A stretch of 64,000 nt of DNA from Gemmatimonas groenlandica. Lineage in GTDB: Bacteria; Gemmatimonadota; Gemmatimonadetes; Gemmatimonadales; Gemmatimonadaceae. Made by a program: the position numbers and the translations under genes. The notes below the pieces were generated by a model. The model was not told the origin of the DNA. It saw nothing but the letters and a program-made list of their open reading frames with translations, and made no database searches. Positions within the stretch are counted from its first letter, which is position 1. Each line of letters opens with the position of its first letter. Location: positions 3,906,001 through 3,970,000 of the forward strand of contig NZ_CP053085.1 in NCBI RefSeq assembly GCF_013004105.1. Direction: 5' to 3'. Of the stretch, positions 1 to 64,000 are shown piece by piece.

Positions 1-1
1 G

Positions 2-268
2 GCCGGAAATATCGTGAAGTCGCCCGACGAGGACGCCTACGGGTTTCTCCTCCAGACGGTCACCGAAGGGATCGAGAAAGGCGTCTATCGCCCCGAGCTG
101 AGCGATGCCCCCGAGCTGGCCCAGATGTTCTGGGGTGGCATCCACGGCATCATTTCTCTCTGGTTTACCCACTGCAACGAACCCCACATCGTGTTCCGCG
201 ACCCCCGCGAAACGGTCCGCACCATGTGTGACGCGATGATCCGCGGAAGCCTCCGAAACTCTGCCTGA
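2..268 (+). CDS. TetR/AcrR-family regulator, C-terminal part (5-prime end outside window)
   Basis: The frame is already open at base 2 and ends at TGA 266-268, so only about 88 C-terminal residues are visible. They are predicted helical and contain an FWGGIHGIISLW stretch typical of the ligand-binding C-terminal domain (WHG-type) of TetR/AcrR repressors. The DNA-binding helix-turn-helix lies off the window, so the family call rests on this domain only. It sits directly upstream of a TolC / adaptor / RND efflux operon on the same strand, which is the usual place for a local efflux repressor. That regulatory role is inference. A hairpin with a T-rich tail follows the stop. Confidence 0.7.
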   Translation, partial: AGNIVKSPDEDAYGFLLQTVTEGIEKGVYRPELSDAPELAQMFWGGIHGIISLWFTHCNEPHIVFRDPRETVRTMCDAMIRGSLRNSA

Positions 269-298
269 CGGAATTCCATCCGGTTCTTAGCTCCACCC

Positions 299-319
299 GA
301 CGCCTCGGCGTCTTCTTTT
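299..319 (+). terminator. Intrinsic terminator after the TetR-like gene
   Basis: GACGC-CTCG-GCGTC stem-loop (tetraloop CTCG) followed by TTCTTTT. It separates the regulator from the efflux operon. Confidence 0.6.
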
Positions 320-354
320 GGCCCATCGACTTAACACTGTTCTATTAACGATCT

Positions 355-1746
355 ATGTTCTACACACTACCGATGTTCAGAATGCGTCACTGGCTGCTTC
401 TACGCCTCACTGCCGCGCTTACGGTCGGTGGCGCCGCTTCGGCCAAAGCGCAGAGTCCGCCCACCGCCCGCCAACTGCTCGACCGCTATGTGGCCGAGGC
501 GCTCGCCGCCAACCTCGCCCTCGCGCAGCAGTCGGCCGCGCTCACCCGCGCCAACGCCGGCGTGCGCGAGGCCAACGGGCGATTCCTCCCCTCCGTCGGC
601 CTGAACGCGCGCTACTCCGAATTCAGCGGCGTCATCAACATCGGCGACTTCATCAATCCGGCGTACCGCGCGCTCAACCAGCTCGTCGGCGAGTCACGCT
701 TTCCGACCAACGTGAACGCTTCGCTCCCGCTGCGGCAAGAAACCAAGTTCGAGCTCACGCAGCCGCTCTTCAACGACGCCCTGTTCGGTGCGCGTGCCGC
801 CGCGCGGGCCCAACGCGACCTGGCCGGCGCCACCCGCAAGGGCGCCATGCGACAGCTCGCCGCCGACATTCAGCAGGCTTGGCTCGGCTACGCCAGCACC
901 GTGCGCGCCGTCGAGACACTCGAGTCTACGCTGCCGGTGCTCGACGAGAACGTACGGGTGAGCGAGCGCCTAATCGGTGCCGGACAAGCCACTCCCGACG
1001 TGCTGCTCCGTGCGCGGGCTGAGCGAAGCGAGCTGCTCCAGCAAATCGAGGAAGCGCGACGGCAGAGCAACGCCGCCCGGCGAGGCTTCAATGTGCTTCG
1101 CAATCGTGACGATGACGCGGCCATCTCGCTCGTGGACGACAGCACACTGCTTGCCGTCGACACGCTGTCGCGAAGCGCGCTGCTGGCCCATGCCCTCACG
1201 CATCGCGAAGAACTCGCGCAGGCCGGCACTGGTATCTCGTTGGCCCGCGCGCAGCAGCGCATTGCTACGGCGGCCTACCTGCCAAGCCTGGCACTGGCCG
1301 CCAGCTACGGCGTGCAGGGTGATCGCTATCGCTTCAATACTCGCAGCGACGTGAGCCTCGCCTCGGTGGTGCTGTCGTGGAACGCCTTCAACGGTGGACA
1401 GGACGCCGCCCGCCGCGAACAAGCCAGCGCGACGCGAACGGAAGCGGAATACCGCCAGCGTGAAGTCGAGCGCGCCATTGGCCTGCAGGTGTTGAACGCG
1501 TACGACGCCGTGCAGTCGGCGCGCAGCACGCTTGTTACCGCCGATGACCGCGTAGCCAGTGCCGAGCGCGCTTTCGCGTTGGTGCAGCGCCGCTTCGCCG
1601 AGGGACTCGCCACGCCAGTGGAGTTCCTGAGCGCACGCACAGCGTTCACGTCGGCGGCGATCAACCAGGTGATCACGCGCTTCACCTTCGCCACCCGTGT
1701 GGTGGAACTCGAACGCGCTGCTGCCTTGCGCGCGCTCCCCAACTGA
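355..1746 (+). CDS. TolC-family outer membrane efflux protein
   Basis: A 463-residue outer-membrane channel protein, the usual length for TolC/OprM-type factors. A signal peptide is visible: basic start, hydrophobic LLLRLTAALTVGGAA, and cleavage near AKAQS. The body is long amphipathic helices rich in Ala, Gln and Arg (for example LAQQSAALTRANAGVREA and the mirrored second-half EQASATRTEAEYRQREVE), matching the two tandem OEP repeats. ATG 355 and ATG 373 are both possible starts; neither has a clear ribosome site. It is first in an operon with the lipoprotein adaptor and RND pump, and should form the outer-membrane exit duct of that pump. The exported substrate cannot be told from sequence. 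Confidence 0.93.
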   Translation: MFYTLPMFRMRHWLLLRLTAALTVGGAASAKAQSPPTARQLLDRYVAEALAANLALAQQSAALTRANAGVREANGRFLPSVGLNARYSEFSGVINIGDFINPAYRALNQLVGESRFPTNVNASLPLRQETKFELTQPLFNDALFGARAAARAQRDLAGATRKGAMRQLAADIQQAWLGYASTVRAVETLESTLPVLDENVRVSERLIGAGQATPDVLLRARAERSELLQQIEEARRQSNAARRGFNVLRNRDDDAAISLVDDSTLLAVDTLSRSALLAHALTHREELAQAGTGISLARAQQRIATAAYLPSLALAASYGVQGDRYRFNTRSDVSLASVVLSWNAFNGGQDAARREQASATRTEAEYRQREVERAIGLQVLNAYDAVQSARSTLVTADDRVASAERAFALVQRRFAEGLATPVEFLSARTAFTSAAINQVITRFTFATRVVELERAAALRALPN

Positions 1747-1773
1747 ATCGCTGCGCCGAGCCGAGGACCACGC

Positions 1774-2982
1774 ATGCCTAACCCCTCCACCCCCACGATC
1801 ATGACAAAAGCCATCAACAACCCGCGCACCACGCACATGCTTCGCCCCACCATGCTACTGTCGGCGGCCATGGTGCCACTGTTGGCGGCCTGCGATAGCG
1901 CTCCGGCAGCAGAGCAGGACGCCGCCGCTCGTGCACCGGCGGTGTCGGTGAGCGTCGCCACCGTCACGAGCGCTACACCCGCCAACGCGGTAAGCGCCAC
2001 GGGCACCTTCGGCTCGCGCGATGAAATTCCGCTGGCGTTCAAGATCGGCGGAGTGGTATCGCGCGTCCTGATCGATGAGGGAGCGACGGTGCAACGCGGC
2101 CAGTTGCTGGCGTCGCTCGACCTGCGTGAGATCAATGCGGCCGTGGACAAAGCGCAGGTGGGTTTCGACAAGGCCCAGCGTGATCAGGCCCGGGTGCAGC
2201 GGCTGGCGGCTGACAGTGTGGCAACGCTCGCGCAGCTGCAAGACGCCACGTCGGCGCTCGAGGCCGCGCGGTCGGATCTGGTCTCGGCCAAGGTGAATCG
2301 CGAGTACGCCACCATCGTGGCGCCGGAAGGAGGCATCGTACTGCGGAGCCTCGTCACGGCCGGCTCGAACGTGTCGGCGGGCACCCCAATCCTCCAGCTC
2401 GGCGGCTCGCGTCGCGGTCGCGTGCTGCGCGTGGGGCTACCCGATCGCGATGCGCTGCGTGTGCAACTGGGAGACGCCGCCACGGTGCACTTCGATGCCT
2501 TGCCATCGCGCACCTTCACCGGCCGCGTGCAGCTGGTGGGTCGCTCGGCTGACCCACGCACGGGCACCTATGCCGTCGAGATCACGGTGAACGGTGCCGA
2601 CGCGCTGCCCAGTGGACTCGTGGGCGCGGTTTCGATCGCCGCTCGAGCGTCTACAGACGCTGCCACGCGAGGCGCCTCGATATCGGTGGACGCGTTGCTC
2701 GAAGCGGATCGCGATGCGGCCACCGTGTACACCGTAGCGGCTGCGCGTGAGGCGCCAGGCGAGTTGATTGCGCAGCCGCAGCGCGTGCGCGTGATGGGCG
2801 TACGCGGCGACCGCGCCACGATCGAAGGGCTCGCGCCCGACACCCGTATCGTGACGCGCGGCGCGCCGTATGTCACGCCCGGAGCGCGCGTGCGCATCGT
2901 CACGGCTGATACGCTCAACGCGGCCTTAAAGGCCACAGCGTCACCGGCCACGCCGGTGAAGCGCACGGCGGTGCTGCCATGA
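1774..2982 (+). CDS. RND efflux periplasmic adaptor (membrane fusion protein), lipoprotein
   Basis: A 402-residue adaptor linking the inner-membrane RND pump to the TolC duct. The N-terminus carries a lipoprotein signal ending in the lipobox LLAAC, so it is probably anchored by lipid at that Cys. Next come a barrel-sandwich/biotinyl-like half (IGGVVSRVLIDEGATVQRGQ), a coiled-coil hairpin around residues 110-175 (FDKAQRDQARVQRL), the second lipoyl half (IVAPEGGIVLRSLVTAGS) and beta-barrel domains. GAGGA lies about 7 bp before ATG 1774, favouring that start; in-frame ATGs at 1801 and 1837 would give a shorter signal region. The stop overlaps the pump start (ATGA), indicating coupled translation. 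Confidence 0.93.
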   Translation: MPNPSTPTIMTKAINNPRTTHMLRPTMLLSAAMVPLLAACDSAPAAEQDAAARAPAVSVSVATVTSATPANAVSATGTFGSRDEIPLAFKIGGVVSRVLIDEGATVQRGQLLASLDLREINAAVDKAQVGFDKAQRDQARVQRLAADSVATLAQLQDATSALEAARSDLVSAKVNREYATIVAPEGGIVLRSLVTAGSNVSAGTPILQLGGSRRGRVLRVGLPDRDALRVQLGDAATVHFDALPSRTFTGRVQLVGRSADPRTGTYAVEITVNGADALPSGLVGAVSIAARASTDAATRGASISVDALLEADRDAATVYTVAAAREAPGELIAQPQRVRVMGVRGDRATIEGLAPDTRIVTRGAPYVTPGARVRIVTADTLNAALKATASPATPVKRTAVLP

Positions 2983-5900
2983 ACTTCCTGGGCAAGCTGG
3001 CCGAGTTCTCGGTGAAGCGGTGGCAGTTCACGGTGCTGCTGTTCCTCATGTTCGGCGCACTTGGCGTGACGAGCTGGATGGCGATTCCACGCGCCGAGGA
3101 TCCCGATTTCCCGGTGCCGATCTTCACCACGGTGGCCGTGTATCCGGGCGCCTCACCGGAAGACATGGAGCAGTTGGTCACCGAGCCAATCGAGAAGAAG
3201 CTCAAGTCACTCACCGAGGTGAAGAAGCTGGAGTCGACCAGCAGCGACGGGCTGTCGGTAATCAAGATCGAGTTCGAGGCGGAGTCGGACGCCGAGCGCA
3301 AGTACGACCAAGTCATCCGTGAGGTGAACGCGCTGCGCGCCGAACTGCCATCGGCATTGCAGCGGCTCGAGGTGCTGCGCAATGAGAACTCTGACCTTAC
3401 GGTGTTTCAGGTGGCGCTGGTGGCGCCGCAGGCACCGTATGCGCAGGTGGACGACATGGCCAAGCGTTTCGAAGACGCGCTCGAGCGCGTGCCTGGTGTG
3501 AAGAAGGCCGAGCGATGGGCGGCGCCCCCGCGCGAAATGCAGGTCACGCTCGATTTGGGGCGCATGGCGCGACTGGGCCTCACGCCGGCGCAGGTACTGA
3601 ACGCCCTCGGCAGCGACAACGCCCAGATCCCCGGCGGATCGGTGGATGTCGGCACGCGTCGCTACAACATTGCCACGACCGGTCGCTACAAGAACGCCGA
3701 GGATGTGCAACGCACGGTGATCGCGGGCGCCAACGGCGCCATCGTGCGCGTGCAGGATGTCGCCACGGTGCAGTGGGGCGATGGCGACGCGGTGCACATG
3801 GGTCGATGGAATGGTCAGCGCGCGATGTGGGTGACGGTGGCGGTGCAGAAGGGCAAGAACGTGTCGGCGGTCAAGACCGACGTGTGGGAAGCGCTCGATG
3901 CCCTCGAGAAGGGCTTGCCGACGGGCATCACACTGGCGCGCGGCTTCGATCAGTCGCAGAACGTGGATACGCGCCTTGCACGGCTGGGTGAAGACTTTGC
4001 CATTGCCCTCCTGCTGGTGCTGATCACGCTGTTGCCGTTGGGCACGCGGGCGTCGGTGATCGTGATGATCTCGATTCCGTTGTCACTGGCCATGGCGGTG
4101 ATGTTGCTGTACGCCACGGGCTACAGCATCAATCAGCTCTCCATCGTGGGCTTCGTGATTGCGCTAGGGTTGTTGGTGGACGACTCGATCGTGGTGGTCG
4201 AGAACATCTCGCGATTTCTGCGCAACGGATACACGCGCACCGAGGCGGCGATTGAAGGTACCAAGCAAATCGGCGTGGCCGTGTTGGGTGCGACGGGCAC
4301 ACTGATCTTCGCCTTCCTGCCGCTGTTGTTCCTGCCCGGTTTGGCGGGAAAGTACATCCGGTCGCTGCCGATCGCGGTGGTGTTCGCCGTGGTGTCGTCG
4401 CTGTTCGTCTCGCTCACGATCATTCCGTGGCTAGCCAGCCGACTCATGCCGCGCACCGAGCACGCCGAGGGCAATCGGGTGCTGCAGTGGCTCGATCGCG
4501 GCATTCATCGCACCTACGCGCCGCTGCTGCATCGTGCGCTGGCGGCGCCGCGCACGACGCTCGTGCTCGCCCTGCTGCTGGTGGTGGGATCGGTGGCGAT
4601 GGTACCGGCGGTGGGCTTCTCGCTGTTCCCGAAGGCGGGCACGCCACAGTATCACGTGGACATCGAAACGCCTGAAGGCACGTCGCTCGCGGAAACCGAT
4701 CGCGCGGCGCGCTATGCCGAAGCGGTGATCCGGCAGCATCCTGCTACGCGAGGGGTGTTCGCGAACGTAGGCAAGGACAATCCGGCGGTGTACTACAATG
4801 TGTTCCAGCGGGCCGAGGCGCCGAATCGTGGGCAGCTGATCGTGCTGTTGAAGGAGTATGACAATGGGCGCACGCCACTGGCGCTCGACTCGTTGCGGCA
4901 GCGGTTGGCGTTGTATCCGGGCGCGCGCATTGAACTGAAGGAGTTCGAGAACGGACCGCCCATCGACGCGCCGATCGCGATGCGCATTGAGGGCACCAGC
5001 CTCGATACGTTGCAGCGGATCGCCGCGCAGTACGATGCCGTGTTCAAGCGCACTGAGGGCACGCAGTACGTGAACAACCCCGTACGGCTGCGGCGCTCGG
5101 ATCTCACGCTGGTGGTCGACAAGCAGAAGGCGGGCTTGCTGGGCATTCCGAGCGTGGAAGTGGAGCGCACGCTCCGGTTAGGGATCGCGGGGCTGGAGGC
5201 AGGGGAGATCCGGGGCGCCAACGGCGACGAGTATCCGCTCATGGTGCGTATCGCGCACAACGGCCGTCCGGCGCCCGAGGCACTCGATCGCATTCAGGTC
5301 GCGAGCGTGACGGGGGCGATGATACCGCTCTCGCAGATCGCGACCATGCGCTTCAGCGCGTCGCCGACCACGATCGATCATGTGAATCGCCAGCGCTCGG
5401 TCACGATCACGAGCTACGTGCGCTCTGGGTACAACACCGACGCCGTCACCAAGCAGGTGATGGCCGCGCTCGATTCCATCGCGCTGCCGGTGGGATACGT
5501 GATGCATCCGGCCGGTGAGATCGAGAGTCGCGAGGAAAGCTTCGGCGGCATCGGCGGCGCGATCATCGTGGCGGTGTTCGCCATTCTCGCTATTCTGGTG
5601 CTCGAGTTCCGCGACTTCCGCACCACGCTGGTGGTGGCATCGGTGATTCCCCTGGGCTTGGTGGGCGGTATCGTGGCGCTGCTGTTGAGCGGCTATACAC
5701 TGTCGTTCACGGCGATGATCGGCTTCGTGGCGCTGGTGGGCATCGAGATCAAGACCAGCATTCTGCTGGTGGACTTTACCGACCAACTTCGGCGACAAGG
5801 GGTGAGTCTCGATGATGCCATTCAGCAGGCTGGCGAGATCCGCTTCTTGCCGATCGTGCTCACCACGATGACGGCGATCGGCGGGCTCCTGCCGCTCGCG

Positions 5901-6083
5901 TTTCAGGGATCGGGTCTCTATTCGCCGCTGGCGTGGGTGATCATCGGCGGACTGGTGTCGAGCACGCTTATTGCGCGATTGGTAACGCCGGTGTTGTACA
6001 AGCTGCTGGCACCGGCGCTGGAGGAGCGTGAGGAGGCGGAGCTGGTGCGTGGTTCAGTGCATCTGGTGCCGTCTCCCGTCTAG
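2979..6083 (+). CDS. RND-family efflux pump, inner-membrane permease
   Basis: A 1034-residue proton-driven pump, typical of AcrB-like permeases. It has a TM1 segment (res about 15-35), a large periplasmic loop, a TM2-6 block from about residue 340, a second periplasmic loop, and a final TM7-12 block. The proton-relay acidic pair in TM4 is present as GLLVDDSIVVVENI, with D401-D402. The A-motif-like ending of the TM blocks and the PRAEDPDFPVP start region are also typical. It overlaps the adaptor gene by 4 bp and completes a three-gene tripartite system with the upstream TolC gene. Substrate range is unknown; the HAE-type sequence suggests hydrophobic or amphiphilic compounds rather than metal ions. 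Confidence 0.95.
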   Translation: MNFLGKLAEFSVKRWQFTVLLFLMFGALGVTSWMAIPRAEDPDFPVPIFTTVAVYPGASPEDMEQLVTEPIEKKLKSLTEVKKLESTSSDGLSVIKIEFEAESDAERKYDQVIREVNALRAELPSALQRLEVLRNENSDLTVFQVALVAPQAPYAQVDDMAKRFEDALERVPGVKKAERWAAPPREMQVTLDLGRMARLGLTPAQVLNALGSDNAQIPGGSVDVGTRRYNIATTGRYKNAEDVQRTVIAGANGAIVRVQDVATVQWGDGDAVHMGRWNGQRAMWVTVAVQKGKNVSAVKTDVWEALDALEKGLPTGITLARGFDQSQNVDTRLARLGEDFAIALLLVLITLLPLGTRASVIVMISIPLSLAMAVMLLYATGYSINQLSIVGFVIALGLLVDDSIVVVENISRFLRNGYTRTEAAIEGTKQIGVAVLGATGTLIFAFLPLLFLPGLAGKYIRSLPIAVVFAVVSSLFVSLTIIPWLASRLMPRTEHAEGNRVLQWLDRGIHRTYAPLLHRALAAPRTTLVLALLLVVGSVAMVPAVGFSLFPKAGTPQYHVDIETPEGTSLAETDRAARYAEAVIRQHPATRGVFANVGKDNPAVYYNVFQRAEAPNRGQLIVLLKEYDNGRTPLALDSLRQRLALYPGARIELKEFENGPPIDAPIAMRIEGTSLDTLQRIAAQYDAVFKRTEGTQYVNNPVRLRRSDLTLVVDKQKAGLLGIPSVEVERTLRLGIAGLEAGEIRGANGDEYPLMVRIAHNGRPAPEALDRIQVASVTGAMIPLSQIATMRFSASPTTIDHVNRQRSVTITSYVRSGYNTDAVTKQVMAALDSIALPVGYVMHPAGEIESREESFGGIGGAIIVAVFAILAILVLEFRDFRTTLVVASVIPLGLVGGIVALLLSGYTLSFTAMIGFVALVGIEIKTSILLVDFTDQLRRQGVSLDDAIQQAGEIRFLPIVLTTMTAIGGLLPLAFQGSGLYSPLAWVIIGGLVSSTLIARLVTPVLYKLLAPALEEREEAELVRGSVHLVPSPV

Positions 6084-6145
6084 AGAGACGCTGCCAGCGA
6101 CGGTCGTTCACTGACCACGAGACCTCGCCACCGGTCGGGTTCGCC

Positions 6146-6169
6146 TGCCGCGACATCGCGGTCGCGGCA
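6146..6169. repeat. Inverted repeat between efflux operon and sensor kinase
   Basis: Perfect 8-bp stem TGCCGCGA / TCGCGGCA around an 8-nt loop. No T-run follows, so its function is unclear. Confidence 0.35.
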
Positions 6170-6202
6170 AGCGCGGACGTCTTGCCCATCCCATATTCAG
6201 AC

Positions 6203-6228
6203 GGTGGCCCTCCGCCACCATCGCTTTT
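6203..6228 (+). terminator. Possible terminator of the efflux operon
   Basis: GGTGGC-CCTCC-GCCACC stem-loop followed, five bases later, by TTTT. It lies 120 bp after the RND stop and 28 bp before the likely ATG of the histidine kinase. Confidence 0.45.
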
Positions 6229-6246
6229 CCCAACCGATCAGGATGT

Positions 6247-8988
6247 TTGCCGCCGATGGCCGCAGAGAGACTCGAGGTATCGGCGTCAGTCCCGATCGTG
6301 GATCGCCACCAGGCAGTGCTGAACGCCATGGACGAGGGGTTCTGTATCGTCGAGCTGCTGTACGACGATACGGGGCGCGCGGTCGATCATCGGATCCTCG
6401 AAGCGAATGCGGCTTTCGAACGACACACCGGTGTGCGCAATCCCGTGGGCAAGTGCGCGAGTGAACTGGTTCCTGGTGGCGAGCAGTGGTTCAATGATCT
6501 GTATGGACGTGTCGCGGCGACGGGTGTGCAGGAGCGAACGGAGACCGGATCGGAGGCAATGGGTCGCTGGTTTCAAATCAGCGTGACGCGCGTCGGGCTC
6601 GCGGCGAATCACACGGTCGCAGTTGTCTTCATGGATATCAGCGAGCGGAAGCAGGCCGATTTTGCGCTGCAGCGTCGCAGCGCGCAGTTCGAGACCTTGT
6701 TGAATGAGGCCCCGCTCGGCGTATTCCTCATCGACGCCGATTTTCGGGTGCGCGCCATGAACCCCGCAGCGCAGTCGACGTTCGAGGGGATTGCGAGTGT
6801 CATCGGTCGCGATTTCGACGAGGTCATGCACATTGTCTGGCCGCCCGAACGTGCGGACGGCTTCGTGAAGATCTTTCGGCACACACTGGAAACCGGCGAG
6901 CCGTTCGCGACACCCCACGAAACGGAAATGCGCGCCGACCGCAGGGTGACCGAATACTACGCGTGGCAGATCAACCGCATCTCGCTGCCCGAGGGCGGCT
7001 TCGGCGTGGTGTGCTATTTCAGCGACACCTCGGCGAGCGTGTTCGCGCAACGGCGCCTCGCCGATTCCGAGGCGCAGTATCGACAGCTCTTCCAGTCCGC
7101 GCCGATCGCCATGTTCGCCTGCGACGCGTCGGGCGTATTGCTGTCGTACAATGCACTGGCGGTCGAGGTCTGGGGTCGGCAACCGGAGCACGGTCAGGAC
7201 AGGTATGACGGCGCCATCCGGCTTTGGCGGCCGGATGGAACCGCGTTGCTCGACGCGAACAATCCGATGGTCGCGGTCCTCAGCGGCGACGCGCCGGTGC
7301 GCAACCTGCATGTGCTTATCGAGCGGCCCGATGGCTCGCGGCTCCCGGTGTCGCTCAGTATCGCGGCGCAGTCGAACGCGAACGGTGAGACAACGGGTGC
7401 GATCGGTTCGTTCATCGACATCAGCGATCGCATTCGAGCCGACGAAGCGCGCGCGGAGTCGCAGCGCCAACTCGAATTCGTGATGGACTCGATGCCGCAG
7501 AAGATCTTCACGGCATCACCGGAGGGAGAGATCGGGTATCTCAACCCGCAATGGATGGAGTACACGGGATTGCCGGCCGCCGATATACGAGACTGGAGCG
7601 GCTCCGCACTGATTCACCCCGACGACTTGTCGATGACGATAAGCATCTGGCAACGGGATCTCCCGAATGGCACGCCCATTCACATCGAGCATCGCTTCCG
7701 GTGCGCTGACGGAACCTATCGTTGGCATATCAGCCGGGCGATCCCGATGCGTGACACCAGCGGGGAGCTGATCATGTGGGTCGGCTCCAGCACAGATATG
7801 CATGCGCTGCGCGAAGCCGCGATCGACTCGCAGCGTGCCGGCGGTGTATTAGCCGAAGCGGACCGCCATAAGAACGAGTTTCTGGCGACCCTTGCCCACG
7901 AGCTGCGCAATCCACTCGCGCCGATTCGCAACGCGCTCGATATACTGACGCAGGGTGAGCCCACTCCTGGTGTCGTACAGTTCGCATCGGGCATCATCGA
8001 ACGGCAAACGACACAGATGATCCGTCTGGTTGATGAGCTACTCGACGTGAGTCGCATCAGCCGTGGCACCATCGCCTTGAAGCGTGCCACCGTGGATCTG
8101 ACCATGGTGATTGAACAGGCGATCGAAACGGCGCGTCCAGCCATCGAACGCGCGGGGCATGAGATACAGGTCTCGTTTGCCGTGGAGCCGTTGTACATCG
8201 ATGCCGATGCGACTCGGCTCATTCAGGTTTTCGGGAATCTGCTCGATAACGCGGGCAAGTTTACGCCGTCTGGTGGACGCATCGTGATCACGACGCAGCG
8301 ACAGGGCGATGAGGCGGTGATTCAGGTGCACGACAACGGCGTTGGCATCCCGACGTCGATGCTCGGCGCCGTCTTCGAACTGTTTCGTCAGGTGGACCAC
8401 ACCCTCGAGCGCGCCCGCGGCGGACTCGGGATCGGCCTCAACTTGGTACAACGACTCGTTGAGCTGCATGGCGGGTCGGTCGATGCCATGAGCGAGGGAC
8501 CGGGAACGGGGAGCACGTTCACCGTGCGGCTGCCGATCATGGTCGACGCGTTCACACCGACGCCCATCCGAGAGGTTGCATCCGAACAGCTGGATCGCGC
8601 CGCGGGCCGGCGGGTGCTGGTGGTGGATGACAATCATGACTCCGCCAATTCGTTGGCCCTCGCGTTGCAGCTTCGCGGGAACGAATCGCGAGTGGCGTTC
8701 GACGGCATGGAGGCGATCGAGGTGGCTGAACTGTTCCGCCCTGAGTTGATCGTCCTGGACCTTGAAATGCCGAAGCTCAACGGCTATGACGCAGCACGAC
8801 GTATTCGTGCGGAGCCGTGGGGACGTTCCATCGCGCTGGTCGCCCTGACCGGGTTGGGGCAAGATGACGACCGACGACGATCGCGCGATGCCGGCTTCGT
8901 GGCGCATTTGGTCAAGCCCGTCGACCACGCGGAGCTGGCGCTGCTGCTGGCGCGGCTGCCGCAGGTCGACGCCACCGCATCGGCGTAG
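6247..8988 (+). CDS. Multi-PAS hybrid sensor histidine kinase with C-terminal receiver
   Basis: A 913-residue protein without membrane segments, so a cytoplasmic sensor. Order: four PAS-type domains (about res 15-130, 140-260, 265-385, 390-525), a HisKA dimerisation domain with phospho-acceptor His in TLAHELRNPLAP (res about 551), an HATPase domain with N box GNLLDNAGKF, G1 DNGVGIP and G2 GGLGIGLNL, and a CheY-like receiver starting at RVLVVDDNHDS with phospho-Asp in VLDLEMP (res about 838). TTG 6247 and ATG 6256 are both possible starts; AGGA at 6240-6243 is 12 bp before the ATG. No response regulator gene is adjacent, so the fused receiver probably relays elsewhere. The stimulus is not evident. 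Confidence 0.93.
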   Translation: MPPMAAERLEVSASVPIVDRHQAVLNAMDEGFCIVELLYDDTGRAVDHRILEANAAFERHTGVRNPVGKCASELVPGGEQWFNDLYGRVAATGVQERTETGSEAMGRWFQISVTRVGLAANHTVAVVFMDISERKQADFALQRRSAQFETLLNEAPLGVFLIDADFRVRAMNPAAQSTFEGIASVIGRDFDEVMHIVWPPERADGFVKIFRHTLETGEPFATPHETEMRADRRVTEYYAWQINRISLPEGGFGVVCYFSDTSASVFAQRRLADSEAQYRQLFQSAPIAMFACDASGVLLSYNALAVEVWGRQPEHGQDRYDGAIRLWRPDGTALLDANNPMVAVLSGDAPVRNLHVLIERPDGSRLPVSLSIAAQSNANGETTGAIGSFIDISDRIRADEARAESQRQLEFVMDSMPQKIFTASPEGEIGYLNPQWMEYTGLPAADIRDWSGSALIHPDDLSMTISIWQRDLPNGTPIHIEHRFRCADGTYRWHISRAIPMRDTSGELIMWVGSSTDMHALREAAIDSQRAGGVLAEADRHKNEFLATLAHELRNPLAPIRNALDILTQGEPTPGVVQFASGIIERQTTQMIRLVDELLDVSRISRGTIALKRATVDLTMVIEQAIETARPAIERAGHEIQVSFAVEPLYIDADATRLIQVFGNLLDNAGKFTPSGGRIVITTQRQGDEAVIQVHDNGVGIPTSMLGAVFELFRQVDHTLERARGGLGIGLNLVQRLVELHGGSVDAMSEGPGTGSTFTVRLPIMVDAFTPTPIREVASEQLDRAAGRRVLVVDDNHDSANSLALALQLRGNESRVAFDGMEAIEVAELFRPELIVLDLEMPKLNGYDAARRIRAEPWGRSIALVALTGLGQDDDRRRSRDAGFVAHLVKPVDHAELALLLARLPQVDATASA

Positions 8989-8993
8989 CGCAC

Positions 8994-9165
8994 GCGGAGC
9001 AGATCGGTGTTGTTACGGCGCGATCCGCGGTCTCCGTGATCTGGCTGTTTGCGATCTCTGCGTGACACAATCGGTGGCGTACCGGCACGATCGCAACAGC
9101 TGGAACACGGATCACACCGATTGCACAGAAGCAACACAGATAGGCAAACGGCGCGGGCCGCGCAT
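8994..9165 (+). repeat. Intergenic repeat, isolated copy A
   Basis: Begins with GCGGAGCAGATCGGTG and continues to AACACGGATCACACCGATTG, CAACACAGATAGGCAAACGG and GCGCG. The same succession occurs three more times, in the same direction, at 10.17-10.75 kb. This copy is the only thing seen between the histidine kinase and the degraded fragment that follows. Confidence 0.8.
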
Positions 9166-9206
9166 ACCGCGGGTCGCGCGAGCTGCCGCTGGTCGCCGTA
9201 CGGGCA

Positions 9207-9443
9207 CTTGGGAGACTGAAAATCGAAGGTTGCTGCGGTTGACTCGCGTCGTAGCCGAATCGTGAAGCGTCCAGCGTCGCCCTCGCTGCTTCCGGCGGTC
9301 GTGACCTTGATCCGTATCGGGCGGTCACGCGGCATGCCGCCAAGGAGATAGCGGCCGGTCGCGTCGGCTCGCCGCGCGACTGCCAGTACGCCAGCGACGC
9401 CGGTGCCGGCCCGCTCGTAGCGTAACGTCGATGCTACTGCGGT
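9207..9443 (-). pseudogene. Decayed C-terminal fragment of a carboxypeptidase-regulatory-like domain protein
   Basis: Reading the minus strand from just after an in-frame stop at 9444-9446 gives about 79 residues that look like real protein: TLRYERAGTGVAGVLAVARR, then DATGRYLLGGMPRDRPI, then GRFTIRLRRESTAATFDF. The DATGRYLLGGMP turn resembles the D-x-x-GRY-x-L-x-G-x-P signature of carboxypeptidase regulatory-like domains found in secreted proteins. No start codon, signal peptide or natural stop bounds it; downstream the frame runs into repeat copy A. It is therefore read as a remnant. It could instead be chance coding of antisense sequence, but the motif match makes that less likely. Confidence 0.45.
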
Positions 9444-10108
9444 CTACTCCGGCGATACCACGTGCCAGTGAGCGCCTTGATCCCAAGCACCACGATCGAC
9501 ACCCCAAGGCCAATCCACGGACCACTGAGCGGCAGCAGAAGAATCGGCAGGAATGTCCAGTACTGGAACGGATACACGTCCAGGCTCTCGTCGCCGAGCG
9601 CAGCGAGAACGCGGTGAACCGGATAGCTCTCACCGCGATTGTCGCTGGAGATCGATCGTATCGACCGCGTGCCATCACTTTGAATCGAAACCAAGTCGAC
9701 GTCCATTCGGCGTCCCGGCGGACGCAAACGGCCAATCAACAGGAATGATCGCTTCGTTGTCTGCTCAGCAAATCGCTGGACGGTGATCCATCGGTGGTAT
9801 CGGCCGAGATTCTCCATTCCGGCCCGGACCTCGGCCGTTCGCGCTGCAAGCACGACGGTGTCGTTCACGAGCACCGACGCCTCAGCGGACTGGCTGACCT
9901 GCGAGCGGTCCTTCGAGTGGGGCAGTGCATCGACCATGCGAACGGACTGTCCAGCGAACTCAACTGGCAACGACAGCATCGGCTCGGACTCGAACGCGAC
10001 ACGCCCCTTTGCATTGAAGGAGGCCTCGCGCAATTGCTGCGTCACCGACACGGCGGATACGCCAAGCAGCACCAGCATCGCCCACGTACTCGTCGAGAAT
10101 TGTCGCAT
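9434..10108 (-). CDS. Small predicted membrane protein of unknown function
   Basis: A 224-residue protein starting at ATG 10106-10108, with GGGAG about 9 bp upstream. The frame stays open further upstream but runs into repeats, so the inner ATG is preferred. An N-terminal hydrophobic segment (TWAMLVLLGVSAVSV) and a C-terminal segment (FLPILLLPLSGPWIGLGVSIVV) flank a hydrophilic middle of about 140 residues. The layout resembles DUF3592-type proteins, whose middle often has V-x-Y or Y-x-V-E patterns (here RGESYPVHRVLAALGD), but I cannot confirm the family. It is the only gene in a repeat-rich region, with copies of the same repeat on both sides in the same direction. Confidence 0.6.
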   Translation of the reverse strand: MRQFSTSTWAMLVLLGVSAVSVTQQLREASFNAKGRVAFESEPMLSLPVEFAGQSVRMVDALPHSKDRSQVSQSAEASVLVNDTVVLAARTAEVRAGMENLGRYHRWITVQRFAEQTTKRSFLLIGRLRPPGRRMDVDLVSIQSDGTRSIRSISSDNRGESYPVHRVLAALGDESLDVYPFQYWTFLPILLLPLSGPWIGLGVSIVVLGIKALTGTWYRRSRPQ

Positions 10109-10159
10109 AAGTTCGCTCCCGTTGTTCAATACAAGCATGTGCGAATCCGTCACTACAGC

Positions 10160-10750
10160 CTCGACCTTTGTCGTACACCCGGAGCAGATCCGTGCCGTGC
10201 CCGCGAAAATCCGCGTTGAGGTTGTTCCGGCTGTTAGCGATCGGTCCATGACACAACCGGTGGCGAATCGGTACGATCGCAACAGCTGGAACACGGATCA
10301 CACCGATCACACAGAATCAACACAGATAAGCAAACGGCGCGAGGGCATCCATCGCACCTCGACCGGTGGTCGCCGGTGTTGTTCAACAAAAAATGATGGG
10401 CCGTCGTGCCAGCGACGACCTTTGTCACACACGCGGAGCAGATCCGTGCTGTTCCCGCGAAAATCCGCGGTAAGGCTGCTTCCGGTCTGTCCGTGACACG
10501 ACCGGTGGTGAATCGGACAGATCGCAACGGCCGGAACACGGATCACATCGATTACACAGAATCAACACAGATAAGCAAACGGCGCGAGTGCCTCTTTCGC
10601 ACCTCGAGCGGAGCTCGCCCGCGTTGTTCAATCAAAAAATGCCGGGCCGTCGTGCCAGCGACCTTTGTCGCACTCGCGAAGCAGATCCGCGCTGCGCCCG
10701 CGAAAATCCGCGGTAAGGCTGTTCCGGCTGTGAGCGATCCAGCCACCACG
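10160..10750 (+). repeat. Direct-repeat array, copies B-D (about 245-bp unit)
   Basis: The anchor GAGCAGATCCGTGC recurs near 10181, 10435 and 10678 (slightly diverged in the last), spacings 254 and 243 bp. Each unit continues with CCGCGAAAATCCGCG, GTTCCGGCTGT-like sequence, ACCGGTGGYGAATCGG, AACACGGATCACA, CAACACAGATAAGCAAACGG and a block ending in GCCGTCGTGCCAGCGAC with CCTTTGTC. Within a unit ATCCGTG..GTTCC and GGAACACGGAT are inverted relative to each other, so each copy can fold. The last copy is truncated. No coding content is supported. Confidence 0.85.
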
Positions 10751-10890
10751 CGACCGCCTAGCAGCGCGCAGCGGCCCGCAACGCCACCCGTCCCGGCCAA
10801 TCAGACCCCGTCGCGACAACATTGCGGGTCGCCACGGCGTAGCCCATAGTTGGTCCCGCCCGCGTTCCGACGGGCCGTGTCGGTCCACCT
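10751..10890 (+). promoter_or_regulatory. Leader region upstream of the beta-propeller exoprotein gene
   Basis: About 140 bp of unique sequence between the end of the repeat array and the next gene. It should hold that gene's promoter, but I see no convincing -35/-10 pair or Shine-Dalgarno sequence. Confidence 0.3.
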
Positions 10891-13800
10891 ATGCTCATCT
10901 CGCTCATGCGAAATATTTGCGTCCTTGCCCTCGGTGCCGGTTTGACCGGTCTGATGGCCAGTCCGCTCGTAGCCCAGACGGCGCTGCCGCCAAAGGCTTC
11001 AATCGACGATGCCGTCGTCAACGCCCTGCGTTGGCGCAACATCGGCCCCGCCAACATGATGGGGCGCATCGTTGATATCGAAGGCATCGCCTCGCCCTCG
11101 AAAACGTTCTACGTGTCCACCGCCGGCGGCGGCTTGTGGAAGACCACCAACAACGGCACCACGTTCAAGGCTGTGATGGACACGGCCCGCGTGTCGTCGG
11201 GTGGTGATCTCGCCATCGCCCCATCAGACACCAACGTGATCTACTGGGGCACCGGCGAAGCGAACTCGCGCAATTCCATCTCCCCGGGCGGCGGCATCTA
11301 CAAGTCGGCTGACGGCGGCAAGTCGTGGACGTTCCTGGGCCTGGCCGACACGCGGTCCATCGGTCGCATTCAGGTACACCCCACCGATCCCAACACCGTG
11401 TGGGTGGCCGCCCTCGGCCATCCGTGGGGACCGAACAAGGAACGTGGACTCTACAAAACCACCGACGGCGGCAAGAACTGGCGCCTCGTCAAGTTCATCG
11501 ATGACAAGACCGGCTTCGTGGACGTGCAGCTCGACCCGCGCAATCCGAACACCGTGTGGGCCTCGAGTTACGAGCGCGTGCGCGGACCGTATTTCCTGAA
11601 GTCGGGCGGCACCGGATCGGCGCTCTGGAAGAGCACCGACGGCGGTGAGACGTTCACCGAAGTGAAGGGCGGCGGATTCCCCGCCACCACCAAGGGACGC
11701 ATCGAGATCGCGATCGCGCGCTCGAATCCCGACGTGATGTACAGCATGGTCGAAGCCGACACGGCGCCCAATCTCAAGAAGGACGCCAAGGTCGCGCCGC
11801 AGAAGCGGCCCAGTGGCCTGTATCGCTCGGAAGACGGCGGCAAGACGTGGGCCTACATGAGCCCCGAGAACACGCGTCCTTTCTACTACTCGCAGGTGCG
11901 CGTCGACCCGAAGGATCCGAATCGCGTGTACTGGTCGTCCACGCCGGTGAAGTACTCGAGCGACGGCGGCAAGACGGCGGGCAGCACCACGGAAGGCATT
12001 CACGTGGATCATCACGCCATGTGGATCGACCCCAATGATCCGCAGCGCATCATCACCGGCAACGACGGTGGTATCGGCGTGTCGAACGATCGCGGTGGCA
12101 ACTGGTTCTTCCCCAACTCCATCGCCATCGGCCAGTTCTACAACATCTCGGCCGACATGGGCGTGCCCTACCGCGTATGCGGCGGCTTGCAGGACAACGG
12201 ATCGTGGTGCGGTCCGAGTCGGCGCAAGCAGGGTCCGGTCACCAACGCTATGTGGCACAACGTGGGCGGCGGCGACGGGTTCGTGACGCAGCAGGATCAG
12301 ACGAACACCGACATCATCTACTCCACGTCGCAGGGCGGCAACATGGGTCGCCTGAACTTCGCGACCGGCGAGCGCACGGGATTGCGCAAGCCCACGTGGC
12401 GCGACGGGGGCTACCTGCAGTGGAACGACTCCATCTACGCCGTGTGGCCCGATACCACGAAGCCGGCCACTGCCTCGCAGAAGAAGCAGATGGCAGGCTA
12501 TCGCACCCGTCAGCGGGCCGACTCGGTGGCGTATGCGCTTCGTTGGAACTGGAACACGCCGTACATCATCTCGAAGCACAATCCGGCCACGCTGTACTTC
12601 GGCGCCAACCGCGTGCTCAAGAGCGTGAAGTATGGAGACGAGATGTTCCCGATCTCCGGCGAACTGTCGTACGCCGACTCGGCCAAGCTGTTCGTGGCGC
12701 TCAAGACCACCGGCGGCATCACGCCCGACGTGACGGGTGCGGAAACGTTCGGTACCGTGGTGTCGCTGAACGAATCGTCGGTGCGCCCGGGGCTGCTGTA
12801 CGCCGGTACCGATGACGGACGCGTGTGGCTCACGCGCAATGATGGCGCGCAGTGGGAAGAAGTGACGAAGAATTTCACGGGCGTGCCGGCGGGTAGCTAC
12901 GTGTCGCGCATCGAGCCGTCACACTTCGACAGCGCGACCTTCTACGTCACGTTCGACAATCATCGCAACGACGACTACACGCCGTACGTGTTCATGACCA
13001 CGAACTTCGGCCGCACGTTCACGTCGATCGTGAACAACCTGCCCAAGGGTCAAACGGACTTCGTGCACGTGATCCGTGAAGACACGAAGAATCAGAACCT
13101 CCTCTTCGTGGGCACCGACGTGGGTGCATACGTGTCGATCGATCGCGGGCAGTCGTGGCAGCGCTTCATGAGCGGTCTGGGCACCACGCCGGTGCATGAT
13201 CTGCTCATTCACCCGCGCGACGGCGAGCTCATTGCGGGCACGCACGGTCGTTCGATCTGGATTGCCGACATCACGCCGCTGCAGCAGCTGACGCCGGCCG
13301 TGATCGCGGCCAAGGCCACGCTGTTTGCACCGCGCACGGCGTTCCAGTGGGGCGAGCAGACGATCAACGGCGGCAACGTTGGACAGGGTGTGTTTCAGGG
13401 CCCGAGCCCGACGTACGGCGCCTCCATTTGGTACCGGCTGTCGGAGAATGCTGGTGGCCAGGTGCGTATGATCGTGCAGGACGCCAGCGGCGACACGATT
13501 CGCTCACTCACGGGTCCCGGCCAGCCTGGCTTGCACAACGTGGTCTGGGACATGCGCGCGCAGCGCCCGGCGCCGGCGCGGATCGCACTCACGCCGGCGC
13601 AGGTGCGTGACAGCGTGAACACGCAGCGCCGTGTATTGCGCGCGCTCGATTCTCTTGAGAAGGCGGGTGCCGTACCGGCCCCGATGCTGGCCATGATCCG
13701 CACCACGGTGCAGACCGGTCAGCAGCCACCGCAGATGGCCGCGATGTTGGGTGGCGCATTCGGTGGCGGTGGTGGAGGGGGTGGTGGCGGTGGTGGTGGA

Positions 13801-14192
13801 CGTGGCGGCGCCGGCGGTTTTTTCAGGATCGTCCCGGCGAAACGCGGGCGCTGCCGAGTTTTGCCGCGGCGGCAGGTGGCCGTGGTGCGGCCGGTGGGGA
13901 AGGCGCGGCGGAAGCGCCGGCGGGTCCGGCCGGATTGCAGGCGGTGTTCGGCCCTCTCCGCGATGCGCTGGGTGATGACTTCGCCGCCATCGGGATCTTC
14001 CCGGGCGGCGGTGGTGGTGGTCGCGGCGGCCGTGGCGGTCAGAACACGCTCGCGGGCACCGGCGACTACAAGATCACCATCATCGTGGGTGGCACGTCGT
14101 ACTCCAAGCTGCTGCGCATCGAACGCGTGAGCGGCGGCGAAGGCGGCGGCGGGTTCTTCGGGCTCGACGACGACGAACGTCGCGAGCCGTAA
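10891..14192 (+). CDS. VPS10/BNR-repeat beta-propeller exoprotein, interrupted by a frame change at 13818-13824
   Basis: Secreted beta-propeller protein. The start is ATG 10891 or 10906, followed by a signal peptide (VLALGAGLTGLMASPLVAQ). The propeller shows many BNR/sortilin-like blades: STAGGGLWKTTNNGTTF, GGGIYKSADGGKSWTFLGL, RGLYKTTDGGKNW, SGLYRSEDGGKTW. The reading frame leaves the gene inside a Gly-rich linker at 13818: the initial frame continues to a stop at 14128-14130 with an implausible basic sequence, while the -1 frame gives a normal C-terminus (ETRALPSFAAAAGGRG, DALGDDFAAIGIFPGGG, ending LDDDERREP at 14192). The switch point is a perfect T TTT TTC heptamer. It could be a one-T deletion or sequencing error in a T tract, or real -1 frameshifting. 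Function is unknown; binding or hydrolysis of extracellular polymer is possible. Confidence 0.85.
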
Positions 14193-15314
14193 TCAGGCTG
14201 CGACGTGCACCAGGGGCCGCGACGCAATCGCGGTCACTGGTGTCGGCGCCGGTCGGGCAATGAGATAGCCCTGCACGTACTTCGCGCCGTGTTGCTGCAC
14301 CCATTCCAACTCGCCCTCGGTCTCAATGCCTTCTGCCAGGGCGTCAATGCCGAGGGCGTTGGCGACGTCGAGCAAATTGGCGGCGATGCGCGCCTTGTAC
14401 GGGTCCCGATCCACGTCGCGCACGAGCTCCATGTCGAGCTTGATGACGTCGGGGCGAAGCAGGTGAATCAAATTCAGTGACGAATAGCCGGCGCCGACAT
14501 CGTCCAAGGCGATGCGAAAGCCGGCGCCGCGATAGTAGTCGAGAATGTTGCGCAGGTGCTTCGGATCGTGTGTCCGCTCCGTCTCCACGATCTCGAACAC
14601 GACGTTGCCGCGCTCGATTCCCGCCTCGTCGATCGCGGCCACGGTGCTGCGGAGACACGCTTTCGGATCGTAGATAGCCGTTGGCGCAAAGTTGACGAAC
14701 AGTGCGTGCGCGAGCTGGTGGACGTGCGCGTTCGCAATCGCCGATCGGCGCGCGGCGAGATCGAGTTGAAAGAGCAGTCCGGCGCCGCGAGCCGTGTCAA
14801 ACAGGGTGCCGGGCGAGATGAAGCTCCCATCGGGATTGACGCCGCGAAGCAGCGCTTCGTATCCGTAAATCCGGTCGGGACGATCGGCGTGTACGATGGG
14901 CTGGAAGTGCGAGGTCAGGCGACGTTCGCGCATTACGGCCATCAGCCAGCCGCTGCGTGCGCGGATGATGGCGCGCGAGAGTGGCTCCACCCGCGCGATG
15001 TCATTCGCCGTCGGTGCCTCGCCCGGCAGGCAGAACAGCGCGCGCGTATCGTCCTGCTCCACGGCCGACAGTGCGTCGCTTAAGGCTTCGGCCACCGCCT
15101 CGCTCTGTGATGGGCAGATGTGAAACGCCGTGCCGTCGCCAACCGACGGGCGTCCCTCGATGGCGAGCCCGCGGAGCGCGGCGCGCACCTTTCCCGCAAC
15201 GTGATCGGCCGGGAACCAGCAATGCAGATCGCCCGCCGACAGTTCGGACATCGGCAGCACCTCGCATCGCGCACAAGGGCGCGCCCTACTCGACAAGGCG
15301 GTCGCCTCGCTCAT
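14193..15314 (-). CDS. EAL-domain cyclic-di-GMP phosphodiesterase with N-terminal Cys-containing domain
   Basis: A 373-residue protein starting at ATG 15312-15314. Residues about 135-370 form an EAL domain that should hydrolyse c-di-GMP to pGpG. Its active-site positions look complete: EALLR (E153), VNFAP (N209), FEIVE (E241), DDVGAGYSS (D271, D272), IKLD (K292) and EGIE later. The first 130 residues hold PCARCE and a later LHCW, suggesting a possible metal-binding or thiol site, and a region of unknown fold ending in EQDDTRALFCLPGE. No membrane segment is seen. Its stop abuts the stop of the converging exoprotein gene. It follows the ankyrin gene on the same strand. Confidence 0.9.
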   Translation of the reverse strand: MSEATALSSRARPCARCEVLPMSELSAGDLHCWFPADHVAGKVRAALRGLAIEGRPSVGDGTAFHICPSQSEAVAEALSDALSAVEQDDTRALFCLPGEAPTANDIARVEPLSRAIIRARSGWLMAVMRERRLTSHFQPIVHADRPDRIYGYEALLRGVNPDGSFISPGTLFDTARGAGLLFQLDLAARRSAIANAHVHQLAHALFVNFAPTAIYDPKACLRSTVAAIDEAGIERGNVVFEIVETERTHDPKHLRNILDYYRGAGFRIALDDVGAGYSSLNLIHLLRPDVIKLDMELVRDVDRDPYKARIAANLLDVANALGIDALAEGIETEGELEWVQQHGAKYVQGYLIARPAPTPVTAIASRPLVHVAA

Positions 15315-15439
15315 AAACACATCCGGACGAAAAATCGCTGAGCTGGCTTGGGTACGACGTCGTACGCAAAGCCGAATTGTGCCGTAGGGCACACAAAAGA
15401 CAGACGACGTTTTCCAGAATCCGTCACACGTTGCGCCGT

Positions 15440-16129
15440 CTACTCGTTCGACTCCTCGTCGTCGTCGGAGATGGCCGCCAGTTTGGCGCCGAGCTCCGGG
15501 AATCCTCGCGCGATAGCCAGCATAGCCGGCGTTGATCTGTCGTCGGACAGCGCGTGGGCGTCGGCGCCACGTGCGGTGAGCAGGTCGCATAGCGGTTCGT
15601 AGCCGCGCGCGGCCGCCAGATGTAGCGGAGTGTTGCCGTGCGAATCGCGCGCCGTTACGTCGGCACCGGCGAAGACCAGTCGGCGCACCAGCACAGGCAG
15701 CGTGTTACCAGCCAGCGCGGCGTGCAGCGGCGAATTGCGCAGGGCGTTGGTGGAGTGCGCATCGAGCGGCGCGCCGTGATCGATCAGCAAGGTGACGGCA
15801 TCGTCGCGCCCGAAGAACGCCGCCAGATGCAGCGGCGTCCAGCCATCGCTGCTGCGGCGCACCCGCGAGTCGTCGTCATTCTCGAGGCAGGTGCGCAAGG
15901 CGACCACGTTGCCAAGGGCGGCGGCTTCGCAGGCGTCGATCGGCCGACCCGGGTGTAGCAGATCGGCCAGCTCGGGCGCACCCATGTAGCAAGCATGCAG
16001 AACCAGCGACTCGCCACCCATGGCACGTGCCATCGCCAGCGACGGATCCTCAGCGAGGAGCGCGGCAATCGTATCACGATCCTTCGCGCGAATGGCGGTG
16101 AGCAAGACATCGGGGGCAGTGCGAACCAT
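15440..16129 (-). CDS. Ankyrin-repeat protein
   Basis: A 229-residue soluble protein starting MVRTAPDVLL. At least four ankyrin repeats are visible, with the canonical core in DGWTPLHLAAFFGRDDAV, NSPLHAALAGNTL and GNTPLHLAAARGYEPLCDL, each followed by a LL-x-x-GA helix end (LLIDHGA, LVFAGAD, LLTARGAD). The C-terminus is acidic (ISDDDEESNE). Such modules bind protein partners and have no catalytic activity. It lies 32 bp downstream of the large Ser/Thr kinase gene and upstream of the EAL gene, all on the minus strand, so the three may be co-transcribed. The partner is unknown. Confidence 0.88.
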   Translation of the reverse strand: MVRTAPDVLLTAIRAKDRDTIAALLAEDPSLAMARAMGGESLVLHACYMGAPELADLLHPGRPIDACEAAALGNVVALRTCLENDDDSRVRRSSDGWTPLHLAAFFGRDDAVTLLIDHGAPLDAHSTNALRNSPLHAALAGNTLPVLVRRLVFAGADVTARDSHGNTPLHLAAARGYEPLCDLLTARGADAHALSDDRSTPAMLAIARGFPELGAKLAAISDDDEESNE

Positions 16130-16161
16130 AGGTAGTCTCGTCGTCGAGATTGGCGCGTTAC

Positions 16162-19100
16162 TCAGGGTGTGCGGGCCGCATCTTTCAGCCGGGCAACCGA
16201 TTCCCGAGCCTCGCGGAGCTGCGGTTGCAACGGCGCTTCGGCGTCGGGCCAGAGCGACAAGAACTTTTCGAAGGCCGCCACGGCCTTTTGGCGTTCACCG
16301 AGCTGTTCGTACAAGCGCCCACGAATTACGTGGCTGCGCACGTACCACGGCCAGCCGACTTCTACGAAGTTGCCCGACACCATGCGCTGCACGTCGATTG
16401 TTTCGAGTAGCTCGGCGGCGCGCCGCTTGTCGCCCATCTCCGCCAACAACATCGCGCGTCCGATCGACCGCATGCCATTCATGCCGAGTGGCGATCGCCG
16501 GATGGAATCGGCCGACGGCATCGTGCGAATCGCACGCAGCGCGCGCGTGGTGTCACCAGCTTCGAGTGCGATCAATCCGTCGAGCTCGGGCAAGCCGCCG
16601 GGTGAGGTCACCGTGGCCATGGCCGACTTGGCGAATTGTGTGTCATGCGTGCTGAGATACGCCGCGTAGGCAAGACTTGGATCCCGGCGCATGACTGGCG
16701 CCTTCTCCATGCGCTGCGCCATCGTGAGTAGCGCCTGCTGGTCGGTGCCCGATAGAGGAACGCCCATCGCACTGCGAATCGACAACGCGTAGCTCTCGAG
16801 CACGAGCCGTGTTTCGGCCGACGTCGTTCCAGGCAACGATGGCAGCGCCTTGACGGCTACTGTTTTCACGTCGTCCAGCAATGACGGGGAACCGGTGAGC
16901 CCCCCCACCGTGAGCGCACCGAAGATCACGCCGATGCGCTCACCCAACCCGAACTGCAGCAGGGAGTCGGCCGTGAAGCGTTTGAGCGTCAGCTTGGCTT
17001 CGGGACCCGCACCTCGCTTGAACGCGCGGGCGTTGATGTCGGCAATAGTCCACAGGAAGGAGCTGTGCGCGACCGACGGACGGGCCATCGCCTCGTTCAA
17101 CACGCGAACCGAACTATCGGGATATCCCGCCCGTACGAAATTGTCAGCCAGCACACGCCGTGCGGCACGTGCATCAGGATCGACGCTGATCCACGCGTAG
17201 GCGGCCTCACGCGCGCGCAGACTGGCGGCGGCGCGCAGGGCTCGCACCTGCTCGACCGTACCGATACGACGTTCGTATGACTCGGGGCCGCCCGCCTTAA
17301 TCGAGTCGCCGACCAGAACCAGGAACGAGCCGGCCGACGACGACTGATTGTACATCTCGACGAGATGCGAGTACGCGAGATGAAACGTGGAGTCGAGCGC
17401 GATCGTGCGCCGGAATCCCTGCAGCGACTCATTGAGATAGCGCGCGGTGCTGTCGGGTGAGCGGCCGTACGAGGTGCCCCACACGAGATGGTAGTCGGCG
17501 TCGGCGAGCGCGTACCACGCCTCCGCATCGAGGGAATCGCTCGCCACCAGGCGCGCGAGCCGCGCACGCGAGGCGAGGAAACTTGAACGTACGGTGGCGG
17601 TGTCACCCGTTTCCTGCGCCATGAAGCCGCGCGTGAGCTCGGCGTTGCCCTTCACGAGTTCTTGTTGGCGCAGCGGCAGCCGTGAGGCGAAGCGCACCGA
17701 TGCCTCGGCGGAGACGCGACGCATGGTGTCGGCACTCGCTTCCCAACCCAGCGCCAACGACTGGCGATAGTGGGCCAGCGCGAAGGTGGAGTCGGCGGCG
17801 ATGGCGCGACGGAAGGCACTGTCGGCGGCACGAAGGCGCCACCCATTCAGATGTCGTAGTCCCTCGAGATACACACGATACGCCTGCACCGACGTCGTCG
17901 TTTGCTTCGCGAGATCGAACGTGAGGCGAGGCGCGCCCACGAGATTGAGCAGCTCACCAGCGACCGTCTCGAATACGGTTCGGGGATCACTGCCCTTCAC
18001 GGCAGCGACGCGCGCCTTGTCGGTGCTGTTGCCCGATTTCACATCGTACAGGCTGGCTGTCACGATCAGCGAATCACCGATCGCGGTGAGCTGCCCCATG
18101 ACCACGCGGCCGGCGCCGGCATGTCTGGCAATGTCCCGCGCCTGGTCGAGTCCGACGCGGCGAGCGTCCTCCAGCTTCGCATCCCGCAACAGGTCGAGCG
18201 TGCGCTCGTACTCCACCACGTGCAGATCTTCCCACTGCGCCAGCGACAGCGTGAGCATGTTGAGACTGCCTTCACGCAGCCAATCGAGCGACCGATCGGG
18301 TCCCTGCACCTCGAACGGGGCCACCAGCCATTCTTTGTCGTTCGTGGAGCGACCGCCGCTCATCACCACGAACACGGAGGCGGCAATCGCTAACGCGGCG
18401 CCGCCAAGTGCCATCGCCTTGTTTCGCGACGACATGCCCTTCTTCGCTCGCGCGGTGCCACCTGAGGCGCGACCGATCTGGCTGGTGGGCGTGTTGCCGT
18501 CGAAGACCTCGCCGCTTAACGCCGCGGCAAAGGCCGCCCCGCGCTGGTGTCGTGCGTCCGGGTCCTTCTGCAGCAACTGATCGACGGCGTTCGCCACATC
18601 GTCGGGCACGCTGGGGAGCGTGGCCAGCGAGGGCACCTGTTCGGTGAGATGCTTCACCAGAATCGACGCGGCCGTCGTGGCCGTCACCGCTGGCTGGCCG
18701 CTGAAGATCTCGTAGCCGATAAGACCCAGCGAGTACAAATCACTGCGCCCGTCGAGGGTGCCATCGCCGCTGGCCTGCTCCGGGCTCATGTACCGTGGCG
18801 ACCCAAGCGAGAAACCGGCGCCGGTGAGACGCAGGTCGGTGGCCGCGATGGCGCGAGCCACACCAAAGTCGGTCAGCATGGCGCGACCACTCTCGCCGTC
18901 GAGCAGCACATTCTCGGGCTTGACGTCGCGGTGCACCACGCCGGCCGTATGCGCGTAGTCGAGCGCCAGTCCGAGGTCGCGCAAAATGGCGACGGCATCG
19001 TTGGTGGGGAGCGTTTGCTCGCGCGTGAGCCGGTCTCTCAGGCTCTCGCCGGGCACGTACTCCATCACGAAGTACAGCAACCCGTCCGCTTCGCCGGCGG

Positions 19101-19356
19101 CGTACACCGCGACGATGTTCGGATGTCGCAACCGCGCCACGGTACGTGACTCCTGGACAAAGCGCTGCCGCACGTCAGCGCTGCCGGCGACGTCGGGAAG
19201 GACCACCTTGATCGCGACCGGCCGATCGAGCGTTTCGTCCTGCGCGAGATAGACACTGCCCATTCCGCCCTGACCCAGCAGGCGGTCGATGCGGTACTGC
19301 CCGGCCAAAGCACGGGTCAGACGGGACTGGAGGTCGGCCGAAGGGGTGTCGGTCAT
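16162..19356 (-). CDS. Membrane Ser/Thr protein kinase with TolB-like and TPR sensor region
   Basis: A 1064-residue eukaryotic-type kinase. The N-terminal kinase domain (res 20-285) has the Gly loop GQGGMGSVYLA, catalytic Lys K50 (VAIKV), HRDVKPEN with D144, DFG 163-165 and GSPRYMSPEQ, so it should be active. One transmembrane helix follows at about 314-334. The exported part begins with a TolB/adenylate-cyclase-associated-like domain (EWLVAPFEVQGPDRSLDWL) and ends in TPR-like helices (res about 510-1060, for example AFRRAIAADSTFALAHYRQS). The start at 19354-19356 leaves 19 residues before the kinase fold; an alternative in-frame ATG is at 19413. No partner phosphatase is nearby. Confidence 0.93.
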   Translation of the reverse strand: MTDTPSADLQSRLTRALAGQYRIDRLLGQGGMGSVYLAQDETLDRPVAIKVVLPDVAGSADVRQRFVQESRTVARLRHPNIVAVYAAGEADGLLYFVMEYVPGESLRDRLTREQTLPTNDAVAILRDLGLALDYAHTAGVVHRDVKPENVLLDGESGRAMLTDFGVARAIAATDLRLTGAGFSLGSPRYMSPEQASGDGTLDGRSDLYSLGLIGYEIFSGQPAVTATTAASILVKHLTEQVPSLATLPSVPDDVANAVDQLLQKDPDARHQRGAAFAAALSGEVFDGNTPTSQIGRASGGTARAKKGMSSRNKAMALGGAALAIAASVFVVMSGGRSTNDKEWLVAPFEVQGPDRSLDWLREGSLNMLTLSLAQWEDLHVVEYERTLDLLRDAKLEDARRVGLDQARDIARHAGAGRVVMGQLTAIGDSLIVTASLYDVKSGNSTDKARVAAVKGSDPRTVFETVAGELLNLVGAPRLTFDLAKQTTTSVQAYRVYLEGLRHLNGWRLRAADSAFRRAIAADSTFALAHYRQSLALGWEASADTMRRVSAEASVRFASRLPLRQQELVKGNAELTRGFMAQETGDTATVRSSFLASRARLARLVASDSLDAEAWYALADADYHLVWGTSYGRSPDSTARYLNESLQGFRRTIALDSTFHLAYSHLVEMYNQSSSAGSFLVLVGDSIKAGGPESYERRIGTVEQVRALRAAASLRAREAAYAWISVDPDARAARRVLADNFVRAGYPDSSVRVLNEAMARPSVAHSSFLWTIADINARAFKRGAGPEAKLTLKRFTADSLLQFGLGERIGVIFGALTVGGLTGSPSLLDDVKTVAVKALPSLPGTTSAETRLVLESYALSIRSAMGVPLSGTDQQALLTMAQRMEKAPVMRRDPSLAYAAYLSTHDTQFAKSAMATVTSPGGLPELDGLIALEAGDTTRALRAIRTMPSADSIRRSPLGMNGMRSIGRAMLLAEMGDKRRAAELLETIDVQRMVSGNFVEVGWPWYVRSHVIRGRLYEQLGERQKAVAAFEKFLSLWPDAEAPLQPQLREARESVARLKDAARTP

Positions 19357-19463
19357 TACGAACAACTTGTCGTCCCGCGGGGCGTTTAGCCATCGTGGTC
19401 GCGATTGCGTCACAGCCCAACCAAGTGACTCCCGCTCGCGCGACCGCGCGTTAGCATCGAAGG

Positions 19464-20462
19464 ATGCGAAATTCTACGTGCTGGCTGATGGTAACGTCGG
19501 CCTTGTCCTTGTTGGTCGCCTGCGCGCCGTCGGCGGCCAGGCCGCCCGCAGGGCTCGCGGTGTCCGCAGCTCCCCTCGTGATCGCCCACCGCGGGGCCAG
19601 CGGACACCGCCCGGAGCATACGCTCGAGGGGTACGCGCTGGCGGTGCAGATGGGCGCCGACTTCATCGAGCCCGACCTCGTGAGCACCAAGGACGGCGTG
19701 CTCGTGGCTCGGCATGAGAACGAGATCGGCGGCACCACTGACGTCGCCACGAAGTTCGCCTCGCGCCGCACGCGTAAAGTGATCGATGGCGATACGGTGA
19801 GCGGTTGGTTCACCGAAGATTTCACACTGGCCGAAATGCGCACGCTGCGCGCGAAGGAGCGGCTATCCTTCCGCTCCCACGCGTACGATGGACAGTTCGT
19901 CGTACCCACCTTCGACGACGTGCTCGCGTTGGCCGATTCGCTGGGACGGCGTCGTGGGCGACCGGTCGGGGTGTATCCGGAAACGAAGCATCCCACCTAC
20001 TTCCGTGGTATCGGACTTCCGATCGAGGAACCGATGTTGCGTGTGTTGCGCGCTCGCGGCCTCGATCGCGCCGACGCGCCGGTGTTCATTCAGAGCTTTG
20101 AAAGTGGCAACCTGCGCCTGTTGGCGACGCAAACCCGGATCCACCTGATCCAACTCGTCTCCTCGGCGCCGCAAGTCACACCGACAGCGCTTCGAGACAT
20201 CGCGACATACGCGTACGGTGTGGGCGCGAACACGCGGCAAATCGTGGGTGACGATTCCGCTGCGGTGCCGACGTCCCTCATTGCCGATGCGCACGCAGCG
20301 GGACTTCGTGTCCACGCCTGGACACTCCGACCTGAGTCAGTGTTTCTTGCCAAGCGCTACGGTGGCGATCCGCTGGCGGAGGTGCGCGAGTTGGTGCGAC
20401 TCGGCGTGGATGGGTTGTTCGGCGACTATCCCGATCAAGTGGTGACGGGACTGCGAAAATAG
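19464..20462 (+). CDS. Glycerophosphodiester phosphodiesterase, lipoprotein (GlpQ-like)
   Basis: A 332-residue enzyme that should hydrolyse glycerophosphodiesters to glycerol-3-phosphate and an alcohol. The N-terminus is a lipoprotein signal with lipobox LLVAC (Cys20), so it acts in the periplasm or on the outer membrane. The TIM-barrel GDPD motifs are present: IAHRGASGHRPEHT (His42), DFIEPDL (Glu69, Asp71 metal ligands) and VARHENEIGGTTDV (His84). The inserted EIGGTTDV region resembles GlpQ-type periplasmic enzymes rather than the short cytoplasmic UgpQ type. The gene is divergent from the kinase; the 107-bp gap should contain both promoters. A G/C hairpin follows the stop. Confidence 0.93.
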   Translation: MRNSTCWLMVTSALSLLVACAPSAARPPAGLAVSAAPLVIAHRGASGHRPEHTLEGYALAVQMGADFIEPDLVSTKDGVLVARHENEIGGTTDVATKFASRRTRKVIDGDTVSGWFTEDFTLAEMRTLRAKERLSFRSHAYDGQFVVPTFDDVLALADSLGRRRGRPVGVYPETKHPTYFRGIGLPIEEPMLRVLRARGLDRADAPVFIQSFESGNLRLLATQTRIHLIQLVSSAPQVTPTALRDIATYAYGVGANTRQIVGDDSAAVPTSLIADAHAAGLRVHAWTLRPESVFLAKRYGGDPLAEVRELVRLGVDGLFGDYPDQVVTGLRK

Positions 20463-20469
20463 CGAATGA

Positions 20470-20495
20470 CGCGCCGTCACATTAAGTGAGGCGCG
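20470..20495 (+). terminator. Possible terminator after the GDPD gene
   Basis: CGCGCC-G-TCAC-ATTAA-GTGA-GGCGCG: a strong stem with one bulged base and an ATTAA loop. There is no clear T tract, so termination is uncertain. Confidence 0.4.
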
Positions 20496-20546
20496 GTTCA
20501 TGCACTGCTCTCTCTCTCGGTCATTCACTTCAAGAGAGGACATCGC

Positions 20547-22805
20547 ATGCACCGTGTGCTGCAGCATACATATCGCGTTACATCTCGCTTCGCGCTCACC
20601 GCATCTGTCGCCGTCTCGCTCGTTGCGAGCGTCGCCGCAGCGCCCGGCGCTTTCGCGCAAGGCGTGCGCTTCACGCTGGCGCCGTCGGCGGAGTACACGT
20701 GGTGGGACAAGAGCCTCGGTATCGAGGACGCGCCGTTCTATGGCGGGCGGTTCGGTGCGGATTTCGGTTCGCTGCTTTCGCTGAGCGGCTACTATCATCG
20801 CGCCAACGGTCTTGGCGTTACGCGCGACAGTCTGCGGCCGAGCGGTATCATACAACTCGGACCACGTCGCACGACGACGGACATCAGCGACTTCGGCGGC
20901 AATCTCGCGATTCGATTGAGTACGGGGCGTATCGCGCCGTTTCTATCGGCCGGCGCCGGCGTTATGCGATTCGAAGCGGATAGCATTGAGCGACAGGATC
21001 AGATCAACTATCGCTACGGCGGTGGTATTCAATACGACGCCACGCCGAATATTCGCGCCATGGTGATGCTCGAAGATTCTCGCTTCCGTTTGGCCCCGGG
21101 CACGCTCTTCACCAGCACCACTGGTGGCAACTCGCTGGCCGAACGTCGGGCCACGCGCAGCAACTGGACCGCCAGCGCGGGCTTGGGCATCGCTATCGGC
21201 GGTGCGCTCGACGAGCAGACGGACGACGACGAACGGACTGAGCGGTGGTCGATCGGGTCCGTACCGCTCGAGGCCTTCGCCGGCCGACTCGACTTCGACG
21301 ACAAGTCGTTGCCGCGTCAGGCGTTGGTCGGTGTACGTACGGGCATCGACGTGGGGCAGTTCGTAGGGCTTCGTGCATTCTATTGGCAGGGTCGTTCGGG
21401 CAACCTGCGCGACAAGCAACCGATGCAGAGCTACGGCGGCGAAGCGCAATTCAACTTCACGCGGTCGCGTGGCCCGTCACCGTTCATCGTGCTCGGCGCC
21501 GGTCGCCTCGACTTCGGCGAAGACTATCGCGATACACTGGGCCGTGCGCGCGACGCGGAAACCGCGCTGATCGCCGGTGCCGGCGTGGCGCTTCGTCTCA
21601 CGGACAACTTCCGCCTCAATGTCGCGGTGCGTGACTACGTGCGTGGTCCGCAGGATCTGGATAGCTTGGCCACCACCGATCAGCTTACGAACAACCTGAT
21701 GTACACGGTTGGAATCGGGTTCGATTTGGGACGGTCGCGGAAGTCGATGCCCAGTCGCGACGAGCGTGATGCGCGCGCCGAACGGGAGCGTAGGATGCGT
21801 GATCGCGAGGATCGCGACGAACGCATGATTACGCGTGACGCCGACCTGCTTCGTATGCGCCGCGAAATGGCTGTACGCGACACGATCGTCGATGGTCGGG
21901 ATTCTTCGATGATGATGGAACGTCGGATCGTGCGGCGGAATGCGCAGCCGCCAGTGCAGCCGGCCCGTCCCACGATGATCACGCTCCCGGCACCGACCGT
22001 CGGCGAGCTCTACATCCGCTACGGCGACAGCACGCAGCGCACGATGCGTATCACACCGGCCGATGCGCAGCGTATGTCGGACAGCACGACGACGCGCAAT
22101 TCGAACGACGCGATGATTCGCGAGCTGCGAGGACAGATCGAACGTCTCGAAGCGCGCCTGCGCACGCCCGATGCGGCCAGCAAGGAGACGGTGAAGGACG
22201 AAGAAGTCCGCGCGCTGCGTGCGCGTCTCGACGCGCTGGAGACGCAGCTGCGCGCCACAGCCGCACCGGCCGCGTCGACGCCGAATGTGGTCGTGGTTCC
22301 GTCGTCCACCACGACGACGACCGTGCCGATGAACTCCGCAATGTCATCGCCGATGATGTCGGATGACGCCCGCGCGATGCGCATCCAGCAGGTCTCGCCG
22401 TATGTGGCCGGCTTCGATCAGTTGGTGATCGGCGCCCAGCTCGACATGGGCCCGGTGTTCGGGATTCCCGCTGTGCGACTGGTTCCGGACTTTGCCATCG
22501 GGCTCGGCAATGACGCCTCGGTGTCGCTGGCGGTCGGTGCGCAGTACGACTTCGGCGCGCTCCGCCTGAGCACGCCCGGTACGTATCGCCCGTACCTCCG
22601 CGCCGGGCTTGGCTTCCTCGCGGCGAGTGGGGATCGCGATTCCGAATTCGGCGTGAACGCGGCGTACGGTGTCACGTACCAGCGGGCTACGCCGGTCGGT
22701 GCCGCGGTGGATCGTCGTCGCCCGCAGTATTTCGTGGAACACCAGGGCATCAGCTTCTTCAGCACGAACCGCTTCCTCGTAGGGATGCGCTTCCTCACGA
22801 AGTAA
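20547..22805 (+). CDS. Outer-membrane beta-barrel protein with central coiled coil
   Basis: A 752-residue secreted protein. AGAGGA lies 6 bp before ATG 20547, and a signal peptide (ASVAVSLVASVAAAPGAFAQ) follows. Residues about 40-400 and 620-752 are alternating aromatic/polar strands with features like FIVLGAGRLDFGEDY and FRLNVAVRDY, typical of porin-like or OmpA-like barrels; the C-terminus ends FLVGMRFLTK. Between them are a highly charged Arg/Asp/Met-rich region (res about 400-455) and a coiled coil (MIRELRGQIERLEARLRT, VRALRARLDALETQLRAT). A coiled coil between two barrel-like regions is unusual; it could cross the periplasm or trimerise. No enzyme motif is seen. The family is unrecognised beyond outer-membrane barrel. 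Confidence 0.85.
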   Translation: MHRVLQHTYRVTSRFALTASVAVSLVASVAAAPGAFAQGVRFTLAPSAEYTWWDKSLGIEDAPFYGGRFGADFGSLLSLSGYYHRANGLGVTRDSLRPSGIIQLGPRRTTTDISDFGGNLAIRLSTGRIAPFLSAGAGVMRFEADSIERQDQINYRYGGGIQYDATPNIRAMVMLEDSRFRLAPGTLFTSTTGGNSLAERRATRSNWTASAGLGIAIGGALDEQTDDDERTERWSIGSVPLEAFAGRLDFDDKSLPRQALVGVRTGIDVGQFVGLRAFYWQGRSGNLRDKQPMQSYGGEAQFNFTRSRGPSPFIVLGAGRLDFGEDYRDTLGRARDAETALIAGAGVALRLTDNFRLNVAVRDYVRGPQDLDSLATTDQLTNNLMYTVGIGFDLGRSRKSMPSRDERDARAERERRMRDREDRDERMITRDADLLRMRREMAVRDTIVDGRDSSMMMERRIVRRNAQPPVQPARPTMITLPAPTVGELYIRYGDSTQRTMRITPADAQRMSDSTTTRNSNDAMIRELRGQIERLEARLRTPDAASKETVKDEEVRALRARLDALETQLRATAAPAASTPNVVVVPSSTTTTTVPMNSAMSSPMMSDDARAMRIQQVSPYVAGFDQLVIGAQLDMGPVFGIPAVRLVPDFAIGLGNDASVSLAVGAQYDFGALRLSTPGTYRPYLRAGLGFLAASGDRDSEFGVNAAYGVTYQRATPVGAAVDRRRPQYFVEHQGISFFSTNRFLVGMRFLTK

Positions 22806-22831
22806 GCCGCAGCAGGCAATGCGGTGGGGCG

Positions 22832-22873
22832 TTGGACACTCGGGCGGCCAGTCTGCCGATTCGGGTGTCCAAC
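22832..22873 (+). promoter_or_regulatory. Hairpin in the leader of the PEP carboxylase gene
   Basis: Perfect 9-bp inverted repeat GTTGGACAC / GTGTCCAAC enclosing a second partial stem (CGGGCGGC / GCCGATTCG). It ends 17 bp before the PEP carboxylase ATG and 27-68 bp after the previous stop. It may terminate upstream transcription or affect initiation; there is no T tract. Confidence 0.5.
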
Positions 22874-22889
22874 GGTACATTCTGGGGCA

Positions 22890-25691
22890 ATGACAGAGAC
22901 TCCTGAGACCGGTCGGCTGGAGAAGGACCTCCCGCTGCGCGACGATATCCGCTTGCTGGGGCGTGTGCTGGGCGACACGCTGCGCGAGCAGGAAGGCGAC
23001 GAGATCTTTCAGCTCGTCGAATCGGTGCGACAGACCGCCGTACGTTTCGCGCGCGAGGGCAGCCCAAGCGATCGGGCCGAGCTGCATCGACTCCTCGATG
23101 GATTACCACCCGAGGACATGCACCGCGTGGTGCGCGCGTTCGCCTACTTTTTGCAGCTGGCGAACATCGCCGAAGACACGCACCGGTCGCGGCGGCGTCG
23201 TGAGCACGAGATCATAGGGTCGCCGCCGCGCGAAGGGAGTCTGGCGTTTTCACTCGACGCGGTGATCCGCGAAGTGCCGGACGCCGCCGACCATGTGGCC
23301 GCCTTCTTCGCCACGGCGCTCGTGTCGCCGGTGCTGACGGCGCACCCCACGGAAGTGCAGCGGCAGAGCACGCAGCATGCGCTGCAGCAGATCGCCGATC
23401 TGCTGGACCGCCGCGACCGGCTCACGCTCACGCCCGACGAACGGCAGGAGGCCGACGAGACGCTCAAGCAGGTCGTGCTCACCCTCTGGCACACGCGCAT
23501 GGTGCGCTCCGAGCGACTCCGCGTGATCGACGAAGTGAAGAACGGCATCAACTATTTCCGCAGCACATTCTTCACCGAACTGCCGCGTCTGCACGGTGAT
23601 ACCGAAGACTTGTTGCACGCGCGCTTTCCTGCGTACGAGTGGTCTCTGCCTCCGTTCTTGCGCGTGGGTAGCTGGATCGGCGGCGACCGCGATGGCAATC
23701 CGTTCGTCACCGCCGAGACGTTGCAGGAGACCGTGCGCCTGCAGGCGTCGGCGACGATCGAATTCTATCTCGACGAAGTGCATGCGCTCGGCTACGATCT
23801 GCCGCTGTCCGAGCGACTCGTGCCCGTTACGGCCGAGCTGTCCGCACTCGCGGCGCGTTCGCCCGATGCGTCGTCACAGCGGCTCGATGAGCCCTACCGC
23901 CGCGCGCTGATCGGGATCTATTCGCGGCTAGCCGCGACAGCGCATGCGCTGGGTCTGCCAGCGCCGATACGGCAGGCCATCGGCACCGACGCGCCGTACG
24001 CCACGGCGGCCGCGCTGCGCGATGACCTCGTGGTCATTCGGGATTCGCTGCAGCAGCACGGCGGCGCACGGCTCACCACCGGACGATTGCGTCGCCTGGT
24101 GCGCGCGGTCGAACTGTTCGGTTTTCACCTGGCACCGCTCGACCTGCGTCAAAATTCCGAAGTGCACGAGCGCGTGGCCGCGGAGCTGCTGTCGAGCGCT
24201 GGCGTGTGCACTGACTACGCGTTGCGAACCGAAGCCGAGCGCGTCGCGATCCTGTCGAAGGAACTGGCCGGCACGCGTCCGTTGTACTCGCCGCATCTGT
24301 CGTATTCCGAGGAAGTCGCTGGAGAACTGGCGATTGCCTTCGCGGCGCGTGAACTCCGCGAGCGATTCGGCGACGCGCTGCTTCCGCACTACATCATCTC
24401 GAAATGCGACGGCGTCTCGGACCTGCTGGAAGTGGCGCTGGTGCTCAAGGAGGCGGGACTCGCGCGTGGGGGTGCGTCACCGACCACGGAGATGCAGATC
24501 ATTCCGCTGTTCGAGACCATCGACGACTTGCGGCGGGCTGGCAACACGATGGACGCGCTCTTCACGTTGCCCGTGTACCGCTCACTGGTCACGTCGCAGG
24601 GGAATGTGCAGGAAGTAATGCTCGGCTACTCCGACAGCAACAAGGATGGCGGCTTTCTGACCTCCGGATGGGAGTTGTATCAAGCCGAGTTGGCACTGAT
24701 GCGCGTTTTCGCCGAGCACGGCGTGAAGCTGCGGCTCTTTCACGGACGGGGCGGGTCGGTAGGACGCGGCGGTGGTCCGAGCTACGAGGCGATCCTGGCA
24801 CAGCCGGCAGGCGCCGTCAGTGGACACATCCGCATTACCGAGCAGGGCGAAGTGATCGCGTCGAAATACGCCACGCCTGATGTAGGCCGGCGGAATCTCG
24901 AGCTGTTGGTGGCGGCGACGCTCGAGGCTTCGCTTACTGATCATGAGCGGCGCGGCGAGCACGCCGACCATGTGGCACAGGACTTCCACCCAGTCATGGA
25001 ACGTCTGTCGGCGGTCGCCTTCCGGGCGTATCGCGACCTGGTGTACGAAACACCGGGCTTCGTGCAGTATTTCCGTGAATCCACGCCGTTGGCCGAGATC
25101 GCGACGCTCAATATCGGGAGTCGGCCGGCATCGCGGCGTCCGAGTGAACGCATCGAGGACCTGCGCGCGATTCCATGGGTGTTCTCGTGGGCGCAGTGCC
25201 GTCTCATGCTGCCCGGCTGGTACGGATTCGGTTCGGCCATCGCGGCGTATCTCGCGGACACGCCGGACGGTCTCCCCATGCTGCAGCGTATGGCGCAGCA
25301 CTGGCCGTTCTTCCGCACGCTGCTGTCGAACATCGACATGGTGCTTGCGAAGTCCGATCTCGCCGTGGCGTCGCGCTACGCGGAGCTGGTGCAGGATGTG
25401 GAGTTGCGGCAGCGCGTGTTCGCCATGCTCTCGGCCGAGTGGCATCGCACGCGCGATTCGCTGCAGCAGATCACGGGGCAGGCGGAGTTGCTGGCGGAGA
25501 ATCCGCTGCTCAAGCGATCGATCGCCAATCGCTTTCCGTACATGGATCCCCTCAATCACCTGCAGATCGAGCTGTTGCGCCGGTATCGCGATGCGCAGGC
25601 CACGGGTGCCGACACCGACGACGAGCGGCGGCGGAGAGGCATTCACATCACGATCAACGGGATCGCGGCGGGCCTGCGGAACAGCGGCTAG
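22890..25691 (+). CDS. ppc: Phosphoenolpyruvate carboxylase
   Basis: A 933-residue cytoplasmic enzyme, close to the usual 880-930. It carboxylates PEP with bicarbonate to oxaloacetate, replenishing the TCA cycle. All signature blocks are present: LTAHPTEVQRQS with catalytic His about 152, GSWIGGDRDGNPFVT near 260, LDLRQNSEVHE, GYSDSNKDGGFLTSGW, FHGRGGSVGRGGGP with His about 618, IPWVFSWAQCRLMLPGWYG, and the C-terminal ITINGIAAGLRNSG that carries the allosteric-site end. The ATG at 22890 is chosen because homology begins shortly after it; the upstream in-frame extension would run through the leader hairpin. It converges on the next kinase gene with only 9 bp between stops. Confidence 0.97.
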   Translation: MTETPETGRLEKDLPLRDDIRLLGRVLGDTLREQEGDEIFQLVESVRQTAVRFAREGSPSDRAELHRLLDGLPPEDMHRVVRAFAYFLQLANIAEDTHRSRRRREHEIIGSPPREGSLAFSLDAVIREVPDAADHVAAFFATALVSPVLTAHPTEVQRQSTQHALQQIADLLDRRDRLTLTPDERQEADETLKQVVLTLWHTRMVRSERLRVIDEVKNGINYFRSTFFTELPRLHGDTEDLLHARFPAYEWSLPPFLRVGSWIGGDRDGNPFVTAETLQETVRLQASATIEFYLDEVHALGYDLPLSERLVPVTAELSALAARSPDASSQRLDEPYRRALIGIYSRLAATAHALGLPAPIRQAIGTDAPYATAAALRDDLVVIRDSLQQHGGARLTTGRLRRLVRAVELFGFHLAPLDLRQNSEVHERVAAELLSSAGVCTDYALRTEAERVAILSKELAGTRPLYSPHLSYSEEVAGELAIAFAARELRERFGDALLPHYIISKCDGVSDLLEVALVLKEAGLARGGASPTTEMQIIPLFETIDDLRRAGNTMDALFTLPVYRSLVTSQGNVQEVMLGYSDSNKDGGFLTSGWELYQAELALMRVFAEHGVKLRLFHGRGGSVGRGGGPSYEAILAQPAGAVSGHIRITEQGEVIASKYATPDVGRRNLELLVAATLEASLTDHERRGEHADHVAQDFHPVMERLSAVAFRAYRDLVYETPGFVQYFRESTPLAEIATLNIGSRPASRRPSERIEDLRAIPWVFSWAQCRLMLPGWYGFGSAIAAYLADTPDGLPMLQRMAQHWPFFRTLLSNIDMVLAKSDLAVASRYAELVQDVELRQRVFAMLSAEWHRTRDSLQQITGQAELLAENPLLKRSIANRFPYMDPLNHLQIELLRRYRDAQATGADTDDERRRRGIHITINGIAAGLRNSG

Positions 25692-25700
25692 CGGCGGAGC

Positions 25701-27338
25701 CTAGTTGCGTCGATCCATCGCGTCGCGCCACGCTTCCAGTGATTGGATACGCGCTTCGAGCGAAGGCGCAGCTGGCGCCTGCAATGGCATCGGCACCGGG
25801 CGCGTTGTCAGCGCCGGACGCGGCGTGGCTGCGCGCGTGGCATCCGTGGTGCGAAATCCGGCGCTGCTCTCGCCGTTTGCGCCGCGCACGCCGCGGCCGG
25901 CGAGGCGCAGTACGGCCCGTCCGCCGGCGCCAAGCCAGAACGTGCGAAACACGCTCTCGCCCACGCCGCGCCGCAACGGGGAATTCAGTAGGCCCACGAT
26001 GGAGAGGCCGCGAGTGACATACGCCGAGTACAGCATGATCGCGCCGGGAAGCGACACGCCGAACATCCCGGGGCTGTACTCGGTGCGCTGGTATTTCAGT
26101 ACGTACCAGCGTAGCACGAACGACGCGACGAACAATGATCCCAGAATCATCACCTGCTTCCGGCGGTGTCGTACGGCCCCGGCATCGGCGCGCAGTTGCG
26201 CACGCTCGGCTTCACGCTCGGCCAGCACGGCCGCGAAGCCTGCTTGAATCTCCGAAATGGAGAATCGGCGTCGCGCGAGTCGTCGCGCCTGTTGCATCAA
26301 TACCGCCAACCGCCCCCAGATCACGGCGCAGAAGAGCACCATGGGCAAAATGCGATCGAAATTCGTGTCGTACGCCTGTTCGAGCACCAGCAGCAGCAGG
26401 AATCCGATGATGACGGCGCCCGCCAGCACCATGCCGGCCTGACTCGCTTCCTCGGCGAAGAGCCGAATGGGCAGTGGCACATCGGCGCTACGCAACGCTG
26501 AGGTGTCGAGGCGTTCGACCAGTTCATCGGCCGTCGCAAAGCGCGATTCCGGCGCCTTGTTCGTACACTGCGCGATGACATCGGCCAGCAGCGCCGGCAC
26601 GTCCGCCCGCAGCTGCGCGATGGGCGGCACCGCCTCGGTGAGCTGCTTCACCAGCACCTTCGAGATCGAATCACCGGTTATGGCGGGGCGTCCCGCCAGC
26701 GCGAACCACGCCACCAGACCCAGCGAATACAGGTCGCTGCGTCCGTCGATGGTGTCGCCCGATGCCTGCTCAGGGCTCATGTACTCGGGTGTTCCCACGA
26801 CTTCACCCACGCGCGTGAGTGACGGCGTGGCGACGGTGGCCGTGATCGAGCGGGAGATACCGAAGTCCATGACCAACGCGCGACCGGTGGCGCGCTCGAT
26901 CATGATGTTGTCCGGCTTGATGTCACGATGCACGACGCCGCGACTGTGCGCGTAGGCCAGCGCGTAGCTCACATCCTGCAGCATGCGCACGGTGTCGCGC
27001 ACCGACATCGGCCCCGACCGCTTCACGAGATCGGCGACGCTCTCGCCCTCCACGTAGCCCATGGCGAACGCGAGCAGACCGTCGCGGTCTTCGACACTGA
27101 ACACCGGGACGATGTTCGGGTGGGAGAATGACGCAGCGGTGCGCGTCTCTCGCAGAAACCGTTCGCGCAGGTCGCTCTGCTGCGCAAACTCGGGTGGCAG
27201 CACCTTGATGGCCACCGGGCGATCGAGCTGACGATCGCGGGCGAGGTACACCGCGCCCATGCCGCCTTGTCCCAACAGGCGTTCGATGGAGAAGCGATCA
27301 CCGATCGCTGCGTGCAGGTCGGTGATCGCTTCTCGCAT
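25701..27338 (-). CDS. Membrane Ser/Thr protein kinase with C-terminal multi-helix membrane domain
   Basis: A 545-residue eukaryotic-type kinase. The kinase domain spans about 15-285, with LGQGGMGAVYLA, Lys45 (VAIKV), VHRDIKPDN with Asp139, DFG 158-160 and GTPEYMSPEQ. Unlike the two other kinases in this window, it has no TPR or TolB-like region. Instead, hydrophobic segments lie at about 302-320, 329-347, 397-413 and 431-451, then a Pro/Ala/Thr-rich linker and a short coiled coil (SLEARIQSLEAWRDAMDRRN) at the C-terminus. It starts at ATG 27336-27338, eight bp after the stop of the desaturase gene on the same strand, so the desaturase and kinase are probably co-transcribed. Confidence 0.93.
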   Translation of the reverse strand: MREAITDLHAAIGDRFSIERLLGQGGMGAVYLARDRQLDRPVAIKVLPPEFAQQSDLRERFLRETRTAASFSHPNIVPVFSVEDRDGLLAFAMGYVEGESVADLVKRSGPMSVRDTVRMLQDVSYALAYAHSRGVVHRDIKPDNIMIERATGRALVMDFGISRSITATVATPSLTRVGEVVGTPEYMSPEQASGDTIDGRSDLYSLGLVAWFALAGRPAITGDSISKVLVKQLTEAVPPIAQLRADVPALLADVIAQCTNKAPESRFATADELVERLDTSALRSADVPLPIRLFAEEASQAGMVLAGAVIIGFLLLLVLEQAYDTNFDRILPMVLFCAVIWGRLAVLMQQARRLARRRFSISEIQAGFAAVLAEREAERAQLRADAGAVRHRRKQVMILGSLFVASFVLRWYVLKYQRTEYSPGMFGVSLPGAIMLYSAYVTRGLSIVGLLNSPLRRGVGESVFRTFWLGAGGRAVLRLAGRGVRGANGESSAGFRTTDATRAATPRPALTTRPVPMPLQAPAAPSLEARIQSLEAWRDAMDRRN

Positions 27339-27346
27339 CGTTTCTG

Positions 27347-28315
27347 CTACTCCATCGCGAATTCGCGGGCGAACGCCACGTTGAACGAGAACGTCTTCGC
27401 GCGGCTGCGCGTCTCCATCATGTTGGCCACGCGCTCGAGACGCTCGGTGATCGCCATGATCTTTTCCTGCGCCTTGCGACCCGCTTCGTTCAGCCCTTCG
27501 AGCTTGTCGATCGACCAGAACTTGATGAGGTCTTCGACGATCCGGATGTAGTCGCGCGGACCATAGATGCCGGCCCGACGGATCACGTCGGCCATCTCAC
27601 GGAAGTGCGGCATGCTGATACCGGGCATGTCGATGCTCGGCATGATCAACGCGGCTGATTCCAGCGCGCGGTTGGGATCACGCGCCAGCACTCGCAGGAA
27701 GATCTCGCGGTAGAACACGTAGTGCCGCGCTTCTTCCTTGGCGACGTTCTGGAGCACTGTGCCGATGAGCGGCTCGTACTGGCCGGCCAGTTTACCGGTG
27801 TTGGCGTGACTGACCTGCGTGGCGCGCTCCTGCAGCGAGGTGTACACGAACACCCGGTACGGATCCTTGTCCCAGGTGGGCTCGAAGCCCGCCTTGAGAT
27901 ACTCGAACTGCATGCGCTCGAGTACCGGATTATCCAGGATCTTGCTGTCGTGCGCGTAGTCGTGCAACACAGCCCCGTGCCGGTCTTCCTCGGCCGTCCA
28001 CAGGTTGGTCCACTTCGCCCAGAACGTGTCGCCGCCCAGATACGTGGCAAGCAGCCGGTGGAAGTGGGGGAGGCCTTCTTCGGTGAGCGTGTTGAGCGCC
28101 AGGGCGACGCGGGCAGGCATGCTGATGCCCTTCGCGCGCTCCCGGAGCTGTTTCACGAAGGCGTCTGGATCGGTGTCCGGCTCAGGCGCCAGCAGTTCCG
28201 ACGGGAACCACAGAATGCGCTTGGCTTCATGCGCGACCGTCAGGTCTGCGACGTCCTGTTCAAGGTCCGCGAGGACCTCGACTTTGGCGATAGTTTCGTT
28301 GTCGGGAAAGTACAT
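27347..28315 (-). CDS. Acyl-ACP desaturase (ferritin-like diiron)
   Basis: A 322-residue enzyme of the stearoyl-ACP desaturase family, which inserts a cis double bond into acyl-ACP using O2 and ferredoxin. Diiron ligands fit the family pattern: Glu79/80 in TEEGLPHF, EEDRHG (E109/E110, H113), Glu163 in LQERATQVSH, and EEARHY (E195, H198). ATG at 28313-28315 gives the usual family length. The frame is open another 50 codons upstream but that stretch is a palindromic repeat, so it is not counted as coding. It lies upstream of a kinase gene; whether the kinase controls membrane lipid composition is speculation. Confidence 0.93.
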   Translation of the reverse strand: MYFPDNETIAKVEVLADLEQDVADLTVAHEAKRILWFPSELLAPEPDTDPDAFVKQLRERAKGISMPARVALALNTLTEEGLPHFHRLLATYLGGDTFWAKWTNLWTAEEDRHGAVLHDYAHDSKILDNPVLERMQFEYLKAGFEPTWDKDPYRVFVYTSLQERATQVSHANTGKLAGQYEPLIGTVLQNVAKEEARHYVFYREIFLRVLARDPNRALESAALIMPSIDMPGISMPHFREMADVIRRAGIYGPRDYIRIVEDLIKFWSIDKLEGLNEAGRKAQEKIMAITERLERVANMMETRSRAKTFSFNVAFAREFAME

Positions 28316-28380
28316 AATCTGAAAGATATCCACGGTTGCGAACGGCGGCCACGGTGGCGAACGGTGGATAGCGCAGGGGA

Positions 28381-28517
28381 ACTCATACGGTCCGGAACGC
28401 GTGGGGGCGGGCGGGAGTACCGCTGCGATGGGTCCAGCGAGGTAGGCCAACTCGGCTGCGGGCATCGTAGCGGCACTCCCGGCTGCCTTCGCGCGTTCCT
28501 GACCAAACAGCTTCCCC
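28381..28517 (+). repeat. Palindromic intergenic element, copy 1
   Basis: GC-rich imperfect palindrome beginning near CGGTCCGGAACGCGTGGGGG and ending CCAAACAGCTTCCC, with inner arms GGGAGTACCGC and GCGGCACTCCC. It aligns in the same direction with the copy at 30371-30508. Together the two elements bracket the ABC transporter gene. Confidence 0.8.
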
Positions 28518-28544
28518 GACTGAATCCAGCGTTACATTCCGCGG

Positions 28545-30353
28545 ATGACGCCCCCTGCCAAAGGCAAGCCCAAGTACGACACCAAGCGCGCCTGGGCCGA
28601 GGCCCGCGCGCTGATCTGGGATCACCGCACGTCCGTGACCGTCGGACTCGTGCTGATGCTCATCAGCCGCGCCGCCGGGTTCGTGCTGCCGTACTCCACC
28701 AAGAAAGTGCTCGACGAGGTCTTGCCGAACCGCGATATCCGGATGCTCGGGTACATCGCCTTGGCCGGACTCGCCGCCACCATCGTGCAGTCGATCACCG
28801 GCTACGCCTTGTCGCAGGTTGTGAGCGTGGCGGCGCAGCAGGCTATCGCGCGGCTCCGTGAGGAGGTGCAGGGGCACCTCATCCGCCTGCCGGTGAAGTT
28901 CTTCGATAGCACGAAGAGCGGCGTGCTGGTCTCGCGCGTGATGAACGATCCCGAAGGCATCCGCAATCTCATCGGCACTGGGCTCATTCAGCTCACCGGT
29001 GGCATCGTGAGTGCGATCGCCGCACTAGGCGTGCTCTTCTATCTCAACTGGCGCCTGACGGCTGCGACCATCGTGTTTCTGGCGATGTTCGGCGTGGTGA
29101 TGTCGATCGCCTTCAAGCGTCTACGCCCGATTTTCCGCGAACGCAGCGTGATCACGGCCGAAGTGACGGGACGCCTCACCGAAACGCTGGGCGGCATCCG
29201 ACTGATCAAGGTGTACACGGCCGAAGAGCGCGAAAAGGAAGTGTTCGGCAAGGGCGTGCAGAAGCTGTTCGCGAACATCGCCAAGACGATCACGGGCACG
29301 TCGCTCACTGGTACGCTTGGTCTCGCGGTGGTCGGCGTGATCGGCCTGATCGCGATGTACGTGGGTGGACGCGACGTGATCAACGGCCAGATGACGGTGG
29401 GTAGTCTGATCACCTTCGTGTTCTTCATAGCGATGGTGACGATGCCGCTCATTCAGATTGCGAGCATCGGCACGCAGATCACCGAGGCGTTCGCGGGTCT
29501 CGATCGCATTCGCGAACTCCGCGACATGCCGACGGAAGACCAGGAAGACGCCACCAAGACCGCGGTGCCGTCGGTCGTGGGCCGCGTGGAGTTCGATCAC
29601 GTGAATTTCGAGTACGAGGAAGGCACGCCCGTACTGAAGGATGTGTCGTTCACCGCACCGGCCGGCACGACTACGGCGCTGGTGGGCTCGAGCGGCAGCG
29701 GCAAGAGCACGATGATCTCGCTCATCATGGCCTTTGCGCAGCCGCAGCAGGGTCAGATCAAGGTCGACGGGACGCCGGTGTCCGAGCTCAAGCTGCGCGA
29801 CTATCGTCGTCATCTGGGCGTGGTCATGCAGGACAATTTCCTGTTCGACGGCACGGTGATGGAGAACATCGCCTTCACCAAGCCCGGCGCCACGAAGGAA
29901 GAGGTCATGGCGGTGGCCAAGATCGCCAACGCGCACGAGTTCATTCACGGCTTCCCGCAGCAGTACGACACGATCGTCGGCGAACGCGGCGTGAAGCTGT
30001 CGGGTGGTCAGCGGCAGCGCGTGGCTATCGCCCGCGCCATTCTGGCCGATCCGCGTGTGCTCATTCTCGACGAAGCCACATCGTCGCTCGACTCCGAGAG
30101 TGAGCACCTCATTCAGGAAGGGCTCCGTCGCCTGCGCGCCGGCCGCACCACTTTCGTGATTGCGCACCGACTCAGCACGATCACGAGCGCCGATCAGATT
30201 CTTGTGCTCGAGCACGGTCAGATCATCGAACGCGGCACGCATCAGCAGCTGCTCGCCATCGGCGGACGCTACCGTGACCTGTACAACCGGCAGTATCAGC
30301 TGGAGCAGGACCAGTTCATTAATCCAGGCGAGGAAATTCTGGCCACTGGCTGA
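28545..30353 (+). CDS. ABC exporter, fused permease and ATPase half-transporter
   Basis: A 602-residue MsbA/MDR-like half transporter that should work as a homodimer in the inner membrane. Residues about 30-320 form the six-helix type-I exporter domain (for example FVLPYSTKKVLDE, GIVSAIAALGVLFYLNWRL). The ATPase has Walker A GSSGSGKST (Lys387), Q loop VVMQDNFLFDG, signature LSGGQRQRVAIARA, Walker B VLILDEATSSLD (D509, E510) and switch His in VIAHRLSTI. A single homodimer-type gene without accessory proteins suggests export of lipid, peptide or drug; the substrate is unknown. Related palindromic repeats lie just before its start and just after its stop. Confidence 0.93.
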   Translation: MTPPAKGKPKYDTKRAWAEARALIWDHRTSVTVGLVLMLISRAAGFVLPYSTKKVLDEVLPNRDIRMLGYIALAGLAATIVQSITGYALSQVVSVAAQQAIARLREEVQGHLIRLPVKFFDSTKSGVLVSRVMNDPEGIRNLIGTGLIQLTGGIVSAIAALGVLFYLNWRLTAATIVFLAMFGVVMSIAFKRLRPIFRERSVITAEVTGRLTETLGGIRLIKVYTAEEREKEVFGKGVQKLFANIAKTITGTSLTGTLGLAVVGVIGLIAMYVGGRDVINGQMTVGSLITFVFFIAMVTMPLIQIASIGTQITEAFAGLDRIRELRDMPTEDQEDATKTAVPSVVGRVEFDHVNFEYEEGTPVLKDVSFTAPAGTTTALVGSSGSGKSTMISLIMAFAQPQQGQIKVDGTPVSELKLRDYRRHLGVVMQDNFLFDGTVMENIAFTKPGATKEEVMAVAKIANAHEFIHGFPQQYDTIVGERGVKLSGGQRQRVAIARAILADPRVLILDEATSSLDSESEHLIQEGLRRLRAGRTTFVIAHRLSTITSADQILVLEHGQIIERGTHQQLLAIGGRYRDLYNRQYQLEQDQFINPGEEILATG

Positions 30354-30370
30354 ACCGGCGGATTTTGCCG

Positions 30371-30508
30371 GGGAAGCTGTTTGGGGGCGAACGTGTGGGG
30401 GCGGGGGAAGTACCGGTGCCGACGGTCAGCGTGGCCGGCCTACACCGCTTCCGGCATCGTAGCGGTACTTCCGCCTGCTTTCACACGTTCCTCACCAAAC
30501 AGCTTCCG
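30371..30508 (+). repeat. Palindromic intergenic element, copy 2
   Basis: Perfect 13-bp outer arms GGAAGCTGTTTGG (30372-30384) and CCAAACAGCTTCC (30495-30507), with further nested arms CGAACGTGTG / CACACGTTC and GAAGTACCG / CGGTACTTC. The element starts 18 bp after the ABC transporter stop, so it might also end transcription. It is a diverged direct copy of the element at 28381-28517. Confidence 0.85.
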
Positions 30509-30586
30509 GTGGGAGATCAGGCGTTCGCACCCGTGGCCGGTTAGGTTATTGGGGTTCCTCCGCTCGACCACCCGCGCCCCGCCTAC

Positions 30587-32112
<1,526 letters not shown>

Positions 32113-32116
<4 letters not shown>

Positions 32117-32745
32117 GCGACGCCGACGGGGATCCGGCACGGTATCCTGTTCCGGCGCAGCAGCATCGCGTGGAGCAGGTAATCGATCGCAGTCGGTTCA
32201 TCTGCACCGTCGCGCGGGTTCAGTCGAGTGAGGAGGCGCAGGCGTTCATCAAGACGATGAACGCCGATTTCCCTGACGCCACGCACAATTGCTGGGCGTA
32301 CGTGGTCGGAGCGCCGGGCAGTACCGATCGCGTGGGGATGAGCGACGACGGTGAGCCGCATGGCACGGCCGGCCGCCCCATGCTGACTGTGCTGTTGCAC
32401 AGCGGTGTCGGCGAAGTCGCCGCCGTCGTCACGCGCTATTACGGCGGCACCAAATTGGGCACCGGCGGCCTGGTGAAAGCCTACGGTGGTGCGGTGCAGG
32501 AGGCCCTGATGGGCATGCCCCGGGGCGAACGCGTGGATAGCGTCGAACTGTCGGTGCGCGTAGGGTACGGCGCCATCGGGGCGCTCCAGCAGCTGTTCCC
32601 TGAGTTCGACGCCGAACTGCTCGAACAGCGCTTCGACGTCGACGCTGAATTTTGCCTACGGGTGCCACGCATTCGCCTGTCGGCGATGGAGCACGCAATT
32701 CAGAATGCGACGCGCGGCGCCGCCGTGTTCACGCGAACCGACTGA
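32113..32745 (+). CDS. YigZ/IMPACT-family protein
   Basis: A 210-residue cytoplasmic protein of the UPF0029/IMPACT family. The N-terminal domain shows the family pattern DRSRFICTVARVQSSEEAQ, THNCWAYVVG, SDDGEPHGTAGRPML and VVTRYYGGTKLGTGGLVKAY. A smaller C-terminal ferredoxin-like domain (DUF1949-like, SVELSVRVGYGAIGALQQL) follows. Family members are linked to translation or nucleotide binding, but the bacterial biochemical role is not settled. It starts at GTG 32113, overlapping the helicase stop by 4 bp, and converges on the formate-THF ligase gene with 7 bp between stops. Confidence 0.92.
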
Positions 32746-32752
32746 GCCGGCT

Positions 32753-34438
32753 CTACGACAGCCCCTCGATCGTGCCATCCGGGCGCACCTTCATGCGCTC
32801 GGCGGCCGGTGATTTCGACAAGCCCGGCATCGTCATGATGTCGCCGCATTTGGCTACCACGAAGCCCGCACCGGCCGATCCGCTTACTTCCTGCACGGTC
32901 ATGCGGAAGTTGGTTGGCACACCAAGCTTCGACGCATCGTCCGAGAGCGAGTACTGCGTTTTGGCCATGCACACGGGCGTGTTGCCCATGCCGTGCTGCT
33001 CCAGCCATGCGATCGACTTCTCCGCTGCCGGCGAGTAGTCGACACCGTCGGCGCCGTACACCTTGGCGGCGATCGTTTCGATCTTCTCGCGGATCGGGCG
33101 TTCCGTGTCGTAGAGTGGCCGGAACTCGGCCGACTTTGAGTCCAGCAGCGCCAGCACTTCGTGGGCCAACGCTTCGCCGCCGGCTCCGCCATTCGCCCAC
33201 ACGTCGCAGAGTGCCACTCGCACGCCGTACTTCGCGGCGTAGTCGGCCACCATCGTCAACTCGGCATCGGTATCCGACAACCGGCGATTGATCGCGACCA
33301 CCACCGGCACGCCGAACTGCCGCACGTTCGTGATGTGGTGCGCGAGATGCGGCAGCCCGCGCTCGAGCGCGCCAAGATCCTCCTGATCGAGCATGTTCTT
33401 GGGAAGGCCACCCTGCATCTTGAGTGAACGCACGGTCGCCACCAGCACCGCCGCTTCGGGATTGAGCCCGCCAGCGCGGCACTTGATGTCGAAGAACTTT
33501 TCAGCGCCCAGGTCAGAGCCGAAGCCCGCCTCGGTGACCACGATATCAGCGAGAGCCAGACCGGCGCGCGTAGCCACCAGGCTGTTGCAGCCGTGGGCGA
33601 TGTTACCGAACGGACCGGCGTGCAGAATGGCCGGACCGCCTTCGAGTGTCTGCACGAGATTCGGGCGCAGCGCGTCTTTCAGCAGCAATGACATCGCGCC
33701 GGTCGCCTGCAAATCGCGCGCGCGAACGGGGGTGCGTTCCTTCCCGCTGGTGGTGCCCACGATGATGTTGCCGAGGCGCTGCTCGAGGTCTTCCGCATCG
33801 GAGGCCAGCGCCACGATGGCCATGACTTCACTGGCGGGGATGATCACCCACCGCTCCTCGCGCATCACCCCGTTTCCGGCACCCACGCCGATAATCGCCT
33901 GCCGCAGCGCGCGGTCATTCATGTCGATCGTGCGCGGCCACGTGATGCGTTTGACGTCGAGGCCCAGCGCATTGCCGTGGTACAGGTGGTTGTCGAGCAT
34001 TGCCGAGAGCAGACTGTGCGCGCTGGCGATGGCGTGGAAGTCACCGGTGAAGTGCAGGTTGATGTCGTCCATGGGCAGCACCTGCGCGTAGCCGCCGCCC
34101 GCCGCGCCGCCCTTCACGCCGAACACCGGACCGAGGCTGGGTTCGCGCATGCAGAGCACGGCGTTGTGCCCGAGGCGACGGAAGGCCTGGCTCAGTCCAA
34201 CACTCACGGTGCTCTTGCCTTCACCGGCCGGTGTGGGGCTGATGGCGGTCACCAGCACGAGACGACCCTTGGGCGGTTGCGAAGCCAGGGCGAGCGGTAG
34301 CTTGGCCTTGTAGCGTCCGTATTGGTCGATGTCGTCGGGGGCCAGGCCGAGGTCGGCCGCCACCGCAGTGATCGTGCGTAGGCGCGCCTGCTGCGCGATC
34401 TCGATATCCGACGGGACGAACTGCGGTGTGGCGGTCAT
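32753..34438 (-). CDS. fhs: Formate--tetrahydrofolate ligase
   Basis: A 561-residue enzyme, close to the usual 555, that makes 10-formyl-THF from formate, ATP and THF for one-carbon metabolism. Family blocks are evident: DIEIAQQARLRTI near the N-terminus, the ATP P-loop TPAGEGKST (res 69-77, Lys75), REPSLGPVFGVKGGAAGGG, the stretch ending in DINLHFTGDFHAI, and GFGSDLGAEKFFDIKCR. The frame stays open 100 codons upstream of ATG 34436-34438 but that extension overlaps the opposite gene and lacks family similarity. It is a single-gene unit on the minus strand, divergent from the lipoprotein gene that follows. Confidence 0.96.
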   Translation of the reverse strand: MTATPQFVPSDIEIAQQARLRTITAVAADLGLAPDDIDQYGRYKAKLPLALASQPPKGRLVLVTAISPTPAGEGKSTVSVGLSQAFRRLGHNAVLCMREPSLGPVFGVKGGAAGGGYAQVLPMDDINLHFTGDFHAIASAHSLLSAMLDNHLYHGNALGLDVKRITWPRTIDMNDRALRQAIIGVGAGNGVMREERWVIIPASEVMAIVALASDAEDLEQRLGNIIVGTTSGKERTPVRARDLQATGAMSLLLKDALRPNLVQTLEGGPAILHAGPFGNIAHGCNSLVATRAGLALADIVVTEAGFGSDLGAEKFFDIKCRAGGLNPEAAVLVATVRSLKMQGGLPKNMLDQEDLGALERGLPHLAHHITNVRQFGVPVVVAINRRLSDTDAELTMVADYAAKYGVRVALCDVWANGGAGGEALAHEVLALLDSKSAEFRPLYDTERPIREKIETIAAKVYGADGVDYSPAAEKSIAWLEQHGMGNTPVCMAKTQYSLSDDASKLGVPTNFRMTVQEVSGSAGAGFVVAKCGDIMTMPGLSKSPAAERMKVRPDGTIEGLS

Positions 34439-34577
34439 ACGGCTCGCTTCATGAAGTGGAGGCTGGTGCACCACGGGGGAACGGATGCTCCCGCATCGGC
34501 AGTTCCGGATGCATGTTGAGGGAATGCCCCATCCAGTCCATCCTGCCGACACACACACGCCCCGAACATACCGTAGA

Positions 34578-35222
34578 ATGCTGCGGTTGGCGGGGCGCGC
34601 AGGCGTGGCGGCGGGAGTGCTGGCATGTGGAGCCGCCGAGGTGCCGGACAAGCCGGTAGCCGGAACCGCGGGAGCGCCTGCGTCGGCTGCGGCCGATCTG
34701 GAGCGGGCGCCGGCTGCCGCCGACTCGGAGCGGGTCACGCAGGCCGAGCAGGCCCTGTCCGCATGGCTCGACGCGTCGCGGGAAGGCGGGGCGACGTCTC
34801 GCGATCTCGCGCGGGCGGATTCCTTGGCTGCCTGTGGGGATGGCGGTGGTACATACTTCCCATCGATGCTGTTGGCCGATTACCAACTCCGGCCCTCGGC
34901 CATGCGCGGCGACACGGTCGTGGCGCGGGCCGTAGTGATCACGGTGGCCGAACAGGATATCGATCGGCGGGCCGACGGGTTCATCGCGCGGGAGCGGGTG
35001 CGGCGCGATGTGCTCGAGTGGGATCTGGTGCCGCTCGCGGCATCGCAGCAAGAGCCGGGCTGGGCGATCTGCAATGGACTGCGTTTCGGATATCGTGGCG
35101 CCGATTCACTGACGACGTGGCGCCCAGAGGGTAGTTCGTGGCAGTCGGCTCGCCGACTCGCCGACTCCGTGCGAGCGACGCGCCCGATGGCGTCCGCCGC
35201 AATCCGACAGAGGACTTCATGA
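34578..35222 (+). CDS. Lipoprotein of unknown function
   Basis: A 214-residue protein starting at ATG 34578: basic MLRLAGRAG, hydrophobic VAAGVLAC with a lipobox Cys, then an Ala/Pro-rich linker of about 35 residues. The mature domain holds LSAWLDASREGG, ARADSLAACGDGGGTYFPSM and a C-terminal region with NGLRFGYRGADSLTTWRPEG. That last piece looks like a small ligand-binding or NTF2-like fold, but no family is recognised. Its stop overlaps the start of the following NAD(P)-binding gene (ATGA), so the two are translated together. It begins an apparent four-gene run to 37230. Confidence 0.72.
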   Translation: MLRLAGRAGVAAGVLACGAAEVPDKPVAGTAGAPASAAADLERAPAAADSERVTQAEQALSAWLDASREGGATSRDLARADSLAACGDGGGTYFPSMLLADYQLRPSAMRGDTVVARAVVITVAEQDIDRRADGFIARERVRRDVLEWDLVPLAASQQEPGWAICNGLRFGYRGADSLTTWRPEGSSWQSARRLADSVRATRPMASAAIRQRTS

Positions 35223-35857
35223 TCGTTTCTGTATTCGGCGCTTCCGGGCGGACGGGTCACGCGTTTATTGCCAGCGCGACCGACGCCGGGATGTCGTTGC
35301 GGTTGCACTATCGGGCCAAGCCCTCCGACCAGGTGCCGACGTCGTCCACCGTCGTGGTGGGATCACTCAATGATCCCACGGCCGTGCGTGAAGTGCTGCG
35401 CGGCGCGGACGCTGCCGTTGTTCTCTTCGGTCCGCACCACGACGCGCGTATTCCGTTCTGTGCGGCTGCGACCAAGAACATCATCGCCGCCATGCGCACG
35501 CAGGCGCAGGAGCGGGTGCTGGTGGTCACCGGTGCGATGACGGGAGGCATGCCGTCCAACGTGTCGCTGTTCATGCGATTCATGCGCAAGATCGTACAGC
35601 GGTCGGCGCACGACGGCATGGTAGAAGATCGCAACGAGCAGGAACGCCTGGTGCGGAACAGCAAGCTGGCCGGTTGGACGCTCATCAAGCCGCCGCGTCT
35701 CACGGACGATGCCGCCACCGACGTCGTGGAGATCGGGCCCGAGCTGTCGGTCGGTATGCGCAGCAGTATTTCCCGCGCATCGCTGGCCGGCGCGCTGGTG
35801 CGTGAAATTCAGGAGCCGCGATTCGCGCAACAGGCGGTGTACGCCGCCAATCGCTGA
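35219..35857 (+). CDS. NAD(P)H-binding NmrA/SDR-extended-like protein
   Basis: A 212-residue single-domain Rossmann protein of the NAD(P)-binding/NmrA-like group. It starts at ATG 35219, with GAGGA 5 bp upstream. The dinucleotide loop is VFGASGRTGHAFIA (G-x-x-G-x-x-G), followed by LRLHYRAKPSD, VVVGSLNDPTAVREVLRGAD and VLVVTGAMTGGMPSN. The terminal segment WTLIKPPRLTDD resembles the substrate-side loop in this group. The typical role is nucleotide-sugar or flavin reduction or redox sensing, but substrate cannot be assigned. It overlaps the upstream lipoprotein gene by 4 bp and is 6 bp from the next gene. Confidence 0.85.
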   Translation: MIVSVFGASGRTGHAFIASATDAGMSLRLHYRAKPSDQVPTSSTVVVGSLNDPTAVREVLRGADAAVVLFGPHHDARIPFCAAATKNIIAAMRTQAQERVLVVTGAMTGGMPSNVSLFMRFMRKIVQRSAHDGMVEDRNEQERLVRNSKLAGWTLIKPPRLTDDAATDVVEIGPELSVGMRSSISRASLAGALVREIQEPRFAQQAVYAANR

Positions 35858-35863
35858 TCACGC

Positions 35864-36442
35864 GTGGAGAAGTTTCTCAACCCGATGTTCCTGTTCGACA
35901 CGATGTTCGTGTTCGGGTTCGGGATTCTGTGCTGTCTGTACGCGCTGTGGGATCTGCGTAAGGAGAATCGGCTCGCCGAGGCGCGAAAAGCGTCACTTCT
36001 CGCGATGCCCGTTGTCGTTCCACCACTTTCTTCCGACCATCTTATGTCCGAGCAACTTCCGCAGGGCGTCCGCAAGCAGAACTGGGATGACCTCCCCATC
36101 GAGGAGCTCACGCCGCTCATCGGTCGCCGCCTGATCTACAGCGAGAAGATGATGCTCGCGCACGTGTACCTGAAGAAGGGTGCCATCGTGCCGGCGCACG
36201 ATCACATCAACGAACAGTTCACCTACGTGCTGTCGGGAACGCTGCGCTTCTGGCTCGGCGAACACGCCGATGCGCCGGGCGATACGTTCACCGATGTCGG
36301 TGCCGGCGATGTGTTGGTGATCCCGAGCAACGTACGGCATCGTGCCGAAGCGCTCGAGGATACGCTCGACGTCGACATCTTCAATCCGCCGCGGCAGGAC
36401 TGGATCGACAAGACCGACGATTACCTCCGCGGGACACGCTGA
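35864..36442 (+). CDS. Cupin-domain protein with N-terminal membrane helix
   Basis: Reading from GTG 35864 gives 192 residues with a transmembrane segment (FLFDTMFVFGFGILCCLYAL, about res 10-29), a charged linker, then a single cupin barrel (res about 85-185). Metal ligands are the cupin set PAHDHINEQ (His112, His114, Glu117) and His159 in SNVRHR. An inner ATG at 36044 (MSEQLPQGV) would give a soluble 132-residue cupin; no strong ribosome site decides between them. The gene begins 6 bp after the previous stop and overlaps the SDR start (TGATG). It may act as a dioxygenase, isomerase or binding protein; the substrate is unknown. Confidence 0.82.
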   Translation: MEKFLNPMFLFDTMFVFGFGILCCLYALWDLRKENRLAEARKASLLAMPVVVPPLSSDHLMSEQLPQGVRKQNWDDLPIEELTPLIGRRLIYSEKMMLAHVYLKKGAIVPAHDHINEQFTYVLSGTLRFWLGEHADAPGDTFTDVGAGDVLVIPSNVRHRAEALEDTLDVDIFNPPRQDWIDKTDDYLRGTR

Positions 36443-37230
36443 TGGATCTCGGTATCGCGGGAAAGGTCGCACTGGTGTGCGGCGCAAGTCGTGGCATCGC
36501 GTTCGCGACGGCGGAAGAGTTCGCGCGCGAAGGCTGCACGCTGGTGATCTGTTCGCGCGATGCCACCTCGGTGGGCAGTGCGAAGGCGAAGCTCGAAGCG
36601 CTCGGCGCGTCGGTCACGGCGATCGTGGCCGATCTGGCCACGGAGGCCGGCATTGCCGACGTGATCGCGCAGACGATGGCGGCGCATGGTCGCGTAGACA
36701 TTCTGGTGGCGAACACCGGTGGTCCCCCAACCGGCGCGGCGATGTCGCACTCGTGGGAGGCGTGGACTGGCGCCAGTGAACTGCTGCTGCGCAGCGTCGT
36801 CGAACTCACGCGGGCGTTCGTGCCAGGCATGCGCGAGCGAAAGTGGGGACGGGTGGTGTCGATCACGTCACTGGCGGTGAAGCGTCCGCAGGGATCGCTG
36901 GTGCTCAGCAACAGTCTACGGGCCGCGGTCACCGGATATCTGCGCACGCTGGCTGATGAAGTGGCCGGCGATGGCGTGACGGTGAACTCCGTGCTTCCCG
37001 GATTCACCGCCACCGAGCGTCTCGATGCGTTGGCCAGCGCCACCTCCACGCGTACGGGGCAGAGCCGCGAGTCGGTGTTCGATGGGTGGACCGCGGAAAC
37101 GCCGGTCGGCCGCCTCGGCCGCCCCGATGAGTTGGCCGCCGTGATAGCTTTCCTCTGTTCCACGCGTGCCGGGTTCATGACCGGGCAGGCCGTGTTGGTG
37201 GATGGCGGCGCAGTGCATTCGCTGCTGTAG
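36442..37230 (+). CDS. SDR-family oxidoreductase with altered active site
   Basis: A 262-residue short-chain dehydrogenase fold. The cofactor loop is VCGASRGIAFATA (res 12-24) and the structural NTGG motif is at 91-94, so NAD(P) binding is likely. The catalytic segment reads VVSITSLAVKRPQGSLVLSN then SLRAAV: at the place of the usual YxxxK there is no Tyr and no Lys (SNSLR aligned). A divergent SDR group is known with a similar L-S-N-x-x-R pattern. Whether it is an active reductase or a non-catalytic relative is open. It overlaps the cupin gene by one base and precedes the aminotransferase by 34 bp. Confidence 0.9.
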   Translation: MDLGIAGKVALVCGASRGIAFATAEEFAREGCTLVICSRDATSVGSAKAKLEALGASVTAIVADLATEAGIADVIAQTMAAHGRVDILVANTGGPPTGAAMSHSWEAWTGASELLLRSVVELTRAFVPGMRERKWGRVVSITSLAVKRPQGSLVLSNSLRAAVTGYLRTLADEVAGDGVTVNSVLPGFTATERLDALASATSTRTGQSRESVFDGWTAETPVGRLGRPDELAAVIAFLCSTRAGFMTGQAVLVDGGAVHSLL

Positions 37231-37264
37231 CCTTCCCCCTTTCTCTTTACCGCAGCGTTCCGAC

Positions 37265-38194
37265 ATGAGCCAAATTGCCGAGACCCAGTGGATCTGGCGC
37301 GATGGTGCGTTCATCCCGTGGGCGGATGCCACGATCCATGTGCTGAGCCATTCCGTGCAGTTCGGCTCGAGCGCATTCGAAGGTGTCCGTGCGTACAGCA
37401 CGCCGCGTGGTCCGGCGATCTTCCGGCTGCGCGAGCATCTCACGCGACTGTTGATGTCGTGCAAGATCTATCGCATGGACGTCCCGTACACGATCGACGA
37501 GCTCGTCGCCGCGTCGCGTGAACTGATCGTGCGGAACGGTGTGGAGTCATGCTATCTCCGTCCGATGGTCGTGCGCGGCTACGGCACGGCGGGCATGGTG
37601 CCCACGGGTGCGCCGATCGAGGTGTACCTCCCCTGCTGGCCGTGGGGCACGTACCTCGGCGCCGGTGCGCTCGAGAACGGCGTGGATGCCTGCATCTCGT
37701 CCTGGCATCGCGTGGAGCCGAACACGATTCCCGCGATGGCGAAGATTGCCGGCAACTATCTGAGCGGTCAGCTCATCAAGATGGAAGCGTTGGCCAACGG
37801 CTACGCCGAAGGCATCGCGCTGAGCCCGAGCGGCATGGTGAGTGAAGGCTCGGGGCAGAACGTGTTTCTGGTGTCGGGTGGCACGATCGTGACCACGCCG
37901 CTCGACGGCACGATCTTGGGCGGCATCACGCGCGACACGATCATGACGCTTGCGCGTGAAGCGGGTATTCCGGTGCGCGAATCACATATCCCGCGCGAGA
38001 TGTTGTACATGGCCGACGAGGTGTTCTTCACTGGCACCGCGGCGGAGATCACTCCGGTGCGCAGCATCGACAAGATCACGATCGGTGCGGGCAAGCCGGG
38101 CGAGGTGAGCACGCTGATGCAGAAGCAGTATCTCGACATCGTGCATGGTCGCGTCGACGATACACACGGCTGGCTGACGTACTGCCGCGACTGA
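37265..38194 (+). CDS. ilvE: Branched-chain amino-acid aminotransferase
   Basis: A 309-residue fold-type IV PLP enzyme that interconverts leucine, isoleucine and valine with their keto acids. Signatures are HSVQFGSSAFEGVRAY, LRPMVVRGYG, and the PLP Lys (about K160) in MAKIAGNYLSGQL. Downstream are GYAEGIALSPSGMVSEGSG, NVFLVSGG and FFTGTAAEITPV. The start is ATG 37265; an upstream in-frame ATG at 37202 would overlap the SDR gene without adding family similarity. It follows the SDR gene after 34 bp and may be its own transcription unit. A strong symmetrical hairpin ends the unit. Confidence 0.95.
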   Translation: MSQIAETQWIWRDGAFIPWADATIHVLSHSVQFGSSAFEGVRAYSTPRGPAIFRLREHLTRLLMSCKIYRMDVPYTIDELVAASRELIVRNGVESCYLRPMVVRGYGTAGMVPTGAPIEVYLPCWPWGTYLGAGALENGVDACISSWHRVEPNTIPAMAKIAGNYLSGQLIKMEALANGYAEGIALSPSGMVSEGSGQNVFLVSGGTIVTTPLDGTILGGITRDTIMTLAREAGIPVRESHIPREMLYMADEVFFTGTAAEITPVRSIDKITIGAGKPGEVSTLMQKQYLDIVHGRVDDTHGWLTYCRD

Positions 38195-38212
38195 TCGCGC
38201 GATGGTGATCAA

Positions 38213-38250
38213 CGAGAGCGCACGTGACGTCGGTGTCGCGTGCGCTCTCG
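38213..38250. terminator. Bidirectional hairpin terminator between ilvE and the converging membrane-protein gene
   Basis: Perfect 12-bp inverted repeat CGAGAGCGCACG / CGTGCGCTCTCG with a 14-nt loop. It sits between two converging stops, so it can serve both directions; T tracts are short. Confidence 0.65.
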
Positions 38251-38256
38251 TGCGTT

Positions 38257-38514
38257 TCAGCTGGTGGGGCTTCGACGGCCCGCCACGAGATGCAACAGCG
38301 TGAGCAACACGACCGATCCGATGCCGGCGGTGAAGATCACGCCGGCGAGACCCGCAAACGGCGGCGCGACGTCCAGTTCGCGGAAGAGCAGACCACTGGC
38401 GAACGCGCCGAGAATGCCGACGATCATGTCGCCAAACAATCCCACGCCCCCGACGATCAGGGCAGCGAGTACGCCGGCGCCGAGTCCCACGAAGAGCCAG
38501 GTCAGAAGATCCAT
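38257..38514 (-). CDS. GlsB/YeaQ/YmgE-family small membrane protein
   Basis: An 85-residue inner-membrane protein starting MDLLTWLFVGLGAGV at ATG 38512-38514. Three hydrophobic glycine-rich segments (WLFVGLGAGVLAALIVGG, FGDMIVGILGAFASGLLF, AGLAGVIFTAGIGSVVLLTLL) match the transglycosylase-associated/YeaQ family, which is linked to stress response but biochemically uncharacterised. Codons upstream of this ATG in the same frame are unlikely to be coding because they overlap the leader of the divergent YaeQ gene. The 95-bp gap to that gene should contain both promoters. Confidence 0.85.
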   Translation of the reverse strand: MDLLTWLFVGLGAGVLAALIVGGVGLFGDMIVGILGAFASGLLFRELDVAPPFAGLAGVIFTAGIGSVVLLTLLHLVAGRRSPTS

Positions 38515-38609
38515 TTTGCGGTATCCACGGTAGTATGGTGCACTGGGTTTCATTTCGAACACAGGAAGGTTGTAGTGCGTGACATGCTTTGTGCAAACGA
38601 GCTCGACCA

Positions 38610-39155
38610 ATGGCGCTGACGTCGACGATGTATGCGTTCGAAGTGGCGCTCGCCAACGTCGATCGCGGTGTGTACGAGTCGCTCGAATTCCGGATGGCCA
38701 TGCACCCGTCGGAATCGCCGGAATATTTCGTGGCGCGACTGCTGGCCTACTGTCTCGAGTACACGGAGGGCATCGCCTTCTCCCGCGGCATTTCCGATCC
38801 TGATGAGCCGCCGCTGAGTGTGCGCGACCTCACGGGCAGCTTGAAGGTGTGGATCGAGCTCGGCGCGCCCGACGCCGCGCGGTTGCACAAGGCCAGTAAG
38901 GCGGCACCACGGGTGGTGGTCTATACGCACCGTGATCCGGCGCAGCTGTGGCGGCAGTGGGAGGGGGAGAAGATCCACCGCGCCGAGCAGATCGAACTGT
39001 TCGCGTTCGACCGTGAGCTGATTGACGCCATCGCGGAGAAGCTCGACCGGCGCATGAAGCTGGAGCTGTCGGTCACCGATGGCACCATCTTCGTCAACGT
39101 GGCGGGCTCGACATTGAGCGGTATGGTGCAACCCTTGTCGGTTCGGGAGCGCTGA
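38610..39155 (+). CDS. YaeQ-family protein
   Basis: A 181-residue cytoplasmic protein. The family pattern is clear: MALTSTMYAFEVALANVDRG, MHPSESPEYFVARLLAYCLE, FSRGISDPDEPPL and KVWIELGAPDAARLHKASK. The YaeQ fold is PD-(D/E)XK nuclease-like; its cellular role is unsettled. ATG 38610 is chosen because the family starts with this M-x-x-x-S-T-x-Y segment; the upstream ATG at 38589 adds nonhomologous residues. The next gene starts 6 bp after its stop, so it may be co-transcribed with the PP-loop ligase. Confidence 0.92.
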   Translation: MALTSTMYAFEVALANVDRGVYESLEFRMAMHPSESPEYFVARLLAYCLEYTEGIAFSRGISDPDEPPLSVRDLTGSLKVWIELGAPDAARLHKASKAAPRVVVYTHRDPAQLWRQWEGEKIHRAEQIELFAFDRELIDAIAEKLDRRMKLELSVTDGTIFVNVAGSTLSGMVQPLSVRER

Positions 39156-39161
39156 CGTCCG

Positions 39162-39833
39162 ATGCGCGAACTGGTGTTGAGCTGGAGCGGTGGTAAGGAC
39201 AGCAGTCTGGCGTTGCAGGCGCTGCAGGCCGATTCGGAGGTGCAGGTGGTCGCGCTCCTCACGAGTGTAACGGCCGGCTACGATCGCATCAGTATCCACG
39301 GTGTGCGGCGTGCCCTGCTCGAGGCACAGGCGGCGGCGTTGGGACTGCCGCTGGTGGAGATCACGCTGCAGCCCGCGTGCAGCAATGCCGCCTACGAGGC
39401 CGCGTTTCAGCAGGGACTGGCCACGATCCGCGAGCGATTCCCGGCGGTGACCGAGCTCGCTTTTGGCGATCTTTTTCTCGAGGACGTGCGCGCGTACCGC
39501 GAGCAGGCGCTACGCGAGAGCGGCTTCACCCCACGCTTTCCACTCTGGGGTTCGCCCACCGCGGCGTTGGCCGAACGCTTTGTACGCGACGGCTTCGTCG
39601 CGCATCTGGTCTGTGTCGATACGCAGCAGCTCGATGCGTCCTTCGCCGGGCGCCGCTACGACGACGCCCTGCTGGCTGACCTTCCACCGGCGGTCGACCC
39701 GTGTGGCGAGCGGGGCGAGTTTCACACGTTCGTGTCCGACGGTCCGATCTTCGCGCGGTCCATTGCGTGTGGTGTGGGACCCGTCGTGATTCGGGACGAA
39801 CGGTTCGCTTTCTGTGATCTGCTGGCGCGATAA
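39162..39833 (+). CDS. Dph6-like ATP-PPase (diphthine--ammonia ligase family)
   Basis: A 223-residue member of the MJ0570/Dph6-type adenine nucleotide alpha-hydrolase group. The PP-loop for ATP is SWSGGKDSSLAL (res 8-19). Other family features are SIHGVRRALLEAQAAALGLP, TELAFGDLFLEDVRAYRE and FPLWGSPTAALAERFVRDGF, and CGERGEFHTFVSDGPIF with a conserved acidic and aromatic set. Archaeal and eukaryotic relatives amidate diphthine on elongation factor 2. Bacteria lack diphthamide, so the bacterial substrate here is unknown. It lies 6 bp after yaeQ; its last 20 codons precede the patatin gene by 28 bp. Confidence 0.88.
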   Translation: MRELVLSWSGGKDSSLALQALQADSEVQVVALLTSVTAGYDRISIHGVRRALLEAQAAALGLPLVEITLQPACSNAAYEAAFQQGLATIRERFPAVTELAFGDLFLEDVRAYREQALRESGFTPRFPLWGSPTAALAERFVRDGFVAHLVCVDTQQLDASFAGRRYDDALLADLPPAVDPCGERGEFHTFVSDGPIFARSIACGVGPVVIRDERFAFCDLLAR

Positions 39834-39861
39834 CCGCGGTCCCGGGGCTACATTCCCGACC

Positions 39862-41079
39862 ATGCGACTGACGATTTTCGCGACACATCGTGGAAGGATG
39901 CTCGGGGCGTTGGCGTCCGCCATGACGCTGATCTCCGGCTGCGCGTCCATCAGGCGTCCGCCGACCACCGTCGACGCCATTCGGCGCGACGCCGTCCCCA
40001 TCAACGCCGAACATCGCGCGCTTCGCGATACCGTGATTGAACGGTTGGTGCGTCGCGTCGCGAAACGCGGCGATCGCACGGTGGATGTGCTGATGCTTTC
40101 CGGCGGTGGTCAGAACGGGGCGTACGGCGCCGGCTTCCTGCGCGGATGGCAGCAGCGCGCCGCTGATTCCATGCCCCGATTCGATCTGGTGACGGGGATC
40201 AGCACGGGCGCCTTGCAAGCACCATACGCCCTGCTCGGCACGCGCAGTGCCATCGATACGATCACCGCGCTCTACTCCCGCGCGGCCAAGAGCTTCGCGC
40301 CGTCACTCGATTGGTGGTTCTGGGTTCGCCCCACTGGCGGCTTGGTGAACACCACGCGCTTCGACCGCACGATTGCGCAGACGTTCGGAGGCCCGCTGCG
40401 TGACGAACTACGCGCGGCCTTTGCGAACGATCAACAGCTGGTGTTCGGGACCACTGACTACGATCTCGGCATCGGTCGCGCCTGGTCGATGGGCGACGAG
40501 CTCGGAACCAGCCGCGAATCGGTGGAGCGCACACAACAACTGCTCAAGGGCGCGACGGCGATTCCCGGCATCTTTCCGCCGGTGATGATCGATGGCCATT
40601 TGCAGGGCGACGGCGGCGTGATCGAGAACATCCTCCCGCTGCTCGCCTTCGACGATTACACGCGTCTCGGGGAGCGCCTGCAGGCCCGCGGCCTCACGGA
40701 GGTCTCCGTGCGCGTGTGGGTGATCATGAACCTATGGACGCACGGTGAGCCAAAGGTCATGAAGCCCTCATCGCGACGCACGATCAGTGGTCGCTCCACC
40801 TCTTTGCTTTTCTACGCGCATCAACCGGCAACACTCGCCGCGCTCGAGAATCTCGCCCGTGCCGTCAGCGCTGGCGTACCTGGTATGCGTATGCAGGTGA
40901 GGGTGGCCGCGATTCCCAGCGAGGAGTCGATCTTTCCTGGGGCAAACTCGCTCTTTGAGCGTCGCTTCATGCAGCGACTCGATTCGCTTGGATTCGCCAA
41001 GGCGCAAAGTGCCGCCCCATGGGATACGCTGCCGTTGAACGCCTTTACCCGCCCCGACGTCCCTCCCCGTTTGCGTTAG
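39862..41079 (+). CDS. Patatin-like phospholipase, lipoprotein
   Basis: A 405-residue lipid acyl hydrolase. The N-terminus is a lipoprotein signal with lipobox LISGC (Cys27), so it is exported. The patatin core contains the oxyanion loop GGGQNGAYGAGFL (res 81-93), nucleophile elbow GISTGAL (Ser114) and the catalytic Asp in GDGGV (about Asp250), giving the Ser-Asp dyad. A long C-terminal part (about 140 residues) follows with no recognised motif. ATG 39862 is favoured because the signal sequence starts there. It likely hydrolyses phospholipids or other esters in the envelope; no export or partner genes adjoin it. Confidence 0.91.
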   Translation: MRLTIFATHRGRMLGALASAMTLISGCASIRRPPTTVDAIRRDAVPINAEHRALRDTVIERLVRRVAKRGDRTVDVLMLSGGGQNGAYGAGFLRGWQQRAADSMPRFDLVTGISTGALQAPYALLGTRSAIDTITALYSRAAKSFAPSLDWWFWVRPTGGLVNTTRFDRTIAQTFGGPLRDELRAAFANDQQLVFGTTDYDLGIGRAWSMGDELGTSRESVERTQQLLKGATAIPGIFPPVMIDGHLQGDGGVIENILPLLAFDDYTRLGERLQARGLTEVSVRVWVIMNLWTHGEPKVMKPSSRRTISGRSTSLLFYAHQPATLAALENLARAVSAGVPGMRMQVRVAAIPSEESIFPGANSLFERRFMQRLDSLGFAKAQSAAPWDTLPLNAFTRPDVPPRLR

Positions 41080-41124
41080 GATACGGCCATCCCGTCCGCT
41101 TCGATCGAATCACCAAGCCCCGCC

Positions 41125-42168
41125 GTGCACGACGAGGCCGCGCTCGATGTCGTGCGCGCCGAACCATTGTGCGCCGAAACGCCGACGCGGTTGCTCGCGG
41201 CGCCGATCACACCGGCGGCGAGTGTGTACGTGCGCAGCAACTTCGCCTTGCCTCCGCTCGACGCCGCCCACGTCATCGACATCGGTGGCGCCGTGCGAGC
41301 GCCGTTCACGGTGTCGTTGCCAGAGCTGGCGGCATTGCCGCGGCGTCATGTCACGGTCACCATTGAATGCGCCGGCAACGGTCGCCTTGGGATGGACCCG
41401 CTGCCCACCGGGGAACCCTGGCGCTACGGTGCGGTCAGCACGACGACGTGGTCGGGTGTCTCACTCCGCACGCTGCTGGAGCGCGCCGGCCTCGCGCCCG
41501 ATGTCGTAGAGATTCTCGGCATCGGCGCTGACGCGGGACCTCGCGACGATGCCGACGGTGACGTGCGCTTCGCCCGGTCTCTGCCGATCGCCGACGCCAT
41601 GCATCCGGACACGATCGTGGCCACGCACATGGCGGGAGAGCCGCTGTCGTATGACCACGGCGCACCTGTGCGGCTGATTGTGCCGGGTTGGTACGGCATG
41701 GCCAGTGTGAAGTGGCTGGCCCGTCTCGAGGCGATCACCACGCCGTTCACGGGCTACTTCCAGCAGCAGCGCTACGTGTACGAGGTGGAGGACACCGTGG
41801 AACCGGTGCGTCGGGCACGCGTAAAGTCGATGATCACGTCACCGGTCGACGGGGGGCGGTGCGACCGTGAGGTGCTGGTGCAAGGCTGGGCGTGGTCGGG
41901 CGCGGGGGCGATCGCGCGGGTGGAGCTGGCGGTGAACGAGGCGCCGATCTGGATCGAGGCGGCGTTGGGCACGCCGGTATCAGCATATGCGTGGACGCCG
42001 TTCGAGGCGGAGCTGGTATTGCCGGATGCGGGTGCCGCGACGATCCGCAGTCGCGCGACGGATATGGCGGGCAACGTGCAGCCGGAACGGATTCAGTGGA
42101 ATCGGCTGGGATACGGGAACAACGCGATACGACGGATCGCGGTGGATGTAGCGGATGAAGTGCGCTAA
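41125..42168 (+). CDS. Sulfite-oxidase-like molybdopterin-dependent oxidoreductase
   Basis: A 347-residue enzyme starting at GTG 41125. The molybdopterin domain (res about 25-230) has the Mo-coordinating Cys in IECAGNGR (Cys82), the strand-rich region around TTTWSGVSLRTLL, and RLIVPGWYGMASVKWLARLE. A C-terminal Mo-co dimerisation Ig-like domain (about 240-335, including WAWSGAGAIARVELAVNEAP) follows. No twin-arginine or Sec signal is visible, so it appears cytoplasmic, unlike many periplasmic relatives. Electron acceptor genes are not adjacent. It probably oxidises sulfite or reduces an S- or N-oxide; the substrate is uncertain. A short-period tandem repeat and terminator follow. Confidence 0.91.
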   Translation: MHDEAALDVVRAEPLCAETPTRLLAAPITPAASVYVRSNFALPPLDAAHVIDIGGAVRAPFTVSLPELAALPRRHVTVTIECAGNGRLGMDPLPTGEPWRYGAVSTTTWSGVSLRTLLERAGLAPDVVEILGIGADAGPRDDADGDVRFARSLPIADAMHPDTIVATHMAGEPLSYDHGAPVRLIVPGWYGMASVKWLARLEAITTPFTGYFQQQRYVYEVEDTVEPVRRARVKSMITSPVDGGRCDREVLVQGWAWSGAGAIARVELAVNEAPIWIEAALGTPVSAYAWTPFEAELVLPDAGAATIRSRATDMAGNVQPERIQWNRLGYGNNAIRRIAVDVADEVR

Positions 42169-42250
42169 GAGTTGATGGCGCCAAGAATAAACGGCGCCAA
42201 GAATAACGGGCGCTAAGAGTTAACGGCGCGAAACTACAACGGCGCTGAGT
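42165..42250. repeat. Short-period degenerate tandem repeat
   Basis: About six units of 15-17 bp built from (G)CGC(T/C)AAGA(A/G)T(T/A)AACGG: for example CTAAGAGTTGATGGCG, CCAAGAATAAACGGCG, CCAAGAATAACGGGCG, CTAAGAGTTAACGGCG. It starts at the stop codon of the molybdoenzyme gene and ends at the terminator hairpin. Confidence 0.75.
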
Positions 42251-42252
42251 AC

Positions 42253-42286
42253 AAAGCGGAGGAGCGCGTAGCGCCCCTCCGCTTTT
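42253..42286. terminator. Bidirectional intrinsic terminator
   Basis: AAAGCGGAGG-A-GCGC-GTA-GCGC-C-CCTCCGCTTTT: a long near-perfect stem flanked by an A tract on one side and T4 on the other, between two converging genes. It can terminate both. Confidence 0.85.
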
Positions 42287-42304
42287 GCAACTCCGGTTGC
42301 CTGC

Positions 42305-44662
42305 CTAGTAGCCTAGCAGCCTCACGGCGGGGCTGAGGCGGTAGACCGGACCGAGCGGAGTGGCGATCGGGGTTTCGTTCACCGCTTTGCACTCGTTCGT
42401 GACCGTGCACTTCGTATTTCCGGGTGAGCAGTTGCCGGCGTTGAAGCTGATTGTGCCCGATACGACCTGCGTGGGAACGATCGTGAAAACGATCTTCGTA
42501 TTCTGGCCGGAGGTCACCGCGTTGCTGAAGTAGAAGTTGGCCTCCTTCTGCTCCGCATTATTGCCGCGCAGGTAGACCTGTGACACCTGCGAACTCTTTA
42601 CCGCGCCGATTTGCACGCCGTAGCGGTCATAGACGCGGGCGTCGACGCGCAGGTTGTACGGGGTGAGCGCGTTCGCACTGCCGGTGATCGAGAAATAGAA
42701 CTTCGCGTCGGTCACCGACTTGTTCGATCCGTCCACGCGCACCACGTACTGACTGATCGGATCCTTCTGATTCCCTACCGCGCAGGACACGATCGGCGTG
42801 CTGTTCGTGGTGCCGGTCGCGGTGAACATCTTGAAGCGGGATTCGTCGAGGGTGGGCGTGGCGTCGAGACTGGCGAGCATCTCGTTCGTGCCCGACTGCA
42901 ACTGCCACGTGGCCGACGCGATGCCGGCGGCGCTGGAGGGATTAACCAGCGGCGTCACGGTCGCCGAATTGTTGCTGGGGGAGAAATACACCGTCTGTCC
43001 GGCGACGATGTTGCCGTACGCATCCTTCACCATCACCGAGGGTGCCACGGTGCCGGCGGCAACACCAAGCACCGTGCCGATGAGCGCCGACTGATTGTTG
43101 CCGCCGTTGATCGTGAGCGACGCGGCCGATGCGGCACCGATGGCAAAGACACCGGTGTTGGCGAACAGGGTGCCGGCGGTGAAGCGGAGCTGCTGCGTCG
43201 CGCCGGCCTTCTGAATCGACAGATCGTTGAACGTCGCGACGCCCGCTACCGCCGTCTTGTTCGCGGTGCCGAACAGCGGTCCACCCTGCAGGGCGCTGGC
43301 CACGATCGCGCCGCTGTAGCCCTCCACCGTGCGGTTGTTCTCACCGACCACGCGCACGGTCGCCAGCGGGAGTGCGGAGCCCGCGGCGTACGTGCTACCG
43401 GCAATTGGGCCACCACTGATTTCCACACCGGTGGGACCCGTTGCGGTAGCCGTGAATGTGCGCGCAGCGGGTACGAACACAACACCGTCGACCGCAGCGC
43501 CGCCGCCGGTGGTCGGCGTGGCCGTGGCGCTGTTGCTGCCCGTCGTCGTGCCGAGCCGCCATTCGGTGCTGGCCACGCCCGCGTTGTTGGATGACGTCGA
43601 GGCCGGCGTGATGCTGCCACCGCCGCTCGCGATCGCGAAGGTCACCGGAATGTTCGACAGCAATGTGCCATTGGGCGTGCTGAGTGTGACCGCCGGCGAC
43701 GGCAACACGAGTGAGCCGATCGGCGCGCTGGTTCCGGCGGCGTTCGGCGTCACGTTGACCCGCGGATCGACGGGGCCGATCGGGCTGAACTCGAGTAGCG
43801 TACCGCCGATGCCGCTGGCACCAGGTCCCAGTGCGTACAGCATCTTCGGCAACAGCATCGCCAGCAAGCGATCACCGATCGACGTCGGTGCATTGCTCGC
43901 CACGAGATCCCCGCAGCTCAGAAAGTCGATCGGCACTTCGTTCAGCAACTCGAATCCGGTACCACCGAGATTATGGCCCAGCACGAGACGATCCAGCACG
44001 GAGTCGGGTGTGTTCACGTCGATTGAACCGCACACCGCCGCGATGATCTCCGACGCAAAGGTGTTCGAGGGATATTTGCTGAACTCGTACACTACCGGAT
44101 ACTTGTCGAGATTCGTGTTCAGCGTGTCCGCCGACGGCACGATCGAGATCAGCGAGATCGCATCGACATTCTCGCCGGAGAGGCGCACGCCGGCGTGACC
44201 GTCGTCGGTGACCAGCGTGCGCGTGAGATCGGTGGGATACACCACCCACGCATTGGTCGACTGCGGCAGTGTGGCATCGATGCCGGCGAAGCAGAACAGT
44301 GCGCGGCCAAGCCGCTCTGAGTCCGCGTTGGCCGGTAGTTTGTTCTGCTTCTGCTTTGTGACGATGAAGTCGATCAGGTCCCAGGTCTTGGTGACGACGA
44401 GCGCCAGATCACCTGCCGCCTTCTGCTTCTGAATGTTGCTCCACTTGCCCAAGGCCGCGTTGGCATCGGGTGAACCCGCACCGAATACCGCTTCGATCAA
44501 GCCGGTGATTTCGCTGGGCGAGATAGTCTCGCAAGGAATCGCATTCGGATCGAGGTTGAACCGCGGCGTTCCCCGCATGTCAGGGGCGGTGGTGCCGCGG
44601 TCTGAACACGCGGCCAGTAAAACGATCGCACAACTACTTACCGTAACGAGAATTTTGCGCAT
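42305..44662 (-). CDS. Secreted Ig-like (BIG-type) lipoprotein
   Basis: A 785-residue protein starting MRKILVTV at ATG 44660-44662, with lipobox LLAAC (Cys18). The first 270 residues form an alpha/beta-poor region of unknown fold with DPNAIPCETISPSEITGLIE. From about 270 on, Ig-like BIG repeats appear, marked by NGTLLSNIPVTFAIASGGGS, then NNAGVASTEWRLG and AGVATFNDLSIQKAGATQQL, and SSAAGIASATWQL. These are typical of adhesion-like surface proteins. A C-terminal stretch with paired Cys (CTVTNECKAV) may form a disulfide. Ligand unknown. It lies on the minus strand, downstream of the third Ser/Thr kinase with a 209-bp gap. Confidence 0.85.
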   Translation of the reverse strand: MRKILVTVSSCAIVLLAACSDRGTTAPDMRGTPRFNLDPNAIPCETISPSEITGLIEAVFGAGSPDANAALGKWSNIQKQKAAGDLALVVTKTWDLIDFIVTKQKQNKLPANADSERLGRALFCFAGIDATLPQSTNAWVVYPTDLTRTLVTDDGHAGVRLSGENVDAISLISIVPSADTLNTNLDKYPVVYEFSKYPSNTFASEIIAAVCGSIDVNTPDSVLDRLVLGHNLGGTGFELLNEVPIDFLSCGDLVASNAPTSIGDRLLAMLLPKMLYALGPGASGIGGTLLEFSPIGPVDPRVNVTPNAAGTSAPIGSLVLPSPAVTLSTPNGTLLSNIPVTFAIASGGGSITPASTSSNNAGVASTEWRLGTTTGSNSATATPTTGGGAAVDGVVFVPAARTFTATATGPTGVEISGGPIAGSTYAAGSALPLATVRVVGENNRTVEGYSGAIVASALQGGPLFGTANKTAVAGVATFNDLSIQKAGATQQLRFTAGTLFANTGVFAIGAASAASLTINGGNNQSALIGTVLGVAAGTVAPSVMVKDAYGNIVAGQTVYFSPSNNSATVTPLVNPSSAAGIASATWQLQSGTNEMLASLDATPTLDESRFKMFTATGTTNSTPIVSCAVGNQKDPISQYVVRVDGSNKSVTDAKFYFSITGSANALTPYNLRVDARVYDRYGVQIGAVKSSQVSQVYLRGNNAEQKEANFYFSNAVTSGQNTKIVFTIVPTQVVSGTISFNAGNCSPGNTKCTVTNECKAVNETPIATPLGPVYRLSPAVRLLGY

Positions 44663-44691
44663 GAAATTGGCCCTCCGAGGCACGATGCGAT

Positions 44692-44730
44692 GTCACGCGG
44701 ACGGTACGCACTCGCGTATCCGCGTGTGAC
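44692..44730. promoter_or_regulatory. Hairpin in the leader of the Ig-like lipoprotein gene
   Basis: GTCACGCGGA / TCCGCGTGTGAC, a 10-bp stem with two extra bases on one side and an 18-nt loop. It may end transcription from the kinase gene or act in the lipoprotein leader. Confidence 0.4.
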
Positions 44731-44871
44731 AGGGCACACATCATCGGACAAGACTGCGTAATACCACTCGTCAATGCAAATGAACATTGTGTCACGACTT
44801 AGCTACTGCCGAGATCGCGTGCCATCGCAGGCTGCACTCGTCGAAGAACGACATAGATGAGCTCGTCGACA

Positions 44872-47415
44872 TTACGGCACGACACCCACGAGTTTCTGAA
44901 ACGCCGGCGACTGCGCGATCGGTTTGAACCACCATCCCGGATCGTTCGCATACGCGGCACGACGCTCGTCGTTGCGCGAGAAGTAGACGTTGAGCGCGCT
45001 TACGGCAGCGGCCGTGTCGGCCAGGATCGTGTGCACGAACGCGGCACGCAGCATGAGGTCACGCTTGGAATCGACTTCGGCGTCGCCCTGAGAACGCTGC
45101 ACGACCTTGCGCGCGCTATCGGCCATGCCGGCACGGGCGAGCACGGCCGCGACGAACAGATCGCTCGCCAGGCGCTGGACCGTTTGCTGCGGCTTCGGCG
45201 AACGCAGGACCACGGAGTCGGCCAAGGCCCACGCCTTCACCGCGGCCGCCGCGTCGGCGGGCCGTGAGCGCGTGGTGAGCAGCTGCAGTTGGCATCGCGC
45301 CGCGTTGGCCGATGTGGGGAAGCGGCGCTTCGTCTGCTCGCACCACGCGATGGCGTCCGGATCGATGTTATTCAGATCGTACGAGGACGCGAACAGGCGG
45401 CTCAGCACGACGTCGGCGTTGGACAGGAAGGCGTCGGCCTCGAGGGCGCGCTTGGCCGCCATGTTCACGTCGACGTTCGTCTTGGTGCGGTAGTACAGAT
45501 GCGACAACGTGGCGAACGCGCCGGCCTGCAGGGGATTGGCCTGCGTGGCGGTTTCGAGATCGGCCTGTGCCGAGTCCACCATTTCGAGCGCCTTCTTCTG
45601 GTCGGGCTCCAGGCCGACCAGCACCGTGAAGTAGCGCAGGTTGCCGCGCACCTCGAGTGCGTCGGGGTTGCTTGGCGTACGCTGCAGCGCGCGCTCGGCG
45701 AACACGAGTCCGGAATCGATCCATGCACGCGCTGCCGGCGGATCGCCCTGCAGGATCCGTGATCGCCGATACGCCAGATTCGCGCGAAGCACCGACGGCT
45801 CGCCCCACTTGGCATCCATTCCCTCGGCCACCAACAGCAACGAGTCCGCAGCACCGAAGGCGCGGGCCAGGCCCGCTGCGTCGCCGCCCTTGAGCGCCGC
45901 TTCCCCCGCGCGTCGCTCCACCTCGGCGCGTTGCACCAGCTCCCAGGCGTCGGCGTTGCTAGTGGCGTCGCGCTGTTCGCGCACCTTCACCTGCCGACCC
46001 AACTCTTCGCGAATGAGGATCGTGACCCGCGAGGCCAGTGAGTCGCGCAGCGCAAGCGCGTTCGACGCACTGCCCGTGATCTTCGCACTCTTTCGCACGA
46101 AATCGCCGGCCCCGTCAACGAGACGGATATTCACCAGCAGCTTGTCGCCATCCTTCGAAACATCACCGCGGACCAGCGTCGCGACATCGAGCACTTTGGC
46201 GATGCTGTCATTCGGTGATGTCGAGCCGCGAAACGTTTCCACGCCTCCACGCGATACGACGTTGACGCCCGTCACGCCCGTGAGTGAAGCGATCAGCGAT
46301 TCCGTGAGACCGTCGGCGAGATAGCCTAACTCGTGCTGGCTTGAAACATCATCGAAGTAGAGCACGGCAATGCGATCGGCCGCGAGTCCGTCCTTTTTGA
46401 GCGCAACTGATCCGCCGCCACCGAACTTCCAAAATGCGCCGCCGCCGGCGAGCACCGCGAGTAGCAGACCACCAAGCACCGCGGGTTGCTTAAACCACGG
46501 GGTTTTCGGCGGCTCAGGCGGTGGCGTCGGAATACGACGCATCGTGGTGAAGCGATCTACCCGACGCATGGCCGTCTCGCCCAAGGGCGTGCCGAGAATC
46601 GCGGCAAACTCCGTGGCGGTGCGCGGCCGGTCGGCGGGCGACTTCTCCATCGCCGCATAGATCGCTTCTTCGACTTCGTCCGGCACCGCCTGTCGAACGA
46701 TCCGGATGCTCGGCACGGTATCCATCGCGTGCCTGGCCATGATCGCCATGGCGTTTCGGCCGGTGAACGGCGGATCGCCCGAGAGCATCTCGTAGAGCAC
46801 GCAGCCAAGGCTATAGATGTCGGCGGCCGGCCCGACTTTCTCGCCTGTTGACTGCTCCGGGCTCATGTAGACGGGTGTGCCCACGGCCATGCCCGTCTGC
46901 GTGAGCTTCTGTGCATCCCCTTCAGTGGCCGCGCGCGCGATGCCGAAATCGGCCACCAACGCGTGTCCGCTCTCGAGGAGCAGAATATTTTCTGGCTTCA
47001 CGTCGCGATGCACGACTTCCTGCGCGTGCGCGTAGCCCAACGCATCGGCGACTTCGCGAATGATGCGTACCGCCTCGGCGACCGGAAGTTGTCCTTCGCG
47101 ATTCAACCGGTCGCGCACCGATTCGCCCTTCACGAACGGCATCACATAATACAAGAGGCCGTTGGCGCTGCCCGACTCGTAGCAGCCCAGAATGTGCGGA
47201 TGCTGAAGACGTGACGCGATCTTGATTTCGCGTTCGAAGCGATCGGCGCCGATCGTGGCGGACAGGTCGGGGTTGAGCACCTTGATCGCGACCTCGCGAT
47301 CCTCCCGCAGGTCGCGCGCGAGATATACGGTCGCCATCCCGCCGCGCCCGAGCTCCCGCTCCACCCGGTAGGTGCCATCCAGATGCGTCTGGAGTGTTTC
47401 GAGAATATCAGCCAC
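44872..47415 (-). CDS. Membrane Ser/Thr protein kinase with TolB-like and TPR region
   Basis: An 847-residue kinase from ATG 47413-47415. Kinase domain (res 17-275): GRGGMATVYLA, Lys45, VHRDVKPEN with Asp138, DFG 156-158, GTPVYMSPEQ. A transmembrane helix lies at about 311-328 (PAVLGGLLLAVLAGGGAF). The exported part has a TolB/FlgO-like domain (RIAVLYFDDVSSQHELGYLA through TLVRGDVSKDGDKLLVNIRL) and then TPR-like helices to the end. Architecture matches the kinase at 16-19 kb but the sequences are only distantly similar. The gene is divergent from a glycosyltransferase gene across 162 bp that should hold both promoters. The signal sensed outside the membrane is unknown. Confidence 0.94.
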   Translation of the reverse strand: MADILETLQTHLDGTYRVERELGRGGMATVYLARDLREDREVAIKVLNPDLSATIGADRFEREIKIASRLQHPHILGCYESGSANGLLYYVMPFVKGESVRDRLNREGQLPVAEAVRIIREVADALGYAHAQEVVHRDVKPENILLLESGHALVADFGIARAATEGDAQKLTQTGMAVGTPVYMSPEQSTGEKVGPAADIYSLGCVLYEMLSGDPPFTGRNAMAIMARHAMDTVPSIRIVRQAVPDEVEEAIYAAMEKSPADRPRTATEFAAILGTPLGETAMRRVDRFTTMRRIPTPPPEPPKTPWFKQPAVLGGLLLAVLAGGGAFWKFGGGGSVALKKDGLAADRIAVLYFDDVSSQHELGYLADGLTESLIASLTGVTGVNVVSRGGVETFRGSTSPNDSIAKVLDVATLVRGDVSKDGDKLLVNIRLVDGAGDFVRKSAKITGSASNALALRDSLASRVTILIREELGRQVKVREQRDATSNADAWELVQRAEVERRAGEAALKGGDAAGLARAFGAADSLLLVAEGMDAKWGEPSVLRANLAYRRSRILQGDPPAARAWIDSGLVFAERALQRTPSNPDALEVRGNLRYFTVLVGLEPDQKKALEMVDSAQADLETATQANPLQAGAFATLSHLYYRTKTNVDVNMAAKRALEADAFLSNADVVLSRLFASSYDLNNIDPDAIAWCEQTKRRFPTSANAARCQLQLLTTRSRPADAAAAVKAWALADSVVLRSPKPQQTVQRLASDLFVAAVLARAGMADSARKVVQRSQGDAEVDSKRDLMLRAAFVHTILADTAAAVSALNVYFSRNDERRAAYANDPGWWFKPIAQSPAFQKLVGVVP

Positions 47416-47577
47416 TGTTGGAGCGAGAGGATACGGCGTGACCGATTCGTCGACACTATCGGCACAGCTCTGCGTATTTCACGACAAGATACGGCCCAAC
47501 GGTGATCTGCGCGACGTAATAAGTATCAGGTGGGTGGCACTCCATACTAATTCAGCCATGAAGATGAAGAGAGGGAC

Positions 47578-49185
47578 ATGAGCGCAGGCGTTACGCCGGT
47601 CGTATCGCGCAGTATGGTTGTGCTCGCTGCAGCCGTGGCGCTTGGTCACGTCTTCGTGAATGTGATCAGCCCGTTCGAATTCCATCGCGACGAGTTTCTG
47701 TACCTGGCGATGGGCGAGCATCTGCGGCTGTGGCGCATGGACTTTCCCCCGTTCATCGCCATCGTCGCGCGTGTATCGCGGGCGCTGTTCGGGGATTCGC
47801 TGACGGCAATTCGCCTGGCGCCGGCATTGGCGAGTGCGCTGATCGTGCTGCTGACGGGAGTGGCGTCGTCGGTGACGGTCGAGCTCGTGGCTGCGGCCGA
47901 TAGCGGCCTCGAACGCGAACGAGCGCGCGCATTTTCGTGGGTGCCGTGGTTGGCGATGATCGCCGTGATCACGTCGCCGGTGTTCCTGCGTCCGGGCAAT
48001 CTCTTTCAGCCGGTCGTGTTCGATCAGCTGTGGTGGACAGCGGCGTTGTTGGCGCTGCTCATGCGAGCGCATACGCGCGATATACGGTGGTGGATCGCCA
48101 TCGGCGCGGCGCTGGGACTCGGCTTGCTCACCAAATTCAGCATCGCCTTCATCGGCGTGGGCATTGTGGCCGGGACCCTGTTCACGCCGACGCGGCGTGA
48201 TCTGCTGACCCGATGGCCGTGGCTGGCGCTGCTGCTGGCGCTCGCCATCGGCAGTCCGTCGCTGGTGGGGCAGTGGCTCCTCGCATTTCCGATTCGCTGG
48301 CAGATGCGAGATCTGCAAGCGGAGCAACTGGGCGTGCGCTCACCACTGGCCTTCTTCGCCGAGCAGCCGGGACTCGTGGGACCGGCCATGCTGTTGGCGC
48401 TCGCGGGACTCGTCTGGTTGCTCTTGGCGCGCGCCGCCGCGCCGATGCGGGCGGTTGGTATCGCGGTCGTGACCAGTTGGCTCCTGCTATCATTGAATCA
48501 CGGCAAGGCCTACTACGGTGCGCCCGTGTATCCGATGCTGTTTGCTGCCGGTGCACTGGCGATCGCGGTGGCGCTGCCGGAGTGGCGGGCCGGATCACAT
48601 TCGATGTGGCGCAAGCGGATCGCATTCTCGATCGGTGCGATCATGCTGCTGCTCTGGCCAGTCGCGTTGCCGATTGCGCTGCCGATCTTGAGCCCCGAGC
48701 GAACGGCGCGATACATCGCGTGGCTCGGCGTGAGCGGGTCGACGACGACGAACTACGGCACGACGCTGGAACTCCCGCAGGACTTCGCCGATATGCTCGG
48801 CTGGCACTCCATGGTCGTCGCGCTGGCGAACGAGTGGCGCGCGATGCCCGAACAGGATCGCGCCGACGCCGTGGTGCTCGCTGGCAGTTATGGTCGTGCT
48901 GGAGCCATCGACTTCTACGGCCCGCGCTACGGGCTCCCGCGCGTCGTGAGTCCGGCTGGGAGTTACTGGTTCTTCGGCCCCGGCACCAAGCCAGGGCGTA
49001 TCGTGCTCGCCTTGGGCCTGTCGAAGGCCGAGCTCGAGCCGTTCATGACGCAGTGTGATGAACGGCGCCTCATCGGAACACCGCTTGGTGTGGAGGAAGA
49101 ACGAGCGGTTCCGATCACGCGCTGCATTGGACCAAAGTCCCCACTGCAAATGCTCTGGCCGGCACTCGATCCGTCCCACGAATGA
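47578..49185 (+). CDS. GT-C glycosyltransferase (ArnT/PMT-like, family 39/83 type)
   Basis: A 535-residue polytopic inner-membrane glycosyltransferase using a polyprenyl-phosphate sugar donor. GAGGGA lies directly before ATG 47578. An acidic catalytic loop follows TM1 (EFHRDEFLYLAMGEHL), with a second marker in WRMDFPPFIAIVAR. At least nine hydrophobic segments follow (for example LAPALASALIVLLTGVASSV, WPWLALLLALAIGSP) and a soluble C-terminal region (AGAIDFYGPRYGLPRVVSP). It probably modifies lipid A, a glycan or a protein at the periplasmic face. The acceptor is unknown; no lipid A or O-antigen genes adjoin it. A GNAT gene starts 12 bp after its stop. Confidence 0.9.
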   Translation: MSAGVTPVVSRSMVVLAAAVALGHVFVNVISPFEFHRDEFLYLAMGEHLRLWRMDFPPFIAIVARVSRALFGDSLTAIRLAPALASALIVLLTGVASSVTVELVAAADSGLERERARAFSWVPWLAMIAVITSPVFLRPGNLFQPVVFDQLWWTAALLALLMRAHTRDIRWWIAIGAALGLGLLTKFSIAFIGVGIVAGTLFTPTRRDLLTRWPWLALLLALAIGSPSLVGQWLLAFPIRWQMRDLQAEQLGVRSPLAFFAEQPGLVGPAMLLALAGLVWLLLARAAAPMRAVGIAVVTSWLLLSLNHGKAYYGAPVYPMLFAAGALAIAVALPEWRAGSHSMWRKRIAFSIGAIMLLLWPVALPIALPILSPERTARYIAWLGVSGSTTTNYGTTLELPQDFADMLGWHSMVVALANEWRAMPEQDRADAVVLAGSYGRAGAIDFYGPRYGLPRVVSPAGSYWFFGPGTKPGRIVLALGLSKAELEPFMTQCDERRLIGTPLGVEEERAVPITRCIGPKSPLQMLWPALDPSHE

Positions 49186-49197
49186 CTATCGTTCGAG

Positions 49198-49782
49198 ATG
49201 ACGAACACAACCGCTGACGACCGCCCTGCGAGTGAGCTCATAATCCGCACAGCGACGGTGACCGACGCCGAGGCATTGTCGGAATTCGCGGCGCGTGTCT
49301 TTCATGACACGTTTGCGCCAGACAATGACCCGATGGACTTGCAGGCGTATCTCAGCGATGCGTTCACGCCGGAGAAACAAGCAGCGGAGATTGCGGACGC
49401 CGCGTGCGTCTGTCTGGTCGCCGACATGGGTGGCGTGTTCGCGGGATACGCGCTGCTGCGCATCGGTGCGCGGGATCCGATCGCGTCGAGGTCCAACGTC
49501 GGCGCGCCGTCGGTGGAGCTGCAGCGCTTCTATGTCGGCCACGCGTGGCACGGCCAAGGCATCGCGCCGCGATTGATGGCGGCGTGCGTCGGCGCGGCGC
49601 GTACCGCCGGTGGTGCGACGCTGTGGCTGGGCGTGTGGGAGCGGAATGCGCGGGCGATCCGCTTCTACGCGAAACAGGGCTTCACCGACATCGGCTCACA
49701 AGAGTTCCGACTTGGCAGCGACCTGCAGACCGACCGCGTGATGTCGCGGTCGGTGGTGAACCTCGACGATGTGAGCGCTTAG
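49198..49782 (+). CDS. GNAT-family N-acetyltransferase
   Basis: A 194-residue acetyltransferase-fold protein beginning MTNTTADDRPASELIIRTAT. The acetyl-CoA-binding strand and loop appear as LQRFYVGHAWHGQGIAPRLM (R/Q-x-x-G-x-G/A type, here HGQGIA), followed by TLWLGVWERNARAIRFYAKQ and GFTDIG, a typical GNAT C-terminus. The acceptor amine (small molecule or protein) cannot be inferred. It is 12 bp downstream of the glycosyltransferase gene and probably in its operon. Its stop overlaps the stop of the converging cytochrome gene by four bases (TTAG). Confidence 0.9.
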   Translation: MTNTTADDRPASELIIRTATVTDAEALSEFAARVFHDTFAPDNDPMDLQAYLSDAFTPEKQAAEIADAACVCLVADMGGVFAGYALLRIGARDPIASRSNVGAPSVELQRFYVGHAWHGQGIAPRLMAACVGAARTAGGATLWLGVWERNARAIRFYAKQGFTDIGSQEFRLGSDLQTDRVMSRSVVNLDDVSA

Positions 49783-50354
49783 CCGCGCTTGCGCTGAGGG
49801 ACGGGGGCAGTCGGGACGTCCATCTCGGTGGTCAGGTGTCCCGCGCCGCGATGACACATCACGCAGGTCGTCTTCGGACGCGGATCGTCGAGCTCTTTCA
49901 CCTTCGCGATGTACTTGGCGTCGATGTCGCGCTGCATCTTCACCATCTGCAGCGCGATGATCTTGTCCTTCCGCGCGTCGCTGGCGTAGTCCTTGTTGTC
50001 CATGTGACAGCCGGTGCAATTGACACCCAAACCGCGACCGAACTGTTCGTCCATCATGGTGACGAACTCCTTCGCGGGCATCGTCTTGTGCAGCTTCACG
50101 TTCTTGAAGACCGTGCCCGCCGGTTCGTTCTCGCGGCCCACCAGCGTCGCCATCAGCTCGGCCACCGCTTCACGGCGCAGCGTATCGAGCTTCATTGGCG
50201 TGGGTGGCACCCGACGAGGGCCCTGCGGACGAGGGGCAGCACCTTGCGCCGAGGCGATGGGGCGCGCTTCCTGAACCGCGCCTTCCTGCGCGCTACGGGC
50301 ACACGCGACGGCCGACCCGAGCAGCGCTACCGACATCACGACCCACGAACGCAT
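49779..50354 (-). CDS. Diheme c-type cytochrome, lipoprotein (reaction-centre cytochrome-like)
   Basis: A 191-residue exported lipoprotein starting at ATG 50352-50354, with GGAGG 5 bp upstream. The signal ends in lipobox GSAVAC (Cys18). Two heme motifs are seen: CTGCH (113-117) and CVMCHRG (164-170). The spacing and text around them (NCTGCHMDNKDYASDARKDK, then the ALQMVKMQRDIDAKYI helix) resemble the C-terminal half of the photosynthetic reaction-centre cytochrome subunit family. That family normally has four hemes; here only two are present, so it is a shortened relative and probably a general periplasmic electron carrier. No photosynthesis genes are in the window. Confidence 0.88.
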   Translation of the reverse strand: MRSWVVMSVALLGSAVACARSAQEGAVQEARPIASAQGAAPRPQGPRRVPPTPMKLDTLRREAVAELMATLVGRENEPAGTVFKNVKLHKTMPAKEFVTMMDEQFGRGLGVNCTGCHMDNKDYASDARKDKIIALQMVKMQRDIDAKYIAKVKELDDPRPKTTCVMCHRGAGHLTTEMDVPTAPVPQRKRG

Positions 50355-50448
50355 ACGGCCTCCAAGGCTCCACGCGAAGTACAACCAACTGAGTTCCGTA
50401 AATGTACGTAGTGGTCTGACGTGCCGCTTCGCCGGTCGTGAACGCGGG

Positions 50449-50904
50449 CTATCGCTTTTTGGCGAGGATAGTTCCTCGGCACGTGATCGCTCCGCAGAAG
50501 CAGGGGAACCGCTTCTTGGCCGCCGGCGTGTGGCGCTCAGGCAGGATGTAGGCGTAGTCGTAGACCAACTCCTCGCCGACTTCGATGTCGTGGATCGCGT
50601 CGATCCAGATCCGGCCGTCGTCGAATACCGCGTCACAGTTCGGGGCGCACGAGTGATTCAGGAACCGCGCCTCGTTGCCGTTAACGGCGGCATCGACGAC
50701 CACCTCGTCGTCGATCGCAAAGAGATAGGTGTGGTGACGCTCCCCGATCACGTCTGGGTAGCGCGCCTCCGCCGCTTCCGGCGTCAGCCGCTCGCCGGCG
50801 TACTCAACAATACGGGTGCCGGCGGCGATTGGGCGGGTCGCGTAGCCCCCGAAACCCTGAATCGGGGAGTGCCGGACCTCGAACGGAAGTGATGTATCGG
50901 TCAT
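50449..50904 (-). CDS. SET-domain protein methyltransferase-like
   Basis: A 151-residue protein consisting almost entirely of a SET domain. It has HSPIQGFGGYATRPIAAGTR at the N-terminus, then RFLNHSCAPNC (81-90) and GEELVYDYAY (110-119), the SAM-binding and catalytic motifs. A post-SET-like Cys cluster closes it (FPCFCGAITCRG: C135, C137, C142), which with C90 could bind one zinc ion. Eukaryotic relatives methylate histone lysines; bacterial copies are often considered horizontally acquired, with unknown substrates. Start could be ATG 50902-50904 or the in-frame ATG at 50922. It is on the minus strand, 94 bp upstream of the cytochrome gene. Confidence 0.9.
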   Translation of the reverse strand: MTDTSLPFEVRHSPIQGFGGYATRPIAAGTRIVEYAGERLTPEAAEARYPDVIGERHHTYLFAIDDEVVVDAAVNGNEARFLNHSCAPNCDAVFDDGRIWIDAIHDIEVGEELVYDYAYILPERHTPAAKKRFPCFCGAITCRGTILAKKR

Positions 50905-50995
50905 GATGACTGACAATCTCACCTATTTCGCACACCGAAACCACATCTCGGCGCCAGAATAGGATAGATTTCGGATCTCAAAGGAGACTTGACAT

Positions 50996-52771
50996 ATGAA
51001 ACAGCCGGACGAGCGCGATGTCGCCGCACGGAACAGCGAGCGCGACGTCAGCGAAACCGGATTCGCGGCCCTCGGACTCGACCCCCGCATTGCCTCAGCG
51101 CTTGCTGCGCTAGGCTACGAAGAACCGACACCTGTTCAGCGTGCCGCTATTCCGCCACTGCTGGAAGGACGTGATGTATTGGCCCAGGCGGCCACCGGTA
51201 CCGGCAAGACCGCGGCGTTCGCGCTGCCGTTGCTGAGCCGAGTGAATACGAGCGCGAAGGGCGCCGAGCGCACGTCCGCGCTCATCCTTGTGCCAACGCG
51301 CGAACTCGCCATGCAAGTGGCGGAAGCCGTCCACCGCTACGGCAAGCCGATGGGCGTGAGCGCGCTGGCCGTCTACGGCGGCTCCTCGATGGAGATGCAG
51401 GTCCGCGCCCTCAAGCGCGGCGTGGACGTCGTGATCGCGACGCCGGGACGTGCGCTCGATCATATCCGTCGTCACACGCTGCAAATGACGTCGCTCAAGA
51501 CCGTCGTGCTGGACGAGGCCGACGAGATGCTCGACATGGGCTTCGCGGAAGATCTCGAGGCGATTCTCGAGGCCACGCCGAAGTCGCGTCAGACGGCGTT
51601 GTTTTCGGCCACGCTCCCGCCGCGCATCGCCAGCATCGCCAAGCGTCAGCTGCGCGATCCCGTGCTCGTCACGATCGATCGCGAGGTCGTACCCGACGGC
51701 GAAGCTGCCCGCGTGCGTCAGGTCGCCTACATCGTGCCGCGCGCCCACAAGATGACGGCCCTCGCGCGCGTGCTCGACATCGAGCAGCCCACGAGTGCGA
51801 TCGTGTTCTGCCGTACGCGCACTGAAGTGGACGAGCTCAGTGAAACGCTGATGGCGCGTGGTCTGCGCGCCGACGCGCTGCACGGTGGATTGAGCCAGGA
51901 TCAGCGCGATCGCGTGATGACGAAGTTCCGCACGAAGAAGACCGACTTGCTCATCGCGACAGATGTCGCGGCGCGTGGTCTCGACGTGAAGCACGTGTCG
52001 CACGTGGTGAACTTCGACGTGCCGGCCGACGCCGAGTCGTACGTGCACCGCATCGGCCGCACGGGTCGGGCCGGTCGCGAGGGTGTCGCGATCACGCTAG
52101 CCGAGCCGCGCGAACATCGGTTGCTGCGCAATATCGAACGCATGACGAGTCAGCGGATCGAGATCGCGCAGGTGCCGACGGTCGACGATCTTCGCGCGCA
52201 TCGGTTGGAGTTGGTACGGACGACGCTGCGCGAGACGATCATGGAAGGCGGTCTCGACAAGTTCCGCGGCATCGTGGAGTCGTTGGCTGGTGAGTTCGAC
52301 GTGATGGATATCGCCGCCGCCGCCGTGAAGCTGTTCGATTCGAACGACGAGACGGACGAGCCGGATATTCCGGCCGTGCAGCCGCGCACGGACGATCGCG
52401 GCTCGCGCGACAACAGCCGTGGCCGTGAGGGTGCGCGCGACAGCGCACGTGAAGGTGGCCGTCCGAGCCGCGGTGGCGAAGAGGAAGCACCTCGCGGCGC
52501 CAAGGCCGCCAAGCGTTCGAAGCCGGAATGGAGCGTAGCGCGGTTGTGGGTCGGTGCCGGTCGCAAGCTCAAGATGCGTCCGGGCGATCTCGTCGGCGCG
52601 ATCGCGAACGAGGTCGGGATCGATGCTAGCGTGATCGGCGCGATTCAGATTGCCGACGGATACAGCACGGTCGAGGTTCCTGAGGAAATCGCCGAGGATA
52701 TCATCACGGCGCTGCGGAACACGACGATCAAGGGCAAGAAGGTGTTGGTGCGTCGCGATCGGATGCGCTAG
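50996..52771 (+). CDS. DEAD-box RNA helicase with DbpA-like RNA-binding domain (DeaD/CsdA-like)
   Basis: A 591-residue helicase starting at ATG 50996, with AAAGGAG about 9 bp upstream. RecA1: LGYEEPTPVQRAAIPPLLEG, AATGTGKT (Lys71), PTRELAMQ, DEADEMLD (DEAD 173-176), SAT. RecA2: AIVFCRTRTEVDELSE, TDVAARGLDV, HRIGRTGRAGREG. A charged linker (res about 460-510, RGREGARDSAREGGRPSRG) leads to a DbpA/CsdA RNA-binding domain (SVARLWVGAGRKLKMRPGDL through VPEEIAEDIITALR), which identifies it as DeaD-like rather than RhlE-like. DeaD helicases act in ribosome assembly and cold adaptation. It is the second DEAD-box gene in this window. Confidence 0.95.
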   Translation: MKQPDERDVAARNSERDVSETGFAALGLDPRIASALAALGYEEPTPVQRAAIPPLLEGRDVLAQAATGTGKTAAFALPLLSRVNTSAKGAERTSALILVPTRELAMQVAEAVHRYGKPMGVSALAVYGGSSMEMQVRALKRGVDVVIATPGRALDHIRRHTLQMTSLKTVVLDEADEMLDMGFAEDLEAILEATPKSRQTALFSATLPPRIASIAKRQLRDPVLVTIDREVVPDGEAARVRQVAYIVPRAHKMTALARVLDIEQPTSAIVFCRTRTEVDELSETLMARGLRADALHGGLSQDQRDRVMTKFRTKKTDLLIATDVAARGLDVKHVSHVVNFDVPADAESYVHRIGRTGRAGREGVAITLAEPREHRLLRNIERMTSQRIEIAQVPTVDDLRAHRLELVRTTLRETIMEGGLDKFRGIVESLAGEFDVMDIAAAAVKLFDSNDETDEPDIPAVQPRTDDRGSRDNSRGREGARDSAREGGRPSRGGEEEAPRGAKAAKRSKPEWSVARLWVGAGRKLKMRPGDLVGAIANEVGIDASVIGAIQIADGYSTVEVPEEIAEDIITALRNTTIKGKKVLVRRDRMR

Positions 52772-52790
52772 CGCACGTCGGCCGAAACTG

Positions 52791-52898
52791 CCAGAACACG
52801 GAGACCACGGATTTTTACGGAACCAACACAGATAGGCAACGAGCGCGTCTTGCTTATCTGTGGCCGTTTCGGTGCGATCCGTGGTCTCCGTGTTCTGG
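52791..52898. repeat. Long hairpin repeat after the DeaD-like gene
   Basis: Perfect 22-bp outer arms at 52791-52812 and 52877-52898 (reading AACACGGAGACCACGGAT inside the left arm) and an inner pair CACAGATAGGCAA / TTGCTTATCTGTG matching at 12 of 13 positions. The left half resembles the AACACGGATCACACCGAT..CACAGATAAGCAAACG text of the 9-10.7 kb repeats. Confidence 0.85.
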
Positions 52899-52943
52899 CC
52901 GTTGCTGTTTCATTTGTAGTTGCTGTTCGCCCGAGCAACCCAC

Positions 52944-53042
52944 CTATTTCCCGATGCAGAACTCGAGGAATACCCGGTCCAACACATTCTCGGTTTCGAC
53001 AATTCCGACGAGATCGGACAGGGACTCGCTCGCCGAGTAGCG
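52944..53042 (-). pseudogene. mnmE: Remnant of the 3-prime end of mnmE (trmE)
   Basis: The minus strand reads, up to a TAG at 52944-52946, ASESLSDLVGIVETENVLDR then VFLEFCIGK. MnmE proteins end in a conserved ED-L-L-x-x-I/V-F-x-x-FCIGK tail whose Cys acts in tRNA wobble-uridine modification. Here about 32 residues match, and then similarity stops; the rest of the gene is not in the window. No start codon or ribosome site is present. It is therefore read as a displaced or duplicated gene end. It lies between the hairpin repeat and the terminator before the NDH-2 gene. Confidence 0.7.
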
Positions 53043-53063
53043 ATGCACTGCAGAAACGTAGTT

Positions 53064-53101
53064 GAGAGGCCGGCCAACGAGCGATCGATGGTCGGCCTCT
53101 C
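53064..53101. terminator. Hairpin terminator before the NADH dehydrogenase stop
   Basis: GAGAGGCCGGCCA / TGGTCGGCCTCTC, a 13-bp stem with one mismatch (CCGGCC against GGTCGG) and a 12-nt loop. It lies 5 bp beyond the NDH-2 stop (minus strand) and 290 bp beyond the helicase stop. T-rich tracts are short, so efficiency is uncertain. Confidence 0.55.
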
Positions 53102-53106
53102 TTACG

Positions 53107-54483
53107 CTACAACTTCGGTGGCATCGATCCCGCTTCCGCGCGCGCGAGCTCGCGGTCGCGGCTGGTGTTCAGCAAGCGGTGCGCGGTGGTGCCGGTGATC
53201 AGTCGCACGCCGCGCTGATACGTGATGTACTGAAAAGCCCACTGTACGAACACGGTGATGCGATTGCGGAATCCGGCGAGATACAGGATGTGAATGAAGA
53301 GCCAGGCGAGCCACGCGATGTTGCCCTGCAGCTTCACGGCACCGATGGAGGCAACGGCGCGATGTCGGCCGATCGTGGCCAGGTCGCCCTTGTTGAAATA
53401 CGCGAAGGCGGTGCGCGACGTGCCGCGCAGGTCGTGCAGAATGGCCTTCGCTGCGTGCGCGCCCATCTGATTGGCGGCGGGTGCCACGGCCGGCACCGGC
53501 GTGCCGGCATCGGTGAGCACGGAGGCGATATCCCCGATGGCGAAGACATGCGGGTCGTTCGGCAACGAGAGATCGGGGGACACCACCACGCGCCCAACGC
53601 GATCGAGTGGAGCCCCGAGCTGCTTGCCGAGTGGCGACGCCTGATTGCCGGCGCCCCAGAATACGGTGTGCGCGAAGATGCGTTCACCCGACGCTACGGT
53701 CACGCCGGCGTCGTCGACGCTGGTGACCGCCGTGTTGGTCCGCACATCCACTCCCAGTTCGCGCAGGTCGCGCTCGGCGCGTGCACTGAGCGCTTCGGGG
53801 AACTGTGGCAGCAGTCGCGGGCCCGCTTCCAGCAACACGACGCGGGCGGAAGCGGGATCGATGCGCCGGAAGTCGTGCTTCATGGCTTTGCGCGTGATCT
53901 CGGGGATCATGCCCGCCAGCTCCACGCCGGTCGGCCCACCACCCACGATCACGAATGTCAGCAGCGCTTCGCGCTGACCGGCAGCGCTGGAGCGTTCGGC
54001 CGCTTCGAAGCTGAGCAGAAAGCGTCGTCGCATTTCGAGCGCGTCTTCGATGCTCTTGAGGCCCGGCGCGTTGCCCTCCCACTCCGGATGGCCGAAGTAG
54101 GCGTGTCGGGCGCCGCTCGCCACGATGAGGTAATCCCATGCGACGATGCTGCTGCCGCCGTCGAGGGTCAGCGTGTGCTGCGGCACATCGATACGGTCCA
54201 CCTCCGCCATGATCACTGTGGCGTTCGGCTGATCGCGCAGCATCCAGCGGATCGGCACGGTGATGTCGGCCGGGTTGAGGACCGCCATGGCCACCTGATA
54301 CAGGAGTGGCTGGAACAGGTGGTGATTCGTCCGGTCGATGAGCGTGATGCGCACATCGGCCGTGGCCAGCGTGCGAGCGGCGGTGAGTCCTGCAAAACCG
54401 CCACCGACGATGACCACATGTGGTCGAGGGTCGGTGGCGTGCATGCTGGTCACGCGCGTACTGGTGTTCGGTTCAGCCTTCAC
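53107..54483 (-). CDS. Type II NADH dehydrogenase (NDH-2-like), FAD-dependent
   Basis: A 458-residue membrane-associated flavoprotein that transfers electrons from NADH to quinone without proton pumping. FAD-binding PHVVIVGGGFAGLTAARTLA lies near the N-terminus; the NADH-binding FVIVGGGPTGVELAGMIPEI is in the middle, and VFAIGDIASVL is the C-terminal FAD-contact motif. An amphipathic C-terminal region (ITVFVQWAFQYITYQRGVRL) may anchor the protein to the membrane. Starts at 54483 or at the inner ATG 54442-54444 are both possible; the second begins 8 residues before the FAD motif and is closer to the family norm. No other respiratory-chain gene adjoins it. Confidence 0.94.
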   Translation of the reverse strand: MKAEPNTSTRVTSMHATDPRPHVVIVGGGFAGLTAARTLATADVRITLIDRTNHHLFQPLLYQVAMAVLNPADITVPIRWMLRDQPNATVIMAEVDRIDVPQHTLTLDGGSSIVAWDYLIVASGARHAYFGHPEWEGNAPGLKSIEDALEMRRRFLLSFEAAERSSAAGQREALLTFVIVGGGPTGVELAGMIPEITRKAMKHDFRRIDPASARVVLLEAGPRLLPQFPEALSARAERDLRELGVDVRTNTAVTSVDDAGVTVASGERIFAHTVFWGAGNQASPLGKQLGAPLDRVGRVVVSPDLSLPNDPHVFAIGDIASVLTDAGTPVPAVAPAANQMGAHAAKAILHDLRGTSRTAFAYFNKGDLATIGRHRAVASIGAVKLQGNIAWLAWLFIHILYLAGFRNRITVFVQWAFQYITYQRGVRLITGTTAHRLLNTSRDRELARAEAGSMPPKL

Positions 54484-54512
54484 AACAGGCCCGGTGGCGA
54501 GGAGTGGTCATT

Positions 54513-55937
54513 CTATTTCGTCCAGAACACGAGACTCCCACAACCACCCAGTCCGGGCTGGAACTGCGCGGGGACCTGACCGGCCATGTACACCTCGATG
54601 CCCGCGATATCGTTCGGCCGGATGAAACCGTCGAGATCTCCGGACGTGAGTCCGTTCATCCACTGGCCGTTGATGTAGATCGCGGGCTCGCACCGATCTT
54701 CGAACAGGCCACGCATCATGACCTTCTCCTCCGCGTCCATGGTGCGGTCGAGAAACAGCCCGGGAACGGAGCGGAAGATCTCCGAGGTGGCGAAGGGCTG
54801 CCGCACCGCGATGTCGCGGGGCGTCAGGAACCGGCCAACGCTCGAACGGCGGCGCTCCTGAAAGCCCACCAGATTCTGGTCGACGGTCCGCGTGGCGCTG
54901 ATCTTCATCGTGTCGAGCACCGACTTGAAGGTCGCAAGAGCAACGCGCAGCGGCGCGATACTGTCGACGATGTCCACCGCGCGACGCTCGGGATAGAAGC
55001 CCACGGCGCGGACTTCCAGCATGCGCGTGCCTGGCGGCGCATCGGTGAATGCCCACTCGCCCCGGTCATTGCTGCGGGTCTGCGGCCCCTCGACGATGCT
55101 GATCTGCGCGCCGCTCAATGGCCGCCCGTCGGCGGTGGCGCGCACGATTCCACTGAGGCGACCGTCCCCGACGTGCACGCGGCGTGCGCTGTCGGCGCCG
55201 GCGGCCACGCGGGCAGGGCCGAGGTACAGCTCGCGTCGCTGAAAGCCGGCGGCAGGCACCAGCACCTCAACCATCGCTGTGCTGTCGGCACCCTGCGTGG
55301 CCATGAGCATCAGTAGACCTGGGCCTGGCACGTTGCAGAGGGAGAACCATCCGTTCTCACGGGTGGTGGTCGTTCTCCGCGGCATGCGTCGCGTCATGCC
55401 CCCCGTGCCGAAGGTGAGCTCGATCCACTCGGCAATCACCGTCACGCCCGCCGCCGGCGCACGTCCGAGTGCCGAATGCACCGACCCGATCAACACGCCA
55501 CCGGCGCTCTGTCCGCTCGGCGCGCCGCAGATAGCGGTGCGCAGCCGCGCGGGCGACGGCACGGCCAGATCCGCGTGAACGGCGCTCGCCCCCGTCACGG
55601 CGACGGTACGGAGGATCGGCTCGAGTCCAAGTGAGTCGAGCATCGGATGAAAGAAGCCGAGCGTGTAGCGTCCGGCTGGCACGTCGTCGAAGCTGAACCG
55701 TCCCGTGGAGTCCGAGACGATCGTGCGCCCGAAGTTGGCGAGCGTGTCGTCGGCGACCAGCTGCACGACGGCCCCGCCCAGTGGTCGTACGGCGACGCTG
55801 TCGTGCACGATGCCGTACACCATGGCGCGTTGCGTGGCGACGGACGGCTGCGCCGAGGCGTGGCCAGCCGTGCAAGCGGCCAGCGTCGCAACTGTTACCA
55901 GTGTGCGCAGCGTTGGCGAGAGCGTAAACCATCCCAT
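54513..55937 (-). CDS. Outer-membrane protein with regulatory-like repeats and a TonB-plug-like domain
   Basis: A 474-residue protein starting at ATG 55935-55937 with a signal peptide (LVTVATLAACTAGHASAQ). Three carboxypeptidase-regulatory-like Ig domains follow, each with a GRFSF / GWFSL / GEWAF turn and V-x-x-P/G motif. The last 130 residues resemble a TonB receptor plug: FKSVLDTMKISATRTVDQNL, FATSEIFRSVPGLFLD and a SGDLDGFIRPNDIAGIEVYM segment. No 22-strand barrel follows, so this is plug-only, a shape seen in Gemmatimonadota proteins. It may bind a ligand at the outer membrane; function is unknown. Confidence 0.8.
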   Translation of the reverse strand: MGWFTLSPTLRTLVTVATLAACTAGHASAQPSVATQRAMVYGIVHDSVAVRPLGGAVVQLVADDTLANFGRTIVSDSTGRFSFDDVPAGRYTLGFFHPMLDSLGLEPILRTVAVTGASAVHADLAVPSPARLRTAICGAPSGQSAGGVLIGSVHSALGRAPAAGVTVIAEWIELTFGTGGMTRRMPRRTTTTRENGWFSLCNVPGPGLLMLMATQGADSTAMVEVLVPAAGFQRRELYLGPARVAAGADSARRVHVGDGRLSGIVRATADGRPLSGAQISIVEGPQTRSNDRGEWAFTDAPPGTRMLEVRAVGFYPERRAVDIVDSIAPLRVALATFKSVLDTMKISATRTVDQNLVGFQERRRSSVGRFLTPRDIAVRQPFATSEIFRSVPGLFLDRTMDAEEKVMMRGLFEDRCEPAIYINGQWMNGLTSGDLDGFIRPNDIAGIEVYMAGQVPAQFQPGLGGCGSLVFWTK

Positions 55938-56055
55938 GATCGGCACTCGGTGGGAGCCATCGGGTACGGATGCGGGTGGAGACTTCCGTTGTTCGAGTGT
56001 AGCGCCAGTTTTCACGGCACGCCATATCCCCCCGTTTTCTTCTACTGAACCGCCG

Positions 56056-56523
56056 GTGCTGATTCCGTTTCCGCAGGGCTGGACTCACTATCTCGTGGGT
56101 GGTCTCACGATCGGCCTGGGTGTGAGCGTGTTGTTCGCACTGACCGGGCTGATTGGCGGGATGAGTTCCGTGTATTCGTCGACGTGGTCATTCGTTGTGC
56201 AGCGGCCGTTCTTTCAGCAGCCCCGCTTGGTGAACAGCCGAGCGTGGCGTCTGGCGTACGCGGCCGGGCTGATCGTCGGCGCGTTCGTGTGGTGGCTGAT
56301 GTTCGGACACGGGGAGCGCGTGGCGGTGTCGGTGCCGGCCTGGCAGCTCGCGATCGGCGGTGTGCTGGTCGGGTACGGTGCACGGTTGTCGCGCGGCTGT
56401 ACGTCGGGCCATGGCATCTGCGGACTGGCGTCGCTCAAGTTGCCGTCGCTGCTGGCGGTCCTGACGTTCATGGCGACGGCGTTCATCGCGGCGAATGTCA
56501 TGGCGCGCCTTGGTGGGAGCTGA
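56056..56523 (+). CDS. YeeE/YedE-family transporter subunit, first half
   Basis: A 155-residue inner-membrane protein starting at GTG 56056 (the only plausible start near the first membrane segment). Four hydrophobic segments are seen (HYLVGGLTIGLGVSVLFALT, AYAAGLIVGAFVWWLMFG, IGGVLVGYGARLSRGCTSGH, LPSLLAVLTFMATAFIAANV). The Cys-bearing SRGCTSGHGICGL motif matches the YeeE/YedE (TsuA-like) family, where it takes part in thiosulfate uptake. The next gene carries the second half, so together they rebuild a full-length transporter. The stop lies 4 bp before the second gene. Confidence 0.88.
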   Translation: MLIPFPQGWTHYLVGGLTIGLGVSVLFALTGLIGGMSSVYSSTWSFVVQRPFFQQPRLVNSRAWRLAYAAGLIVGAFVWWLMFGHGERVAVSVPAWQLAIGGVLVGYGARLSRGCTSGHGICGLASLKLPSLLAVLTFMATAFIAANVMARLGGS

Positions 56524-56527
56524 CACG

Positions 56528-56932
56528 ATGCTCAAGTCTGCGCTCGGCGCCGGTTCCCTCTTCGGATTCGGCCTCGCGTTCTCCACGATGATTCAACCGC
56601 GCGTCGTGCTCAGCTTCCTCCGCTTCGAGGATATGGGACTGATGCTGGTGCTGGGCGGTGCGGTGGTGGTCACGTTCCTCGCCTATCGCTTCGTACCACA
56701 GCTGTTGCGGCAGCCGCTGTTGGGCGGCACGTTCGGCGCGCACGAGTCGGTGCTGGATCGCTCGACGATCATCGGCGCGGCGATCTTTGGCATCGGTTGG
56801 GGCATCACCGGCGTGTGTCCGGGACCCGCGATCGCGGGGCTTGGTGCCGGCAGCTGGGAATTGGGGTATGCGATCGGTGGTATTGCGCTCGGCGCGCTCG
56901 TGCAGGGATTCACGGTACCGCGCGAATCGTAA
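56528..56932 (+). CDS. YeeE/YedE-family transporter subunit, second half (DUF6691-like)
   Basis: A 134-residue membrane protein from ATG 56528, 4 bp after the first-half gene. It has four hydrophobic segments and the family Cys motif in IGWGITGVCPGPAIAGLGAG. It should pair with the first half as a sulfur-compound importer or sulfur-trafficking module. No sulfurtransferase or TusA gene is seen next to them in the window, so the substrate (thiosulfate or another sulfur species) is inferred only from the family. Confidence 0.88.
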   Translation: MLKSALGAGSLFGFGLAFSTMIQPRVVLSFLRFEDMGLMLVLGGAVVVTFLAYRFVPQLLRQPLLGGTFGAHESVLDRSTIIGAAIFGIGWGITGVCPGPAIAGLGAGSWELGYAIGGIALGALVQGFTVPRES

Positions 56933-56952
56933 CTCGACACGGAGATCGAGAA

Positions 56953-57249
56953 ATGCGCGCAAGAACGGTAATTGGATTGCTTCTCGCGGTCTGTACCGCG
57001 TCGTGCATCCCGCTGTGGGGCAGGACGGTGTACGCCTCGAAGTCCGTGATGGAGAAACAGGGAACGAACCTGCTCGTGGCCGGAGACCGTTCCACGTGCC
57101 AGGTGAGCGAGGCGGTGTTCAATCGCGTGGCGATCGGCGATCGGCATCGCTGCGTGTGGAATGAGAGTGATCCCAACGGCACACGGATCCGACCGGGAAT
57201 GCCGCCGACGCCACGACGGCAGCCGGCGGCACTCCCCAGGCGCAACTAG
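56953..57249 (+). CDS. Small lipoprotein of unknown function
   Basis: A 98-residue protein from ATG 56953, with GGAG about 9 bp upstream. The signal ends in VCTASC (Cys18 lipobox). The mature part is short, with two more Cys (STCQVSEAVFN, HRCVWNES) and a Pro/Arg-rich tail. No family is recognised. It follows the YeeE/YedE pair by 20 bp and may be in that operon. Its stop shares the CTAG with the stop of the converging SH3 gene. Confidence 0.65.
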   Translation: MRARTVIGLLLAVCTASCIPLWGRTVYASKSVMEKQGTNLLVAGDRSTCQVSEAVFNRVAIGDRHRCVWNESDPNGTRIRPGMPPTPRRQPAALPRRN

Positions 57250-57668
57250 ATCTCCGTCAGGTATTTCAGCGAGCAATATCCTTCTTCACCGTTCGCTGAG
57301 CGGACGAGTGCCCACTCGCCGTTGTACTTGCTGAGCAACGTCACTTCGGAATGGTGCGCCGCCTTGCCGATGATCGGCTGATCGGTGCCTGGTCCTTTGC
57401 GGATGTTCAGGTTGGAACTCTCGGTCGTGACCTTGAGCCGCGTGGATGGTGCGGCGGGTGACACATCGAGGTTGAGCACGAGATCACCACTGCGGAAGTC
57501 GGGGTCGATCGAATCGTAGATCGCCCACAGCTTGTCTTTCGCTTCGCCCGTCGGCACGACGCCGTCGATGTAGAGCACGTTGTCCTGTGTGCGCACCGCG
57601 GTATTCGTTGCGCCGCTTGAATTCACGGCGGTGATCAGTGCGGCGTACTTGTCTTGAAGGGTGCTCAT
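57246..57668 (-). CDS. BON-like plus bacterial SH3 domain protein
   Basis: A 140-residue protein with no signal peptide. The N-terminal half (MSTLQDKYAALITAVNSSGA through VLYIDGVVPTGEAKDKLWAI) looks like a BON-type or related small alpha/beta domain. The C-terminal half is an SH3b domain (SNLNIRKGPGTDQPIIGKAA, VTLLSKYNGEWALVRSANGE). SH3b domains bind peptides or cell-wall material. Lack of a signal suggests a cytoplasmic location, or export with its neighbour. It overlaps the upstream BON lipoprotein gene by 4 bp (ATGA), so they are translationally coupled and may interact. Confidence 0.8.
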   Translation of the reverse strand: MSTLQDKYAALITAVNSSGATNTAVRTQDNVLYIDGVVPTGEAKDKLWAIYDSIDPDFRSGDLVLNLDVSPAAPSTRLKVTTESSNLNIRKGPGTDQPIIGKAAHHSEVTLLSKYNGEWALVRSANGEEGYCSLKYLTEI

Positions 57669-58156
57669 TTCTTCACCGTGGCCTTGTTGTCGATCTTCTT
57701 CGGGTTGAGCGCAGAGAGCGCTTGCATCGCCATGGGCAAATCGGCTTTCTTGATCTCACCGTTGAGGGTGATCACGCCGTCGCTGATCGTCGCGGTGAGC
57801 GTGGGGAAAGCCGCGAGTGCGGTCGCCACGCTGGTGCGGAGCGCGTCATCGGGCGAAATCACGACCGGTGGCGGCGCGATCGTCGAGCTGTCGGCGACTG
57901 ACTTCACGCCCTTCACGGCCGCCACCTTTGCGGTGGTCGATGCGCGCGTTGCTTCGTCGGCAAACTCTCCGGAGATCGTCGCGACGCCGTTGGTCACCGC
58001 AACCGATACGCCGGATACGCCCGTGATGGCGGTGTCGACGGCGGCCTTGACGTCGGCGTCCTTGGGCGCGCACGCGGTGAGTGCCAAGGCGACAGAAAGC
58101 GTAACAGCGGAGATGAAGCCGCGTGTGCGCATGCGTGTGCGAATCATGGTTGACAT
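57665..58156 (-). CDS. Double BON-domain lipoprotein
   Basis: A 163-residue protein starting at ATG 58154-58156 (an inner ATG at 58147 is possible). The lipobox is LALTAC, so it is lipid-anchored. Two BON-type modules follow: VSGVSVAVTNGVATISGEFA and LTATISDGVITLNGEIKKAD. BON domains often bind phospholipid or the cell envelope. It is translationally coupled to the SH3 gene and may form a two-protein envelope module. About 108 bp separate it from the ABC ATPase stop, also on the minus strand. Confidence 0.85.
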   Translation of the reverse strand: MSTMIRTRMRTRGFISAVTLSVALALTACAPKDADVKAAVDTAITGVSGVSVAVTNGVATISGEFADEATRASTTAKVAAVKGVKSVADSSTIAPPPVVISPDDALRTSVATALAAFPTLTATISDGVITLNGEIKKADLPMAMQALSALNPKKIDNKATVKK

Positions 58157-58264
58157 GATATGCCGTACCTCTACTGAATTTGAAGAAAAGTCGTGGCGCA
58201 TAGCCTGCCCACTCAACTGAACACGCACCAATCTTGCCGAAACGCAAGCATGCCCGACTGTGGG

Positions 58265-58969
58265 CTACGTGAGCACCTCGCGCGCGGGCCCCTGTTCGGC
58301 GATGCTGCCGTGCGACAGCACCACGACGCGATCGGCGAAGCTGCGGGCGAACTCGGCGTCGTGCGTCACGATCAGCAAGCCGCGTCCTTGAGCAGCCAGG
58401 GCGCGCAGCGACTCGCCCAAGGCGGCGCGACGGGCCGGATCGAGCGCCGACGTGGGCTCGTCCATCAGGAGCAGCTGCGGATCGGGGGCGAGCGCGCGGG
58501 CAATCGCCACGCGTTGAGCTTCGCCGCCAGAGAGTTGCCGCGGATACGCGTTCGCGCGCGCGGACACACCGAGCGACTCGAGCAGCCGAGTCGCGTTGCC
58601 CTCGGCTTCGGCGCGCGATTGTCCGAGCGCATGAATCGGCGCCAGCATGATGTTTTCGAGTGCGGTGAGGTGCTCGAACAGTGCGTGGCTCTGGAACACG
58701 ACGCCCACGCGACGACGCAGCGCGCGGAGCCGCGACTCGGGCGGCAACGCACCCGGTTCGAGTGCCACGTCGCCGATCTCGACCGTGCCCGAGGAAAACG
58801 GTTGCAACGCCGCGACGACGCGCAGCACGGTGGTTTTTCCGGCACCAGAGACGCCCATGACCGCGCACACTTCTCCGGCGGCCACGTCGAGGTCGAGTCC
58901 ACGCAGGATCACCTGCCTGCCGCGGGCCGCGTGCAGTGCGCGTACCCGCAACGCCATGTCGTGGCTCAT
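58265..58969 (-). CDS. Amino-acid ABC transporter ATP-binding protein
   Basis: A 234-residue ATPase of the polar amino-acid uptake family (GlnQ/HisP-like). Walker A GVSGAGKTT (res 39-47, Lys45), Q loop VVFQSHALFEH, signature LSGGEAQRVAIARAL, Walker B LLLMDEPTSALD, switch His in VTHDAEFA are all present. It starts 7 bp after the stop of the fused binding-protein/permease gene, so the two form a complete two-gene importer. The substrate is likely a polar amino acid, by family only. Confidence 0.93.
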   Translation of the reverse strand: MSHDMALRVRALHAARGRQVILRGLDLDVAAGEVCAVMGVSGAGKTTVLRVVAALQPFSSGTVEIGDVALEPGALPPESRLRALRRRVGVVFQSHALFEHLTALENIMLAPIHALGQSRAEAEGNATRLLESLGVSARANAYPRQLSGGEAQRVAIARALAPDPQLLLMDEPTSALDPARRAALGESLRALAAQGRGLLIVTHDAEFARSFADRVVVLSHGSIAEQGPAREVLT

Positions 58970-58976
58970 GCTGGCG

Positions 58977-60473
58977 TCATGTCAGGGCCCACCGTTGCTC
59001 GAGTCGGCGCGCCATGCGGGACAACGGTAGCGACATGGACAGATACACGATGGCGCACAACGCGCCGGGAATTGCCCAGGTGCCGGCGTTGGTCGCGTAA
59101 ATGGCGGTCTGCTTGGTGAGTTCGACGACGGTGATGACCGAGACCAGGGAGGAATCCTTGAGCAGCGCGACGAAATCGTTCGTCATGGGTGCTAGCGCGA
59201 GTCGAAGCGCCTGCGGTCCGCGCACCAGACGCAGAATCTGCAACTCGGAGAGACCAAGGGTGCGTGCCGCTTCGAGCTGCAACGTGGGGATGGCTTCGAG
59301 CGCCGCTCGATAGATCTCAGACTCGTAGGCCGCGTAGTTGAGGCCGAGGCCGATCACGGCGGCGGCAAACGCGGGGAGTCGCACGACGTCCGATAGGCCG
59401 TAGTACAACACGAAGAGCTGCAGCAGCACGGGTGTGCCACGGATGATCTCCACGTACGCCGTGAGCACGATGCGCAGCGGTCGGGCACCGTAGACGCGTC
59501 CAGCGGCGAGCCCGATGCCGATCGCGACGGCCAGTGCCATGGCGAGTACGGACAACAACAGCGTGATCACCGCCGCGCGCAGGAGCCCGGGGAGATAGGT
59601 CGCGATCGAGGCGGCGGCGCCACGCTCGACGGCGGCGGCGTCGCTGCGTGGCAGGGAGTCGCGCAGCACCTGCTGTTGATACGCGGCTTGGCTCGCATCC
59701 CAGACGTCCCACGACCGGAACACACGCTCGAGCGCACCGTCGCGCAGGCGCGCCCGCAGGGTCGTGTTCACCGAGTCGCGAAGCGCGCTGTCGCCGGCGG
59801 CCAGCACGGCGACGTAGTGGCCGCGTGCCAACGCCTCCGGTTGAATCACGAAGCCGCCGATGCGCCGCAGTGAGCGTTCAGCCAGCACGTGGTCAAGCAA
59901 GACGGCATCGACACGCCCGCTGACCAGATCGCTGTACGGATGCACGTCGTCATCGTACGACACCGGCACCACGCCGTGCGCACTCTTGGCGGCGAGCACC
60001 ATGTCCCATGCCATCGTGGAACCGAGTGTGGCCACTCGACGACCGCGCAGGTCGGCGAGTGTGTGCACGCGCGCGCTGTCTGCCGCGCGCACGGCGAGCA
60101 CTTCGCGGAACTCGTAGTACGGCAACGACACGGCGAAGCGTTCGTGCAGCGCGGGACGATCTTCGAGACCGGACATCCCGATCGTGAAGTCGCCGCGGGC
60201 CACCGACTGTTCGATCGACGCCCACGCGACCTGTACGAACTGTGGTTCCCGCCCAAGGCCCTGCGCGATCATCGTCGCGATCTCGACATCGAAGCCGCGC
60301 AGACGCGTGGGGTCAGCCGCATCGGCCTCCACAAACGGCGCCCCTCCTTCGGCATCGCCACCCCAGAGAAGCCTAGGTCTGGTCTCTGGCTTGGCGTCCG
60401 GCGGCCTCGTGCATGCCCAGGTCCCGACGAGCAGTGCGGCCAGCGACAGCAACCGCGTGGCGAATTGGATCAT
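58977..60473 (-). CDS. Fused amino-acid-binding lipoprotein and ABC permease
   Basis: A 498-residue protein starting MIQFATRLLS at ATG 60471-60473, with lipobox VGTWAC (Cys21). Residues about 30-275 are a family 3 solute-binding domain (RGFDVEIATMIAQGLGREPQ, FTIGMSGLEDRPALHERFAV). A linker leads to a HisM/GlnP-like permease with five membrane helices from about 290 (LLRAAVITLLLSVLAMALAV, VEIIRGTPVLLQLFVLYYG, then EAARTLGLSELQI). Such fusions are known in some Gram-positive and other bacteria, where the binder is tethered to the channel. It is the first gene of the importer; the ATPase is next. Confidence 0.92.
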   Translation of the reverse strand: MIQFATRLLSLAALLVGTWACTRPPDAKPETRPRLLWGGDAEGGAPFVEADAADPTRLRGFDVEIATMIAQGLGREPQFVQVAWASIEQSVARGDFTIGMSGLEDRPALHERFAVSLPYYEFREVLAVRAADSARVHTLADLRGRRVATLGSTMAWDMVLAAKSAHGVVPVSYDDDVHPYSDLVSGRVDAVLLDHVLAERSLRRIGGFVIQPEALARGHYVAVLAAGDSALRDSVNTTLRARLRDGALERVFRSWDVWDASQAAYQQQVLRDSLPRSDAAAVERGAAASIATYLPGLLRAAVITLLLSVLAMALAVAIGIGLAAGRVYGARPLRIVLTAYVEIIRGTPVLLQLFVLYYGLSDVVRLPAFAAAVIGLGLNYAAYESEIYRAALEAIPTLQLEAARTLGLSELQILRLVRGPQALRLALAPMTNDFVALLKDSSLVSVITVVELTKQTAIYATNAGTWAIPGALCAIVYLSMSLPLSRMARRLEQRWALT

Positions 60474-60550
60474 GGGCCGAGCTGTGGGGAAAGTGTGCGG
60501 GCAACCACAAACTATCGCGTGCGACCGCCCGCAGTCGAGTAGTTTTCATT
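60474..60550. promoter_or_regulatory. Divergent promoter region
   Basis: 77 bp between the start of the fused importer gene and GTG 60551 of the divergent gene. It must hold both promoters; no clear -10/-35 pair stands out. Confidence 0.35.
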
Positions 60551-61159
60551 GTGACTCAGATTCCGACGACACGACCGGTGAGCCTTGATGTGCAGATCAC
60601 CGTCCTCCATCCCGACAAATCGCTCGCCACTGGCGTGCCGCTTCGCGTCATCCTTGGCACCGCCGCGGACTGGCAATCGCCATCGGCCGGTGAGGAGCTG
60701 GTGACCGGGGAGGACGGCACCGTCCACCTCACGCAGCCGGTGGTGCTCGCTTCATTGCGGCGTCAGGTCGCCACGAATTTCATCGCGCGTCTGACGGCCT
60801 CGCGTGAGACCACGCGACAGGTGCAGGTGGGTGTGGTCATGGAGTACGCGGGCCGCTCCTGGCTGTCAGCGATCACGGTGGACCGTCGCATCAGCGGGGG
60901 TAGCCTGCGACTCGATCCGATGCGCGTGTACGGTCGCGCCTCCGACGGGCGTTTCACCGATGACGTGCCGTTGACCGACGGCTCATGGCACAAGCGCCTC
61001 CCCAGCGGTAAGATCGCGTCGCTGCCGGGCTTTGTGGTCACGCAGGCGGCACTCGATCCGGAGTCGCCGGCCGCCGACAACGCGGCGTGGCGACTGCGGA
61101 TGACGATCCAGCAGTGGGAGCCGCACGTTGCGGCCACGCCGGTCGGCGCGCTCACGTAG
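60551..61159 (+). CDS. Uncharacterised protein (probably beta-rich)
   Basis: A 202-residue protein starting at GTG 60551, MTQIPTTRPVSLDVQITVLH. No signal peptide or membrane segment is present. Features are GVPLRVILGTAADWQSPSAG, EDGTVHLTQPVVL and a repeated strand pattern suggesting an Ig-like or transthyretin-like fold (G-D/E-D-G-T-V-H-L). The C-terminus is WRLRMTIQQWEPHVAATP. No family is recognised. It is divergent from the importer operon and begins a short run of small genes on the plus strand. Confidence 0.65.
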   Translation: MTQIPTTRPVSLDVQITVLHPDKSLATGVPLRVILGTAADWQSPSAGEELVTGEDGTVHLTQPVVLASLRRQVATNFIARLTASRETTRQVQVGVVMEYAGRSWLSAITVDRRISGGSLRLDPMRVYGRASDGRFTDDVPLTDGSWHKRLPSGKIASLPGFVVTQAALDPESPAADNAAWRLRMTIQQWEPHVAATPVGALT

Positions 61160-61305
61160 CCACGTCGTCGTCTGCGTGCGCACGCTGCGTCACGGCATTC
61201 ACTGGATCGTTCGCTTGCCAAGTATCTGGCGGCGGACAATACTCCGTGACTTGCCGGGCGCTACCAACGCGCGCTGGCTGATCTCCCCCGCTCGCCGAGC
61301 AGACC

Positions 61306-61758
61306 GTGGCCCTCAAGGAATACCCCGACCATCATGATGCGGAGCTGGTGCTCAAGCTGTACGAGCTCCGACGCGAAGATGTGATGCGTGACTCGCGCAC
61401 CCAGCTGATCGCCAAGTTTCTCCCCACGAGCTTTGAGGACGTCATCGCGGTAACGAAGGGCGATCATCCGCTGAACGCGGCGTTTCGTCAGTGCACGTCG
61501 TTCTGGGAGATGACGTACGCGATGGCGCGTCACGGTGTGATGCACGCGGACTTCATGATGGAGAGCAACGGCGAAGGGCTGTTGATCTTCTCGCGTATCG
61601 AGCCGTGGCTCGCGGAGTATCGTGCGGCGATGAACCCGATCGCCTTTCGCAACGCCGAGTGGGTGGCGAAGGAAACCGAGATGGGTCGCTTGATCGCCGA
61701 GCGATTCCGCAAGCGGATGCAGGCGCACCTCGACGCAGCAAAGGCGGCGACGGCCTAA
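61306..61758 (+). CDS. Conserved hypothetical protein
   Basis: A 150-residue soluble protein from GTG 61306, beginning MALKEYPDHHDAELVLKLYE. It is mostly helical, with FLPTSFEDVIAVTKGDHPLN, SFWEMTYAMARHGVMHADFM and a basic C-terminus (AERFRKRMQAHLDAAKAATA). The text is well organised and the codon pattern fits a real gene, but I do not recognise the family. Its TAA (61756-61758) overlaps the first base of the next gene's ATG (61758), suggesting an operon with the DUF6174-like lipoprotein. Confidence 0.7.
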   Translation: MALKEYPDHHDAELVLKLYELRREDVMRDSRTQLIAKFLPTSFEDVIAVTKGDHPLNAAFRQCTSFWEMTYAMARHGVMHADFMMESNGEGLLIFSRIEPWLAEYRAAMNPIAFRNAEWVAKETEMGRLIAERFRKRMQAHLDAAKAATA

Positions 61759-62213
61759 TGCGGCTGGCGGTCGCGCTCCTCGGGCTCACGCTGCTGGTTG
61801 GTGGGTGTACTGATCCCACCGGCCCAGAGGAGCAGCGGCTGACGGTGGCCCAGCGACGGTGGGAAAGCACGCGCCCAGCGTCGAACAGCTATACGATGCA
61901 GCAGCGAGTCCTGTGCTTTTGCGTCACTGGCTCCACAACGTTTCAGGTCACTGTCACTTCAGGATCGATCACGCGCGCGGTCAATCTTTCGTCTGGCGAA
62001 TCGCTGTCGGTGACGCTGTTGACGATCTTTCGTACGGTCGACCAGCTGTTCACGCAGGCGCGCGAGGGGCTGTCGCGCGAGGGGGTCGTGCAGTCGATGG
62101 CGTTCGATGCCACGCTGGGTTATCCGACCACGCTGAGTCTGGATCCCGTCCGCGGCGCGATCGACGATGAGGTTACCTACATCACTTCGAACGTCGCGCC
62201 ACTCGCGCCGTGA
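61758..62213 (+). CDS. Lipoprotein, DUF6174-like
   Basis: A 151-residue protein starting MRLAVALLGLTLLVGGC (lipobox Cys17). The mature part has the DUF6174-like core: WESTRPASNSYTMQQRVLCF, CFC, then VTVTSGSITRAVNL and a C-terminal FDATLGYPTTLSLDP. These domains are small, with unknown function, found in secreted proteins. It overlaps the previous gene by one base and the next gene's GTG by 4 bp (GTGA), so three genes appear translationally linked. Confidence 0.78.
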   Translation: MRLAVALLGLTLLVGGCTDPTGPEEQRLTVAQRRWESTRPASNSYTMQQRVLCFCVTGSTTFQVTVTSGSITRAVNLSSGESLSVTLLTIFRTVDQLFTQAREGLSREGVVQSMAFDATLGYPTTLSLDPVRGAIDDEVTYITSNVAPLAP

Positions 62214-62920
62214 CCGCGCGAGCGATGGTGCTCGCCGGCGTGCCACTGCTGATGGCGACGCCTCCGTCGTCGAAGGTTGAGCCGCGAGGGCGTGCTGCCG
62301 TGCTCTGGATGCACGGGTTTCGTGCCGATGCGCTGGCCCACGCAGCGGAACTGGAGCGCTGTGCGGATCTCGGTTTCATCGCGGTCGGCGCCGATGCGGT
62401 CGACCACGGGGCCCGCGCCAGTGCGCATTTGGCCGAGCGGCTGCGGCGCTCGACCGACGGCGCGCTGCCGGTCATGCTCGATGTGATGGAAGCGACGGTA
62501 CGCGAACTGCCGGCGTTGATCGACGCGCTGGTGGTCGAGTGCGGCGTTGATCGTGACCGGGTCTCCCTCGTGGGGATCTCGATGGGCGCGTTCCTCGCCT
62601 ATCGCGCGGTCACCGCTGGCGTGCCGCTGCGTGCGGTGGTGGCGCTGCTCGGTTCGCCGGAGTGGCCCCGCGACACCAGCGCGCATTTGGCGCTCTCCGC
62701 TTTCGGCGACGTCGCGTTGCTCAGTATCACCGCTGAATACGACGCGAGTGTGCCACCGCACGGCGTGTTTCGTTTACACGACGCGCTGTCTGCGCAGCTA
62801 CCGCACGCCGTCGCGCAGCACCATCACACGCTGCAGGGCGCCGGGCATCTGACCACGGCGCGCCAATGGGCCGAGGCGATGCAGACAACGTTGGCGTGGC
62901 TGGTGCGACACGGCGGGTAG
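62210..62920 (+). CDS. Alpha/beta-hydrolase family protein
   Basis: A 236-residue cytoplasmic alpha/beta hydrolase. It starts at GTG 62210 (overlapping the previous stop by 4 bp) or at ATG 62225. The oxyanion strand is VLWMHGFRADALAHA, the nucleophile elbow GISMGAFLAYRAV (Ser), acid in ITAEYDASVPP (Asp) and His in HHTLQGAGHLT, giving a full Ser-Asp-His triad. It resembles dienelactone-hydrolase-like or prolyl-oligopeptidase-like esterases. The substrate is unknown. It closes the plus-strand run and is followed by tandem repeats. Confidence 0.85.
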   Translation: MTARAMVLAGVPLLMATPPSSKVEPRGRAAVLWMHGFRADALAHAAELERCADLGFIAVGADAVDHGARASAHLAERLRRSTDGALPVMLDVMEATVRELPALIDALVVECGVDRDRVSLVGISMGAFLAYRAVTAGVPLRAVVALLGSPEWPRDTSAHLALSAFGDVALLSITAEYDASVPPHGVFRLHDALSAQLPHAVAQHHHTLQGAGHLTTARQWAEAMQTTLAWLVRHGG

Positions 62921-62961
62921 CGCGTCGTGAACGAGCTGCAACTGGTGGTCGTGGGAGAGCG

Positions 62962-63305
62962 GCAAACGGCTCCACCGCGAATTGACGCGAATATCCACGA
63001 ATTGGCTCGCGTGTCGACGAGGGGCGCCAGCGGAGACGGATATTGTGTTGTTGCTGTCCATTCGCGGTCATTGGTGTAGATCCGCGGTAGGCAGTTTGTT
63101 TTGGGGAGCAACGAACAGCTTCACCGCGAATTGGCACGAATCACCACGGATTGATTGGCTCGCGTGTCGACGAGGGGCGTTGCCAGCACATACCCTCATT
63201 GTGTTGTTGCAGTTCATTCGCGGTCATTGGTGTAGATCCGCGGTAGGTAGTTTGTTTTGGGGAGCAACGAACAGCTTCACCGCGAATTGGCACGAATGGC
63301 GGCGG
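62962..63305 (+). repeat. Tandem intergenic repeat (about 150-bp unit, two full copies plus part)
   Basis: The unit starts ACCGCGAATTG near 62974, 63123 and 63279 (spacings 149 and 156 bp). It continues with TTGGCTCGCGTGTCGACGAG, TTGTGTTGTTGC, CATTCGCGGTCATTGGTGTA, GATCCGCGGTAG and TTTGTTTTGGGGAGCAACGA. ACCGCGAATTGGCACGAAT at the start and ATTCGCGGTCATTGGTG later are partly inverted copies of each other, so each unit can fold. It fills most of the 492-bp gap between the hydrolase and the final gene; nothing else is seen there. Confidence 0.88.
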
Positions 63306-63412
63306 ATCAAATCAGCGCGCCTCTGATGGATGGGCCCTCGGCGTGACTTCTCGCGACATCCGCTCGTATGCAGGTATCCGGCTCTCGCCCCCTTTCTCCA
63401 GTCCGAATCCTC

Positions 63413-64000
63413 ATGAGCGACATCATGTCGCACAAGCAGTGGATGAGTCTCACCCACGGCGGCTACACATCCGTTCGCAGCAGCCAGCTGAAAGCCGTCG
63501 ATACCGCACTCGCGAAGTATGACGGCAAGCCGACGGATGCGAACAAGGCGGCCGTCACGGCGGCGCTGCTCAAGTGGATTCAGTCGAAGGGGGCAGCTTG
63601 GAAGTCGAGTGAGCGGAACAAGAAGCAGGGTGTGGAGATCCTGCACCATCAGCTGATGGGCACGGGCGGCGTGAAGTTGAGTGGCGCCGAGATGGTGGGT
63701 TTGTCACACGTGCGTGATGAGTCCAGAGCCATCGTGCATGACCTCTTCGCCGGCAAGCAGCTGCAGTGGCGATCGGAGTTCAAGGCGAAGCTTGGCCAGC
63801 AGAAGATCGGCGTCACGCTGGGGGTCGGTGGTGCGCTCTATGGGGCGAACACCCTCAGCAACGGTGCAATCCGCAACGCGCCGTCCACGATCAAGACCGC
63901 GGTGTTGGGATCTTCAGGGGGCCCGTCGATGGCGGAGGAGATCTACCGCACGGTGGTCCCGCCGGAGATCCTGGCGGACGTGACGTTTGAAGTCACGAAG
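63413..64000 (+). CDS. Uncharacterised protein, 3-prime end outside window
   Basis: The frame from ATG 63413 is open to base 64000, giving 196 residues so far; an in-frame ATG lies at 63368. The first 85 residues are helical with SLTHGGYTSVRSSQLKAVDT, ALAKYDGKPTD, LLKWIQSKGAAWKSSERNKK and LHHQLMG. This R-S-x-x-L-K-x-x-D-x-A-L ... W-x-x-x-K ... S-x-R-N pattern recalls N-terminal modules I have seen before effector or toxin domains in large secreted proteins, but I cannot name a family with confidence. The remainder (ALYGANTLSNGAIRNAPSTI, PPEILADVTFEVTK) is unrecognised. No signal peptide is seen. Confidence 0.6.
   Translation, partial: MSDIMSHKQWMSLTHGGYTSVRSSQLKAVDTALAKYDGKPTDANKAAVTAALLKWIQSKGAAWKSSERNKKQGVEILHHQLMGTGGVKLSGAEMVGLSHVRDESRAIVHDLFAGKQLQWRSEFKAKLGQQKIGVTLGVGGALYGANTLSNGAIRNAPSTIKTAVLGSSGGPSMAEEIYRTVVPPEILADVTFEVTK

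Follow-up and report, generated by a model that had tools for sequence, protein, structure and literature searches.

The last 114 bases of an mnmE gene lie between two convergent genes in the Gemmatimonas groenlandica chromosome. They probably arose when the 3' end of the resident mnmE was duplicated, together with the palindrome downstream of it, into the gap between the two genes in inverted orientation, and have been without function and evolving neutrally since. The stray end would thus be a small, old and apparently non-functional duplication. The genome (G000) is a single contig (C1) of 5,179,092 bases (5.18 Mb), and the window, the whole stretch of DNA analyzed here, covers 64,000 nucleotides of it (C1:3906001-3970000). 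Positions without a contig name are window positions, and handles such as G011 denote related genomes. The features around the stray end are listed in Table 1.

Table 1. Features in the vicinity of the stray mnmE end, in window positions
Feature	Position	Strand	Remarks
DEAD-box RNA helicase (DeaD/CsdA type), convergent neighbor	50996..52771	+	Domains DEAD, Helicase_C, DbpA, DeaD_dimer
Palindrome of ~120 bp from a dispersed repeat family	52782..52927, core arms 52786-52839 / 52850-52903	.	Near-perfect hairpin
Linker, stray stop codon to palindrome	52928..52943	-	Resembles the linker after mnmE in G014, by eye only
Displaced mnmE 3' end, 37 codons + TAG	52944..53057	-	VSAVHRYSASESLSDLVGIVETENVLDRVFLEFCIGK, then stop; 83% DNA identity to own mnmE 3' end; Pfam MnmE_helical 185-211
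Hairpin beyond the stray end	53064..53101, arms 53064-53080 / 53085-53101	.	Similar to the GC-rich terminator that follows the helicase in G015 and G017 (judged by eye; may be convergent)
FAD/NAD(P) oxidoreductase (NDH-2-like), other-side neighbor	53107..54483	-	Pyr_redox_2

Identity and source of the displaced gene end

The minus strand of positions 52944-53042 translates as RYSASESLSDLVGIVETENVLDRVFLEFCIGK, followed by the stop codon. A first-pass annotation, made from the sequence, had described this segment as an mnmE tail with no gene before it, and the tail is real. Its length of about 32 codons was an underestimate: alignment adds five more codons of homology (VSAVH...), up to 53057. 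The stray end terminates in FCIGK and matches profile positions 185-211 of 211 of the Pfam MnmE_helical domain (E 2e-4). As would be expected of 27 residues, this match does not reach the whole-domain cut-off; the annotation's caveat that the tail might be absent from the MnmE profile does not apply. It has the C-terminal helical-domain sequence of MnmE, ending in C-x-GK, and with its 37 codons includes neither the N-terminal nor the GTPase domain of the complete protein. The homology breaks off abruptly at 53057, with no coding mnmE sequence upstream, and is followed by a hairpin and then by the end of the oxidoreductase gene. In the other direction, past the stray stop codon, the homologous block runs on into the palindrome. 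No known RNA families were found in 52400-53300.

The intact counterpart, which the annotation had proposed to locate and compare, is a 470-codon open frame on the plus strand, opposite to the stray end and 266 kb away from it, with its end at about C1:3693207. It is the only intact mnmE in the genome. A whole-genome search with the tail matched the tail itself and the C-terminus of this protein (81% at the amino acid level, E 1e-11, C1:3693112-3693204, plus strand), with no third tail and no other mnmE fragment. Among about 30 same-genus mnmE genes, the genome's own is the closest to the stray end (83.3% DNA identity), followed by those of G028 (80.7%) and G015 (78.9%). A tree of the 114 bases groups the stray end with the own gene and that of G028, although the tree is weak and its support (90/94) a rough value. 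A foreign donor was rejected on the same comparison, with six ambiguous third-position sites leaving room for a sister species. A misassembly is unlikely because copy and parent differ at 17% of the sites in a single-contig genome.

The annotation had also pointed to SGI1-type elements, in which case the displaced gene end would be left over from the integration of an island, by a tyrosine integrase, at the 18-bp 3' end of mnmE. SGI1 occupies the final 18 bp of trmE/thdF and is delimited by 18-bp direct repeats (PMC3285670). The stray end does finish with the 18 bp that such elements use (TTCTGCATCGGGAAATAG; one mismatch to the intact end), and the genes located 3' of the helicase vary. However, the two 18-bp ends, 266 kb apart, are inverted rather than direct repeats, and no third 18-mer with three or fewer mismatches is present in the surrounding 400 kb. 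Nor is the homology confined to the 18 bp: it covers 114 bp of the gene and, on the other side, reaches into the palindrome. A search of the genome for Phage_integrase proteins found just XerC, XerD and IntI, the integrase of an integron, none of them suitable. Phage and plasmid records, rejected as a source as well, gave distant mnmE matches and no close one. Moreover, the gene next to the intact mnmE is the same in G000 and in 10 congeners (G004, G011, G015, G020, G021, G024, G025, G027, G028 and G029, which are all those whose fetched sequence reaches this gene), and none of these 11 genomes has an island at the mnmE 3' end. A scar of this type is extremely improbable. In this genome, a detached mnmE end is not a sign of an SGI1-type island, and a tempting false lead is thereby cleared.

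Drift and age of the copy

The stray end and the own gene differ at 19 positions. With eight relatives as the reference for polarity, 12 of them are changes in the stray copy and a single one is a change in the gene; six are ambiguous. The 12 copy-specific substitutions are distributed over codon positions 1, 2 and 3 as 6/2/4, and all eight at positions 1 and 2 are located at sites that are identical in the own gene and in the eight relatives. In comparison, functional mnmE genes differ nearly only at third positions, with values of 1/0/8 between the own gene and that of G028, and 1/0/11 between the own gene and that of G015 (Fisher p of 0.024 and 0.009, respectively, for the contrast with the copy). 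This pattern argues that the copy is most likely free of coding constraint and decaying.

The copy-specific divergence is about 0.105 per site (12 changes in 114 sites), roughly half the third-position difference between the own gene and that of G028 (8 of 37 codons). The substitutions therefore suggest that the duplication may be about as old as the split from G028, the nearest relative. No second short mnmE end was seen among 60 relatives, several of which have incomplete genomes.

The place of insertion

A counterpart of the locus is found in G011, the helicase of which is 94-96% identical. The helicase and the oxidoreductase are convergent there too, with their stop codons about 9 bp apart and no mnmE end between them. 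The annotation's idea that the displaced end marks an old duplication agrees with this empty place, as it does with the intact gene elsewhere and the drift of the copy. Alternatively, a complete second mnmE, acquired or duplicated, could have stood here and lost all but its final 114 bp through deletion. Erosion from the 5' side would leave a fragment of this kind, and the copy has drifted free of constraint. Against such a relic, no relative has a possible parent gene at this place, the genome contains no other piece of mnmE, and the gap in G011 is only about 9 bp. We consider this origin unlikely.

The two mnmE ends are mutually inverted, and the segment between them has a palindrome at either end, as might be expected if these 266 kb had been inverted and an inverted copy of the gene end left at the far breakpoint. 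However, G021, also a single contig, keeps mnmE and the helicase in the same order and orientation as G000, about 253 kb apart. The neighbors of mnmE are conserved, and the helicase of G011 adjoins the oxidoreductase as in G000, so that a second inversion would be needed to restore the order. An inversion is very improbable on this evidence.

The upstream side of the helicase is syntenic in most relatives. On its 3' side, the gene content changes in nearly every one of them. A GC-rich hairpin and then a hydroxyacid-dehydrogenase-like gene are located there in G015 and G017, and an amidase-like gene in G014, G024 and, by sequence likeness, G025 and G027 (both genes named by eye). The presence of different genes among close relatives marks the 3' side of the helicase as a place of frequent change, and other rearrangements could thus have brought the stray end here.

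In six congeners (G004, G006, G009, G013, G018 and G029), an integron integrase gene is positioned directly 3' of the orthologous helicase; that of G004 was confirmed by TIGR02249. In the present genome, the same position holds the mnmE end instead, and the chromosomal integron is elsewhere (C1:4055001-4075000), outside the window and 105 kb from the stray end. Its IntI (TIGR02249) is at 8604-9671 of that segment, and is followed by at least four attC-like repeats of ~128 bp, at 10607, 12794, 17181 and 19829.

The palindrome family and a probable route of copying

Gene-end pseudogenes produced by a small ectopic duplication are one parallel, being likewise incomplete and drifted copies of a host gene end that lie at an unrelated site while the parent is intact. 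The stray end differs in being joined to a palindrome, the family of which also sits beyond the parent gene. The palindrome beside the stray end has an RNA folding energy of -86.9 kcal/mol (z -9.0). This genome has 14 copies by a strict pattern and about 25 by a looser one. Copies are also present in G014, G015, G017 and G024 and, by similarity, in G011, G020, G025, G027 and G028. Most of the sampled copies lie tens of bp beyond the stop codon of a gene, with open reading frames called by a simple script. Such a palindrome also lies 28 bp past the stop codon of the intact mnmE. Overall, a recognizable palindrome follows the mnmE 3' end within about 30-70 bp in G000, G015, G020, G024 and G025, with linkers in the other four longer than that in G000; it is degenerate in G028, and there is none in G011. 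The same family beside both copy and parent links the donor and the copy.

We infer that one event produced the copy and that the palindrome took part in it. The simplest and favored route would be ectopic copying, by template switching or repair, primed in the palindromes that lie close to each of the two gene ends. In this scheme, a strand that broke or stalled in a palindrome after the helicase would pair with the one after mnmE, copy back into the mnmE end for about 130 bases, and then rejoin. Copying of this kind would start in the repeat and end at a chance point inside mnmE, which would explain the inverted orientation as well as the different ends of the insert, one in the repeat and the other at a random position in the gene. 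On the other hand, copy and palindrome may have arrived separately, because the copy's palindrome fits that of the parent at 0.83 when both are read in the same direction and at 0.87 when one is reversed, and another member of the family is just as close (0.87). Palindromes can flip, and the reversed fit does not decide on a joint move. The upper end of the insert has no clear signature: pairs of GAAAC and GTCGGCC flank it and could be taken for a target duplication of the MITE type, but they are indistinguishable from short words expected by chance.

REP/REPIN and MITE elements are likewise short palindromes that are dispersed over gene 3' ends and differ among relatives, and the present family shares their extragenic location near gene 3' ends. 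Its members differ in being single hairpins of about 120 bp with CAACRG-type ends. A RAYT-driven REPIN was rejected, as the Y1 (IS200-like) transposase PF01797 is absent from the genome while several control genomes were positive. Integron attC sites, which are palindromes of 60-140 bp after gene ends, are another likeness. A simple script, rather than a published attC finder, found no RYYYAAC/GTTRRRY core pair at the stray copy or at 13 fetched palindrome loci, and the same script did detect core sites at the true integron of the genome; the palindrome family is also different in sequence from the attC-like repeats of that integron. An integron cassette was rejected on these grounds. A literature search on Gemmatimonas palindromes found nothing under the terms searched.

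Transposition of a palindrome element carrying flanking host DNA (3'-end transduction) would account for an insert that consists of one palindrome and the adjacent host sequence, and the presence of the palindrome at the mnmE 3' end does differ between relatives. However, the genome lacks a RAYT transposase, no target duplication is established, and no second case of carried DNA was found, which leaves this route quite unlikely. A broader proposal, that the Gemmatimonas palindrome family copies adjacent host DNA to new places, either by such transduction or by a palindrome-primed template switch, and so seeds gene ends around the chromosome, is unlikely as well. The one lead left by this analysis is the palindrome family, through the part that it may play in moving host DNA. 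Had the gene end been carried by the palindrome, this locus would offer a legible example of host sequence moved by a small bacterial repeat, with donor, copy and empty counterpart all known.

Several smaller observations concern the palindromes themselves. On both sides they carry CAACRG-like hexamers in variable runs, those of one side complementary to those of the other, which gives the impression of ends that expand and contract. In the one pair of close palindromes that was looked at, the gene between them is a hydrolase-like open reading frame (by eye). Just downstream of mnmE in G020 (C138:14500-19000, positions 1998-2557 of that segment), four tandem copies follow one another about every 136 bp. 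Within the window, three direct repeats of ~133 bp at 9023, 10209 and 10454 (9023-10586), near small unassigned frames, resemble half copies of the palindrome family.
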